A DNA stretch of 39,626 nt from Elusimicrobia bacterium GWA2_51_34 (GTDB lineage Bacteria; Elusimicrobiota; Elusimicrobia; Elusimicrobiales; UBA9959), in NCBI GenBank assembly GCA_001799565.1, contig MGTS01000004.1, forward strand, positions 1 through 39,626, read 5' to 3'. Of this stretch, positions 1-39,626 are shown piece after piece (position 1 is the first letter of the stretch; each line of letters begins with the position of its first letter). The notes beneath the pieces are model-generated. The model was not told where the DNA came from. It did no database searches and saw only the letters and a list, made by a program, of their open reading frames with translations. The position numbers and the translations under genes were made by a program.

Positions 1-2
1 GC

Positions 3-134
3 TTTCTTGTTTTCCATGATGAGCTTAACCGGACATTATTCCAGATGATAATTTTCGCGGACTTAAAAGATTTTGACAGCGGAAAACTGACCAAGATACT
101 TACAGACATCAAGAAGACGGAACCGGCCGGATAA
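3..134 (+). CDS. 3' end of an unknown gene (partial)
   Basis: An open frame runs in from the window edge and encodes about 43 residues ending at TAA 132-134. The readable tail includes LNRTLFQMIIFADLKDFD and ends IKKTEPAG. I do not recognise a family. It is convergent with the phosphodiesterase gene, and the two stop codons are only about 4 bases apart, which supports it being a real gene end. The 5' part lies outside the window, so nothing can be said about its start or domain content. Confidence 0.45.
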   Translation, partial: FLVFHDELNRTLFQMIIFADLKDFDSGKLTKILTDIKKTEPAG

Positions 135-138
135 CCAG

Positions 139-2139
139 TTATTTCAAGGCCTTCCCGGCGAAAGCGGCGTCCAGTTGTTTCCCCTGAACAAAACCAGGCA
201 GCGCAATCCCCATCAATTTCATTATCGTAGGGTACTGGTCTATCAGGTTTAAAGGTTTCTCTCCCAGATAATTATTTTTTTTCACTCCCGGGCCGGTTAT
301 CATGAAAGGACACCACATAGCTGGGTAGTCGTCGCCAATAATGCCCTGTTTATAACCTGTTACCAGAGGTATGGAAAATATTTTCCCGTCCTCCGACATT
401 TCCTCGTTCCAGCCATAGCCGGGCCGATTCGCGATAACAAGGTCCCCCACCCGCTCATGAGGCAGATGGAACTGGTTCTCCGCCGATTCCCAGCCGGAAA
501 TTTTCATCAGAGGCTTTGTGCCATCGGCATCTTTAAGGTCTTTGAGCGCCCTGACAACCTCTTTCCTTAATTTCTCATACGCCTTTCCGCCGGCCCTGTA
601 CCAGTTCCCGTCTTCCTTCTGCAGGCCTTCAGGATTTACATATACGCTGTCGGCGTTCAGATATATGACCCTTGAACTTCGCCAGTCTATGACGGGTTCT
701 CCGGATACCGGGTCGATAAAAAATTTAAGCCATCCTTTTTGGGCGAATAGATTGTTCAGATTCACCCATTTATTCAATGGGGCAGCTCCATGGTCCGAAC
801 TTAATACCACAATAGTATCCTTATCGGCCTTGGCAAGATATGTTCCGATTATACCGTCCAATTGCTTGTACATCGCTTTCACTTCCCGCCACAGCTGACT
901 GCGCTCGCTTTCGGACACAGTTTTATACCGGTCCGAGTCAGGGTCCAGATATCCCATCCACCATCTGCTTGTCAGCATCTGGTTCGGAGAATATATGTCA
1001 TGAATGACCGCATCCGGGGCATATTTATCAACGATGTATGAGGCCGCCTTCCGGTGCCAATCAAACGACATTTCCGATTCCCTGATAAAAGCGCTCTTAT
1101 CTTCATTATAAAACACGAGTTGTGCCGGGAAATTATCCACAAAATCCACCATGGGGCCGATATTTTCCGTCAGGTCTTCAGCCAGATATGCCGGCTGAGA
1201 AACCGTCTCATTCAAATTGTTGTATAAAAACCTGACCCTGAAGAAACCGTCTTCGGTTAACAGGATCGGCATTATTCTGAACTGGGTATTTATTTTAAGG
1301 CCGCCCCATTGCAATGCTACCGGCAGCCAGCCGCTTGATTCCCCCTGTTTAAGGTCCGCAAGAACATTCCCTTTGTCGTCCTTGAAAGCCAGCCTGTTAT
1401 AATTTAGCCTGCCGTCATCAGTATCATCATATATACGGACCGTAACACTCGCGCCCCAGGCCGTAAAAACGGAGTTTTTCTCCGGCGAATGCGCTTTGGC
1501 CATTGAAGACGGCTTCTCCGCCGGGCTGGAACCCACGAAAAGGGTCAGCGGCGGCCCCTGATAAAATAACCTGGTGGCTCTGCCCATGCTATGGCGCATT
1601 CTTCCATCGGCGGCATCCTGAAAATTTACGGCGTTGAAATTCGCGCCCCACCCCCCCCACCTCCCGACTATCGTGTATCCTGTCTTCAGTTCCGGAGGAG
1701 TAGAGCCGGGGATGGAGATCAGCACGACTTTTTTGTTTTGCCGTTCCAACGTCACCCACACGGGATCAACCTTTTTTGCAGTGGAGCTGAAACCGCTGAG
1801 GGACGGTTTTGCCAGCGGATACCCTTCGGTATGCATCGGGCCGTCCGAAACCCCATTGATCTCCGGATAAGAGCCGGTGAACAATGCGGCAAAATTTACC
1901 GGCGTGTGCCCGGGATAGACAGGCTTGGCAAAGCCGTAGGTTCCGTTCTCCATCATTTTTTTTATATTGGGCAGCTCACCTTGTTCAGCCCATTTATAAA
2001 TATTGAACAAGTAAGGATCGGCCCGCATTCCATCCGGGACAAACCAATATAGTTTTTTCGCGATTCCAGTTTCAGCGCAAACCGGCAGCCGCAGACAGGC
2101 CATAAAAACCGGCAGAATTATAAGCAGTTTACTCGGCAT
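139..2139 (-). CDS. exported alkaline phosphatase-like / type I phosphodiesterase-nucleotide pyrophosphatase
   Basis: A 666-residue protein with an N-terminal signal peptide (hydrophobic residues 4-20, possible cleavage after the VCA near residue 22). It matches the alkaline-phosphatase superfamily of type I phosphodiesterases. PDGMRADP near residue 35 supplies the first metal ligand. GHTPVNFAALFTGSYPEI near residues 77-95 holds the catalytic Thr. SSDHGAAPL near residue 448 supplies the second metal-site Asp-His pair, and LPHERVGDL carries a further His. The expected reaction is hydrolysis of phosphomonoesters, phosphodiesters or nucleotide pyrophosphates in the periplasm; the substrate cannot be told. 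The insert between the Thr and the Asp-His motif is long, as in the larger members. It is convergent with the gene at the left edge and is followed by the exporter operon on the same strand. Confidence 0.8.
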   Translation of the reverse strand: MPSKLLIILPVFMACLRLPVCAETGIAKKLYWFVPDGMRADPYLFNIYKWAEQGELPNIKKMMENGTYGFAKPVYPGHTPVNFAALFTGSYPEINGVSDGPMHTEGYPLAKPSLSGFSSTAKKVDPVWVTLERQNKKVVLISIPGSTPPELKTGYTIVGRWGGWGANFNAVNFQDAADGRMRHSMGRATRLFYQGPPLTLFVGSSPAEKPSSMAKAHSPEKNSVFTAWGASVTVRIYDDTDDGRLNYNRLAFKDDKGNVLADLKQGESSGWLPVALQWGGLKINTQFRIMPILLTEDGFFRVRFLYNNLNETVSQPAYLAEDLTENIGPMVDFVDNFPAQLVFYNEDKSAFIRESEMSFDWHRKAASYIVDKYAPDAVIHDIYSPNQMLTSRWWMGYLDPDSDRYKTVSESERSQLWREVKAMYKQLDGIIGTYLAKADKDTIVVLSSDHGAAPLNKWVNLNNLFAQKGWLKFFIDPVSGEPVIDWRSSRVIYLNADSVYVNPEGLQKEDGNWYRAGGKAYEKLRKEVVRALKDLKDADGTKPLMKISGWESAENQFHLPHERVGDLVIANRPGYGWNEEMSEDGKIFSIPLVTGYKQGIIGDDYPAMWCPFMITGPGVKKNNYLGEKPLNLIDQYPTIMKLMGIALPGFVQGKQLDAAFAGKALK

Positions 2140-2302
2140 AGTCTATCGTTCCGCCCAGAAGTTCCCGGAAAATCGGCCCAAGCGGCCGCCCGGACCCGGA
2201 TTACCTGACATAATATATCAAAAATATGTGTGAACGCGGCAAAGACTCATGTGCCGGAAATTGCGCAGAAAATAAAAAAACGGCCGGCACCCTCCCCTTT
2301 TT

Positions 2303-2638
2303 TTACGACCTTATCATTATCAGCGCCATTTTGAATTTTTTTACGGCCTTCAGCGCGTGAGGCTTGTTGGCTGGCATTATTATAAATTCCCCCGCCTTTA
2401 CCGTATGGGACTTGCCGGAAATGATTATTTCGGCTTCCCCATCCAATATCTCCACCATGGCATCAAACGGCGCGGTATGCTCGCTCAGGCCCTGGCCCTT
2501 GTCAAATGAGAATATAGTGACCGTGCCGGTCTTCTTTTCTATTATAGTGCGGCTCACCACCGCGCCTTTGTCATACCCCACCAAATCCCGTGCCTTAAGC
2601 GCCTTTCCCCTTAAGTCTTCTTTCTTTTCTTTAATCAT
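2303..2638 (-). CDS. small single-domain cupin protein
   Basis: A 111-residue beta-barrel cupin. The chosen start is the ATG at 2636-2638, preceded by an AAAGGGG ribosome site. A longer reading to 2695 would begin inside the intergenic repeat and encode repeat-derived residues (VSGQWRVW), so it is rejected. Cupin motif 1 is degenerate (FDKGQGLSEHTAPFDAMVEILDGEAEI near residues 50-76, with one clear His). Motif 2 contains the typical PANKPHALKA with its His. The final residues are strongly hydrophobic strand. Such proteins bind a metal or a small ligand; no substrate can be assigned. It is the last gene downstream of the exporter operon, separated from the second permease by one copy of the repeat. 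Confidence 0.75.
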   Translation of the reverse strand: MIKEKKEDLRGKALKARDLVGYDKGAVVSRTIIEKKTGTVTIFSFDKGQGLSEHTAPFDAMVEILDGEAEIIISGKSHTVKAGEFIIMPANKPHALKAVKKFKMALIMIRS

Positions 2639-2670
2639 GGTAATACCCCTTTCATTAATATTTTTAATCC

Positions 2671-2705
2671 ATACTCGCCACTGACCACTAACCACTGGTC
2701 ACTAA
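2671..2705. repeat. intergenic CACTG-type word repeat, copy 1 (single arm)
   Basis: This stretch is made of degenerate 10-base units of the type CACTGACCAC / TAACCACTGG, and lies between the second permease and the cupin gene. It has one arm only. The same words recur at 3811-3904 and 6788-6880. It covers the permease stop, and in the antisense direction it gives false N-terminal extensions such as VSGQWRVW. Confidence 0.75.
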
Positions 2706-3802
2706 TTTAACGTCTGCCTGAACCTCTTATAAGCAAACCCGGCGGCGAACACAGCCATCAGGGCTAGCGCTCCCAGGTTGGTCCAAAAAACCTGAGTGTC
2801 CCCTCCTTTGAGCATGATATTGCGCAAAAGGCGGACAAAATACATCAGCGGATCAAGGTAAGCCACAGCTATTACCGCTTTCGGCATATTCTCCACCGGG
2901 TACATCACGCCGCTCATCAATATAGCCGGAAACAGGAACATGAACCCGCCCAGCATGGCTTGCTGCTGGTTTTTAGAAACCGTTGAAATGAAAGTACCGA
3001 TGCTGACGGTGTTAACCACGAATACGAGCGATGCGAGCGCCAGCTGCCACAACGGCCCTCGCACCGGCACCCCAAATATCAGGTAGCCTGCCGTCACCAC
3101 AAGCGCCGCGTCCACAAGGCCCAGCAATATGTACGGCACGGTTTTACCCAGCAGTACCTCGGTATTGGAAAGCGGGGCCGAAACTATAGTTTCAAAAGTG
3201 CCCATTTCCCTTTCGCGTGTCAGCGACATGGCCGTAAGTATTATTGTTATAAGGCAGACCAGCATACCCATCACTCCAGGCACGAGGAACATGGAAGATT
3301 CCATAGCCGGATTATAGAGCACCCGCACGTCAAACTTAAGCGCGGGTTCACCGCGCGCACCATATTCCCGGACAGCGGCGGCCGATATTATATTTTTCGC
3401 GTACGCCTCAACCGCCCTGGCCTTAGTGGCGTTGGAAGCGTCCACCAACAGCTGCATTTTACCGCCGCCGCGCTCGGCCGAGCGCCGAAGCCCCCCCGCC
3501 GGCGCTATAAGCACGGCATCGGCCCGGCCGGAGGCGATAAGTTCAAACGGGTCCGCCCCTGGAGTATAAACAACGCGTGCAAACCAGCCCGACGCGTAAA
3601 AGCCCTCCGTGACCCGCTCAAACATAGCGTCGCCTGCCTGTGAAAAAGCCGCGAGCTTAATATTTTTTATCTCGGTGGAAAGCGCCAGGCCGAAAATGGT
3701 CATTTGAATTATTGGCGCGCCGAACAACAGCGCTCGCATCCTGACATCGCGCAGCGTCTGAACCAGTTCTTTCCGTATAAAAGCTTGTAACGTCCTGTTC
3801 AT
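2702..3802 (-). CDS. ABC-2 type exporter permease (YbhR-like)
   Basis: A 366-residue inner-membrane permease. One N-terminal membrane segment (residues about 24-42) is followed by a large periplasmic region (about 45-165), then five membrane segments (about 172-192, 222-245, 254-275, 284-305, 340-360). The segment LTREREMGTFETIVSAPLSNTEVLLGKT, after the second membrane segment, is the conserved cytoplasmic coupling region of ABC-2/DrrB-type permeases. The late loop reads FPAILMSGVMYPVENMP, also typical. It pairs with the upstream permease and the two ATPases to form the exporter. The stop lies directly against the CACTG-type intergenic repeat at 2671-2705. Confidence 0.88.
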   Translation of the reverse strand: MNRTLQAFIRKELVQTLRDVRMRALLFGAPIIQMTIFGLALSTEIKNIKLAAFSQAGDAMFERVTEGFYASGWFARVVYTPGADPFELIASGRADAVLIAPAGGLRRSAERGGGKMQLLVDASNATKARAVEAYAKNIISAAAVREYGARGEPALKFDVRVLYNPAMESSMFLVPGVMGMLVCLITIILTAMSLTREREMGTFETIVSAPLSNTEVLLGKTVPYILLGLVDAALVVTAGYLIFGVPVRGPLWQLALASLVFVVNTVSIGTFISTVSKNQQQAMLGGFMFLFPAILMSGVMYPVENMPKAVIAVAYLDPLMYFVRLLRNIMLKGGDTQVFWTNLGALALMAVFAAGFAYKRFRQTLN

Positions 3803-3810
3803 AAATTAAC

Positions 3811-3904
3811 AGTGTATCGTGAATAGTGGCGAGTGTATAGTCACAAAAAAACTTTATCTACTATTCACCTGCCGCTGCCCACTGTCCACTAACCACTGAT
3901 CACT
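3811..3904. repeat. intergenic CACTG-type hairpin repeat, copy 2
   Basis: Two arms of 10-base words lie between the two permease genes. The left arm (3811-3840) includes GTGAATAGTGGCGAGTG. The right arm (3860-3904) includes ACTATTCAC and CACTGTCCACTAACCACTG. They are partly inverted copies (GTGAATAGT pairs with ACTATTCAC) around an A/T-rich centre, so the transcript could fold here. Confidence 0.75.
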
Positions 3905-3908
3905 TTCT

Positions 3909-5033
3909 TCACGGTTCCAGATCCGTCTTAAATTTTACCAGCGCAAGCGCGAGCATCCCAGCGCTCAAAAGCCCAAGCGCCAGGAACGGCACGGCCAGTT
4001 CACCCAGGTCCGCCCCCTTCAGCGTTATGCCGCGCGCCGCCGCCATGAACCACCTCGGCGGCAGCAGCATAGTCAGATACTGAAAGAATTTAGGCATGCT
4101 CTCCACCGGGAAAATAAAGCCGGACAACAGCATGGAAGGCAGCAGGCCGGTTATCATGCCCAACTGCATGGCCACCTGCTGCTGGCGGGTTATAACGGAG
4201 ATCACCAGCCCCTGCGAGAGCGCGGCGGTTATGAAAAGCAGGCAGGCCGCCAGGTAAAGCATATGGCTGCCCGCGAAAGGCACGCCAAAAACCAGACGCG
4301 ACACCAGGTAGACGAAAAACACTCCGGCAAGAACCAGTATCCCGTACGGCGCAAGCTTCCCCGCCATTATCTCCAGCGGGCGTACCGGGGTTGAAAGCAG
4401 AAGCTCCATTGAGCCGTTCTCCCATTCACGGGCCACGGTCAGCGCAGTTAGCAGTATGGCAAGCAGGCCTATTATTATCGCGGCAAGTCCCGGTACGGTA
4501 AACCAGCGGCTGTTCAGTTCGGAATTGTAGAGGAAGCGGGTTTCAGCCGAGAAAGGCTCCGGAGCTGCCTGAACCGCCAGCTTTGCCATCGCCGCGCGCT
4601 GTATGCCGGGCAAATAACCCATTACCGCCGCCGCTTTGGAGTTATCACTACCGTCCAGCACGAACTGAACCTCCGCCTTTCCGCCGCCTTTTAATTTTTT
4701 TGAAAAGTCCGGCTCTATAAAAAGCGCAGCGGAAGCCCGGCCTGAATCCAGCATTTCTACAGGTCCGGAAACAGCGGCCTGGGGAACCAGGCTGAAATAC
4801 CCTGAAGTTGAAAATATCTCTTTAAGACGGCGCGCCGCCGGACCAAGGTCGCGATCGGAAACCGCAATTTTTATGTCTTTAACCTCGAAATCAATAGCAT
4901 AGCCGAAAAATGTCACCAGCATCACCGGAAGACCTAGCGCCAGCGCCAAAGTAAAAGGATCGCGCAGGATATGCATAACTTCCTTGCGCGCTATTGAATA
5001 TGCACGGTGAATATTAAAAGAAGATACTTCCAT
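3909..5033 (-). CDS. ABC-2 type exporter permease (YbhS-like)
   Basis: A 374-residue permease with the same plan as its downstream neighbour: N-terminal membrane segment, periplasmic domain (about residues 50-180), then five membrane segments. The coupling motif AREWENGSMELLLSTPVRPLEI near residue 200 and the late LLSGFIFPVESMPKFFQY motif are diagnostic. The two permeases share only modest identity, as YbhS and YbhR do. That implies a heteromeric membrane part served by the two ATPases encoded just upstream. Hairpin repeats of two different families fill the junctions on either side (3811-3904 and 5041-5130). Confidence 0.88.
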   Translation of the reverse strand: MEVSSFNIHRAYSIARKEVMHILRDPFTLALALGLPVMLVTFFGYAIDFEVKDIKIAVSDRDLGPAARRLKEIFSTSGYFSLVPQAAVSGPVEMLDSGRASAALFIEPDFSKKLKGGGKAEVQFVLDGSDNSKAAAVMGYLPGIQRAAMAKLAVQAAPEPFSAETRFLYNSELNSRWFTVPGLAAIIIGLLAILLTALTVAREWENGSMELLLSTPVRPLEIMAGKLAPYGILVLAGVFFVYLVSRLVFGVPFAGSHMLYLAACLLFITAALSQGLVISVITRQQQVAMQLGMITGLLPSMLLSGFIFPVESMPKFFQYLTMLLPPRWFMAAARGITLKGADLGELAVPFLALGLLSAGMLALALVKFKTDLEP

Positions 5034-5040
5034 ATTGTTT

Positions 5041-5130
5041 GTTTACCAGCGGGTTCGCTGGTATGCGGGTAGGCTTCTTTATGAGTTCCTTAAATAGCCT
5101 ACCAGCATACTAGCCTATAGCCTACTAGCT
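5041..5130. repeat. intergenic hairpin repeat, AGGCTA/CCAGC family
   Basis: This lies between the first permease and the second ATPase. The left arm contains TGGTATGCGGGTAGGCT, and the right arm contains its near-perfect inverse AGCCTACCAGCATACTA; further AGCCTA words follow. The centre holds GAGTTCCTTAA, which reappears in inverse in the centre of the 7641-7750 repeat. The words differ from the CACTG family, but the two-arm design is the same. Confidence 0.75.
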
Positions 5131-5131
5131 T

Positions 5132-6058
5132 TTATCTTTCCGTTCCTTCCACCAATCTTATGAACACGTCCTCCAGCGACGGCTTTATCAGCGCGGCGCA
5201 AACGCCCTGAGGCAGCCCGGACAATGCCGCGTCCATTGCGGCCCTGTCCTCGAAAGCCGCGTGCCAACGCATGCCGTGCGGCGAAAGCTCCAGCAGCCCG
5301 GAGGCTTTTTCCAGCCCGGAAATAAAACCTGCCGCTTCGGCCCCCTTAAAATCCAGTTCCGCCATGGGCCCGGGGAAAGCGGACTTTTTTAATTCTTCAG
5401 GGGAACCCAGCGCTATAAGGCGGCCGGTACGCATCAGGGCTATGCGGCCGCATTGCTCTGCCTCGTCCATGTAATGGGTGGTTACTATAACCGTTTTACC
5501 AAGAGCCGTTATTTTGCGTATCAGCGACCAGAAACGCGCGCGGGAGGCCGGCGCCACTCCGGACGTAGGCTCGTCAAGAAAAATTATTTCCGGGTCGTGC
5601 AGCATGGCCGCGGCCAGCGCCAGTTCCTGCTTTACGCCGCCCGGCAGAGAAACCACCATGGTGGAGAGCGGGCGGCTGAAGCCTATAAGGCTAAAAAGCT
5701 CCTTTCTGCGTTCCTCCGCGTATGCGGGCTCAAGCTTTCGCAGACCGGAGGCAAATTCCAGGTTCTCACCCACCGTAAGGTCATTATATAGCGTGAACTT
5801 CTGGGACATATATCCCACTATCTTTTTGATGCCCAAACCACCGTCTTCAAATCCCAGGCCGCCCACCTGTGCTGAACCGGATGTAGGCACCAGCAAGCCG
5901 CATAGCATACGGATGGTGGTGGTTTTTCCCGCGCCGTTGGCTCCCAGAAACCCGAATATCTCTCCCCTGTTTACGGAGAAGGATACATTGTCCACGGCGG
6001 TAAAATCGCCAAATTTTATAGAAAGGCCTTTTACCTCCAAAACCGGAGAAGCGCTCAT
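5132..6058 (-). CDS. ABC exporter ATPase, C-terminal-half YbhF-like
   Basis: A 308-residue ATP-binding subunit. Walker A is GANGAGKTT near residue 38. The signature region reads VVSLPGGVKQELALAAAML, so LSGGQ is replaced by LPGGV. Walker B is IIFLDEPTSGV, and the switch His is in VTTHYMDEAEQ. The tail of about 80 residues after the core is the DrrA-type extension. Its ATG overlaps the stop of the upstream ATPase (ATGA at 6055-6058), so the two are translationally coupled. In E. coli YbhF both ATPase domains sit in one chain; here they are two genes. The substituted signature motif suggests that one of the two ATP sites is degenerate. Confidence 0.88.
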   Translation of the reverse strand: MSASPVLEVKGLSIKFGDFTAVDNVSFSVNRGEIFGFLGANGAGKTTTIRMLCGLLVPTSGSAQVGGLGFEDGGLGIKKIVGYMSQKFTLYNDLTVGENLEFASGLRKLEPAYAEERRKELFSLIGFSRPLSTMVVSLPGGVKQELALAAAMLHDPEIIFLDEPTSGVAPASRARFWSLIRKITALGKTVIVTTHYMDEAEQCGRIALMRTGRLIALGSPEELKKSAFPGPMAELDFKGAEAAGFISGLEKASGLLELSPHGMRWHAAFEDRAAMDAALSGLPQGVCAALIKPSLEDVFIRLVEGTER

Positions 6059-6783
6059 ATCCGCGCCCCCTTCTTTATAAATATCTCCTCAAAATTTACG
6101 GCGCCGGTTTCTTTAAGCACCGCCCGCGGCTCACCAGAAGCAAGCAGCCGGCCCGAATCCAGCAAGTGCACCCTGGCGCAGCGCTCGGCCTCGTCCATAT
6201 AGGCGGTGGAAACTATAATGAGTATTTTATCCGCAACCAGGGCGTAGAGCAGTTCCCAAAATTCCCGGCGGCTTATGGGATCCACTCCGTTGGTCGGCTC
6301 ATCCAGCAGCAGCACGGATGGGGACTGAAGCAGCGCGCACATCAGGCCCAGTTTCTTGTACATACCTCCGGAAAGTTGGCCCGCGCGGCGCCTGCGGAAT
6401 TTTTCCAACCGGGTTATTTCAAGCAGTTCGGCCGAACGGCGGGCGTAAACCGCCGCGTCCAGCCTGTACAGCTCCCGAAAAAAATCCAGGTGTTCGTCTA
6501 TTGAAAGGTCCGGGTAAAGGCTTGCCTGCTGAGGCATATAGGCAAGGCTCGGACGCAGTTCACTGAAGGCGGCAGGTTTGCCGTCGCGGCAATAATTAAT
6601 GCCGCCCGCCGAAGGTTTAAGCAACCCGGCCAGCAGACGCATGATGGTGGTTTTACCGGCCCCGTCGGAGCCTATAAGACCGTGCAGCAACCCGGCCGAA
6701 AAATCGAAAGAAACCCCGTCCAGCGCGGTTGTTTTATCAAAAGATTTCCTTAAATTGTCGGTTTTGATGGAAAATGAATCCAT
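6055..6783 (-). CDS. ABC exporter ATPase, N-terminal-half YbhF-like
   Basis: A 242-residue ATPase read from the ATG at 6781-6783. A longer frame to 6870 would start within the intergenic repeat and encode repeat residues (NSGQWLVT), so it is rejected. It shows Walker A GSDGAGKTT, signature LSGGMYKKLGLM, Walker B LLLDEPTNGVD, and a switch position where the usual His is Ala (IVSTAYMDEAERC). It is short, lacking a C-terminal extension. It overlaps the second ATPase by ATGA. With the paired subunit it would power export through the two permeases, fed by the HlyD adaptor and TolC-like channel encoded upstream. Confidence 0.88.
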   Translation of the reverse strand: MDSFSIKTDNLRKSFDKTTALDGVSFDFSAGLLHGLIGSDGAGKTTIMRLLAGLLKPSAGGINYCRDGKPAAFSELRPSLAYMPQQASLYPDLSIDEHLDFFRELYRLDAAVYARRSAELLEITRLEKFRRRRAGQLSGGMYKKLGLMCALLQSPSVLLLDEPTNGVDPISRREFWELLYALVADKILIIVSTAYMDEAERCARVHLLDSGRLLASGEPRAVLKETGAVNFEEIFIKKGARI

Positions 6784-6787
6784 AAAT

Positions 6788-6880
6788 ATAGTGGCCAGTG
6801 GATAGTGTTCAGTGACCAGTGAAAAATAAAAGAGATTTTCTTCAGTTACTAACCACTGCCCACTATTCACTGTCCACTTT
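6788..6880. repeat. intergenic CACTG-type hairpin repeat, copy 3
   Basis: This lies between the HlyD adaptor and the first ATPase. The left arm begins GTGGCCAGTGGATAGTG and the right arm ends CACTATTCACTGTCCAC. The arms form a long imperfect inverted repeat with an A/T-rich centre (GAAAAATAAAAGAGATTTTC). The right end encodes the last residues and TGA stop of the adaptor gene. Confidence 0.8.
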
Positions 6881-7607
6881 CATACTCCGGCAACTTCACT
6901 TCTATCGTCATTCCGGGCTTCAGAATTCCGTCTTCATTCGGGAAAGTAACTTTAACGCCGAAAACAAGGCGGGTGCGCTCCCTGGCGGTCTGAACGTTCT
7001 TCGGGGTAAATTCCGCCTCTTCGTTGATAACGCTGATGCGGCCCGCAAATTCCCTGTCCGGCAATTCGCTTAAAATCCCTTTCAATTCCATGCCGGGCTT
7101 AATTTTCACTATAAGGTCATGCGGCACATATATATAGGCCCACACTGAACTCAAATCGGCGACCGTGGCTATTTTCACTCCCGGGGCCACCAGTTCTCCA
7201 TTCTCCCTGAAGGTATAAAGAACGCGGCCGGCCACCGGCGACTTTATTGTGCACCAGCCGGCCTTAAGGGCGGAATCGTCGCGTTTGTATTTAAGACGGT
7301 CGCTGTTTTCTTTTGACATTGAGCCCGCAGCGTAAAGCTCAACGGCCCGTTCATAATCTTTGGCGGCTATATCGGCGGCCAACCGTAAGTCTTCGCATTC
7401 AAGCGCGGCTACAAGGGCGTCTTTTTTTACCTGCTCCCCCTCTTCAACGGCATACCTTGAAATCACTCCGGAAATGCGCGATGACAGGTCAACCTCTGTA
7501 GCTTCAAGCGTACCGCTGTAGCGGAAATCTCCGGCCGAACGGGTTTTAAGATAAACAGCCGTCAGCACAGCGGCAATTATTATCAGCAGAATCATCTTTT
7601 TTTTCAT
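6867..7607 (-). CDS. HlyD/YbhG-family periplasmic adaptor
   Basis: A 246-residue membrane-fusion protein with one N-terminal anchor (residues 5-22). A first half-lipoyl part follows (SSRISGVISRYAVEEGEQV), then a short alpha-hairpin (about 70-105), the second lipoyl half (IKSPVAGRVLYTFRENGELV) and a beta-barrel domain. NEEAEFTPKNVQTARERTRLVF, which carries the EFTPKNVQT motif, is characteristic of YbhG-type adaptors. The hairpin is much shorter than in E. coli YbhG. The last residues (ESGQ, then TGA) are encoded by the start of the CACTG-type repeat at 6788-6880, so the stop codon comes from the repeat. It links the inner-membrane exporter to the TolC-like channel encoded just upstream. Confidence 0.88.
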   Translation of the reverse strand: MKKKMILLIIIAAVLTAVYLKTRSAGDFRYSGTLEATEVDLSSRISGVISRYAVEEGEQVKKDALVAALECEDLRLAADIAAKDYERAVELYAAGSMSKENSDRLKYKRDDSALKAGWCTIKSPVAGRVLYTFRENGELVAPGVKIATVADLSSVWAYIYVPHDLIVKIKPGMELKGILSELPDREFAGRISVINEEAEFTPKNVQTARERTRLVFGVKVTFPNEDGILKPGMTIEVKLPEYESGQ

Positions 7608-7640
7608 AGTTTTATTCCTTTATTGATTGTTATAAGTTGT

Positions 7641-7750
7641 CTGCCATACGCTTTAAGCCATAGGCCATAGGCTTATAAGGAACTCCTTAAAAAAGCTTAT
7701 AGCTAGAGGATATGGCTTATGGCGGGCGCGGCGCCCTTATGGCCTATAGC
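7641..7750. repeat. intergenic hairpin repeat, GGCCATAGGC family
   Basis: This lies between tolC and the adaptor gene. The left arm is GCCATAGGCCATAGGCTTAT. The right arm is a set of inverse words (GCTTATAGCTAGAGG, ATGGCTTATGGC, TTATGGCCTATAGCC). The centre is AAGGAACTCCTT. The right end overlaps the tolC stop codon and supplies its last four residues. Confidence 0.75.
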
Positions 7751-9098
7751 CTTCTTTTGCCAGACTTGCCATTACGGCCAACTGGTAAAGCATCTCAGCT
7801 GTTGCCGAGGCGACGGTGGTTTTTGCGGACAGCACTCTGAGGTTAGCGTTCTCAACTTCAAGATACGTAGCCCCGCCGGCCTTATAGGCGCCATATGCAA
7901 GTTCAGCGGCCTCACCCGCCCTGTCAACCGCTTCAATGTTAATTTTCTGCTGCACGTCCAACCGCATAAAGGCATCGCGAGCCTTGTAAAAATCGCGCTC
8001 TACTATATTACGCGCCTCTACCGATCTTTCAAGGGCGGCATCGGCCGCCAAAGAACTCTCCCGCGCCTTCAGGGAACTTTTTCCTCCTTCAAAAAGCGGC
8101 AGGCTCAAGCTGAGCCCGGCAGTGTTCTGATTAAAGGAGTAAAGATTCGGCCCGTTGGGATAGTCCAACGAGCTTTTTGCGCTGATTTGCAGCTTCGGAC
8201 CGCGTTCCGCGCCGGCGCCGGCCGAGGCCGACCTGTAAGCCGCGGCCAGTTCTTCAAAGGCTTTTATAGAAGGCCCCGCGGGGTCCGGCCCGGAAGCGGA
8301 ATAAGCTGCAAATTTAGAAAGCAGGCTCTCAAGGGTGTCGGCCGTTATGTAATCACCGGCAGGCTCTATTACACCGTAATTTTTATCTTTCATCCTGGCG
8401 TCCAGAGGGGCCTGCGGGCGCGGGTCCTGCGCCGCCCCGGTGATAAACGACAGATCCCGCAGGGCGTCGGAAATATCATTTCTGGCCTTAAGCAGGTCCC
8501 GCCTGCGCGCCAGAACTTCCTGTGAAGCCATCAATTCGTCCAGGCGGCTGCGCGAACCGGCTTTCACGCTAAAGGAAATGTCTTTTAGCTGCGCCAGCGC
8601 CAATTGCAGATTATCGCCTATAAGATAAACCTTTTCCAGCGCCAGCCGCAGCCTGAAATACGCAGTCCGGGCCTCAAACAATACCCGGCGGCGCGCATGT
8701 TCGGCCCCCACAGCTTTGCTTTGCGCCGTATGCCTGAGACTTTCATAATATTTTTTAACAGCTCCGTAGTCAAAAATAGTCCAGTAGGCGGCGGGGCCGG
8801 CGGAATAGTTCCAATTATCGCCCATAGGCCGGTGCCCGCCCAAGGCGGCCGGCATGGCAATAAACGGCACTACTTCCAGATATTTAAGCTGGCCTTCAAG
8901 AAGAACTTTGGGATAAAGGGCGGAACGCGCGCTTTTGGCGGAAGCCGCGGCGGCTTCGGCTTCATCGCGGGCGCTTTTAAAAACTTTGGAGCTGGCAAGA
9001 GCCGAACTTTCAACCGAAGCCAGCGTAAACGCCGCGTCGCCGGCCGCCGCCCGGACCGGCAACCCCAGGAGCAGAATCACGGGAAGGATATTTTTCAT
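7737..9098 (-). CDS. TolC-family outer-membrane efflux channel
   Basis: A 453-residue protein with a signal peptide (residues 1-18, RAAA/G cleavage likely). Two repeated helical halves are typical of outer-membrane efflux proteins, with the first half starting SVESSALASSKVFKSARDEAEAAAA. The second half has AEAAELAYGAYKAGGATYLEVENANLRVLSAKTTV, the classical YxxGxxxxLEVxxA-type helix near residues 390-420. Its stop (GGCTATAGGCCATAA in gene sense) lies within a repeat of the GGCCATAGGC family, so the last residues (GYRP) are repeat-derived. Its ATG overlaps the TetR stop by four bases (9095-9098), which places it first after the regulator in the exporter operon. Confidence 0.9.
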   Translation of the reverse strand: MKNILPVILLLGLPVRAAAGDAAFTLASVESSALASSKVFKSARDEAEAAAASAKSARSALYPKVLLEGQLKYLEVVPFIAMPAALGGHRPMGDNWNYSAGPAAYWTIFDYGAVKKYYESLRHTAQSKAVGAEHARRRVLFEARTAYFRLRLALEKVYLIGDNLQLALAQLKDISFSVKAGSRSRLDELMASQEVLARRRDLLKARNDISDALRDLSFITGAAQDPRPQAPLDARMKDKNYGVIEPAGDYITADTLESLLSKFAAYSASGPDPAGPSIKAFEELAAAYRSASAGAGAERGPKLQISAKSSLDYPNGPNLYSFNQNTAGLSLSLPLFEGGKSSLKARESSLAADAALERSVEARNIVERDFYKARDAFMRLDVQQKINIEAVDRAGEAAELAYGAYKAGGATYLEVENANLRVLSAKTTVASATAEMLYQLAVMASLAKEGYRP

Positions 9099-9721
9099 TT
9101 AAAAACCTCCAGCAGCAGCGCGGCCTTTTCCGCTATGGCCGCGTCGGAAAGCATGGCCTCCTCCATTTTTGCCAGGGGGCGGCCGAAAACCGTCTTCACG
9201 CCGTTTTTCTCAAGAGCGGACAGAGCGAGCGCCGGAAAAATCATAGGCGGCACCAGAGCGCTTATTACAGTTTCCAAACAATAATTTTTAGCGGCGCCTT
9301 CCCGCTGCCAATCTTTGATCAGACCAGTTAAAAGGCCTATATGCTCGGTAAAATTACCCCGGACAAACTGGAAAGCGGCCTTATTGCCCAGCACGACATC
9401 GGCAAGCAGCGATGGCAGCACGCGGCGCGAATCCCTGGCGAATTTAGCCAGGGCTATAAGAGCCGCGCGCAATTTAAGGGCGGCGCCTGGTTGTTCCTCT
9501 ATCGCGGCGCGGAAATGCACAATAAATTCCCCGTACAGGTTTTTCAGCACGGCTTTGGAAAATTCATTTTTGCTTTTGAAATAATAATGGAACATGCCGG
9601 TGTTAACACCCGCGGCCCGGCAGGCCGCGCGCACGCCAAGGCCGTAAAGACCTTTTTCACGCACCAGCTGGCTTCCAGCTTGTATCAGTTTTAAATCTAT
9701 TCCGGACGACGGCCTTGACAT
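9095..9721 (-). CDS. TetR-family repressor (CecR-like) of the exporter operon
   Basis: A 208-residue regulator. The N-terminal helix-turn-helix lies in residues about 10-55 (GLYGLGVRAACRAAGVNTGMFHYYFKSKNEF), the canonical TetR signature with the Phe-His-Tyr-Tyr-Phe motif. The C-terminal ligand-binding part ends in repeated Ala-rich helices. The start ATG 9719-9721 has a GGAGG site five bases upstream. The gene is first in the operon and couples to tolC by ATGA. Two adjacent 16-bp palindromes overlapping its promoter are its probable operators, so it should repress itself and the exporter until an inducer binds. CecR regulates the ybh exporter in E. coli, and this arrangement is the same. The inducer is unknown. 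Confidence 0.9.
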   Translation of the reverse strand: MSRPSSGIDLKLIQAGSQLVREKGLYGLGVRAACRAAGVNTGMFHYYFKSKNEFSKAVLKNLYGEFIVHFRAAIEEQPGAALKLRAALIALAKFARDSRRVLPSLLADVVLGNKAAFQFVRGNFTEHIGLLTGLIKDWQREGAAKNYCLETVISALVPPMIFPALALSALEKNGVKTVFGRPLAKMEEAMLSDAAIAEKAALLLEVFK

Positions 9722-9734
9722 ACAGCCTCCATTA

Positions 9735-9766
9735 TTATACGACTGTATAATTATACATCCGTATAA
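9735..9766. promoter_or_regulatory. two abutting TetR operators
   Basis: Two perfect 16-bp palindromes lie head to tail: TTATAC-GACT-GTATAA at 9735-9750 and TTATAC-ATCC-GTATAA at 9751-9766. The arms are identical and the 4-base centres differ. The second covers most of the -10 box and the promoter spacer; the first covers the start region. That is the expected geometry for repression by the TetR protein whose gene begins at 9721. Confidence 0.8.
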
Positions 9767-9778
9767 CTATTTTGTCAA
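9750..9778 (-). promoter_or_regulatory. promoter of the tetR-tolC-exporter operon
   Basis: On the minus strand, TTGACA (9773-9778), a 17-base spacer and TATAAT (9750-9755) form a perfect sigma-70-type promoter. The transcript would start about 22 bases upstream of the tetR ATG, leaving room for the GGAGG site. The two operators sit on its -10 box and spacer. Such a strong promoter under a local repressor implies inducible, high-level export. Confidence 0.8.
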
Positions 9779-9846
9779 CCCCGCCACCCCTTGGGGCGGC
9801 GGCACAGGAACAGCGGGGAAGGAAAGTGGAAAAGAGCGCGTTACAC

Positions 9847-9880
9847 AAAAAAAAGCCCCCCCTCTTTTGAAGGGGGGGCC
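9847..9880 (-). terminator. intrinsic terminator after the RRM gene
   Basis: On the minus strand a GC-only stem (GCCCCCCCTT, short loop, AGGGGGGGC) is followed directly by eight T residues. It lies about 30 bases past the RRM stop codon and separates that gene from the tetR promoter downstream. Confidence 0.85.
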
Positions 9881-9909
9881 GTAAAATCTTAATTACTTAA
9901 GATTTCAGT

Positions 9910-10251
9910 TTACCACCTGTTGCCGCCGCGTCCGCTGTCGCGTCCGCCGCCGTCACGTCCGCCGCCGCCGAAGCCGCCGCGTCCGCCGCCGCCTGTGCGG
10001 GCTTCCATCGGCTTTGCTTCATTGACGGTAAGTTTCCGGCCGCCGAAGTCGCTGCCATTGAGTTTTTCCATGGCGGCAACGGCTTCCGGGTCATTGGCCA
10101 TTTCCACGAAGCCGAAGCCCCTGGACTGACCCGAGTACTTATCGGTGATGATCTTGGTGTTGCTGACCGCGCCGTAAGTCGCGAAAAGCGCGTTAAGCTC
10201 ATTTTCGGTGGTGCTGAAGGGGAGTCCCCCTACGTATATTCTCTTGCTCAT
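9910..10251 (-). CDS. single-RRM glycine-rich RNA-binding protein
   Basis: A 113-residue protein. Residues 1-80 form one RNA-recognition motif with RNP2 (IYVGGLPF, residues 4-11) and RNP1 (RGFGFVEM, near residue 44). The C-terminal 30 residues are Gly/Arg-rich (RGGFGGGGRDGGGRD). This is the architecture of the small cyanobacterial and proteobacterial Rbp proteins, which act as RNA chaperones and are often cold-induced. The start has an AGGAGG site. The gene is monocistronic, with its own promoter at 10372-10400, an untranslated leader of about 115 bases and its own terminator. The leader could carry regulation, as in cold-shock genes, but nothing specific is seen. An overlapping frame (9897-10202) is a shadow. 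Confidence 0.9.
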   Translation of the reverse strand: MSKRIYVGGLPFSTTENELNALFATYGAVSNTKIITDKYSGQSRGFGFVEMANDPEAVAAMEKLNGSDFGGRKLTVNEAKPMEARTGGGGRGGFGGGGRDGGGRDSGRGGNRW

Positions 10252-10371
10252 TTGCTGTATCCTCCTGATTTTTAACCTTTCAACTCAACTCTATCTGCGC
10301 TATCTTCTGCCTTATGGTAACCGGTTGGATACGCAACAAACTTGAGTTATCGGGGTCTTAACTACAAAGCT

Positions 10372-10400
10372 ATTATGCCATTATGCAGCGACGATGTCAA
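10372..10400 (-). promoter_or_regulatory. promoter of the RRM gene
   Basis: On the minus strand, TTGACA (10395-10400), a 17-base spacer and CATAAT (10372-10377) give a strong sigma-70-type promoter. The ATG lies about 120 bases downstream, leaving a long leader. The GTCACAAGTC-type hairpin repeat lies just upstream. Confidence 0.7.
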
Positions 10401-10426
10401 GCAAAAAAACGCCAGTGTTTTTTTGC

Positions 10427-10546
10427 AGTCACAAGTCATAAGAGGCTAGTTACAAGTCACAGGTCACAAGTTTCAAGGTATGGCAGAACCTGCTAAATTG
10501 TTTATCCATTTTCACTTGTGTCTTGTGACCTGTGACTTGTGACTGC
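10427..10546. repeat. intergenic hairpin repeat, GTCACAAGTC family
   Basis: The left arm (10427-10474) and right arm (10513-10546) are built from the word GTCACAAGTC and relatives. The 20-base core ACAAGTCACAGGTCACAAG at 10452-10470 pairs almost perfectly with the right arm. The right arm lies inside the 3' end of the cytosine deaminase gene and supplies about ten residues and the stop. The remaining left part lies just upstream of the RRM promoter. Confidence 0.8.
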
Positions 10547-10997
10547 CTAATTCCCCTATATCCTCATTCCAAAGACCAGGTTGTTCTTCTATAAAAGAGG
10601 CCATGAGGTCTTTACATTCTTTGAGATCAAGATTTACAAGTTTGCAACGCTTTTTTAAATAGTTTTCAGGGCCCTTGAAAGTGTAATTTTCGCCCATTAC
10701 AATTGCAGGGATTTTATACAGAAGTATGGCCCCCGAACACATTTCGCACGGCGAAAGAGTGGAATAAATAACGCATTCCCTGTAATCTTTGGCTTTCAGC
10801 CTGCCCGCGTTTTCAAGGCAATCCATTTCTGCGTGCAGTATGGCCGATTTTTTCTGCACCCGCCTGTTATGCCCGCGGCCTATAATCTTCCCGCTTCTCA
10901 CTAATACCGCGCCTATGGGGATGCCGCCTTCGCGCAGCCCTTTGAGGGCCTCTTTTATCGCGGCTTTCATGAAACCCAGATGCGACGTTTTTCTCAC
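10512..10997 (-). CDS. yeast FCY1-type cytosine deaminase
   Basis: A 161-residue zinc-dependent deaminase. The zinc and proton-transfer residues are His55 and Glu57 (LHAEMDCLEN) and Cys84/Cys87 (STLSPCEMCSGAI). Several segments match the fungal cytosine deaminase Fcy1 rather than the tRNA deaminase TadA or guanine deaminase: GRGHNRRVQKKSA, LENAGRLK, TLSPCEMCSGAILLYKIP, and the C-terminal lid FIEEQPGLWNEDIGE with the substrate-contacting Trp and Asp. The length also fits (Fcy1 is about 158). The expected reaction is cytosine to uracil in pyrimidine salvage. The last ten residues (SHKSQVTRHK) and the TGA stop are encoded by the GTCACAAGTC repeat, so the native tail has been replaced. Cytosine versus a related base is inferred from similarity only. 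Confidence 0.82.
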   Translation of the reverse strand: MRKTSHLGFMKAAIKEALKGLREGGIPIGAVLVRSGKIIGRGHNRRVQKKSAILHAEMDCLENAGRLKAKDYRECVIYSTLSPCEMCSGAILLYKIPAIVMGENYTFKGPENYLKKRCKLVNLDLKECKDLMASFIEEQPGLWNEDIGELGSHKSQVTRHK

Positions 10998-11015
10998 GTG
11001 ATTCTCCGGCGCGTT

Positions 11016-11573
11016 TTAAGGCGATACTATCACCATCGGCGGCATGTAGGGCGCCTTCTTTACGCCCTGCTTCCCTCCCGCTTTTTTCCGCGCGGGAGGC
11101 GGCGGGGAAACGCGATGGAGCGTTACTGTGATATTATTTCCCATGCCGTGGAAGGAAATATTACATCTGGTAAAATCATCAAAGAATTTAGCGGCTCCTC
11201 CGCCCATAAAAGAAGAAACATCCAGTTCAGTCCCGCTTTTCGGCGTCAGCCTAACTTCAAACTTTATTTGTAAAGTTGAGTCTTTTATCTCCAATTTACG
11301 GCCGGCGCCTTCCGGGAAAGCCTTAAAACTGCCGTTGGCTTTCTGGCCGGAAAGGGATTGCGCCCGGTAGGAGCCGAAAACATTCCGGCCGACTTTTTTT
11401 ACCGTTACCGTGACGGTAAATTTTTCCCGGCCGTTATCGGCCTTGCCCTGCCAGACCCCCTGGGAAAACGCCATCGGATCGTACGCGGCCGCGGCCGGAA
11501 CAACCGGCAGGAGCAGCGCTGCGGTTGCGGTAAAAAGAACAGCGCCGCTCAAAAAACCCTTGCCCATACGCAT
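11016..11573 (-). CDS. exported protein of unknown function
   Basis: A 185-residue protein with a clear signal peptide (charged start, hydrophobic residues 8-27, cleavage near AAA). The body has alternating beta-type segments (QGVWQGKADNGREKFTVTVTVKK, GSYRAQSLSGQKANGSFKAF, LQIKFEVRLT). It ends in a basic, Pro-rich tail (PPPPARKKAGGKQGVKKAPYMPP). It may be a small periplasmic beta-sandwich or lipocalin-like fold; I do not recognise a family. Its start overlaps the 3' end of the upstream methyltransferase by up to 25 bases, so the two are probably co-transcribed. Confidence 0.65.
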   Translation of the reverse strand: MRMGKGFLSGAVLFTATAALLLPVVPAAAAYDPMAFSQGVWQGKADNGREKFTVTVTVKKVGRNVFGSYRAQSLSGQKANGSFKAFPEGAGRKLEIKDSTLQIKFEVRLTPKSGTELDVSSFMGGGAAKFFDDFTRCNISFHGMGNNITVTLHRVSPPPPARKKAGGKQGVKKAPYMPPMVIVSP

Positions 11574-12709
11574 TTAAGATACTCCCCCTCCGGATAATCG
11601 GCCGCCACAGGGTGGTCAGGGCCGGCGCCGGTTTTTTTAAAGATCTGCACCCGCCTGCCGGCGTTGGCGGCGGCGCCCCGCACTATATAAGAGAACTCTT
11701 CCATGGAAACCATGCCGCTGCAGGAGCAGGTTGCGAACACGCCGCCTTCTTCCACCAGGGCCAGAGCCAGACGGTTAAAATCTTTGTATTTAAAAATGCC
11801 TTTCTCGCGTTCTTCGCGGTTAGACACCAGTTTATAGGGGTCCAGAACCACAAGCCCGTAACGTTTTTTATTTTCCAGCATCTGACGCATGTAAGTGAAG
11901 GCGTCGGCGCAGACCGCGTCTACGCGGACCTTGTTGATATTGGCGTTGCGTTTTGAAAGCTCGCTGGCTTCCGGGTCCAGTTCCACGCAGGTCACGGAGT
12001 CCGCCCCTCCGAGCCTGGCTGCGTAAACGCCGAAGCCGCCGGTGTAAGAGCAGATGTCAATTACCTTTTTGCCGGCCGCGAAAGAGGAAGCGTAAAGCCG
12101 GTTCTCGCGCTGATCGCAGAAAAATCCGGTTTTATGCCCCCCGGAAAAACTGACGTCAAAAAGCACTCCGTTCTCGTTCACGCGCGCCTTGTGGACGGCG
12201 GAAACGTCCGGCGGCAGGGAAAAACCTTCCATCTCCTGCGTGTAGGAACTGGCCCTGTGATGAAAAATAGCTTTGGGGAAATGCTCTCTGAAAGCTGTTT
12301 CAAGCCGGGGCGCCAGTTTATACATGCCGAGCGAGTAAAACTCCAGCACTATGTGCTCTCCGTAAATATCCGCCGTTAAACCGGGCAGTCCGTCGCCATA
12401 GTCGTACGCCAGGCGGAAAGCGTTGGAGAATCGCTCAAGGTTCAGAATATCGCGCCGGAAAGAAACAGCTTTTGCGACCTGTTTTTTTAAAAAAGCGTCA
12501 ATATTAAAAGTCTCGGGGTTTTCCCTGGTGAAAATGCGCAGCATTATCTGGCTTCTGGGGTTGTAAAGCGCCAGACCGTAAGGCGAGCCGTGCTTATCGT
12601 AAACAGCCACCACATCACCCGGGCCGGCCAGTTCACACGAATCCACCATGCGCCTGAAAGCGTTGGGCCCGGCGGGCGCATGGGAAAGCTTAACCTTCGG
12701 GTAATTCAT
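11549..12709 (-). CDS. RlmI-like class I SAM-dependent RNA methyltransferase
   Basis: A 386-residue protein. An N-terminal PUA domain (residues about 1-80, with GLALYNPRSQIMLRIF) precedes the EEHUD-like linker. A Rossmann methyltransferase domain follows: VIDICSYTGGFGVYAARLGGADSVTCVELD near residue 215 binds SAM. A catalytic cysteine is likely in FATCSCSGMVSMEEF near residue 340. This is the plan of RlmI, which makes m5C in 23S rRNA. The usual DPPxF motif reads LDPYKLVSNREE, a substitution in the active site that leaves the exact target base open. It lies 9 bases downstream of the TypA stop, so it is probably co-transcribed with translation genes. Confidence 0.82.
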   Translation of the reverse strand: MNYPKVKLSHAPAGPNAFRRMVDSCELAGPGDVVAVYDKHGSPYGLALYNPRSQIMLRIFTRENPETFNIDAFLKKQVAKAVSFRRDILNLERFSNAFRLAYDYGDGLPGLTADIYGEHIVLEFYSLGMYKLAPRLETAFREHFPKAIFHHRASSYTQEMEGFSLPPDVSAVHKARVNENGVLFDVSFSGGHKTGFFCDQRENRLYASSFAAGKKVIDICSYTGGFGVYAARLGGADSVTCVELDPEASELSKRNANINKVRVDAVCADAFTYMRQMLENKKRYGLVVLDPYKLVSNREEREKGIFKYKDFNRLALALVEEGGVFATCSCSGMVSMEEFSYIVRGAAANAGRRVQIFKKTGAGPDHPVAADYPEGEYLKCVWARVF

Positions 12710-12718
12710 GGCTATATT

Positions 12719-14560
12719 TTAAATGAACTCTTTATCTCCGCGCTTGCGAAGGCTGTGGTCCAGCACTTTCTTGCGCAGGCGCAGGTAATGCGGGGTTATT
12801 TCCACAAATTCATCTTCCTCAACATACTCAATGGCCTGCTCAAGCGTCAAATCGCGCGGGGGCGTTAGAACTATGGACATATCCGCGGTGGAAGAGCGCA
12901 TATTGCTCTGCTTTTTTTCCTTGCAGGGATTCACAACCAGATCGTTGCCGCGGGAATTTTCCCCCACTACCTGGCCCATATAAACGTCCTGCGCCGGGCC
13001 GACGAACATGGCGCCGTGGTCCTGCAGGCTATTCAGGGCGTAACTGGCCGTTTTGCCCGTTTCTTTCGCTATAAAGACCCCGTTCCTTTTTGGCGGCTGG
13101 AAATTTCCCTCGGGCATGAAACCGTGGAAGCTATGGTGCATAAGGCCGGCGCCCCTGGTCATGGTCATAAACTCCGACTTGAAACCGATAAGGGCCCGCG
13201 AGGAGATTATATACTCAAATCTTACGCGCCCGTCGTCGCAAACCACCATGTCCTTCATCTGCGCTCCGCGCATCCCCAGGGATTCCATTATAGGCCCCTG
13301 GAACTGGGCGGGAGAGTCAAGCACCAGGTATTCCACCGGTTCCACCGTAACGCCGTTTTCCTCGTGGGTGATAACCACCATTTTGGACACGCAAAGCTCG
13401 TATCCTTCCCGGCGCATGGTTTCAATAAGTATGGATAAATGCAGCTCACCCCTGCCTGAAACCTTAAACCCACTCTCTCCGGGGATTGCCACCACTTTAA
13501 GCCCCACATTGCTTTCCTGTTCCCGTAAAAGCCGGTCGCGCAGCTGGGTTATGGTGACAAATTTACCGTCTCGGCCGGAGAACGGGCCGTCGTTGGCGAA
13601 AAAACCCATGGAAAGCGTAGGCGGCTCTATTTCAAGCCCCGGCAAAAAGCCCGGCGAGTCCGTTGCGGACACGGTATCGCCCACCTCTATGCCTTCAAGT
13701 CCAGCGAGCGCCACAATGTCGCCCGAACGGGCGGACGCGCGCTGCACCTGCAAAAGCCCGCTGAATCCCACTACCTGCATTACCTTCCTGGTTCTGGCCG
13801 CGGAAACAGGCGAAGCCAGGGAAACCTGCTGTCCCGCGGCAACCGTCCCCTGAAAAATTCTGCCTATGCCTATCCTGCCGGTGTATGAACTGTAATCAAG
13901 CATGGTCACCAGCATCCGCAAAGGCTCGCTGTCTTTTTGAAGCGGCCCCTGCACATGTTTTATTATGGTTTCAAAAAGCGGTTTAAGGTCGGAACCTTTT
14001 ACTTTCGCGTCCATGGTGGCCCAGCCGTCGCGGCCGCAGGCGTAAACTATCGGGAAATCCAGCTGCCCGTCGGTAGCGCCCAGTTCCATAAAAAGCGCGA
14101 AGACCTTGTCTAAAACAGCGTGCGGGTCGCAATTCAGGCGGTCAATTTTGTTTATGACGACTATGGGTTTAAGGCCCAAAGTAAGCGACTTTTTAAGCAC
14201 GAAGCGTGTTTGCGGCATCGGCCCGTCAAGCGCGTCCACAAGCAGCAGAACTCCATCCACCATTCTGAGCACGCGCTCAACCTCGCTGCCAAAGTCGGCG
14301 TGGCCGGGGGTATCTACTATATGGATAGTGGTGTCTCCGTATTTAACGGAGGTGTTCTTTGAGAGTATGGTGATACCGCGCTCGCGTTCAAGATCGTTTG
14401 AATCCATTATGCAGATTCTTTCCTCGCCCGCTTTGTCGTGGAAGAATCCGGTCTGGCGCAGCATGGCGTCTAAAAGCGTGGTCTTGCCGTGGTCAACATG
14501 GGCGATAATTGCGATATTGCGCAGATCGTGCCTGCGGGGCTGTTTGTCGTTATTTGGCAT
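12719..14560 (-). CDS. typA: ribosome-associated GTPase TypA/BipA
   Basis: A 613-residue translational GTPase of the usual TypA length. G1 is AHVDHGKTTLLD near residue 20, G2 is RERGITILSKN, G3 is DTPGHADF and G4 is NKIDR. An EF-G-like domain II, domain III, domain V and the TypA-specific C-terminal domain (RALIGFKSEFMTMTRGAGLM, and ENSRGNDLVVNPCKEKKQSNMRSS) follow. It binds the ribosome under stress and helps 50S assembly. It is a single intact frame with no sign of damage, transcribed with the methyltransferase on one side and the ABC-F gene on the other. Confidence 0.95.
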   Translation of the reverse strand: MPNNDKQPRRHDLRNIAIIAHVDHGKTTLLDAMLRQTGFFHDKAGEERICIMDSNDLERERGITILSKNTSVKYGDTTIHIVDTPGHADFGSEVERVLRMVDGVLLLVDALDGPMPQTRFVLKKSLTLGLKPIVVINKIDRLNCDPHAVLDKVFALFMELGATDGQLDFPIVYACGRDGWATMDAKVKGSDLKPLFETIIKHVQGPLQKDSEPLRMLVTMLDYSSYTGRIGIGRIFQGTVAAGQQVSLASPVSAARTRKVMQVVGFSGLLQVQRASARSGDIVALAGLEGIEVGDTVSATDSPGFLPGLEIEPPTLSMGFFANDGPFSGRDGKFVTITQLRDRLLREQESNVGLKVVAIPGESGFKVSGRGELHLSILIETMRREGYELCVSKMVVITHEENGVTVEPVEYLVLDSPAQFQGPIMESLGMRGAQMKDMVVCDDGRVRFEYIISSRALIGFKSEFMTMTRGAGLMHHSFHGFMPEGNFQPPKRNGVFIAKETGKTASYALNSLQDHGAMFVGPAQDVYMGQVVGENSRGNDLVVNPCKEKKQSNMRSSTADMSIVLTPPRDLTLEQAIEYVEEDEFVEITPHYLRLRKKVLDHSLRKRGDKEFI

Positions 14561-14600
14561 AAGCGGTGTTGTTCCTCTTGATGGCTAACGCAGTTTAAAT

Positions 14601-16385
14601 CTATTTATCAATCTCGGCGGTTTTAATGGAGAGCGTTTCTTCAAGCGCAGTTATTTCCCCGCCTATGGATTTTACCAGTTCGTAATCCGCGTGCACTTCC
14701 GGTTCCGAAAGTCTGGCGGCGAGCTTATCTATATTTTGCCGTATCAGAGCTATCTCACCCTTTAGTTTTTCGGCCTTGCGCGCCTTCTGGTCCAGAAGTT
14801 TTTTCAGCCGCCGCTCTTCCTTTGACGAATCGGAGCGCGCCGGCCCGGCCGCCGGGGCGCACACAGCGGCAGCCTGCTGCGGCTCAGCCTTGATCTGCTC
14901 CACCCGATACCGGAAATAATCGTAATTACCCGGATACATGGTAACCTTCCCATGTTCAATATGGGCCACATGATCGGCCAGCGCGTTGACAAAGTAAAGG
15001 TCGTGGCTTATAAAACAAAGCGTGCCTTCAAACTCTTTCAAAGCTCCCACAAGCGCCTCCACGCTTGGCATATCAAGGTGCGTTGTGGGCTCATCCATCA
15101 AAAGGACATTCGGCGGGTCCAACAGCAGCTTCACCAGGCTCAGGCGGCTTTTTTCCCCCCCGCTTAATACGCCGCATTTTTTAAAAACATTGTCTCCGGG
15201 AAACAGAAAAGTGCCAAGCACCGTCCTCACCATAAGTTCGGGGTTAAGCCTGTCGTTATCCATCGCTTCCCGCAAAACGGTCCTGTTGGGGTCAAGCACA
15301 CCCTCCCTGTGCTGGGAAAAATAACCGGTCTTTACGTTAAGCCCCGTAACCCGCTCTCCGCTGTCGGGTTCAATCGCACCCGCCAGCATTTTCAAAAGCG
15401 TGGATTTACCGGCGCCGTTATGCCCCACAAAAGCGATCTTCTGGCCTCTTTGCAATTCAAAATTAAAATTTTTATAAACCTGTATAGGCTCGCGCCCGGG
15501 CACGGCGTATATTTTGCTGACATTTTTTAGCTCAAGCGACTTCGCGCCTGTGCGGGCCGGCTGCGGGAACCTGATCTTTACGGTTTTCGCCTCAACTGGC
15601 AGCTCTACGCGCTCAAGCTTATCAAGGCGTTTTATCATGCTTTGCACCCGGGCGGCCGTGGAGTAGCGCACGCGGTTCCTGGCTATAAAATCCTCCATGT
15701 CCGCAATTTCGTCCTGCTGCTGCTTCCAGGCGGACAGGAGTTTTTCCTTTTCCATTTCCCGCTGGGCCAGGAAAAATTCATAATCTCCGTGGTAAACTTT
15801 AAGAGTTTTATCCTGCAGCGAGACTATGGCGCTGCAGACCGTGTTTATAAATGTTCTGTCGTGCGAGATGACAAGCACCGCGCCTGGATAATACGCCAGA
15901 TAGTCTTCAAGCCATAATAGCGAATCCAGGTCCAGATGGTTGGTGGGCTCATCCAGAAGCAGAAGGTCCGGTTTTTTTATAAGAAGGCGCGCCATCGCCA
16001 CCCGCATAGCCCAGCCGCCGCTTAAAGTGTTGACTATTCTGTTGAAATCGGAAACTTTAAACCCCAGCCCCATCAGCACGGCTTTAGCCCCCGCCTCAAG
16101 CCGGCTGTCAAAGGCGTCCAGGCCCTCAAGCGTTTCTTCCAGCACCGTACGTTCTGAAACCGGGGCGTTTTCCTGCGGCAGGTAGCCCGCCACAATGCCT
16201 TTTTTAAACTGTATCTCGCCGTCGTCCGCTTCCTCTTCGCGCAGCATCATTTTGAAAAGCGTTGATTTGCCCGCGCCATTAGGCCCCACCAGCGCAAAAC
16301 GCTCGCCGTCGTTTATCTGCAGCGAAGCGCCTTCAAAAAGCGTCTGCTGGCCGAAAGACTTGTGGATATTACGCAAAGTTATCAT
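14601..16385 (-). CDS. ABC-F family ribosomal ATPase
   Basis: A 594-residue protein with two ABC domains and no membrane part. The start is the ATG at 16383-16385, because the protein then begins MITLRNIHKSFG as in the family; a longer frame to 16406 adds seven unlikely residues. The first domain has Walker A GPNGAGKST, signature LSGGWAMRVAMA and Walker B LLLDEPTNHLD. The linker holds the P-site tRNA-interacting motif region (FLAQREMEKEKLLSAWKQQQDEIADMEDFI, coiled). The second domain has GHNGAGKST, LSGGEKSRLSL and LLMDEPTTHLD. The last 80 residues form a charged coiled-coil. ABC-F proteins act on the ribosomal E site. The length and C-terminal coil suit the Uup/YfmR branch, but the exact member is not resolved. 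Confidence 0.9.
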   Translation of the reverse strand: MITLRNIHKSFGQQTLFEGASLQINDGERFALVGPNGAGKSTLFKMMLREEEADDGEIQFKKGIVAGYLPQENAPVSERTVLEETLEGLDAFDSRLEAGAKAVLMGLGFKVSDFNRIVNTLSGGWAMRVAMARLLIKKPDLLLLDEPTNHLDLDSLLWLEDYLAYYPGAVLVISHDRTFINTVCSAIVSLQDKTLKVYHGDYEFFLAQREMEKEKLLSAWKQQQDEIADMEDFIARNRVRYSTAARVQSMIKRLDKLERVELPVEAKTVKIRFPQPARTGAKSLELKNVSKIYAVPGREPIQVYKNFNFELQRGQKIAFVGHNGAGKSTLLKMLAGAIEPDSGERVTGLNVKTGYFSQHREGVLDPNRTVLREAMDNDRLNPELMVRTVLGTFLFPGDNVFKKCGVLSGGEKSRLSLVKLLLDPPNVLLMDEPTTHLDMPSVEALVGALKEFEGTLCFISHDLYFVNALADHVAHIEHGKVTMYPGNYDYFRYRVEQIKAEPQQAAAVCAPAAGPARSDSSKEERRLKKLLDQKARKAEKLKGEIALIRQNIDKLAARLSEPEVHADYELVKSIGGEITALEETLSIKTAEIDK

Positions 16386-16500
16386 AAAATAAGCCGACGG
16401 ACACACCGTAACTTTGTCCCGAATCTGGAGGGAAGAAGAAGGGCTCCCTCATGGGAGCCGTAAAAAGTTAAGGACTTCTCCGGCAAAGCGCTATATGATG

Positions 16501-16528
16501 ATTTTAGCATTTTACAAAGCGCTTGCAA
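16501..16528 (-). promoter_or_regulatory. possible promoter for the ABC-F/TypA gene cluster
   Basis: On the minus strand, TTGCAA (16523-16528), a 16-base spacer and TAAAAT (16501-16506) resemble a sigma-70 promoter about 115 bases upstream of the ABC-F start. A strong short hairpin (GGCTCCC-TCAT-GGGAGCC, 16441-16458) lies between it and the gene in the leader. It lacks a T run, so it is not a clean terminator. Confidence 0.35.
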
Positions 16529-16636
16529 AACGCTTTTCGGGAGAGCCGGGTGTGCGGCACAAAGGCAGGGTTAAGATTGCGGGTATATTTAGAATGCGGG
16601 TTGGATCGCTAATTTGTAATTACGGTTGTTTTTCAG

Positions 16637-16915
16637 TTAACTATTTCTATTTCCCTTCGCTTTACTTCGCGCCATAGCGGCCTTGGCCCCGGCGGACCGG
16701 CTTTTTATGCTGGCTTCCCGTTTCAAAGCCTGGGACTTGCTTGAGCGCCTTTCGTTCCATACAAGTTTTACCGGACCGAAACTGCGGGTATAGCGCGCGC
16801 CGGTTCCGTTATTGTGCGCTTTTAATCTGGCTGGAATATCCTTGGTTATGCCGGTATAAAACGCGCCGTTGGCGCATTTCAACATATAAACGAACCAGAA
16901 ATCAGGCTTTGTCAT
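16637..16915 (-). CDS. GIY-YIG nuclease-domain protein
   Basis: A 92-residue protein from the ATG at 16913-16915. An extended frame to 16951 overlaps the upstream gene too far. It begins MTKPDFWFVYMLKC, and the GIY-YIG core follows: VYMLKCANGAFYTGITKD (Tyr in VYM and the YTG pair), RLKAHNNGTGARYTRSFGP with the catalytic Arg, and WNERRSSKSQALKRE with the conserved Glu. It is the short single-domain YhbQ/UPF0213 type. The function of this type is not settled. It overlaps the end of the PAP2 gene by 14 bases, so the two are probably co-transcribed. Confidence 0.85.
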   Translation of the reverse strand: MTKPDFWFVYMLKCANGAFYTGITKDIPARLKAHNNGTGARYTRSFGPVKLVWNERRSSKSQALKREASIKSRSAGAKAAMARSKAKGNRNS

Positions 16916-17462
16916 CTTTTTGGGCGACGGAAAGCGCGATTCGTATTTCAACCAGAACGAGCAGATATCCGAAAGCCGAGCCTAAAACCGCGCCGGAAAT
17001 CACATCGGCGGGATAATGCACTCCGCAATAAATTCTGGACAGCCCGACAAGCGCCGCCGCCGTTAAAAACCAGATCCCGGTTTTTTTACCGAACACCGAG
17101 CTTAAATAAACCGCCGCCATGAACGCCGCGAAGGCATGCCCCGACGGAAATGAGAGGTTGGTTTTAACAAAAAGAACCCGGGCGTCCGGAAGCGCTACGC
17201 AGGGCCGGAGGCGGTGGAAAAATTCTTTAATCAGTTCAACGCCCCAGCCGCCAACGGAATAACCAGAAAGCAGCACAAAGCCCGGCAGCCTGTTTCTGGG
17301 ATTGCGGCCAAAGATCAGGGCAAATGACCCCAGTACTATTACAATAACAAGCCCGTTTTCCGGCAAGGAGGCTAAAAAATCAAAAATTTCATTTATAAAA
17401 CCGGCGTTGATAAAATGGAAAATTTTTAAATCCAGAGCTTTCAGATATTCCATGCAGGACAT
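16902..17462 (-). CDS. PAP2-family membrane phosphatase
   Basis: A 186-residue integral membrane protein with about five membrane segments. The three acid-phosphatase motifs are present: KEFFHRLRP near residue 80, SFPSGHAFAAF near residue 106 with the catalytic His, and SRIYCGVHYPADVISGAVLG near residue 142 with the nucleophile His and Asp. Its place in the membrane and size match undecaprenyl-pyrophosphate phosphatase or phosphatidylglycerophosphatase-like enzymes; the lipid substrate cannot be told apart. Two ATGs (codons 1 and 4) could start it. The gene end overlaps the GIY-YIG gene. Confidence 0.85.
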   Translation of the reverse strand: MSCMEYLKALDLKIFHFINAGFINEIFDFLASLPENGLVIVIVLGSFALIFGRNPRNRLPGFVLLSGYSVGGWGVELIKEFFHRLRPCVALPDARVLFVKTNLSFPSGHAFAAFMAAVYLSSVFGKKTGIWFLTAAALVGLSRIYCGVHYPADVISGAVLGSAFGYLLVLVEIRIALSVAQKDDKA

Positions 17463-17541
17463 TTTAGCATTTGCGGATTTACACCGCGCCGTCCGTCCCC
17501 GTCACCGAACGCCAGTGCGCAAAGTGCGGCATGGTTCCTAT

Positions 17542-18033
17542 TTAGCCGATAGTCTTCACTTTATAGCCCGAAGCTTCCAGCTCGGTTTTGACAAAAGCCC
17601 TGTGGTCACCCTGTAGTTCCAGAACGCCCAGCTTCACCGTTCCCCCCACACCCAGGCGCTTCTTGAACTTTTTTAAAAGTTCTTCCTTGCCGGCCGGGTG
17701 CATGGGCAGTTTTTCCACTAAAGTAAGCCCGCTTCCTTTTCCTCCCCTGCGAAAAGATACCCGCACGGGCTCGGTCTGCGTCCTTTTCTTCGGCGCGCCG
17801 GCAACAAGCCCCGCCCTTTTGTCTCGCATACCATCCTCCATGATGATACTGGCCTGCTCCGCCTTAGGCGGACTACCCGCAGCTGATACAGTTCCATCAA
17901 TAGTCGACTGCTTTTTATTACAAAAGAGCGGGGCAAGCCCCTCGGGGCACCCGCAGGGGGAGCGGCGGCAATCCGGGCAGATCATATTGCCGTCGGGCCC
18001 GCTGGAATAAACCACTCGTTCATTATCTTTCAC
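17542..18033 (-). CDS. bacterial SUI1/eIF1-type translation protein (YciH-like)
   Basis: A 163-residue protein. The N-terminus carries a Cys-rich block (MICPDCRRSPCGCPEG near residues 16-31), likely a zinc site. An extended, low-complexity linker of about 60 residues follows, then the SUI1 fold (RVSFRRGGKGSGLTLVEKL, and LLKKFKKRLGVGGTVKLGVLELQGDHRAFV). The C-terminal part matches YciH/eIF1, which binds the small ribosomal subunit near the P site. YciH is about 108 residues; the extra length is in the linker. It stands alone with a 79-base gap before the PAP2 gene. Confidence 0.85.
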   Translation of the reverse strand: MKDNERVVYSSGPDGNMICPDCRRSPCGCPEGLAPLFCNKKQSTIDGTVSAAGSPPKAEQASIIMEDGMRDKRAGLVAGAPKKRTQTEPVRVSFRRGGKGSGLTLVEKLPMHPAGKEELLKKFKKRLGVGGTVKLGVLELQGDHRAFVKTELEASGYKVKTIG

Positions 18034-18222
18034 ATTATCACCGCCTATTTCATCAAAAAATCAGAGTTTATACTTCAATACTCCCGCATTAATATTATCA
18101 CATATCCCGCTGAAAAGCTGAAAGCTGGGACCGGTTGAAAGACTTAAATTTTTATATTACAAGAACAAAATAGACGGAGCGCGCTCTCTTAAGGCGGCGT
18201 AAAAAGCTTCTTTGATAGGTGT

Positions 18223-19236
18223 TTACTTGGAAAAACCTGTTTCAACTAGGTTGGAGAACTGATCCAGGCGGCAATCCTCTCCGTAGGCGCTCCAGTAGAG
18301 CTCCCCGGTTTCAACGTCCACCAGCTTTACGTGATACGCGCATACCTGCCCGCCGTACGCGGTCCCCATCAGCACCGCGCGAAGTCCGGCAATTTTTCCC
18401 AGTTGGGCCATATCCTGCGCGCGGGTCGCCCCGTTCAGGGAAATTTTCTGTTCCAGAAGTATCTTTTCGAGCTGCTGGCGGTCCACCACGTCGTAGCCGG
18501 CTTTAAGCAGGATCCCCGCGGCTTTATCCGCCCAGGCGCCGCCGTCGCTGTTGTCGTTGCCGCCTGAAAACGCGTATGCGCCCACGCGCATGCCCTTTTC
18601 CGCGCGCAGCGCGGTGTTAAAGGCTATGGCCGCCCCGGAGGATTCCTCGTAGGCCGGTTTCACCGATTTCCAGCCGCCGTCGCGCAGCGTGCCTTCCAGG
18701 GATCTCCTGAGCTGGACGTTTACGGCACGGCCTTCCCGCGCGACGCTAAGCGCCGCGTCCTTTTCATTGGACACGCTCCACACCACGCGCGCGGTGGCCG
18801 CGTCCAGAAGCCTTACGGAAACAGGCGCGGGCTCGGACATCTTAGCCGCGCCGGTCATGGTATATGAGTAGTAGGGTTCGCGCGGATTTGGCCTGCCCAG
18901 AACCAGGCCTTCCACGCCAAGAAGTTCGCCTATTTTAGGCGCTTCGGAAGGGTTGACTATGCCGTTTATGGAAAGCCCCTGCTCTTTAAGGAGCGCCTCT
19001 ACACTGCCCCGCTCAACAACACGGTAGCCCAGTGAAAGCAGAAGCGTTTCCCATTCGCCGGTTATGCGGCCCTGCGCCGGGGCGGCGCCGAAAGGGACAA
19101 CCGCCACTTTCCTTACGGACGCCAGGGCGGCGCTGGGGTTGCGCGTTATTTGCAGACTGCCGCCGCACGCGCTGAGGGCCAGCGCCGTAAAAACAAGCGC
19201 GGCCCCGCGTATGCGGCTTTTAAAACCGGCGTTCAT
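18223..19236 (-). CDS. CsgG-like outer-membrane-associated lipoprotein
   Basis: A 337-residue lipoprotein with a signal peptide and lipobox LSAC (Cys24). The body has two similar halves: GYRVVERGSVEALLKEQGLSINGIVNPSEAPKIGELLGVEGLVLG (near residue 72) and GYDVVDRQQLEKILLEQKISLNGATRAQDMAQLGKIAGLRAVLMG (near residue 247). This alpha-beta motif is the one seen in CsgG/HfaB/LpoB-type lipoproteins. In those, one copy binds a partner at the outer membrane; here it is duplicated. The partner is unknown. It is followed after 5 bases by the second lipoprotein gene upstream on the same strand, so the two form an operon. Confidence 0.75.
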   Translation of the reverse strand: MNAGFKSRIRGAALVFTALALSACGGSLQITRNPSAALASVRKVAVVPFGAAPAQGRITGEWETLLLSLGYRVVERGSVEALLKEQGLSINGIVNPSEAPKIGELLGVEGLVLGRPNPREPYYSYTMTGAAKMSEPAPVSVRLLDAATARVVWSVSNEKDAALSVAREGRAVNVQLRRSLEGTLRDGGWKSVKPAYEESSGAAIAFNTALRAEKGMRVGAYAFSGGNDNSDGGAWADKAAGILLKAGYDVVDRQQLEKILLEQKISLNGATRAQDMAQLGKIAGLRAVLMGTAYGGQVCAYHVKLVDVETGELYWSAYGEDCRLDQFSNLVETGFSK

Positions 19237-19241
19237 TTATT

Positions 19242-19727
19242 TTACTCTGCAGAGCCGGCGTCGGTTCTTATGGAGAACGCTTTGCCCTGCACGGTAACGC
19301 ACTCCTCGCGGTAGAACAGGGGGACGGAAGTCTTCTTCAGCGTCCTGACCCTTACGGAGAGCAGCGCGTCGGCGCCGGGTACTTTTTCCAGGGCCTCATA
19401 AGTGGCCTCTTGGATCACCTGCGGCTGTCCGCCGAAGAAAGTGCCTATTATGGGAAGGGAGGCCAAAAAGCTTCCGCCGCCGCCCTCAACCCCGGAAACT
19501 GTTTTTGTGGGCACGCCGCTGAACCAGGGAAGCTTTCCGCCGAGGAAATACTTCGCGCAGGCTTCGCCCTTGGTGTCTCCCAGAACCTTATACTCGTTCC
19601 TGTTAAGAGGCATGATCTCCACGCCGGAACTCACCCTGTTTATGGGATAGGTTTTGCTTATGGAAGTGCAACCCGTCAACCCTATTACGGCCAGACCTAC
19701 GACCGCCAATATCGCTTTGTTGTTCAT
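19242..19727 (-). CDS. small lipoprotein of unknown function
   Basis: A 161-residue protein with a signal peptide and lipobox LTGC (Cys20). After it, the chain begins TSISKTYPINRVSSGVEIMPLNRNEYKVLGDTKGEACAKYFLGGKLPWFS and ends in beta-rich LLSVRVRTLKKTSVPLFYREECVTVQGKAF. I do not recognise the family. It lies 5 bases upstream of the CsgG-like lipoprotein gene and very likely acts with it in the outer envelope. Low-complexity or damage signs are absent. Confidence 0.7.
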   Translation of the reverse strand: MNNKAILAVVGLAVIGLTGCTSISKTYPINRVSSGVEIMPLNRNEYKVLGDTKGEACAKYFLGGKLPWFSGVPTKTVSGVEGGGGSFLASLPIIGTFFGGQPQVIQEATYEALEKVPGADALLSVRVRTLKKTSVPLFYREECVTVQGKAFSIRTDAGSAE

Positions 19728-19766
19728 TTCTATTATTCCTCCGTGATTTCTTTAATCCGCTTCCCG

Positions 19767-20603
19767 CTAAAAACCGAATGAAACTCCGACACCCATATTA
19801 TCTATCCCGGCGAAAGAGCCGGTTTCCGGCATGTGCTTATACTCCGCAAAGATCCCGAAACCGCTGTCGGAAAGCCTTATCGCCCCGCCCACGCCCGCTA
19901 TCCAGGTAGTTGTGGTCGCGCTTTTCTTTGTGTCATATAACCCGGACGACGAGGTGAACGTCCAAGTATTATAATCGTCATGTTGTGTGGTGTACGACCC
20001 GGTTTCGGTATAGTCATAACTCACCATCGCCGGTCCGCCGTAAACGTAATACGAGAGGTTCTTAATAGGCATGGTAAAAACAAGGGAACCGAACAGCACA
20101 TTGGCTTCCGTTGTGCGGTATTTGTCACCATCGGTAGAGTCCACAATCAAGCCGGCATATGAGTAGTCGTAAATCCAGTCATTGCGCGTTTCGGAATACT
20201 TTATATAACCGATGTTCCAGGAAGTCCCCGCGCCGGGCTTTGTATATTTAATCTCCAGATATGAATTAGTTGTCGTGTCCAGGGCGTCCGCGTCATAAAA
20301 ACTGGCGAGGGACGTAATATCAAGGCGCGCACCCGATCCCCTGCTCTCAGCGGATTTCCCCAGGAAGCCGGTATGTCGCACGGAGTTGTTTTTTGCAAAG
20401 GCGTAGTGGACCTTTGCCTTATCCGGGTTTTCCCACTTAAAGCCGAGCATAGTCTTTGAGCTATAGCGCCCGGACATCCATTCCATAATATTGTCGGGGA
20501 ACGCTTTCTGCGTTGAAGTTTTTTGCGGGGAGTAATCAGCGGCAAAAATGCAGGCCGGAAACAGAAAGACCGCCGCGGTGAAAATATTTAGAAGTAGCTT
20601 CAT
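19767..20603 (-). CDS. outer-membrane beta-barrel protein
   Basis: A 278-residue protein read from the ATG at 20601-20603, which has a GGAGG site five bases upstream. A longer frame to 21260 runs antisense through the divergent barrel gene and is rejected. The signal peptide is residues 1-20 (ends CIFAAD). The mature part alternates polar and aromatic residues in strand-length stretches (TNSYLEIKYTKP, SWNIGYIKYSE, WIYDYSYAGLIVD). It ends VGVSFGF, a C-terminal aromatic typical of barrels recognised by the Bam machine. Eight to ten strands are plausible. The function is unknown. It is divergent from the POTRA-barrel gene across a 139-base promoter region. Confidence 0.75.
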   Translation of the reverse strand: MKLLLNIFTAAVFLFPACIFAADYSPQKTSTQKAFPDNIMEWMSGRYSSKTMLGFKWENPDKAKVHYAFAKNNSVRHTGFLGKSAESRGSGARLDITSLASFYDADALDTTTNSYLEIKYTKPGAGTSWNIGYIKYSETRNDWIYDYSYAGLIVDSTDGDKYRTTEANVLFGSLVFTMPIKNLSYYVYGGPAMVSYDYTETGSYTTQHDDYNTWTFTSSSGLYDTKKSATTTTWIAGVGGAIRLSDSGFGIFAEYKHMPETGSFAGIDNMGVGVSFGF

Positions 20604-20634
20604 GCTCCCTCCGGTGCTGTCGACATGGCATAGA

Positions 20635-20663
20635 GTTAAACACTTTAAGGTTCGCAGTGTCAA
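20635..20663 (-). promoter_or_regulatory. promoter of the minus-strand barrel gene
   Basis: TTGACA (20658-20663), a 17-base spacer and TTTAAC (20635-20640) lie 32 to 60 bases upstream of the barrel ATG. The -35 is perfect and the -10 matches at four of six positions. It is in the shared region with the divergent plus-strand gene, which itself has a TATAAT at 20726-20731 but no clear -35. Confidence 0.5.
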
Positions 20664-20742
20664 GGTTTGTCGTCGTGCCACACCCGAAACATACAAAATC
20701 CCCGAAAGTCGGACTTCTGAAATTCTATAATGGAACTTATGC

Positions 20743-22152
20743 ATGCTGATTAAAAAAAACGGACGTGTCCGCCGGGGTCTGGCGGCTCTTCCATTCCACT
20801 TTTTAGCGTTTCCTTTGTGCCTTCTCCCGGCAGCCTCACAGACTTTGACGGTTCCCGCAGCCCCTGCCCGCATAGAGCGGATAATCTTCCGGGGCAACCG
20901 CACCGACGAAAAGCTGCTGCGCAAACACCTCCCTTTTTCCGAGGGAGACCCCCTGAGCCCTTCCACTTTAAAAGACGCGCAGACCAGCCTTTGGAACATG
21001 CGCCAGTTCAAGCAGGTAGATGTTTCCTCCTCCGCGATTCCGGGCGGGAACGCGGAAATATCTATAAACGTGACGGATGGCTGGTATCTGGTGCCGCTTC
21101 CGTTCTTTACCGGCGGAAGCGGAGGCGGGCGCGGTGGAATTGTCCTGATCGGGAGGAATATTTTCAGGCAGACGGAATCGCTTATGGCCTCGGCCTTCTC
21201 AAGTTCCGCCGGTTCCAGCGCCGCCCTCGCCCTGCGGCGCGAAAAATGGTCGCTTAGCACGGCCGTCCGGCGGCGCTCTATTACCGAGCGACACTACGCC
21301 GACGGGGCTTTCAGCGCGGGCTCCGGCTTCGGTCCCCCCCCGGACGAAAGAGATCCGTCAAGGTACGGAATTGTCGCCAATAGTTATCACAAAACCACGG
21401 ATGAAACCGCGGTCGCAGCGGGCATACCGCTCACACGCGGCTCCGGCCGCCGGAGCGGGCTGTCGGCAACTTTCGGCTGGGAGCATTCCGAACTGAAATA
21501 TTCGGCCCCCTCGCCAGGCCTGCCCGGTGACGCCGGGCGCCAGGGCCGGGCTTTTGTCTCCCTTAAGTCCGGGCATGACGGTACTGGCGCTGCCGAAGCG
21601 ATAGGCGCGATCTTCGGCTTCGGCCTGGCCGACATGGAAAGGCGGCTTGCGCCTCTTCCCGCCCCCAGTTTCGCTTCCGGCGCAGAAACCTCCTATCATA
21701 GGGGGGCCGCGTGGACCGGCTCCGATTTCAGCTACGGCTATCTTCTGGCGCAGTGGGACGGCACGCTGAGCTGGGGCACCCACCGCAGCCTTTCCCTGCG
21801 CCTTGCGGGCGGACACGGCAAAGACCTTCCGCCCAACCGTCTTCTGGCCACGGGCCGTGAAACAGGTCTTTCCGGCAATTATGCAAGGGAGTTCCGCGGA
21901 GCCTCGGCGACGGGAGCGAGCCTGGTATATTCCCATCCATTCCGGATAACCCGGAGAGGGATGTGGCAGGGGGCTTTGTTCGTGGAGGCGGCCCGGGCAT
22001 GGGGCGCCGCGGCGGCGGGCGGCAAAACCGGCGCAGGCGCCAGCTTCTGGTACAAGTTCTGGAGATTTCCACTGCCGCTTGGCTTTTCCTGCACTTACTC
22101 TTTAGACGACAGAGACCCGCAGGTTTCCGCTGCCCTGGGCGGGAGATTCTAG
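20743..22152 (+). CDS. one-POTRA outer-membrane barrel (Omp85/BamA-like, short)
   Basis: A 469-residue exported protein. The signal peptide covers residues about 10-32. One POTRA domain follows: IERIIFRGNRTDEKLLRKHLPFSEGDPLSPSTLKDAQTSLWNMRQFKQVDVSS (residues about 43-97) ends in the typical beta-strand pair. The remaining 350 residues are barrel strands, and the chain ends SAALGGRF with a terminal Phe. BamA and TamA have more POTRA domains and are longer, so this is a reduced relative, perhaps helping a specific passenger such as the neighbouring barrel or lipoproteins. A strong terminator lies about 120 bases after the stop. Confidence 0.72.
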   Translation: MLIKKNGRVRRGLAALPFHFLAFPLCLLPAASQTLTVPAAPARIERIIFRGNRTDEKLLRKHLPFSEGDPLSPSTLKDAQTSLWNMRQFKQVDVSSSAIPGGNAEISINVTDGWYLVPLPFFTGGSGGGRGGIVLIGRNIFRQTESLMASAFSSSAGSSAALALRREKWSLSTAVRRRSITERHYADGAFSAGSGFGPPPDERDPSRYGIVANSYHKTTDETAVAAGIPLTRGSGRRSGLSATFGWEHSELKYSAPSPGLPGDAGRQGRAFVSLKSGHDGTGAAEAIGAIFGFGLADMERRLAPLPAPSFASGAETSYHRGAAWTGSDFSYGYLLAQWDGTLSWGTHRSLSLRLAGGHGKDLPPNRLLATGRETGLSGNYAREFRGASATGASLVYSHPFRITRRGMWQGALFVEAARAWGAAAAGGKTGAGASFWYKFWRFPLPLGFSCTYSLDDRDPQVSAALGGRF

Positions 22153-22228
22153 CAGCCTGTCCGGCATAAGATTTTCATGCCGGAATCGGCCGTCTTACGG
22201 GCATATCTACGATCTGGAAAATAAGTGT

Positions 22229-22551
22229 TTCGAATCCCCTTGACCGCGCTTCCACTTTCTTGAAACTAACCCCTGCAGTATTTTACCTGTTTCTCCAATG
22301 AGAAACGGGTAAATCTGCGGGGGTTTTTCTGTGCCTTTTTGCGCGTTTTAATCAAGGGGATTCGAACTTTTTTAGGCCTTTATAACGCCCAAAAGAGTGT
22401 TTTCTGCCGTCGGTCAATTTTTTCCCGGCTACCAGGTCTTTCCTCCTAACCACCCCATAAAAGCAAAAACTGCCAGGACTTCCCGGCAGTCTCGTAAGAG
22501 TTCGTTTTTGGCCCCCCTTGTTCTGGTAATCAACACCCAAAAAAAACGAAC
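22229..22551. repeat. accessory-module repeat element, copy A (fills the gap after the barrel gene)
   Basis: The region from 22153 to 22619 holds no gene. It carries a perfect 15-bp inverted pair, TTCGAATCCCCTTGA at 22229-22243 and TCAAGGGGATTCGAA at 22352-22366, followed by TTTTTT. A second inverted pair lies 134 bases on, GTTCGTTTTTG at 22500-22510 and its inverse at 22539-22551. The terminator hairpin lies between the first two arms. The same two inverted pairs recur in copy B, and the first in copy C. Confidence 0.75.
22270..22328 (+). terminator. long terminator-like hairpin after the POTRA-barrel gene
   Basis: A long imperfect stem (CCCCTGCAG... through GTTTCTC, loop CAAT, GAGAAAC ... 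CTGCGGGGG) is followed by TTTTT on the plus strand. It would end transcription of the barrel gene. It lies between the two arms of repeat element A, as if inserted in it or part of it. Confidence 0.75.
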
Positions 22552-22619
22552 TTGTTACACGAAATTGTTTGGCATTTGACCACGAGAAGTATTAGGCCTT
22601 AATATTTACACCCAAAGCA

Positions 22620-24188
22620 CTAATAGCACCCTTTTGGTTCTGACAACTCGAAAAAATGGAATTCCGATATCTCACGGTTTGATGTATATAGCGGCAGCGT
22701 TTCTTTAATGTCGTCCGTAACGGCTACCAGAATAGCAGATTGGTTGTCAGTTGAGCTTTTAAGAGCCCAAGCAATGGCTCCCTTTGCGTCTCCGGACTTC
22801 ACTTGTGCCACAGCTACACCTCGCAAAGCATCAGGACGAACGCAACCATCTTCAATATTATCTGCAGTGCGTTGAGCAGCTACGACCTCTCCAATCTCAG
22901 CCTGAGTTTTAGCAATAACTGACATAAGCCGAGCTTTCATCTCCTCCCACTTAACACCTTTTACAAGTTGAAGGGCACTTTCAGTATCCTTGAGTTTCAC
23001 TTTATCTTTGACAACAACTTCAAGGACCTCGTTTCTATAATTCCCATCGTTAATGGAAGAAGATATTTCAACCGCATTTTGCGCATTCCCTTGAGTTACT
23101 TCGGCCAGCGCAATATCCCTCAACGCCAAGTCTTTAAAAAATTTTGATTTAATGGATTCAGCCGTCTTCCGAGCGCCTTTAACGTCTCCTGCTTTAGCCT
23201 GGGCTCCTACAACAGCTGCCACAGCCTGGTCGGAATACATAATCGCATTTTGAACCGCCCCCTCAACATCTCCCGCAGTGAATTGTTTTACAACTATGGC
23301 TTTTATGCTTTCATTCCTCAGCCCCTTCCATTTAATGGTATTGGCAATCTCAATGGCATTTTTTATATCTCCTCCAGCAGTTGGCGCTTCCGCAATTTCC
23401 TGCCAAACATCACCAGAAACAGCGAGTTGCCGCGCTTGATTCAAATGATTCCAGGCATCCTTTCCGTTATTAGCCCGGAATTCCACTTTAGCAATTGCCG
23501 TCAATACTCGGGCTTTATCATTCCCATCACTTAGGTTCTCTACAATTTTCGCAGCTCCCTCCATATCTCGATCCGATTGTAACCGTCCAAGCTCAACTAA
23601 AGTATTAGCCTGTTCCCGGTCTTTGAGAAGTCCCACGGTCTTCATGGCTTCAATTGGGCATCCTGATTGCATTTGGGCAATAGCGATACCACTCAAAGTA
23701 GCGTCCTTAGGTGTACCAAGTTCAGAGATATCAGCATTCAGGGTAATCGCGACCTGAACAGCTTTATTAAATGTTTCCTTTGCTATTATCAAGTTTCCTG
23801 CTTTTGCTTGAGCTGCAGCTACAGCCGTCAATGCCTGAGCTCGATAAAAAGCACTGGTGATTTTACTCGTGGTCTGCTGTGCCCCAATCAGATCGCCTGT
23901 TGCAACCTGAACAAGTCCGATAATAACCAAAGGAAAAGCTTTAGCGTCTTCGTCCTGAATAGCAGAAACCGTCTGGAAGGCACTTTTTATATCTCCTGCC
24001 ACAGCCTGAGCTTCTGCCACAGACTGCAAAACACTATCTTTGGGATAAGAAGACGGCGCTTTGATGACATCCGCGGCTTGGCGAATTTGGGCTAAAATCG
24101 ACAATGCCGCGGTGTTTTCTTGCGCGTATACTTTTAGATAAGAAACCGACATCAACAAACTAAATAGGCAAATGAGATTGGTTTTCAT
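22620..24188 (-). CDS. exported 13-repeat solenoid protein
   Basis: A 522-residue protein with a signal peptide (residues 1-21, cleavage near VYA). Residues 35 to about 490 are some 13 tandem helical repeats of about 33 residues. The loose consensus is A-x-A-Q-x-x-A-G-D-x-x-G-A-x-x-T-A-x-x-I, with a second helix containing R/A-x-x-A-L-x-x-I. Examples are IGLVQVATGDLIGAQQTT and AAQAKAGDVKGARKTAESI. It looks like a TPR/HEAT-like right-handed solenoid that would bind a protein or peptide outside the inner membrane. The target is unknown. The sequence is visibly AT-richer than the flanking genes. It is the only gene of module 1 between repeat elements A and B, which suggests it arrived as a unit. 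Confidence 0.7.
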   Translation of the reverse strand: MKTNLICLFSLLMSVSYLKVYAQENTAALSILAQIRQAADVIKAPSSYPKDSVLQSVAEAQAVAGDIKSAFQTVSAIQDEDAKAFPLVIIGLVQVATGDLIGAQQTTSKITSAFYRAQALTAVAAAQAKAGNLIIAKETFNKAVQVAITLNADISELGTPKDATLSGIAIAQMQSGCPIEAMKTVGLLKDREQANTLVELGRLQSDRDMEGAAKIVENLSDGNDKARVLTAIAKVEFRANNGKDAWNHLNQARQLAVSGDVWQEIAEAPTAGGDIKNAIEIANTIKWKGLRNESIKAIVVKQFTAGDVEGAVQNAIMYSDQAVAAVVGAQAKAGDVKGARKTAESIKSKFFKDLALRDIALAEVTQGNAQNAVEISSSINDGNYRNEVLEVVVKDKVKLKDTESALQLVKGVKWEEMKARLMSVIAKTQAEIGEVVAAQRTADNIEDGCVRPDALRGVAVAQVKSGDAKGAIAWALKSSTDNQSAILVAVTDDIKETLPLYTSNREISEFHFFELSEPKGCY

Positions 24189-24329
24189 TATGATATTGCC
24201 CCCCGTAACATCAAAATCCCTAGTATCAGGAAAGCTCTACTACCCTAGTGAGTATCCATTATGATACCAAAAGCGGACTTTTCGACAAAATTTCCAGACC
24301 TTTTGTCCAGTAAGAGCAAAAACAGGCAT

Positions 24330-24647
24330 TTCGAATCCCTTTGACCCCTAAGTCAAGGGGATTCGAACTTTTAGGCGTTTAGCAGGGTTGGGGCACCGCA
24401 GAGAGTAACTTTTCACCCTCATAGCCGGTAATTCGGAAGAGGTCCAAGGTCAGAAAAAAGGCAGGGACAAAACAGGTTTCTCCAGTGAAGTGCCTCTTCA
24501 AAAAGTTCGGTTTTGGCCCCCGTTGACCGCGCCAATTTACCGCCAATTCACCAACCCCTATTCGGTTGGTGTTTTGCTTTAAAAAGTTCGTTTTTGCCCC
24601 CCTTTGTCCAGCTGCCACAACACCCCCCAAAAACGAACTTTTAAAGC
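24330..24647. repeat. accessory-module repeat element, copy B
   Basis: The region from 24189 to 24735 holds no gene. A tight hairpin (TTCGAATCCCTTTGAC at 24330-24345, inverse at 24352-24367) is followed by a stretch of about 190 bases aligning to copy C through GGCACCGCAGAGAG, CGGAAGAGG and AAAAAGTTCGG. It ends with a 20-bp hairpin (arms 24576-24596 and 24628-24647) built on GTTCGTTTTTG. A further CCAACC/GGTTGG hairpin lies at 24550-24570. It separates the solenoid gene from the Fic operon. Confidence 0.78.
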
Positions 24648-24735
24648 ACTTATTGCGTCAAACATCCGACAAGAAACACTTTTAATTGTGAAAAACTCGT
24701 CGACCATGTTGGCGACCAATACATGTGTGTGAATT

Positions 24736-25581
24736 TTATGCCAATTGTCGCCAAGGCTGGTTTAGCTCTGCTGCTTTTATAATCGTGAAGACCTTATCAA
24801 CCTCGGAAACAAATACTGGGGTCTTCGGAGTTGGAATTCCAGCCACCATTTCTCGCAAACCTGCCTCTGCGATAAGCAATCGTTCAAAACCTTCCGCTTT
24901 AAATGGTTTTTTTTGCAAATCCGGGAAAAGGACAACTATAAGTCGAAGAATCATCCACAGCAGGTCCGTTGCAACATTCATTGGATGCGTAACCAGATAC
25001 TTATCGTATTTTAAATTCCAACTAACGGAGCGTTGCTTGCCTCGTACCAGGTCCATTATAAGAGACACAACCCGATGGCGCTTACTATGCGTAACCATCG
25101 AGGTATAATTCCAAATGAACTCCCAATCCACCTTCAATTCATCCCTAAGAAAATTGCGCACATTAAAATCGGGAGTTCCAACCTGTTTTTTCGTCCATAT
25201 ATTGCTGTGATGCTCTTGATGGCACGATGCCCAGATAATGCGCACTATTCCCTCAAAAACCGACCTATTTAGGATATTCGCCTCATCATAGAAACCATCC
25301 ATAAAGTCATCATTCGCACGGAACAAAGTTTCCAGGATATTGGGGAAGAAGGGATACTGACTACTTCGATGCCTGGCCCATTTTTCTTTAGTGGCATAAT
25401 TCAACGCCTCCGTTGTTTGCGCCGCAACTTCAAACGCCCCTTCAAATATTTTCACATAGCCATGGTAATCACCAACAAACTGCTTACGATGATTCTCTTT
25501 AAAGCGAATCACATCGCCAATGGTTGTGGACCTTTCCCATTGAGCCATTACATCTACCGCTCGTTTTACTTTTTCATTCAT
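24736..25581 (-). CDS. DUF5677-like protein of unknown function, third gene of the Fic operon
   Basis: A 281-residue protein from ATG 25579-25581; the longer frame to 25734 would run through the HNH gene, so it is rejected. It overlaps the HNH stop by 8 bases, which implies coupling. It is alpha-helical. A helix near residue 105 (GFYDEANILNRSVFEGIVRIIWAS) and a motif near 155 (WEFIWNYTSMVTHSKRHRVVSLIMDL, with Ser/Thr-x-x-x-His-Ser) resemble the DUF5677 family, in which a conserved Glu/Arg helix precedes a His. The similarity is weak and my assignment is tentative. DUF5677-type genes are often near defence or toxin loci. No membrane segment or signal peptide is seen. Confidence 0.6.
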   Translation of the reverse strand: MNEKVKRAVDVMAQWERSTTIGDVIRFKENHRKQFVGDYHGYVKIFEGAFEVAAQTTEALNYATKEKWARHRSSQYPFFPNILETLFRANDDFMDGFYDEANILNRSVFEGIVRIIWASCHQEHHSNIWTKKQVGTPDFNVRNFLRDELKVDWEFIWNYTSMVTHSKRHRVVSLIMDLVRGKQRSVSWNLKYDKYLVTHPMNVATDLLWMILRLIVVLFPDLQKKPFKAEGFERLLIAEAGLREMVAGIPTPKTPVFVSEVDKVFTIIKAAELNQPWRQLA

Positions 25582-26245
25582 GCAAATCCAGATTGCTCTT
25601 TCCGAGGTTGCACTTTTGGCACAAAGTCCTGAGATTTGATATCTCCGTTTTTCCACCCTTACTCCATGGGATAACATGATCGACATGTAAATCCACGCTC
25701 GGATCTTTAGCAGGACTTGCACCACATTGAACACATGCGAAATGATCCCTATTGAGGACTTGGAATCTTAACCGGAGTGATGGATCACGACCAACTCTTT
25801 TCTCAACGCCTGCAGTGACCTGTTTAGTAGGCAGAACCTTATCGGCTTGCGCGGCATACTCAATAAAACATCTTAATGCTTCAGACCAAGATTTAAAGCG
25901 CCTATTATAGGGGCTTTGAGAAATTGCCGAGGGCGGTGAAGTTAAGTCGCTTCTAACAGGTTGCTCGCCTTTATGCCGCCAGATATTCAATATGTTTTCA
26001 AACAATTCCTCGTCGGAGAAATTGCAGATATTTGCGGGGAGCAAACCGGCCTTTGCAAGTGCTGAGCTCCATGTCCCGAAATGGCTAAACATAGTTGAGG
26101 GATTATATTTCCCGCCATTTTCGCAATACATCCTTTGCGACAATTCCAATTTTCCGGTCTTACTTGCAACCACTTTTAAATCCTCTAACAATTCTTCATC
26201 CGTTACAGGGGTATTTTTGGGAGGTTTATATTGAAAAGAATCCAT
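25574..26245 (-). CDS. HNH endonuclease with two homing-endonuclease-associated repeats
   Basis: A 223-residue protein. Residues about 15-58 (TDEELLEDLKVVASKTGK ... FGTWSSALAKAGL) and about 77-118 (SDEELFENILNIWRHKGE ... FKSWSEALRCFIEY) are two copies of the HNH-repeat fold that binds DNA. The C-terminal part is an HNH nuclease with two Cys pairs: FACVQCGASPAKDPSVDLHVDHVIPWSKGGKTEISNLRTLCQKCNLGKS. The His-Val-Asp-His and the Asn are catalytic and structural. It lies 20 bases after the Fic stop. It could be a DNA-targeting component of the module or a stand-alone mobile endonuclease. The HNH chain is complete and looks active. Confidence 0.85.
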   Translation of the reverse strand: MDSFQYKPPKNTPVTDEELLEDLKVVASKTGKLELSQRMYCENGGKYNPSTMFSHFGTWSSALAKAGLLPANICNFSDEELFENILNIWRHKGEQPVRSDLTSPPSAISQSPYNRRFKSWSEALRCFIEYAAQADKVLPTKQVTAGVEKRVGRDPSLRLRFQVLNRDHFACVQCGASPAKDPSVDLHVDHVIPWSKGGKTEISNLRTLCQKCNLGKSNLDLHE

Positions 26246-26265
26246 AACTATTCCCTTGGCGAATC

Positions 26266-27267
26266 CTACTTTAGCGAATATTTGGTATTTTTATGTGTCC
26301 CTTCGACAATTACTATACCGGCCTTAGTCAACGGTCTCAATGCATAGTGTGCGCCGGGAACGGTTACCCTCAAAGCGCGGCCGATATCACGGATGCCCAT
26401 CGGGCTGCGCTCACGGAGTGTGCGGAGAAGTTTCTCCTGGCGCAGGGTAAGTGAAACTGGTAGGTCCTTTTCTTTAAGACCAAGAGCCGTTATCCTACCC
26501 TGAACGCGTTCCAGGGTTTCAAGCAGGGCTTCGGACATAAATTCCAGCCAAGTGCCGAGGTCTTCCCCCTCAACCTGTACGCGCTGAAGCGCCTTAATGT
26601 ATAAATTGCGGTTTTCCAACAGGATCTCGTCAAGAGCAAAGACATGCAAAGTATCGAAACCTGCCCTATAGAGCTGCCAGGTTGCCAGTGCCCTGGCAAG
26701 ACGGCCGTTGCCGTCCCGGAAAGGGTGAATTTCAACAAAACGCAAATGAAGAATGGAGGAAGAGAAAACAGCGGGCAGCTCGTTGGCTTCGGTATTAAGC
26801 CAGTGAAGCAGATCATGCATTAGGCCAGGAACCTGCTTCCACGGAGCGCCCACATGGAGGCCTGCCCGCACATCTAACTGTCTATAAGCGCCTATGGGGC
26901 CATCGTCACATGCCCCTTCGCCCATCAGCTTGTGCAGGGATAGAATGTTTTTTTCGGTAATATGCGCGGCTTTTTCCTGTTTTTGCAGCCACTCCAGCGC
27001 CGCCAGATAGTTCTGGGCCATGCGGACGTCTTTATTCGGATAGCCAAGGGCCTTTTTGCCGTCTAATAGGCCTTTCACGGCCTCCAGGGATAACGTACAA
27101 CCCTCTATGGCAGTAGAGCCCCAAGCGGCGCGAGCCATGGCGTCTTTCACAAGTGACGGAACCCACGGAACTTTGACTGTTGAGGCGCGGATCTGCTCTT
27201 TTAGCGCAGTAATATCTTCCAGCAACCGGTAAACGCGGGGCGAAACCTTAAAATCGGGCTTATACAT
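26266..27267 (-). CDS. Fic-family AMP transferase, class II, with winged-helix tail
   Basis: A 333-residue protein. The N-terminal Fic_N part carries the inhibitory helix motif Ser51-x-x-x-Glu55-Gly56 (GSTAIEGCTLS), which blocks ATP in the class II arrangement. The active-site loop EIHPFRDGNGRLARAL has the complete HPFRDGNGR at residues 181-189, so it should transfer AMP to a target protein. The C-terminal 60 residues form a winged-helix (LTLRQEKLLRTLRERSPMGIRDIGRALRVTVPGAHYALRPLTKAGIV). Such tails bind DNA, so it may regulate itself through the three direct repeats in its promoter. It is first in the operon with HNH and the DUF5677-like gene. The target of AMPylation is unknown. Confidence 0.9.
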   Translation of the reverse strand: MYKPDFKVSPRVYRLLEDITALKEQIRASTVKVPWVPSLVKDAMARAAWGSTAIEGCTLSLEAVKGLLDGKKALGYPNKDVRMAQNYLAALEWLQKQEKAAHITEKNILSLHKLMGEGACDDGPIGAYRQLDVRAGLHVGAPWKQVPGLMHDLLHWLNTEANELPAVFSSSILHLRFVEIHPFRDGNGRLARALATWQLYRAGFDTLHVFALDEILLENRNLYIKALQRVQVEGEDLGTWLEFMSEALLETLERVQGRITALGLKEKDLPVSLTLRQEKLLRTLRERSPMGIRDIGRALRVTVPGAHYALRPLTKAGIVIVEGTHKNTKYSLK

Positions 27268-27302
27268 GCATAAAGTTTACATAAAGTTTTGCATAAAGTC
27301 AA
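27268..27302 (-). promoter_or_regulatory. leaderless Fic-operon promoter with three direct-repeat operators
   Basis: Three direct copies of a near-identical word (GCATAAAGTT 27268, ACATAAAGTT 27279, GCATAAAGTC 27291) repeat with an 11 to 12 base period. On the minus strand they contain TTGACT (27297-27302), a 17-base spacer and TAAACT (27274-27279). The -10 ends 7 bases before the ATG, so the transcript should be leaderless or nearly so. The periodic words suit cooperative binding by a winged-helix protein, possibly the Fic tail. Confidence 0.6.
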
Positions 27303-27332
27303 CCCCCGGCTGACGTCGAGGAAGGCCTGTCG

Positions 27333-27551
27333 GTTCGAATCCGGTTGTCTGACTGCCAAAGGGATTCGAACTTTTTGTGTTTTAGAGGGTTTCAGGCACT
27401 GCGGAGAGGTTCTTTTCGGCACCTATTCCGCCTACGCGGAAGATGCTTAGGTTCAAAATAAAGGGAGCCATGCAGTTAGTTTTACCAATGAGAGGCTTCT
27501 TTAAAAAGTTCGTGTTTGCATCCCCTTGCTCGCGCCAATTGTTTTTGATTT
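27333..27551. repeat. accessory-module repeat element, copy C
   Basis: A perfect 10-bp inverted pair (GTTCGAATCC at 27333-27342, inverse at 27362-27371) is followed by about 190 bases aligning to copy B: GGCACTGCGGAGAG, CGGAAGATG, AGGTTCAAAATAAAG, TGAGAGGCTTCTTTAAAAAGTTCG and GCGCCAATTG. It sits between the Fic promoter and the 3' end of the ferric-reductase-type gene and touches the latter's stop. GGTTCGAATCC has the sequence of a tRNA T-arm; no complete tRNA was found around it. Confidence 0.75.
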
Positions 27552-28229
27552 TTACCCCCCATCGTTCTGGAAGGCAATATGTCCGCGACGCCGGGCAAGC
27601 CAGAAGGGCTTTATAAAACGGCCCCAGGCAAGTGTCAGCAGGACAAAACCGTATAAGGCGTACCAGACCATGGCAAAATAAAAATTGCCGTTAATGTCCC
27701 CGCCCAGTTCCAGCTGATGGCCGATAAAAAGACCAAACCCCGCGTAAAGCATCATATGAGAGACGCGCCAGACCTTATAATTAAGCCTTTTTTTTACCGG
27801 AGTCAGGGACATGAAAACAGCCGCGAAAAAAATTAACATCCCGGCCCCTGCGGCCAAAACATCTTCCCAGCCCAGAATATCGCTGAACTGCGCAAAAAAA
27901 GACAGGTCGTTTTGAGCCGCGGAAGCCATTACCACAAGGACAGGATGCAGGACAAGAACAAGAGGTATCAGGAGACCCTCAAAATGATGCGCGCTTGTAA
28001 CGCGGCCGGAACGGAAAAGCGGTTCAATCCATTTCACGCGCGAAACAAGCAGCAACTGGGCCAGTATGCCCAGAGAAGCCAATATGCCGGCCAAACGCCC
28101 GAAAGCCAGCAGGCGCCCGGCGGAGTAGTCAAACAGGCTGCCCATAGGGGAATTAAGGGAATTAAACAGCCAAAGACCGATAGCCGCGATTATACCGGCC
28201 GGGAAAATAAAGAGCGGGATTTTTTTCAT
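27552..28229 (-). CDS. ferric-reductase-type membrane protein, possibly truncated
   Basis: A 225-residue membrane protein from ATG 28227-28229; the longer frame to 28256 would run through the ferritin terminator. There are about six membrane segments with His residues for two haems (AHHFEGLLIPLVLVLHPVLVV near residue 85, and HMMLYAGFGLFIGHQ near 155). This is the Ferric_reduct cytochrome-b-like domain. The usual family member continues after the last segment into FAD- and NAD-binding domains. Here the chain ends WLARRRGHIAFQNDGG, right where those would begin, and repeat element C starts 1 base after the stop. It may therefore have been cut off by the element. Short stand-alone relatives exist (MsrQ-like), so truncation is not proven. 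Confidence 0.75.
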   Translation of the reverse strand: MKKIPLFIFPAGIIAAIGLWLFNSLNSPMGSLFDYSAGRLLAFGRLAGILASLGILAQLLLVSRVKWIEPLFRSGRVTSAHHFEGLLIPLVLVLHPVLVVMASAAQNDLSFFAQFSDILGWEDVLAAGAGMLIFFAAVFMSLTPVKKRLNYKVWRVSHMMLYAGFGLFIGHQLELGGDINGNFYFAMVWYALYGFVLLTLAWGRFIKPFWLARRRGHIAFQNDGG

Positions 28230-28235
28230 GGGGAT

Positions 28236-28270
28236 AAAAACCGGCGCCGCCCGCAAGGAACGACGCCGGC
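28236..28270 (-). terminator. intrinsic terminator after ferritin
   Basis: On the minus strand, CCGGCGTCG, a loop (TTCCTTG) and GCGCCGG lead into TTTTT at 28236-28240. It lies about 80 bases after the ferritin stop and ends 7 bases before the chosen start of the ferric-reductase-type gene. That supports the shorter start. Confidence 0.65.
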
Positions 28271-28351
28271 TTTAAAAACGCTTTTATTTCGCTTCCGTAA
28301 ACTGCCCGCACGGCGGGGAGCAGACGGGACAAAACTTTATGTTGAGGCCGC

Positions 28352-28885
28352 CTATGGCGCGACCGCAGGCCCGGCGGGCTGGGTGCTGTCCACAAAAACC
28401 CGTATGGAGAGTTCCTTGTCCAGCATGAACAGGCCTTCCCTGGAATCGCCTATAAGCTTCAGCTTGTCGGCTATCTCCGAGGAATTGGCCTCCTCTTCCA
28501 CCTGCTCGTCCACGAACCAGTTTAACATGCTGGCGGTGGCGTGGTCGCGCTCGGCAAGCGCCGTGTCCACAATATTGTTTATCATGGCGGTCACCTTCTG
28601 CTCGTGCTCATAAGCGGCGGCGAACATCTCAAGCGGTGTTTTCCAGTCATCGCGCACGCCCTCTATTGCCGGCAGTTTTGAATGGCCGCCGCGCTCAAGT
28701 ATAAAGCGGTAGAATTTCATCGCGTGGGTCATTTCCTCCTGGGCCTGCACGTAAAGCCAGTTGGCCATGCCTTTAAGGTTCATCTCGGTGCAGCGCGCCG
28801 ACATGCCGAGATAAAGATAGGCCGAATATAACTCGGCGTTGACCTGCTTATTTATGGCGTCTTCAACCTTCTTATTTATTTTCAT
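28352..28885 (-). CDS. ftnA: bacterial ferritin
   Basis: A 177-residue iron-storage protein. The four-helix bundle carries the ferroxidase ligands: Glu in NAELYSAYLYLGM (near residue 18), the pair in YVQAQEEMTHAMKFY (Glu-Glu-x-x-His near residue 50), Glu in YEHEQKVTAM (near 94) and the second-shell Gln in FVDEQVEEEANSSEI (near 127). This matches FtnA rather than bacterioferritin, since no haem Met is seen. It takes up Fe(II), oxidises it and stores it as mineral. It has its own AGGA ribosome site and a terminator after it. Next to a ferric-reductase-type gene and the WrbA gene, it suggests an iron/redox cluster. The last ten residues (STQPAGPAVAP) are a low-complexity tail. Confidence 0.93.
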   Translation of the reverse strand: MKINKKVEDAINKQVNAELYSAYLYLGMSARCTEMNLKGMANWLYVQAQEEMTHAMKFYRFILERGGHSKLPAIEGVRDDWKTPLEMFAAAYEHEQKVTAMINNIVDTALAERDHATASMLNWFVDEQVEEEANSSEIADKLKLIGDSREGLFMLDKELSIRVFVDSTQPAGPAVAP

Positions 28886-28984
28886 TTTATCCTCCGTTAC
28901 TTAAAACTTCTACCGAGCCGAAGCCCGGCCTGCCGCCTGAAGATATAATACAATAAACGGGCCGGCTATCCGCCGGGGAAGGGG

Positions 28985-29608
28985 TTATTCCGCTTTCAGG
29001 CCGGCAAGACGTTCGGTCAGCCGGGCTACGTACCTGCCCTGGTATCTGGCGGCATCCAGTTCGCTCTTACCGGGCATGCGCTCACCCTGTCCGCCGGCTA
29101 TGGTGGTTGCGCCGTAAGGGGAACCGCCGGTCATTTCCGTCACGTCCATCTGTCCCTTAAAAGAGTAAGGCAACCCGGCCACTACCATGCCATGGTGCAA
29201 AAGGGTGGTATGGAAGGAAAGTATGGTAGATTCCTGTCCGCCATGCTGCGTGGCGGAACTGGTTATAACACTGCCGACTTTGCCTATCATGGAACCTTTG
29301 AGCCACAGGCCGCCGGTGGAATCCAGGAACTGCCGCATCTGCCCGCACATATTGCCGAAGCGCGTGGGAGTACCGAAAATTATGGCGTCGGCGGCCGCCA
29401 GGTCCTCTACAGTGCAGACCTCCACTCCAGCCTGCGCCTTCTGCGCTTCTACAGCGCCCATCTTCTCAAGCACTTCCTTAGGGAGCGTTTCCGGAACACG
29501 TTTAAGCGTAACCGCCGCGCCTTTCACGGATTTCGCGCCCTCCACAGCCGCCTGCATCATTTGATAAATATGCCCGTACATGGAATAGTAAACAACAATA
29601 ATTTTCAT
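28985..29608 (-). CDS. wrbA: WrbA NAD(P)H:quinone oxidoreductase
   Basis: A 207-residue flavodoxin-fold enzyme read from ATG 29606-29608, which has an AAGGAGAAAAAG ribosome site; a longer frame adds ten residues without a site. The FMN-binding phosphate loop is [11 protein letters not shown] near residue 8. The isoalloxazine loops are [18 protein letters not shown] near residue 77 and [30 protein letters not shown] near residue 110. GSPYGATTI near residue 160 is another WrbA signature. It reduces quinones by two electrons to avoid semiquinone radicals. It is divergent from the metzincin gene across 165 bases. Confidence 0.93.
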
Positions 29609-29773
29609 CTTTTTCTCCTTATATTTTCCACGGCACAAAATACCTTTTATATAAATTTATTACAATTCCGTCCTCCCGGTCAATCGGTACAAATCCCCAT
29701 ATTGTTCAGTAAAAACACTTATATTACCGGGCTTTGTAATAAAACTGACCATTGGCAAAGGTATAATTTAGTG

Positions 29774-30742
29774 ATGCTTAGGACAATGGCCTGGATAATG
29801 CTCATCGCGATCACGGTAGGCGTGGAGCACAACGTATATACTCATTGGGCGCAGATCCGCGTGATAACGCGCGTAATAAAACGGAAGGTCGTGCCCTGCA
29901 CGGCCCCGATCACTTATTCTATAGGTTCCATTGACCCTCGTTTCGGCATCTCAATAAATACGCTGGCCGGTGATCTTAGAAAAGCCGAAGCTATTTGGGA
30001 AGAACCGTCGGGCAAGAATTTTTTTAAATATACGCCAAACGGCGGCGACGTGACAGTCAATCTGGTATACGATAACCGTCAGGCCGCAGTTGACACGCTA
30101 AAGGCGGCGGGCATCCGGACCGACCGGAGCCGGGCGTCGTACGACGCGCTGAAAGAGAGGTATAACGCGCTCTCGGTGCGGGTGGACTCAAAGCAATCCA
30201 GGTACAATAATCAGGCGGCAGTCTACAAACTGAACGAAAATGCGTACAATGCCAAAGTGAAATACTGGAATAAAAAAACATTTGCGCCGGCAGCGGAGCG
30301 GAAGCGATTACAGGCCGAGAAAGCGGCGCGGGCGCGGGAATTCGCGGCTCTGAAATCGTTTGAGAAAACTCTTAACGCGGATATCGGCACATTGAACGCG
30401 CTCGCAACCACGCTTAATCAGTTGATCGTGCAGCTTCATTTAAACGTCAAGCAGTACAACCGCACAGGCGCCTCCCTGGGCCAATTTGAACAGGGCTTAT
30501 ACCGTATCTCATGGGGAATACAGACGATAGACATCTACGAATATTCCGAGCGTATGCGGCTGGTGCGTGTTCTCGCTCATGAGATGGGCCACGCGCTGGG
30601 GCTTGAGCACATTTCCAACCCCGAAGCGGTAATGTACATGATAAACCAAGGCGAGAATCTGAAAGCAACCGGAACGGATATCTCGGAGCTCAACAAGGTG
30701 TGCGCGGCGGGCATCAGAAGCATCAGCAATCCGGGGCAATAG
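29774..30742 (+). CDS. metzincin (matrixin-like) metalloprotease with coiled-coil insertion
   Basis: A 322-residue protein from ATG 29774 (a GTG directly precedes it); the longer frame runs antisense to WrbA and is rejected. An N-terminal hydrophobic stretch is probably a membrane anchor or signal. The first half of a metzincin fold (PITYSIGSIDPRFGISINTLAGDLRKAEAIWEE, and DVTVNLVYDN near residue 93) is interrupted by a charged coiled-coil of about 120 residues (about 115-235, many Ala/Arg/Glu/Asn). It then resumes at the zinc helix LVRVLAHEMGHALGLEHISNPEAVMYMI with the complete HExxHxxGxxH and Met-turn. A TATAAT lies six bases upstream of the ATG, so the transcript may be leaderless. Confidence 0.75.
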   Translation: MLRTMAWIMLIAITVGVEHNVYTHWAQIRVITRVIKRKVVPCTAPITYSIGSIDPRFGISINTLAGDLRKAEAIWEEPSGKNFFKYTPNGGDVTVNLVYDNRQAAVDTLKAAGIRTDRSRASYDALKERYNALSVRVDSKQSRYNNQAAVYKLNENAYNAKVKYWNKKTFAPAAERKRLQAEKAARAREFAALKSFEKTLNADIGTLNALATTLNQLIVQLHLNVKQYNRTGASLGQFEQGLYRISWGIQTIDIYEYSERMRLVRVLAHEMGHALGLEHISNPEAVMYMINQGENLKATGTDISELNKVCAAGIRSISNPGQ

Positions 30743-30806
30743 TTTTTGAGATCAGCAATTCCCGCCATCGGGAATTACCAGAATGTGCGCCTCGCGGTAT
30801 TTCAGG

Positions 30807-30885
30807 AAAGTTGCGACTGCGACTTCAGGCTAATTTAATATAATTTTATCATGCCAAAAAAAGTTTTTAACTTTGTCGCAACTTT
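30807..30885. repeat. inverted repeat around the start codon of the fusion gene
   Basis: AAAGTTGCGAC at 30807-30817 and its inverse GTCGCAACTTT at 30875-30885 flank the promoter-like TATAAT (30839-30844) and the ATG (30851). With one mismatch the pair extends to 13 or 14 bases. It might be an operator pair or an mRNA hairpin that hides the start. Confidence 0.4.
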
Positions 30886-32914
30886 ACCATTACGGTTTCG
30901 CACAGCACGTTCTTTAAGATCTCTGCTGCCGGTTGTCTTGCAGATTTGTTTACTGTCTGCTGCCGCAATTTCAGCCGGCACAAGCGGAAAAATCGGCGTA
31001 TACAGCGGTTCTTTTGACCCTCCCACTATTGCTCATAAAGCGATCATGGAAGCTGCTCTGGAAAAATATCAACTCAAAAAGCTTTATCTCCTGGTAAATT
31101 TAGGCGGCACAAAGAATTACCTTACTTCATTCTCAGAGCGTTCATCCATGATAAAGCTTATGTTGGGGTCTAAGATAAATAGCGTGGAATTACTGCCCAT
31201 CTTATCCCAGCAAGCCAAAGAGCTGGCCAATAAAAATATTCAGGAAATAGAAAAGGCCGATAGTTTGTATGTTTTTTTAGGCCAGGACTCATATGAAAGC
31301 CTGCCTGCCGGATATGTTAATCCCAGGGGCATAAACTGGGTGGTAGTACCCCGCTCCACGGATACCGCCCCCACACTTGGCCCCAACGCTTCTATTCTTG
31401 CCCTGGACAATCTGCATACCGTCTCTTCTACGGAGGTAAGGAAATTAACCGCGGCAGGCAAATTGGACGAGGCTCCCCTGGACCCGGCAGTGTCCGCTTA
31501 CATAAAGAAAATCAATCTTTATGTCCCGCTCCCGGCGGAATTACTGGAATTGCAAAAGCAGCTGTTAGAATCTGATTTTAATTATTTCAGGAACAGATTA
31601 TGCGCAACGGCTTCTCTTTCGCCGCAGGATTGCCTTAAACTGAACTCTCCGCCATTCGTACCGGCGCAATCCGTGCTAGGATGGTCCGACAATTTTATCC
31701 GCAAAACACTGGAATTGGCTCCGCCCGGGCGGCAGACAGAAACTTTGCGCCACAAACTGCTTGAAGGCTTGCTGTTGCCGGATCAGCAGCCCAGATTCCA
31801 GTGCCTGTACGCAATTCCGGCGCGGAACTGGCCGGAAACAGTGATAGTTGATGAAAAAACATATCTTTTGCCCCGAATTTCATCTTCCACAGACAATCAC
31901 ACCCTGGACAAGGAAGCTTATTTGGCCGTTTCTTTGCCTAAATCGCTGCGAAGTTTTATCTCCGCCAATACTATTGCGGCTTATATCCACAATGCGCCGG
32001 CTGAGCAGGCTTTTGCCTATCACCAGAAAGCCGGATTCACTGAAATATACAGATTTTGGACAGCCCCGGACCGGTATATGTTCCTGATCAAAAACAAATC
32101 CGACTCCGCCTTTCGGCTTGTGGCCACTAACATTTCCACCCCCGAATCACGCAAGTTGCTGGAACAGCGGCTGGGCTATTTCATGCGCGAAATACATGCT
32201 GTCCTTCATAAAGACACCGCGCCGCTTTTTGAGCTGAATGAGTCAGGCCTGGCTATGTCTTTTCATCCGCGATCACGGGCGGTCATAGGCTATATGCCGG
32301 CGGCCATGCAATTAATGCGCGCCAGGCCGGAAACCTATACATGCGAACCGATGACCGCCATCGGGCTGCAAATCTCGGTTTGCACCAATACACTGGGCGC
32401 CAACTACCAGGTTTTCGCCGAAAATATGTACAAAGACCAGATGCTTCCGCTTATGGAGCTGCTATATTCAAAAGGCTTGCGGAATTTCACCTATTTGGGG
32501 TCGGCCGGAGGATTGTCAGCTGATATAAAATGCGGTGACATAGTGCTGCCTTCAGAAGTTGAAACGCAGCCGGGAAAATTTGAAAAATTAGAGAATCATG
32601 CCCGGGCTCTGCCGGAGATCGCGCCGGGAACAACACTCCATCCCACGGGAAGGGAGGGTTTTGTTACCTCGGTCATGGACGAGGACAAGGCCGCTTTGGA
32701 CAGGCTTGCCGCTGTAAACGCGGATTGCGTGGAACTGGAAGTAAGGTATCTGCTGGAGTTTTGCCGGCAAAAAAAAGATTGCAGCCTTTCCGCTGTCCTG
32801 TTCATCACGGATCTGCCGGCAGATAAGGACAAAACGCTGTACGCGAACCAGGCATGCCGCGAGAAAGTAAAACAAAGCGCTAAATCCGTTCTGGAAGGCC
32901 TCTTATTCCCCTGA
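30851..32914 (+). CDS. exported nucleotidyltransferase + nucleoside-phosphorylase-like fusion
   Basis: A 687-residue protein with an N-terminal signal-like segment (residues about 20-42, basic then hydrophobic). Residues about 46-225 form a NadD/CoaD-like adenylyltransferase fold. GSFDPPTIAH at residues 53-62 is the nucleotide-binding T/HxGH loop in the CoaD-like Thr form, and VSSTEVRKL near residue 192 is the second signature. Residues about 230-500 are unassigned, with a YHQKAGFTEIYRF stretch. Residues about 500-687 look like a PNP/UDP phosphorylase: YLGSAGGLSADIKCGDIVLPSEVE for the phosphate/base loop, and TSVMDEDKAALDRLAAVNADCVELEVRYLLEF with VELE in place of the usual VEME. It could act in NAD or nucleotide salvage or destruction outside the membrane; this is inference. 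It is AT-richer than its neighbours. A TATAAT lies seven bases before the ATG. Confidence 0.7.
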   Translation: MPKKVFNFVATLPLRFRTARSLRSLLPVVLQICLLSAAAISAGTSGKIGVYSGSFDPPTIAHKAIMEAALEKYQLKKLYLLVNLGGTKNYLTSFSERSSMIKLMLGSKINSVELLPILSQQAKELANKNIQEIEKADSLYVFLGQDSYESLPAGYVNPRGINWVVVPRSTDTAPTLGPNASILALDNLHTVSSTEVRKLTAAGKLDEAPLDPAVSAYIKKINLYVPLPAELLELQKQLLESDFNYFRNRLCATASLSPQDCLKLNSPPFVPAQSVLGWSDNFIRKTLELAPPGRQTETLRHKLLEGLLLPDQQPRFQCLYAIPARNWPETVIVDEKTYLLPRISSSTDNHTLDKEAYLAVSLPKSLRSFISANTIAAYIHNAPAEQAFAYHQKAGFTEIYRFWTAPDRYMFLIKNKSDSAFRLVATNISTPESRKLLEQRLGYFMREIHAVLHKDTAPLFELNESGLAMSFHPRSRAVIGYMPAAMQLMRARPETYTCEPMTAIGLQISVCTNTLGANYQVFAENMYKDQMLPLMELLYSKGLRNFTYLGSAGGLSADIKCGDIVLPSEVETQPGKFEKLENHARALPEIAPGTTLHPTGREGFVTSVMDEDKAALDRLAAVNADCVELEVRYLLEFCRQKKDCSLSAVLFITDLPADKDKTLYANQACREKVKQSAKSVLEGLLFP

Positions 32915-32973
32915 TAGCGGCGGGCACGCTGGCATCCGCAATTATTCTTCAGTAAGACTCCAGAACCCCGCCT

Positions 32974-33309
32974 TTACCGCCCCCCCTCACCGGCGTCCGG
33001 CACGGGATGAGTTATATCGCCGCCGATCCAGACAGGTTCTTTTTCCCGGCTATAATACGCTATGGCAATTGCAGCCAGAAGCAACGCCGCAACAACAGCC
33101 AGCGCATGCGCAAGGAACTTTTTCCGGGCCCCGCCGGGGAACAGCGCGCCTGCCGCGATTTTATCCGGACTACCCGCCGGATCCAGAAGAGCCCGGTCGT
33201 AAGCGCGCCTTTTCTCCGGGTCCGAAAGAACTTCATGAGCCTCATTTAATTCCTGCGCCCGGCCATTGTCTCCGCCAAGATCGGGATGTATTTTCAGCTC
33301 CCGCATCAT
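32974..33309 (-). CDS. membrane-anchored J-domain protein with a damaged or unusual 5' end
   Basis: A 111-residue reading from ATG 33307-33309. It starts MMRELKIHPDLGGDNGRAQELNEAHEVLSDPEKRRAYDRAL, which is helix II, the HPD loop and helix III of a J-domain. A membrane segment follows (LAHALAVVAALLLAAIAIAYY). Helix I of the J-domain is upstream in the same frame without a start codon (FDAHPAIIKTAYRT). That open frame runs into the palindrome at 33353-33409 and reaches TGA just beyond it. So the original start, with the first eight or so J-domain residues, was lost when the palindrome arrived, or an unusual codon is used. The gene would be a DnaK co-chaperone if expressed; it may be a pseudogene. 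Confidence 0.6.
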   Translation of the reverse strand: MMRELKIHPDLGGDNGRAQELNEAHEVLSDPEKRRAYDRALLDPAGSPDKIAAGALFPGGARKKFLAHALAVVAALLLAAIAIAYYSREKEPVWIGGDITHPVPDAGEGGR

Positions 33310-33352
33310 CGTCCGGTAGGCGGTTTTAATAATAGCCGGATGCGCGTCAAAG

Positions 33353-33409
33353 ACAAATGCGGTGACATAATACCTAATTCAGGTATTTAGGTATTATGTC
33401 ACCGCATTC
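33353..33409. repeat. 56-57 bp palindromic element, copy 1
   Basis: Two perfect 22-bp arms (33356-33377 and 33387-33408) surround a 9-base centre, TTCAGGTAT. The arm begins AATGCGGTGACATAATACC. It has the same orientation as copy 2 at 37300-37355, and a short flank (ACAAAT at the left, ATTC at the right) is also shared. It sits in the 5' part of the J-domain gene. The downstream side is the end of the M48 protease gene. Confidence 0.88.
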
Positions 33410-33486
33410 TATACGGATGGGCCGATCTTTGGAGCGGATGACGGCACCGGACAGGAAAACCGTCTTGGAAGAGTCCGTATCCGGGC

Positions 33487-34530
33487 TCACTCTCCTGATG
33501 AACCGCCTAGCGCGGCGAGCGCGGAAGCGAAACGCATGTCCCGCGTCTTTGACATTCTGTACCAGGCAGGCGGCTGCAGTTCCGCTTTTTCCAGTTGCAT
33601 GGCGCGCTTGCCGGCCTTGGGGTGTGTCTTTAGGAAGCCGCCCTGTGACGCGGCCGAGGACTCTAGTTTTCTCAGAACTGCGGTCATGGCCGAAGGGTCG
33701 TAGCCGGTCCGTTGGGCGTAAAGCGCTCCCTTGGCGTCGGCCTCGAACTCCTTATCGTGGCCGTAGCCGGTGCGCATGAGAATTTCCATGACCGCCTTCA
33801 CGTCGCCGCGCAGCGCGGCCAGGTCCTTGCCGGAGGCTTTGCTGCCGTAGGTCTTGCTCGCGTCTGCGGCTATGCCGATGCTGGTTTTCATGCGCCGCGC
33901 CTTTACGATAGCCGAAGAGCCGTGACCAAGGGCCACATGGGCCACCTCATGCGCCAGCACGCAGGCCAGTTCGTCCTCGCTACCCACCAGGCGCAGCATA
34001 CCTTTGGTGACAAATACGAAACCGCCCGGTATTGAGAGGGCGTTGACCTCCTCGGTATTTAGTACCTGGAAATGGTAGCCGCTGAAGGTCTGCGGCCGGT
34101 CCGAGGACATGGCTACCACCTGGCCGACCGTCTGCACGTACTCGTTAAGGCCTTCGTTATCTAGCGGGCTGTATTTAGCGAGGATCTCCGCCGTGGCGAC
34201 CCTGCCTATCTGCCGCTCGTCGGCGGGATCAAGATTGCGCGCGCTTTCCATGGCCTGCTTGGTGCGGCGGCCAAAGCCCAGCGACTTCTGGATGCCGTCT
34301 GCCGTCTTGCCTCCGAACCCGATGCTCTTTAGCGTCTTGCCGAGAGTTGCGTCCTTTTCATTATCCGCGGCTTCCTGGGCAGACTCTGCCTCCGATCCGG
34401 AGGCTTCCTTGTTCTTCGTAACGCTCTTGCCGATGCCCTCAATTGTGTGCAGTACGTTGCCGAACACCTGGGCCGACGCGGAAGGCTGACCGGCCAGCAT
34501 GGAAACAAGGAGGATGGAATGGATAATCAT
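33487..34530 (-). CDS. exported M48-family metalloprotease (BepA/Ste24-like)
   Basis: A 347-residue protein with a signal peptide (residues 1-20, cleavage near SASA). After a charged linker (about 25-60) the M48 domain carries the zinc motif ACVLAHEVAHVALGHG near residue 195 and the third ligand Glu in HDKEFEADAKGALYAQ near residue 262. LNTEEVNALSIPGGFVFVTKGML near residue 160 is the conserved strand and edge before the zinc helix, as in the BepA/YfgC type. It would degrade misfolded proteins in the periplasm. The start overlaps the SH3 gene stop by ATGA, so it is co-translated as the last gene of a three-gene operon. Confidence 0.88.
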   Translation of the reverse strand: MIIHSILLVSMLAGQPSASAQVFGNVLHTIEGIGKSVTKNKEASGSEAESAQEAADNEKDATLGKTLKSIGFGGKTADGIQKSLGFGRRTKQAMESARNLDPADERQIGRVATAEILAKYSPLDNEGLNEYVQTVGQVVAMSSDRPQTFSGYHFQVLNTEEVNALSIPGGFVFVTKGMLRLVGSEDELACVLAHEVAHVALGHGSSAIVKARRMKTSIGIAADASKTYGSKASGKDLAALRGDVKAVMEILMRTGYGHDKEFEADAKGALYAQRTGYDPSAMTAVLRKLESSAASQGGFLKTHPKAGKRAMQLEKAELQPPAWYRMSKTRDMRFASALAALGGSSGE

Positions 34531-35033
34531 TTTTTCACCTTTTTAGCGCTCTTGGGCAGCAGCGCACCCTTGCGCAGGAATAACATCAACTTATCCTCTT
34601 CCACCGAGCGCGCCTCCATGGCGTCTATCGCCTCAAGATTAACGGTCTCTCCGCTCTTGCGGTAGTCCGCCTCCAGCTCATTAAAACCCTTGCCGGCCAG
34701 GGTGATATCATCAGCGGAGGTCTGCGTGGAGCCTACCGTGGAAGCGCGGCTTTTTTTCGCTTTCTTGGTGGTCACGGCGCTTTTGTGTATCCAACCCGTC
34801 ATATCGCCGGCCTTTACCTGGTACCAGTCACCGGCCTTCTTCAGGACATCAAGAGTATCGCCAAGTGCCGGCTCTTCTACCGTGGCGGTAAACCACTGCG
34901 GGGATTTCTTGAGCTTGGCGTTGGCTATCTGGACATGCACCTGCTCGCCGAAGGCCGCGACGCTGGACAGAACGGCCAGCAAGACCATTATGGCGATAGT
35001 TCTTTGCGCTTCCCGCGTGGATATCTTAAACAC
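34527..35033 (-). CDS. exported bacterial-SH3 domain protein
   Basis: A 168-residue protein with an N-terminal signal (residues 12-29, cleavage near AFG). Residues about 30-90 are an SH3b domain (VQIANAKLKKSPQWFTATVEEPALGDTLDVLKKAGDWYQVKAGDMTGWIHKSAV, ending in the typical WxxK). The rest is charged helix, ending LLPKSAKKVKK. Such domains bind cell-wall peptides or partner proteins. It lies between the CHASE2-cyclase gene (28 bases upstream) and the M48 gene (ATGA overlap), so it probably belongs to the same envelope-sensing or protein-quality unit. Confidence 0.8.
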   Translation of the reverse strand: MFKISTREAQRTIAIMVLLAVLSSVAAFGEQVHVQIANAKLKKSPQWFTATVEEPALGDTLDVLKKAGDWYQVKAGDMTGWIHKSAVTTKKAKKSRASTVGSTQTSADDITLAGKGFNELEADYRKSGETVNLEAIDAMEARSVEEDKLMLFLRKGALLPKSAKKVKK

Positions 35034-35060
35034 AAATCCTCCTTTGAAGATCGGCGGCTT

Positions 35061-37184
35061 TTATTTTTCGTGCATTTCGTACGAACCGTCCCAATCCTGG
35101 GGCGGCGGCGATTTACGGAACTCGGTTATGCGGCCAAGCAAAACCCTGGACGGGCCGTCGTCCGGGCGCAGGCGCAGAGCTTCAGACAGGAAGCGTTCGG
35201 CGGCGTCGAAATCGCGCGCGCGGTAACACTCCAGGCCCCGGCCAAAGACCCCGGCCAGTTCCAGCAGTTCCCGCGGCGTTTCTCCGTGCAGGCCGAGCAG
35301 TTCGTAGACCGCCACGGCCTTATGTTTCCCCTTCACCTTGATCAAGTCAAGTTCGCGCGCCTCGATGGCCTGAGCGGCCAGCGCGCGCGTGGAACCGGAA
35401 AGCATCACGTAGGTGCCGTAATACTTGTTCAGGCCTTCCAGCCTGGATGACAGGTTCACCGCGTCGCTGATCGCTGTGTAGCTGAAGCGCTTGAGCGAGC
35501 CCATGTTGCCCACCGAGGCGGGGCCGGAGTTGAGCCCGATGCGCGTATAGACCTGCGGCAACCCCTCCTTCTCCAGGTCGCGGCGCATAGCTACAAGGCG
35601 CTGCTGGTTGGCAAGCGCTGCCCGGCAGGCGCGCACCGCGTGGTCCTTCTGGTCCAGCGGAGCGTTCCAGAAGGCCATGATGGCGTCGCCGATGTACTTG
35701 TCCAGGGTACCGTCCAGTTCCAAAATCACGTCGGTCATCTCGCCCAGGTAGCGGTTCATCAGCTTCGTGAGCGCCTTAGGGTCCAGCATCTCGGAGATAG
35801 TGGTGAAGCCCTGGATGTCGGAGAAGAAGACGCTAAGCTCGCGCCGGTCTCCGCCAAGTACTAGTTTTTCCGGGTGCTCTACTATCTCCCTGACCACCTG
35901 TTTGGATAGATAAACGGACAGCGCGCCCTGCAGGAAGCGGCGCTGGCGGCCCTCTACCATGTAACTGTAGACCGAAGCGATAGTAAAGCCCAGCACTAGC
36001 GAGATCTGCGGCCCTACGAAGTCCAGCCAGATGCCGCGCTTGAACAGCAGGATGGAGAGGGCGCCCGGCAACAGCGCAGCGAGCAGAAACGCCGCGGAGG
36101 TAGCAGTGGAGCCTGAAGCCAGGAACGCCGCCAGCGCTCCGGCCAGCGCGGCGAATGCTATCGCCGCGAAAGCCCACCCGTCCGGCGCGCGCCGAAGCGG
36201 GTCCCCGTGCAGAATGTTGTCCGCCGCTGCAGCCAGAATCTCGGTGCCGGGGAACACCGGTGCAATCGGCGACGGACGATTATCCATGAGACCGGCCGCG
36301 GTGTAGCCGATTAAGACGATCTTGTCCTTAAACTCCGACGGGTCCAGTGCCGGTTTGCTCTTGTCCAGCTGCGACTGGCGCGCAAGAACCAGGTTTCCCA
36401 GAGGATAGGAGGGATATGTCCGCCGTCCGCCGGGCGGGCGCGTGGAAAGCGCCGAGCCATGGAAGCGGACCAGCAGTCGGCCGTCGTCCAGAGGCAGCGC
36501 GGCCGGGCTGGAGGCCGGCAAGACCGCCTGGGCAATCGCTACGGGGAGGCTGGGGTAGACCCTGCCGTTCAGTTCCGCCGCCAGCGGAATGCGGCGATGA
36601 ACGCCGTCAAGGTCTGGATCGGCCACCGCGTCGCCGATAGCGGAGGCGAAAGCGAGAAGCTCCGGGATGGGCGGACGCGCCGAACTTTTAGCCGCAGCGA
36701 ACGCGCGCAGCCCCTGGTTTTGGACCTCAAAGCGCGCCGGAACGGGCCTGGCGCCGCGCTGCGGCCGCGGGCTGAACTCCGAAGCGAACAGCACCTTCAC
36801 CCCGCGCGCAACGGCGCGCTTGACCGCGCCCGCGAACTCGGCGTCCTCGCCCGCGCCGTAAGGAGAGGCGCTGGTGAATAGGATGTCAAAGACCACGGCA
36901 CGCGCCCCCGCGGCGCTCAGAAAATCGAGTACAGCGGCGTACATGCTCCGCGGCCAAGGCCAGGGCATGCCCTCCTCTTCGAAATGATCGAGGCTTTGCT
37001 GGTCCAGCATGGCCAGCACGATAGAACGGTCCGCGCGGGCGGGGTCCGAAAAGGAACGGAAACGCCAGTCAAGGGTCTTCAGCTCCATCAGAGCGTAAAG
37101 GTCCGTATGCCGGGCCCAGAAAATAGCGCACGCTAACGCGGCCATGATTGCGCCCAGCGCAAGGATATGGCGGCGGGAACGCAT
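35061..37184 (-). CDS. CHASE2-domain adenylate cyclase
   Basis: A 707-residue protein if read from ATG 37182-37184 (frame open to 37274; other ATGs 37226 and 37274 are possible, but the first 30 residues are not family-like). One membrane segment near residues 6-26 is followed by an extracytoplasmic CHASE2 sensor (about 35-315, ending KIVLIGYTAAGLMDNRPSP). Three membrane segments (about 330-410) precede the class III cyclase domain (about 440-620). The metal Asp residues are in SVFFSDIQGFTTIS and DKYIGDAIMAFWNAP, and the adenine-selecting Lys/Asp and catalytic Asn/Arg are in YTAISDAVNLSSRLEGL. A TPR-like tail ends DWDGSYEMHEK, typical of this cyclase group. It should make cAMP in response to an outside signal. 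The gene is visibly GC-rich compared with the response-regulator gene beyond the palindrome. Confidence 0.88.
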   Translation of the reverse strand: MRSRRHILALGAIMAALACAIFWARHTDLYALMELKTLDWRFRSFSDPARADRSIVLAMLDQQSLDHFEEEGMPWPWPRSMYAAVLDFLSAAGARAVVFDILFTSASPYGAGEDAEFAGAVKRAVARGVKVLFASEFSPRPQRGARPVPARFEVQNQGLRAFAAAKSSARPPIPELLAFASAIGDAVADPDLDGVHRRIPLAAELNGRVYPSLPVAIAQAVLPASSPAALPLDDGRLLVRFHGSALSTRPPGGRRTYPSYPLGNLVLARQSQLDKSKPALDPSEFKDKIVLIGYTAAGLMDNRPSPIAPVFPGTEILAAAADNILHGDPLRRAPDGWAFAAIAFAALAGALAAFLASGSTATSAAFLLAALLPGALSILLFKRGIWLDFVGPQISLVLGFTIASVYSYMVEGRQRRFLQGALSVYLSKQVVREIVEHPEKLVLGGDRRELSVFFSDIQGFTTISEMLDPKALTKLMNRYLGEMTDVILELDGTLDKYIGDAIMAFWNAPLDQKDHAVRACRAALANQQRLVAMRRDLEKEGLPQVYTRIGLNSGPASVGNMGSLKRFSYTAISDAVNLSSRLEGLNKYYGTYVMLSGSTRALAAQAIEARELDLIKVKGKHKAVAVYELLGLHGETPRELLELAGVFGRGLECYRARDFDAAERFLSEALRLRPDDGPSRVLLGRITEFRKSPPPQDWDGSYEMHEK

Positions 37185-37299
37185 TATTGAAGACTGGTGT
37201 TCACCGGTGGCAGGGCTTCCTCTCATCTTGAGAAACATAGGCAGATTATGGCAAATGGGGCTGTAAAGAATCAATTCCGTTCCGAGAATTGTTATCCGA

Positions 37300-37355
37300 A
37301 CAAATCCGGTGACATAATACCCAATTCAGGTATTAGGTATTATGTCACCGCATTC
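37300..37355. repeat. 56-57 bp palindromic element, copy 2
   Basis: Two 19-bp arms (37303-37321 and 37336-37354) with one mismatch surround a 14-base centre (CAATTCAGGTATTA). The sequence is nearly the same as copy 1, in the same orientation. It lies directly against the stop codon (37356-37358) of the response regulator-hydrolase gene and upstream of the cyclase gene. Together, copies 1 and 2 bracket 3.9 kb. Confidence 0.88.
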
Positions 37356-38681
37356 CTACAACTCCACGCGCAGACCATCGCGAGCGGCAAAACAATCCAG
37401 CTTACTGCCTGCCAGGGCACGGCTGTATTTAATATGCGTGTCCATAATATCGTCGCTATGCTCCGGGTCGTGATGTGTGATAGCGAGGCGTTTAGCCCCA
37501 GCTTCCACGGCACACCGCACTGCATCGTCAAATGTGCCGTGCCCCCAGCCTTTTCGGGAGAGGTATTCTTCGTTGGAATATTGCGCCTCCATTATAAGAA
37601 TATCGCTGTCTTTTGCGAAATTAACTATATCCATGTCCTGACGCCGGGAAGTTACATTATCGCCATTGAGTTTAACGAAGTTTTCGTGATCGCTTATGTA
37701 AGTAATAGAACGTCCCTGCGCGTCAATGCGGAAACCAATGCATATGCCGGGATGATTAAGGTGGATGAAAGACACTTTCGCCAGGCCCAGATCAACTGAG
37801 CCGGACATTTCGATAAAACGCAATTTAGCCGCCATATTGCACAGCGGAACGGGAAAATAATCCGCCGCCATCGTCTCGTTGAAAATGCTCCGCAAACTAC
37901 CGTGCCCTCCATGCACGCTATACACGCTAAAATTGTTTTTAGGGTTATAGAGAGGGATGAAAAATGGAAAGCCCTGGATATGATCCCAATGTGTATGCCC
38001 GACGAAAATGTGTCCTGTTATGGGGCGGTCATAGAACTCCTTAGCCATGGAAACGCCTAGTTCACGCAAACCCGTGCCGCAATCTATTATCAACAGAAGA
38101 TCCCCTATGCGCACCTCAGTGCAGGGCGTATTGCCTCCGTAACGGACGGTGTTTTGTCCGCTTACCGGGCATGAGCCGCGTGTTCCCCAGAAACGTACAG
38201 TGACCGGAAGTTTTTCCCGCCCGGCCAAGGCCGGTGTGGATGAAGGTTCGGGACCGCACTCTTCTGCAAAAGGCGCGGGGCCGGCCGCGGGTGTTTCACG
38301 GCTATCGGATCCAGAAAGCAGCTCCCTGACTTTTTTAAGCAGTATGTCCCTTGTGTAGGGTTTGACAAGATATGCGTCGCAACCGGCTTTGAAAGCTTGT
38401 TCTTTATCCGTGGCAAAAGTTTTGGAGGAGAGAACTATGATGCGGACTCCCTTAATACCGTCAGGCCCTTTAAGCAGAGTGCAAAGTTCGTACCCATGCA
38501 TACGTGGCATCATCAGGTCCGTGACCACAAGGTCAGGATGCCACGCTTGGGCTTTTTCCCATGCATCCTGCCCATCCACGGCTTCCATAACCTCATATTC
38601 CTCGTAGAGGAAAACCGCGGCCAGATCACGCAAAAGGACGTCATTATCTACCACGAGCACTTTGAATTTTTGTCCTGACAT
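37356..38681 (-). CDS. response regulator fused to a metallo-beta-lactamase-fold hydrolase
   Basis: A 441-residue protein from ATG 38679-38681 with an AAGG-type site; a longer frame to 38702 adds seven residues. Residues 1-125 are a receiver domain with the acidic pair at Asp12 and Asp14, phospho-acceptor Asp55 (VVTDLMMP) and Lys in YLVKPY. Residues about 170-441 are a beta-lactamase-like hydrolase: IIDCGTGLRELG, the metal motif GHTHWDHIQGFPFF, the Asp in YISDHENF, and AITHHDPEHSD at the C-terminus. The metal sites look complete. The activity would be gated by phosphorylation, and the sensor kinase is not in the window. The substrate is unknown. PDE-type hydrolysis of cAMP is one possibility, given the cyclase next door, but it is not shown. 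Confidence 0.85.
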   Translation of the reverse strand: MSGQKFKVLVVDNDVLLRDLAAVFLYEEYEVMEAVDGQDAWEKAQAWHPDLVVTDLMMPRMHGYELCTLLKGPDGIKGVRIIVLSSKTFATDKEQAFKAGCDAYLVKPYTRDILLKKVRELLSGSDSRETPAAGPAPFAEECGPEPSSTPALAGREKLPVTVRFWGTRGSCPVSGQNTVRYGGNTPCTEVRIGDLLLIIDCGTGLRELGVSMAKEFYDRPITGHIFVGHTHWDHIQGFPFFIPLYNPKNNFSVYSVHGGHGSLRSIFNETMAADYFPVPLCNMAAKLRFIEMSGSVDLGLAKVSFIHLNHPGICIGFRIDAQGRSITYISDHENFVKLNGDNVTSRRQDMDIVNFAKDSDILIMEAQYSNEEYLSRKGWGHGTFDDAVRCAVEAGAKRLAITHHDPEHSDDIMDTHIKYSRALAGSKLDCFAARDGLRVEL

Positions 38682-39262
38682 ACCTTGCCTTTTTACGATC
38701 AATTCACATATTTGCTGGAACTATGTGTAATAATACTAAAAAGTATGGCCGGCAGGTTTTAATATTAATGCACATGAACTTTATCTGATGATAAAAGCTC
38801 CCGTATTCTCCGCCCTTGCCTTTAACATTTTTACTGACCGCATAACTCAAAAGATTGGAGAGCCGTGTTTATCAGCCACCAACGCGTATTATAAAAAATC
38901 CTTTGACATACTATTCAGAAGGTCTTTTTTAAAATCAAACTCCCCGATCCGGAGTAGAATCCGAACTTTTTCCAGTTTCCCCCTCATTGATTGGGTTGAA
39001 TCAGGCCCGAAAACAACGAAGCGGCATCATAACACCTCCGGAAAGGGGCTGGATTCCCCTGTAAGAGCCCCCTAAACGTTCACTCAAATGATATTTACGC
39101 TGGCAAAACCAAGGGCAAGGGGGAAAAAACGATAAACCTGAAATCAGAATCAGGGCAGTAAAACTGGTAAAGTTAAGCAAAGGCGATTGGGGAAGCGTTC
39201 AATGGTTTTAGGCTGAAATATTCAAAAAGATCAAAAGATGTACAGCGGAGTTAAAAGGATCT
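38682..39262. other. 581-base stretch with no gene recognised
   Basis: I found no convincing gene, RNA or strong repeat here. A 95-codon frame on the plus strand (38788-39075) has no recognisable features, no ribosome site and no family resemblance. The upstream side presumably holds the response-regulator promoter, but I see no clear -35/-10 pair. The sequence is AT-rich compared with the flanking genes. Confidence 0.4.
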
Positions 39263-39626
39263 TTAATTCCATACGACATCGTGATGGTTCCTGATCCCTT
39301 TCTGCGGGAAGGGGTGTTTTTCGTCAAACACAAACAATGCTTCCTGATCCTCTATCACTATGCCAGCCTCCCTAAGGCTACCGTCAGGATTCACGACTTT
39401 TGAAAGGTCCAGCCCGAGATATTGGGCCAGAAAAGGGTAAACCGCCGCCCGTTTATCGTAATCGTACCCGTGTTTCCCCTGGGGAAAATGCGCATTTTTG
39501 ACAAGTCCAGATTTCCCGAAAAGCCCATATATGTATTTGATACGAGGATAGCATTTTCTAATTCAAACATGATGGTGAAATGTATCGTCGTTACTCCGTC
39601 GTAATTCTTTTGCTAAGCCTCCATTT
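39263..39626 (-). pseudogene. 3' end of an alpha/beta hydrolase (acetylxylan esterase-like) with a premature stop
   Basis: Reading from the window edge on the minus strand, the frame gives NGGLAKELRRSNDDTFHHHV, then TGA (39563-39565), and continues in the same frame to TAA at 39263-39265. The continuation contains KYIYGLFGKSGLVKNAH, HGYDYDKRAAVYPFLAQYLGL and IVIEDQEALFVFDEKHPFP. This is the C-terminal part of an exported esterase-type alpha/beta hydrolase: NAHFP...HGYDYDKR holds the catalytic His region, and the rest is the family tail. The TGA lies in frame, so it is a nonsense mutation or two close frameshifts. ATGA overlaps and ordinary TGA stops elsewhere in the window show that TGA is a stop here. 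The 5' end is outside the window. Confidence 0.65.

Follow-up and report, generated by a model that had tools for sequence, protein, structure and literature searches.

The window, a 39,626-nucleotide stretch of Elusimicrobia bacterium GWA2_51_34, encodes an intact and unusual fusion of two known families, real and seen once: behind an export-type N terminus, a nucleotidyltransferase domain related to NadD and CoaD is joined in one polypeptide to a nucleosidase-like domain of the PNP_UDP_1 superfamily. Adenylyltransferases of the NadD type and nucleosidases of the phosphorylase superfamily normally occur as separate housekeeping enzymes of the cytosol. On the basis of the fusion itself, the two superfamilies, their core motifs, the leader with its start site, and the normal NadD/PNP set of the host, we favor, with a probability of about 0.4, the reading that this is a nucleotide enzyme of two domains that carries a signal and is most likely located in the periplasm or anchored in the membrane, perhaps acting in NAD/nucleotide breakdown and salvage. 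If an exported NadD/nucleosidase fusion is what the gene specifies, it would point to chemistry of NAD or nucleotides beyond the cytoplasm.

Gene architecture and distribution

The gene is a single uninterrupted open reading frame from an ATG at 30851 to a stop codon at 32914, coding for 687 aa. Its features and those next to it are as follows.

29774 to 30742, forward strand: upstream matrixin-type metallopeptidase (Peptidase_M10) with a hydrophobic N terminus and its own TATAAT-N6-ATG (29762 to 29776)
30839 to 30853, forward strand: TATAAT-N6-ATG, probable leaderless promoter/start, from motif spacing and enrichment
30851 to 32914, forward strand: coding sequence of 687 aa (leader, NadD-like domain, middle region, nucleosidase/phosphorylase-like domain)
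30851 to 30982, forward strand: N-terminal leader, residues 1 to 44, with a basic n-region and the core LLPVVLQICLLSAAAISAG; putative signal peptide or N-terminal anchor
30989 to 31525, forward strand: NadD/CoaD-like nucleotidyltransferase domain, residues 47 to 225
31007 to 31036, forward strand: GSFDPPTIAH, nucleotide-binding/catalytic motif (T/HxGH variant)
31424 to 31441, forward strand: SSTEVR motif (ISSTxxR)
31526 to 32275, forward strand: middle region, residues 226 to 475, with no detectable relative
32276 to 32905, forward strand: PNP_UDP_1-superfamily, nucleosidase-like domain, residues 476 to 685
32498 to 32515, forward strand: GSAGGL, nucleosidase-like motif with no preceding phosphate-binding Arg
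32729 to 32740, forward strand: VELE motif (ribose-binding VExE)
32810 to 32812, forward strand: Asp654 of ITD, which the alignment pairs with the Asp of the MTAN "ISD"

Both domains are recovered above their thresholds in Pfam, CTP_transf_like at residues 50 to 198 (36.4 bits against a cut-off of 21) and PNP_UDP_1 (PF01048) at residues 536 to 684 (26.2 bits against a gathering cut-off of 25.1). The coding signal favors frame 0 from codon 47 onward, with one near-neutral block (231 to 276), and its extension across the domains indicates that the fusion is not a frameshift artifact. The leader-bearing two-domain frame proposed by the sequence-only reading is thereby confirmed, as is the placement of its C-terminal part in the phosphorylase superfamily. 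GC climbs from 0.458 in the NadD part to 0.524 in the C-terminal part, which, together with the presence of the fusion in one genome only, might point to two genes artificially joined in this metagenome-assembled genome; such a chimera is highly improbable, given that a single open frame runs across the two joins, that the domains carry coding signal, and that leader-bearing PNP fusions are independently present in other genomes. An AlphaFold2 run on the whole protein from three sequences gave a model with a pLDDT of 36.7 that was set aside, its poor quality being attributable to too few homologues.

The same fusion recurring in several genomes had been named as support for an exported enzyme; the exact fusion was found once. 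Searches with the fusion protein retrieved no relatives from plasmids, phages, IMG/VR, or an 85k-genome GTDB contig scan, all of them scans with short exact patterns or tblastn that miss distant relatives. A survey of 341 genomes from the phylum turned up no second NadD-like domain in a comparable fusion; the matches sat in frames of about 160 to 265 or 370 to 465 aa. No description of a NadD plus phosphorylase-superfamily fusion was found in the open-access library searched. The host has its own NadD, which scores above the cut-off, and a CoaD-like gene, both on C21, as well as two PNP-family genes (151 and 164 bits), so the fusion is an extra protein.

As for the surroundings, no NAD or nucleotide metabolism genes were seen adjoining the fusion, and, in a synteny comparison, the M48 gene that neighbors the fusion in the window was not found in same-genus genomes. 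The upstream Peptidase_M10 protein (29774 to 30742) has a long charged, coiled-coil-like insert and lies on the same strand, with no functional link shown.

Translation start and leader

The leader begins with an n-region of net charge +6, followed by LLPVVLQICLLSAAAISAG, the most hydrophobic stretch in the protein. By inspection, it has the hallmarks of a Sec-type leader, namely, a basic n-region, an uncharged hydrophobic core, and small residues at the cleavage site. Among 440 ATG-started, stop-free 46-aa segments of the window, a comparable leader was found only here and at one transmembrane start (two overlapping ATGs). The basic n-region and hydrophobic core thus bear out the export-type N terminus noticed earlier.

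A TATAAT lies exactly six bases ahead of ATG 30851, a spacing that is the geometry of leaderless transcripts. The TATAAT-N6-ATG pattern occurs three times in the window against 0.2 expected (none of 100 shuffles reaches 3) and 54 times genome-wide, where the reversed pattern has 20 occurrences; a frame of at least 80 aa starts at 20 of 30 ATGs so placed, compared with 25% of surrounding ATGs. This geometry suggests that ATG 30851 is probably the true translation start. More generally, the enrichment of the pattern at gene starts of this genome suggests that leaderless transcripts are common in this Elusimicrobiota lineage.

The two lines of evidence on a start upstream of the leader diverge: the start-site pattern points to it, whereas codon usage points against it. 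Codons 2 to 23 show atypical synonymous usage with a noncoding-like score of -0.49, below the start-proximal codons of 24 other window genes (minimum, -0.26). This would be expected of a cytosolic enzyme translated from TTG 30938 or a noncanonical start, with the leader untranslated or reduced to a short stub. We consider this quite unlikely. The TTG (codon 30) is the only canonical start between ATG 30851 and the KIGVYSGSFD of the core; it has no visible Shine-Dalgarno sequence and lies within the hydrophobic run, part of which would be retained even from there. The uncharged run is, moreover, in frame directly ahead of the domain, and the TATAAT-N6-ATG at 30839 to 30853 belongs to the upstream ATG. 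The later, leader-free start that would have undone the sequence-only reading is therefore unlikely, and the protein is likely exported or membrane anchored.

The N-terminal NadD/CoaD-like domain

The CTP_transf_like, TIGR00482, and PDB matches uphold the NadD/CoaD-like identity of the N-terminal domain. The NadD model TIGR00482 (NCBIfam) matches end to end at residues 50 to 224 with 51.5 to 54.3 bits, under its cut-off of 112.45. In PDB comparisons, CoaD is nearest to the domain over its initial 80 residues, and the domain as a whole aligns with the NadD 1kam. We aligned the active site with E. coli NadD, the NadD and CoaD of the host, and three further NadDs from the phylum (L063-L065). The motifs had been called complete at first sight: GSFDPP..H and SSTEVR are indeed present, but the HxGH signature reads TIAH, and both the PPHK loop and the Trp after LP that belongs to the nicotinate site are absent. 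The change of the first His to Thr is as in CoaD, and that of Gly to Ala has parallels in the L063-L065 NadDs, which likewise have Ala or Ser.

With NadD (TIGR00482; the Bacillus subtilis-type 1kam), the domain thus shares its whole-length alignment, the GSFDPP..H, G-x-D-S..LP, and SSTxxR motifs, and a C-terminal YI+..LY, and it differs in scoring 51.5 bits against a cut-off of 112, in TIAH, in its lack of PPHK and the Trp, in the leader, and in being fused. With CoaD (phosphopantetheine adenylyltransferase), it shares the best PDB match (residues 47 to 125), the Thr at the first motif position, and a K..F/S..ER segment, whereas its C-terminal half aligns with NadD instead. We accordingly describe it as having a predicted NadD-like fold, a statement that stops short of NadD specificity, which is not demonstrable from these features.

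The C-terminal domain and the middle region

The C-terminal domain contains GGL..GDIVLPSEVE, and alignment shows that GSAGGL, VELE, and ITD are kept. The catalytic residues referred to here are those that we take to be assigned in these enzyme families. VELE in place of VEME, which had been singled out earlier, is present but represents ordinary variation, with relatives having VEVE, VDCE, and LDLE. The "phosphorylase" label, in contrast, is not supported: where E. coli Udp has its phosphate-binding Arg (LRIGTTG), the present domain has Leu (YLGSAGG), and the GSAGG stretch finds its best PDB fragments in MTA/SAH nucleosidases (TGSAGG). Together, these two observations favor hydrolysis over phosphorolysis as the predicted reaction. 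Relative to the MTA/SAH nucleosidase E. coli Mtn, the domain shares GSAGG..xxKxGDIVxxSEV, VExE, I(S/T)D, and the lack of the phosphate Arg, and it differs in its weak score (E 0.5), in the leader and fusion, and in that Glu12 is not conserved. This catalytic Glu of MTAN, which activates water, pairs with Ala in IGYMPAAM, in a part where the alignment is weak, and nucleosidase activity is uncertain for this reason.

These substitutions bear on the possibility that the protein is a catalytically inert descendant, with one or both domains serving as binding or storage modules; phosphorylase-fold storage proteins exist in plants. PPHK, the Trp, the MTAN Glu12, and the phosphate Arg have all been lost, family scores are low, and the architecture is a singleton, but both domains keep their core motifs within an intact reading frame, and we regard inertness as rather unlikely.

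The middle region, residues 226 to 475, remains without assignment, as previously noted, having neither a Pfam match nor a convincing PDB match. An acetyltransferase, suggested by a visually GNAT-like stretch (NAPAEQAFAYHQKAGF), was rejected, since Pfam lends it no support and an acetyl-CoA motif was not seen. Homology of this region with other leader-bearing proteins, as it appeared in a joint alignment, was also rejected by a profile built without the fusion protein and by shuffles, the comparison score being near or within the shuffled range.

Leader-bearing PNP-superfamily proteins in Elusimicrobiota

Profile searches identified other proteins with PNP-superfamily domains in about 35 Elusimicrobiota genomes from three families, most with visible leaders, the N termini of some being truncated or not assessable. 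Some add radical SAM or macro-like domains, and the leader-bearing forms fall into sizes of about 770 aa (the window's own family) and of 530 to 570 and about 991 aa (f15). No common gene neighbors were found among their genes. The wider interest of the fusion rests on this recurrence, which allows the question to be tested on several proteins of one phylum and not on one orphan.

The first match of the C-terminal part is a protein of 1,289 to 1,311 aa from Elusimicrobia bacterium GWA2_69_24, of the same phylum and class as the window's genome, in which a leader and a radical SAM domain (CSQGCAIC) precede a C-terminal PNP domain. Like the fusion, this protein (L060/L026) combines a leader, an N-terminal enzyme domain, and a C-terminal PNP domain, the last being the closest found (28% identity over 157 aa); it has radical SAM instead of NadD, and its middle region is not significantly similar. 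The joint alignment first suggested that the fusion is a member of the leader-bearing PNP family. When the fusion is left out of the profile, only its PNP domain is matched, and in the tree this domain forms a long branch with no firm placement. Its best partners are the GWA2_69_24 domain (55 bits), then cytosolic PNPs (44), and then another leader-bearing one (39); the scores do not single out the leader-bearing family as the sole source of the C-terminal part, with cytosolic PNPs nearly as good. A leader with a PNP-superfamily domain is a trend common to the fusion and its relatives, which is a lesser claim than common descent as a fusion.

Several members deserve mention in their own right. 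At L026:6704-10570 (L060), the radical SAM enzyme of GWA2_69_24 unexpectedly lies behind a signal-like N terminus. The 991-aa f15 proteins (L052:5461-8433 and L053:4592-7564) match the macro domain weakly (PF01661, E 0.08) and carry a C-terminal PNP-superfamily domain and an Fe/2-oxoglutarate-oxygenase-like H..D..H stretch, for which an oxygenase is possible, though without Pfam support. In L058, an assembly gap separates this C-terminal module from an adjacent polymerase-beta-type nucleotidyltransferase motif. The leader-bearing family in f1 and f15 (L057:3105-5399; L056:3578-5164, reverse strand; L055:814-2388; L100) is distinguished by the signature H.SVASPL..T..W....GV.TVDxE, and its f1 representative has no Pfam matches.

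Proposed function

For the favored periplasmic or membrane-anchored enzyme, we infer export and catalytic competence. The N-terminal T/HxGH adenylyltransferase domain would act on an NMN/NaMN-type or other phosphate-ester substrate, more plausibly in the direction of a dinucleotide pyrophosphorylase than of synthesis, because ATP is scarce outside the cell. If the domains are coupled, the C-terminal nucleosidase-like domain might then cleave the nucleotide or nucleoside so released at its glycosidic bond, yielding base and sugar for uptake in a putative salvage role. Points against this reading are the singleton architecture, the Glu12-to-Ala replacement, the loss of PPHK and the Trp, the leader codon score of -0.49, the lack of a shared neighborhood among related genes, and the lack of an NAD/nucleotide gene beside the fusion.

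The protein could instead be an exported effector or toxin, delivered to neighboring or host cells, where it would deplete or alter the NAD precursors and nucleotides that are plentiful there. Two features of the leader-bearing relatives are consistent with this: their patchy occurrence and their varied enzymatic N termini, which depend on cofactors of the cytosol and would be odd in a periplasm (radical SAM in P0002 and the weak macro match in L053). However, no secretion-system marker, immunity gene, or neighborhood association was seen, the fusion protein matched no defense or phage family in PADLOC or PHROG, and a Sec-type leader by itself leads to the periplasm; we therefore hold this to be unlikely. 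The earlier alternative of a toxin-like or a salvage enzyme is, as such, not decidable from sequence. More broadly, and as speculation that is unlikely to hold, Elusimicrobiota might export modular proteins in which nucleosidase-like domains are combined with varied, normally cytosolic ones (NadD-like, radical SAM, or macro-like with a possible oxygenase), constituting an unrecognized extracytoplasmic nucleotide-processing or delivered-effector system that includes the fusion. Apparently cytosolic associations of the superfamily also occur: a phosphorylase-superfamily domain is fused to a spore-photoproduct-lyase-like radical SAM protein in L048 (G327) and lies directly beside such a protein in L044 (G323).
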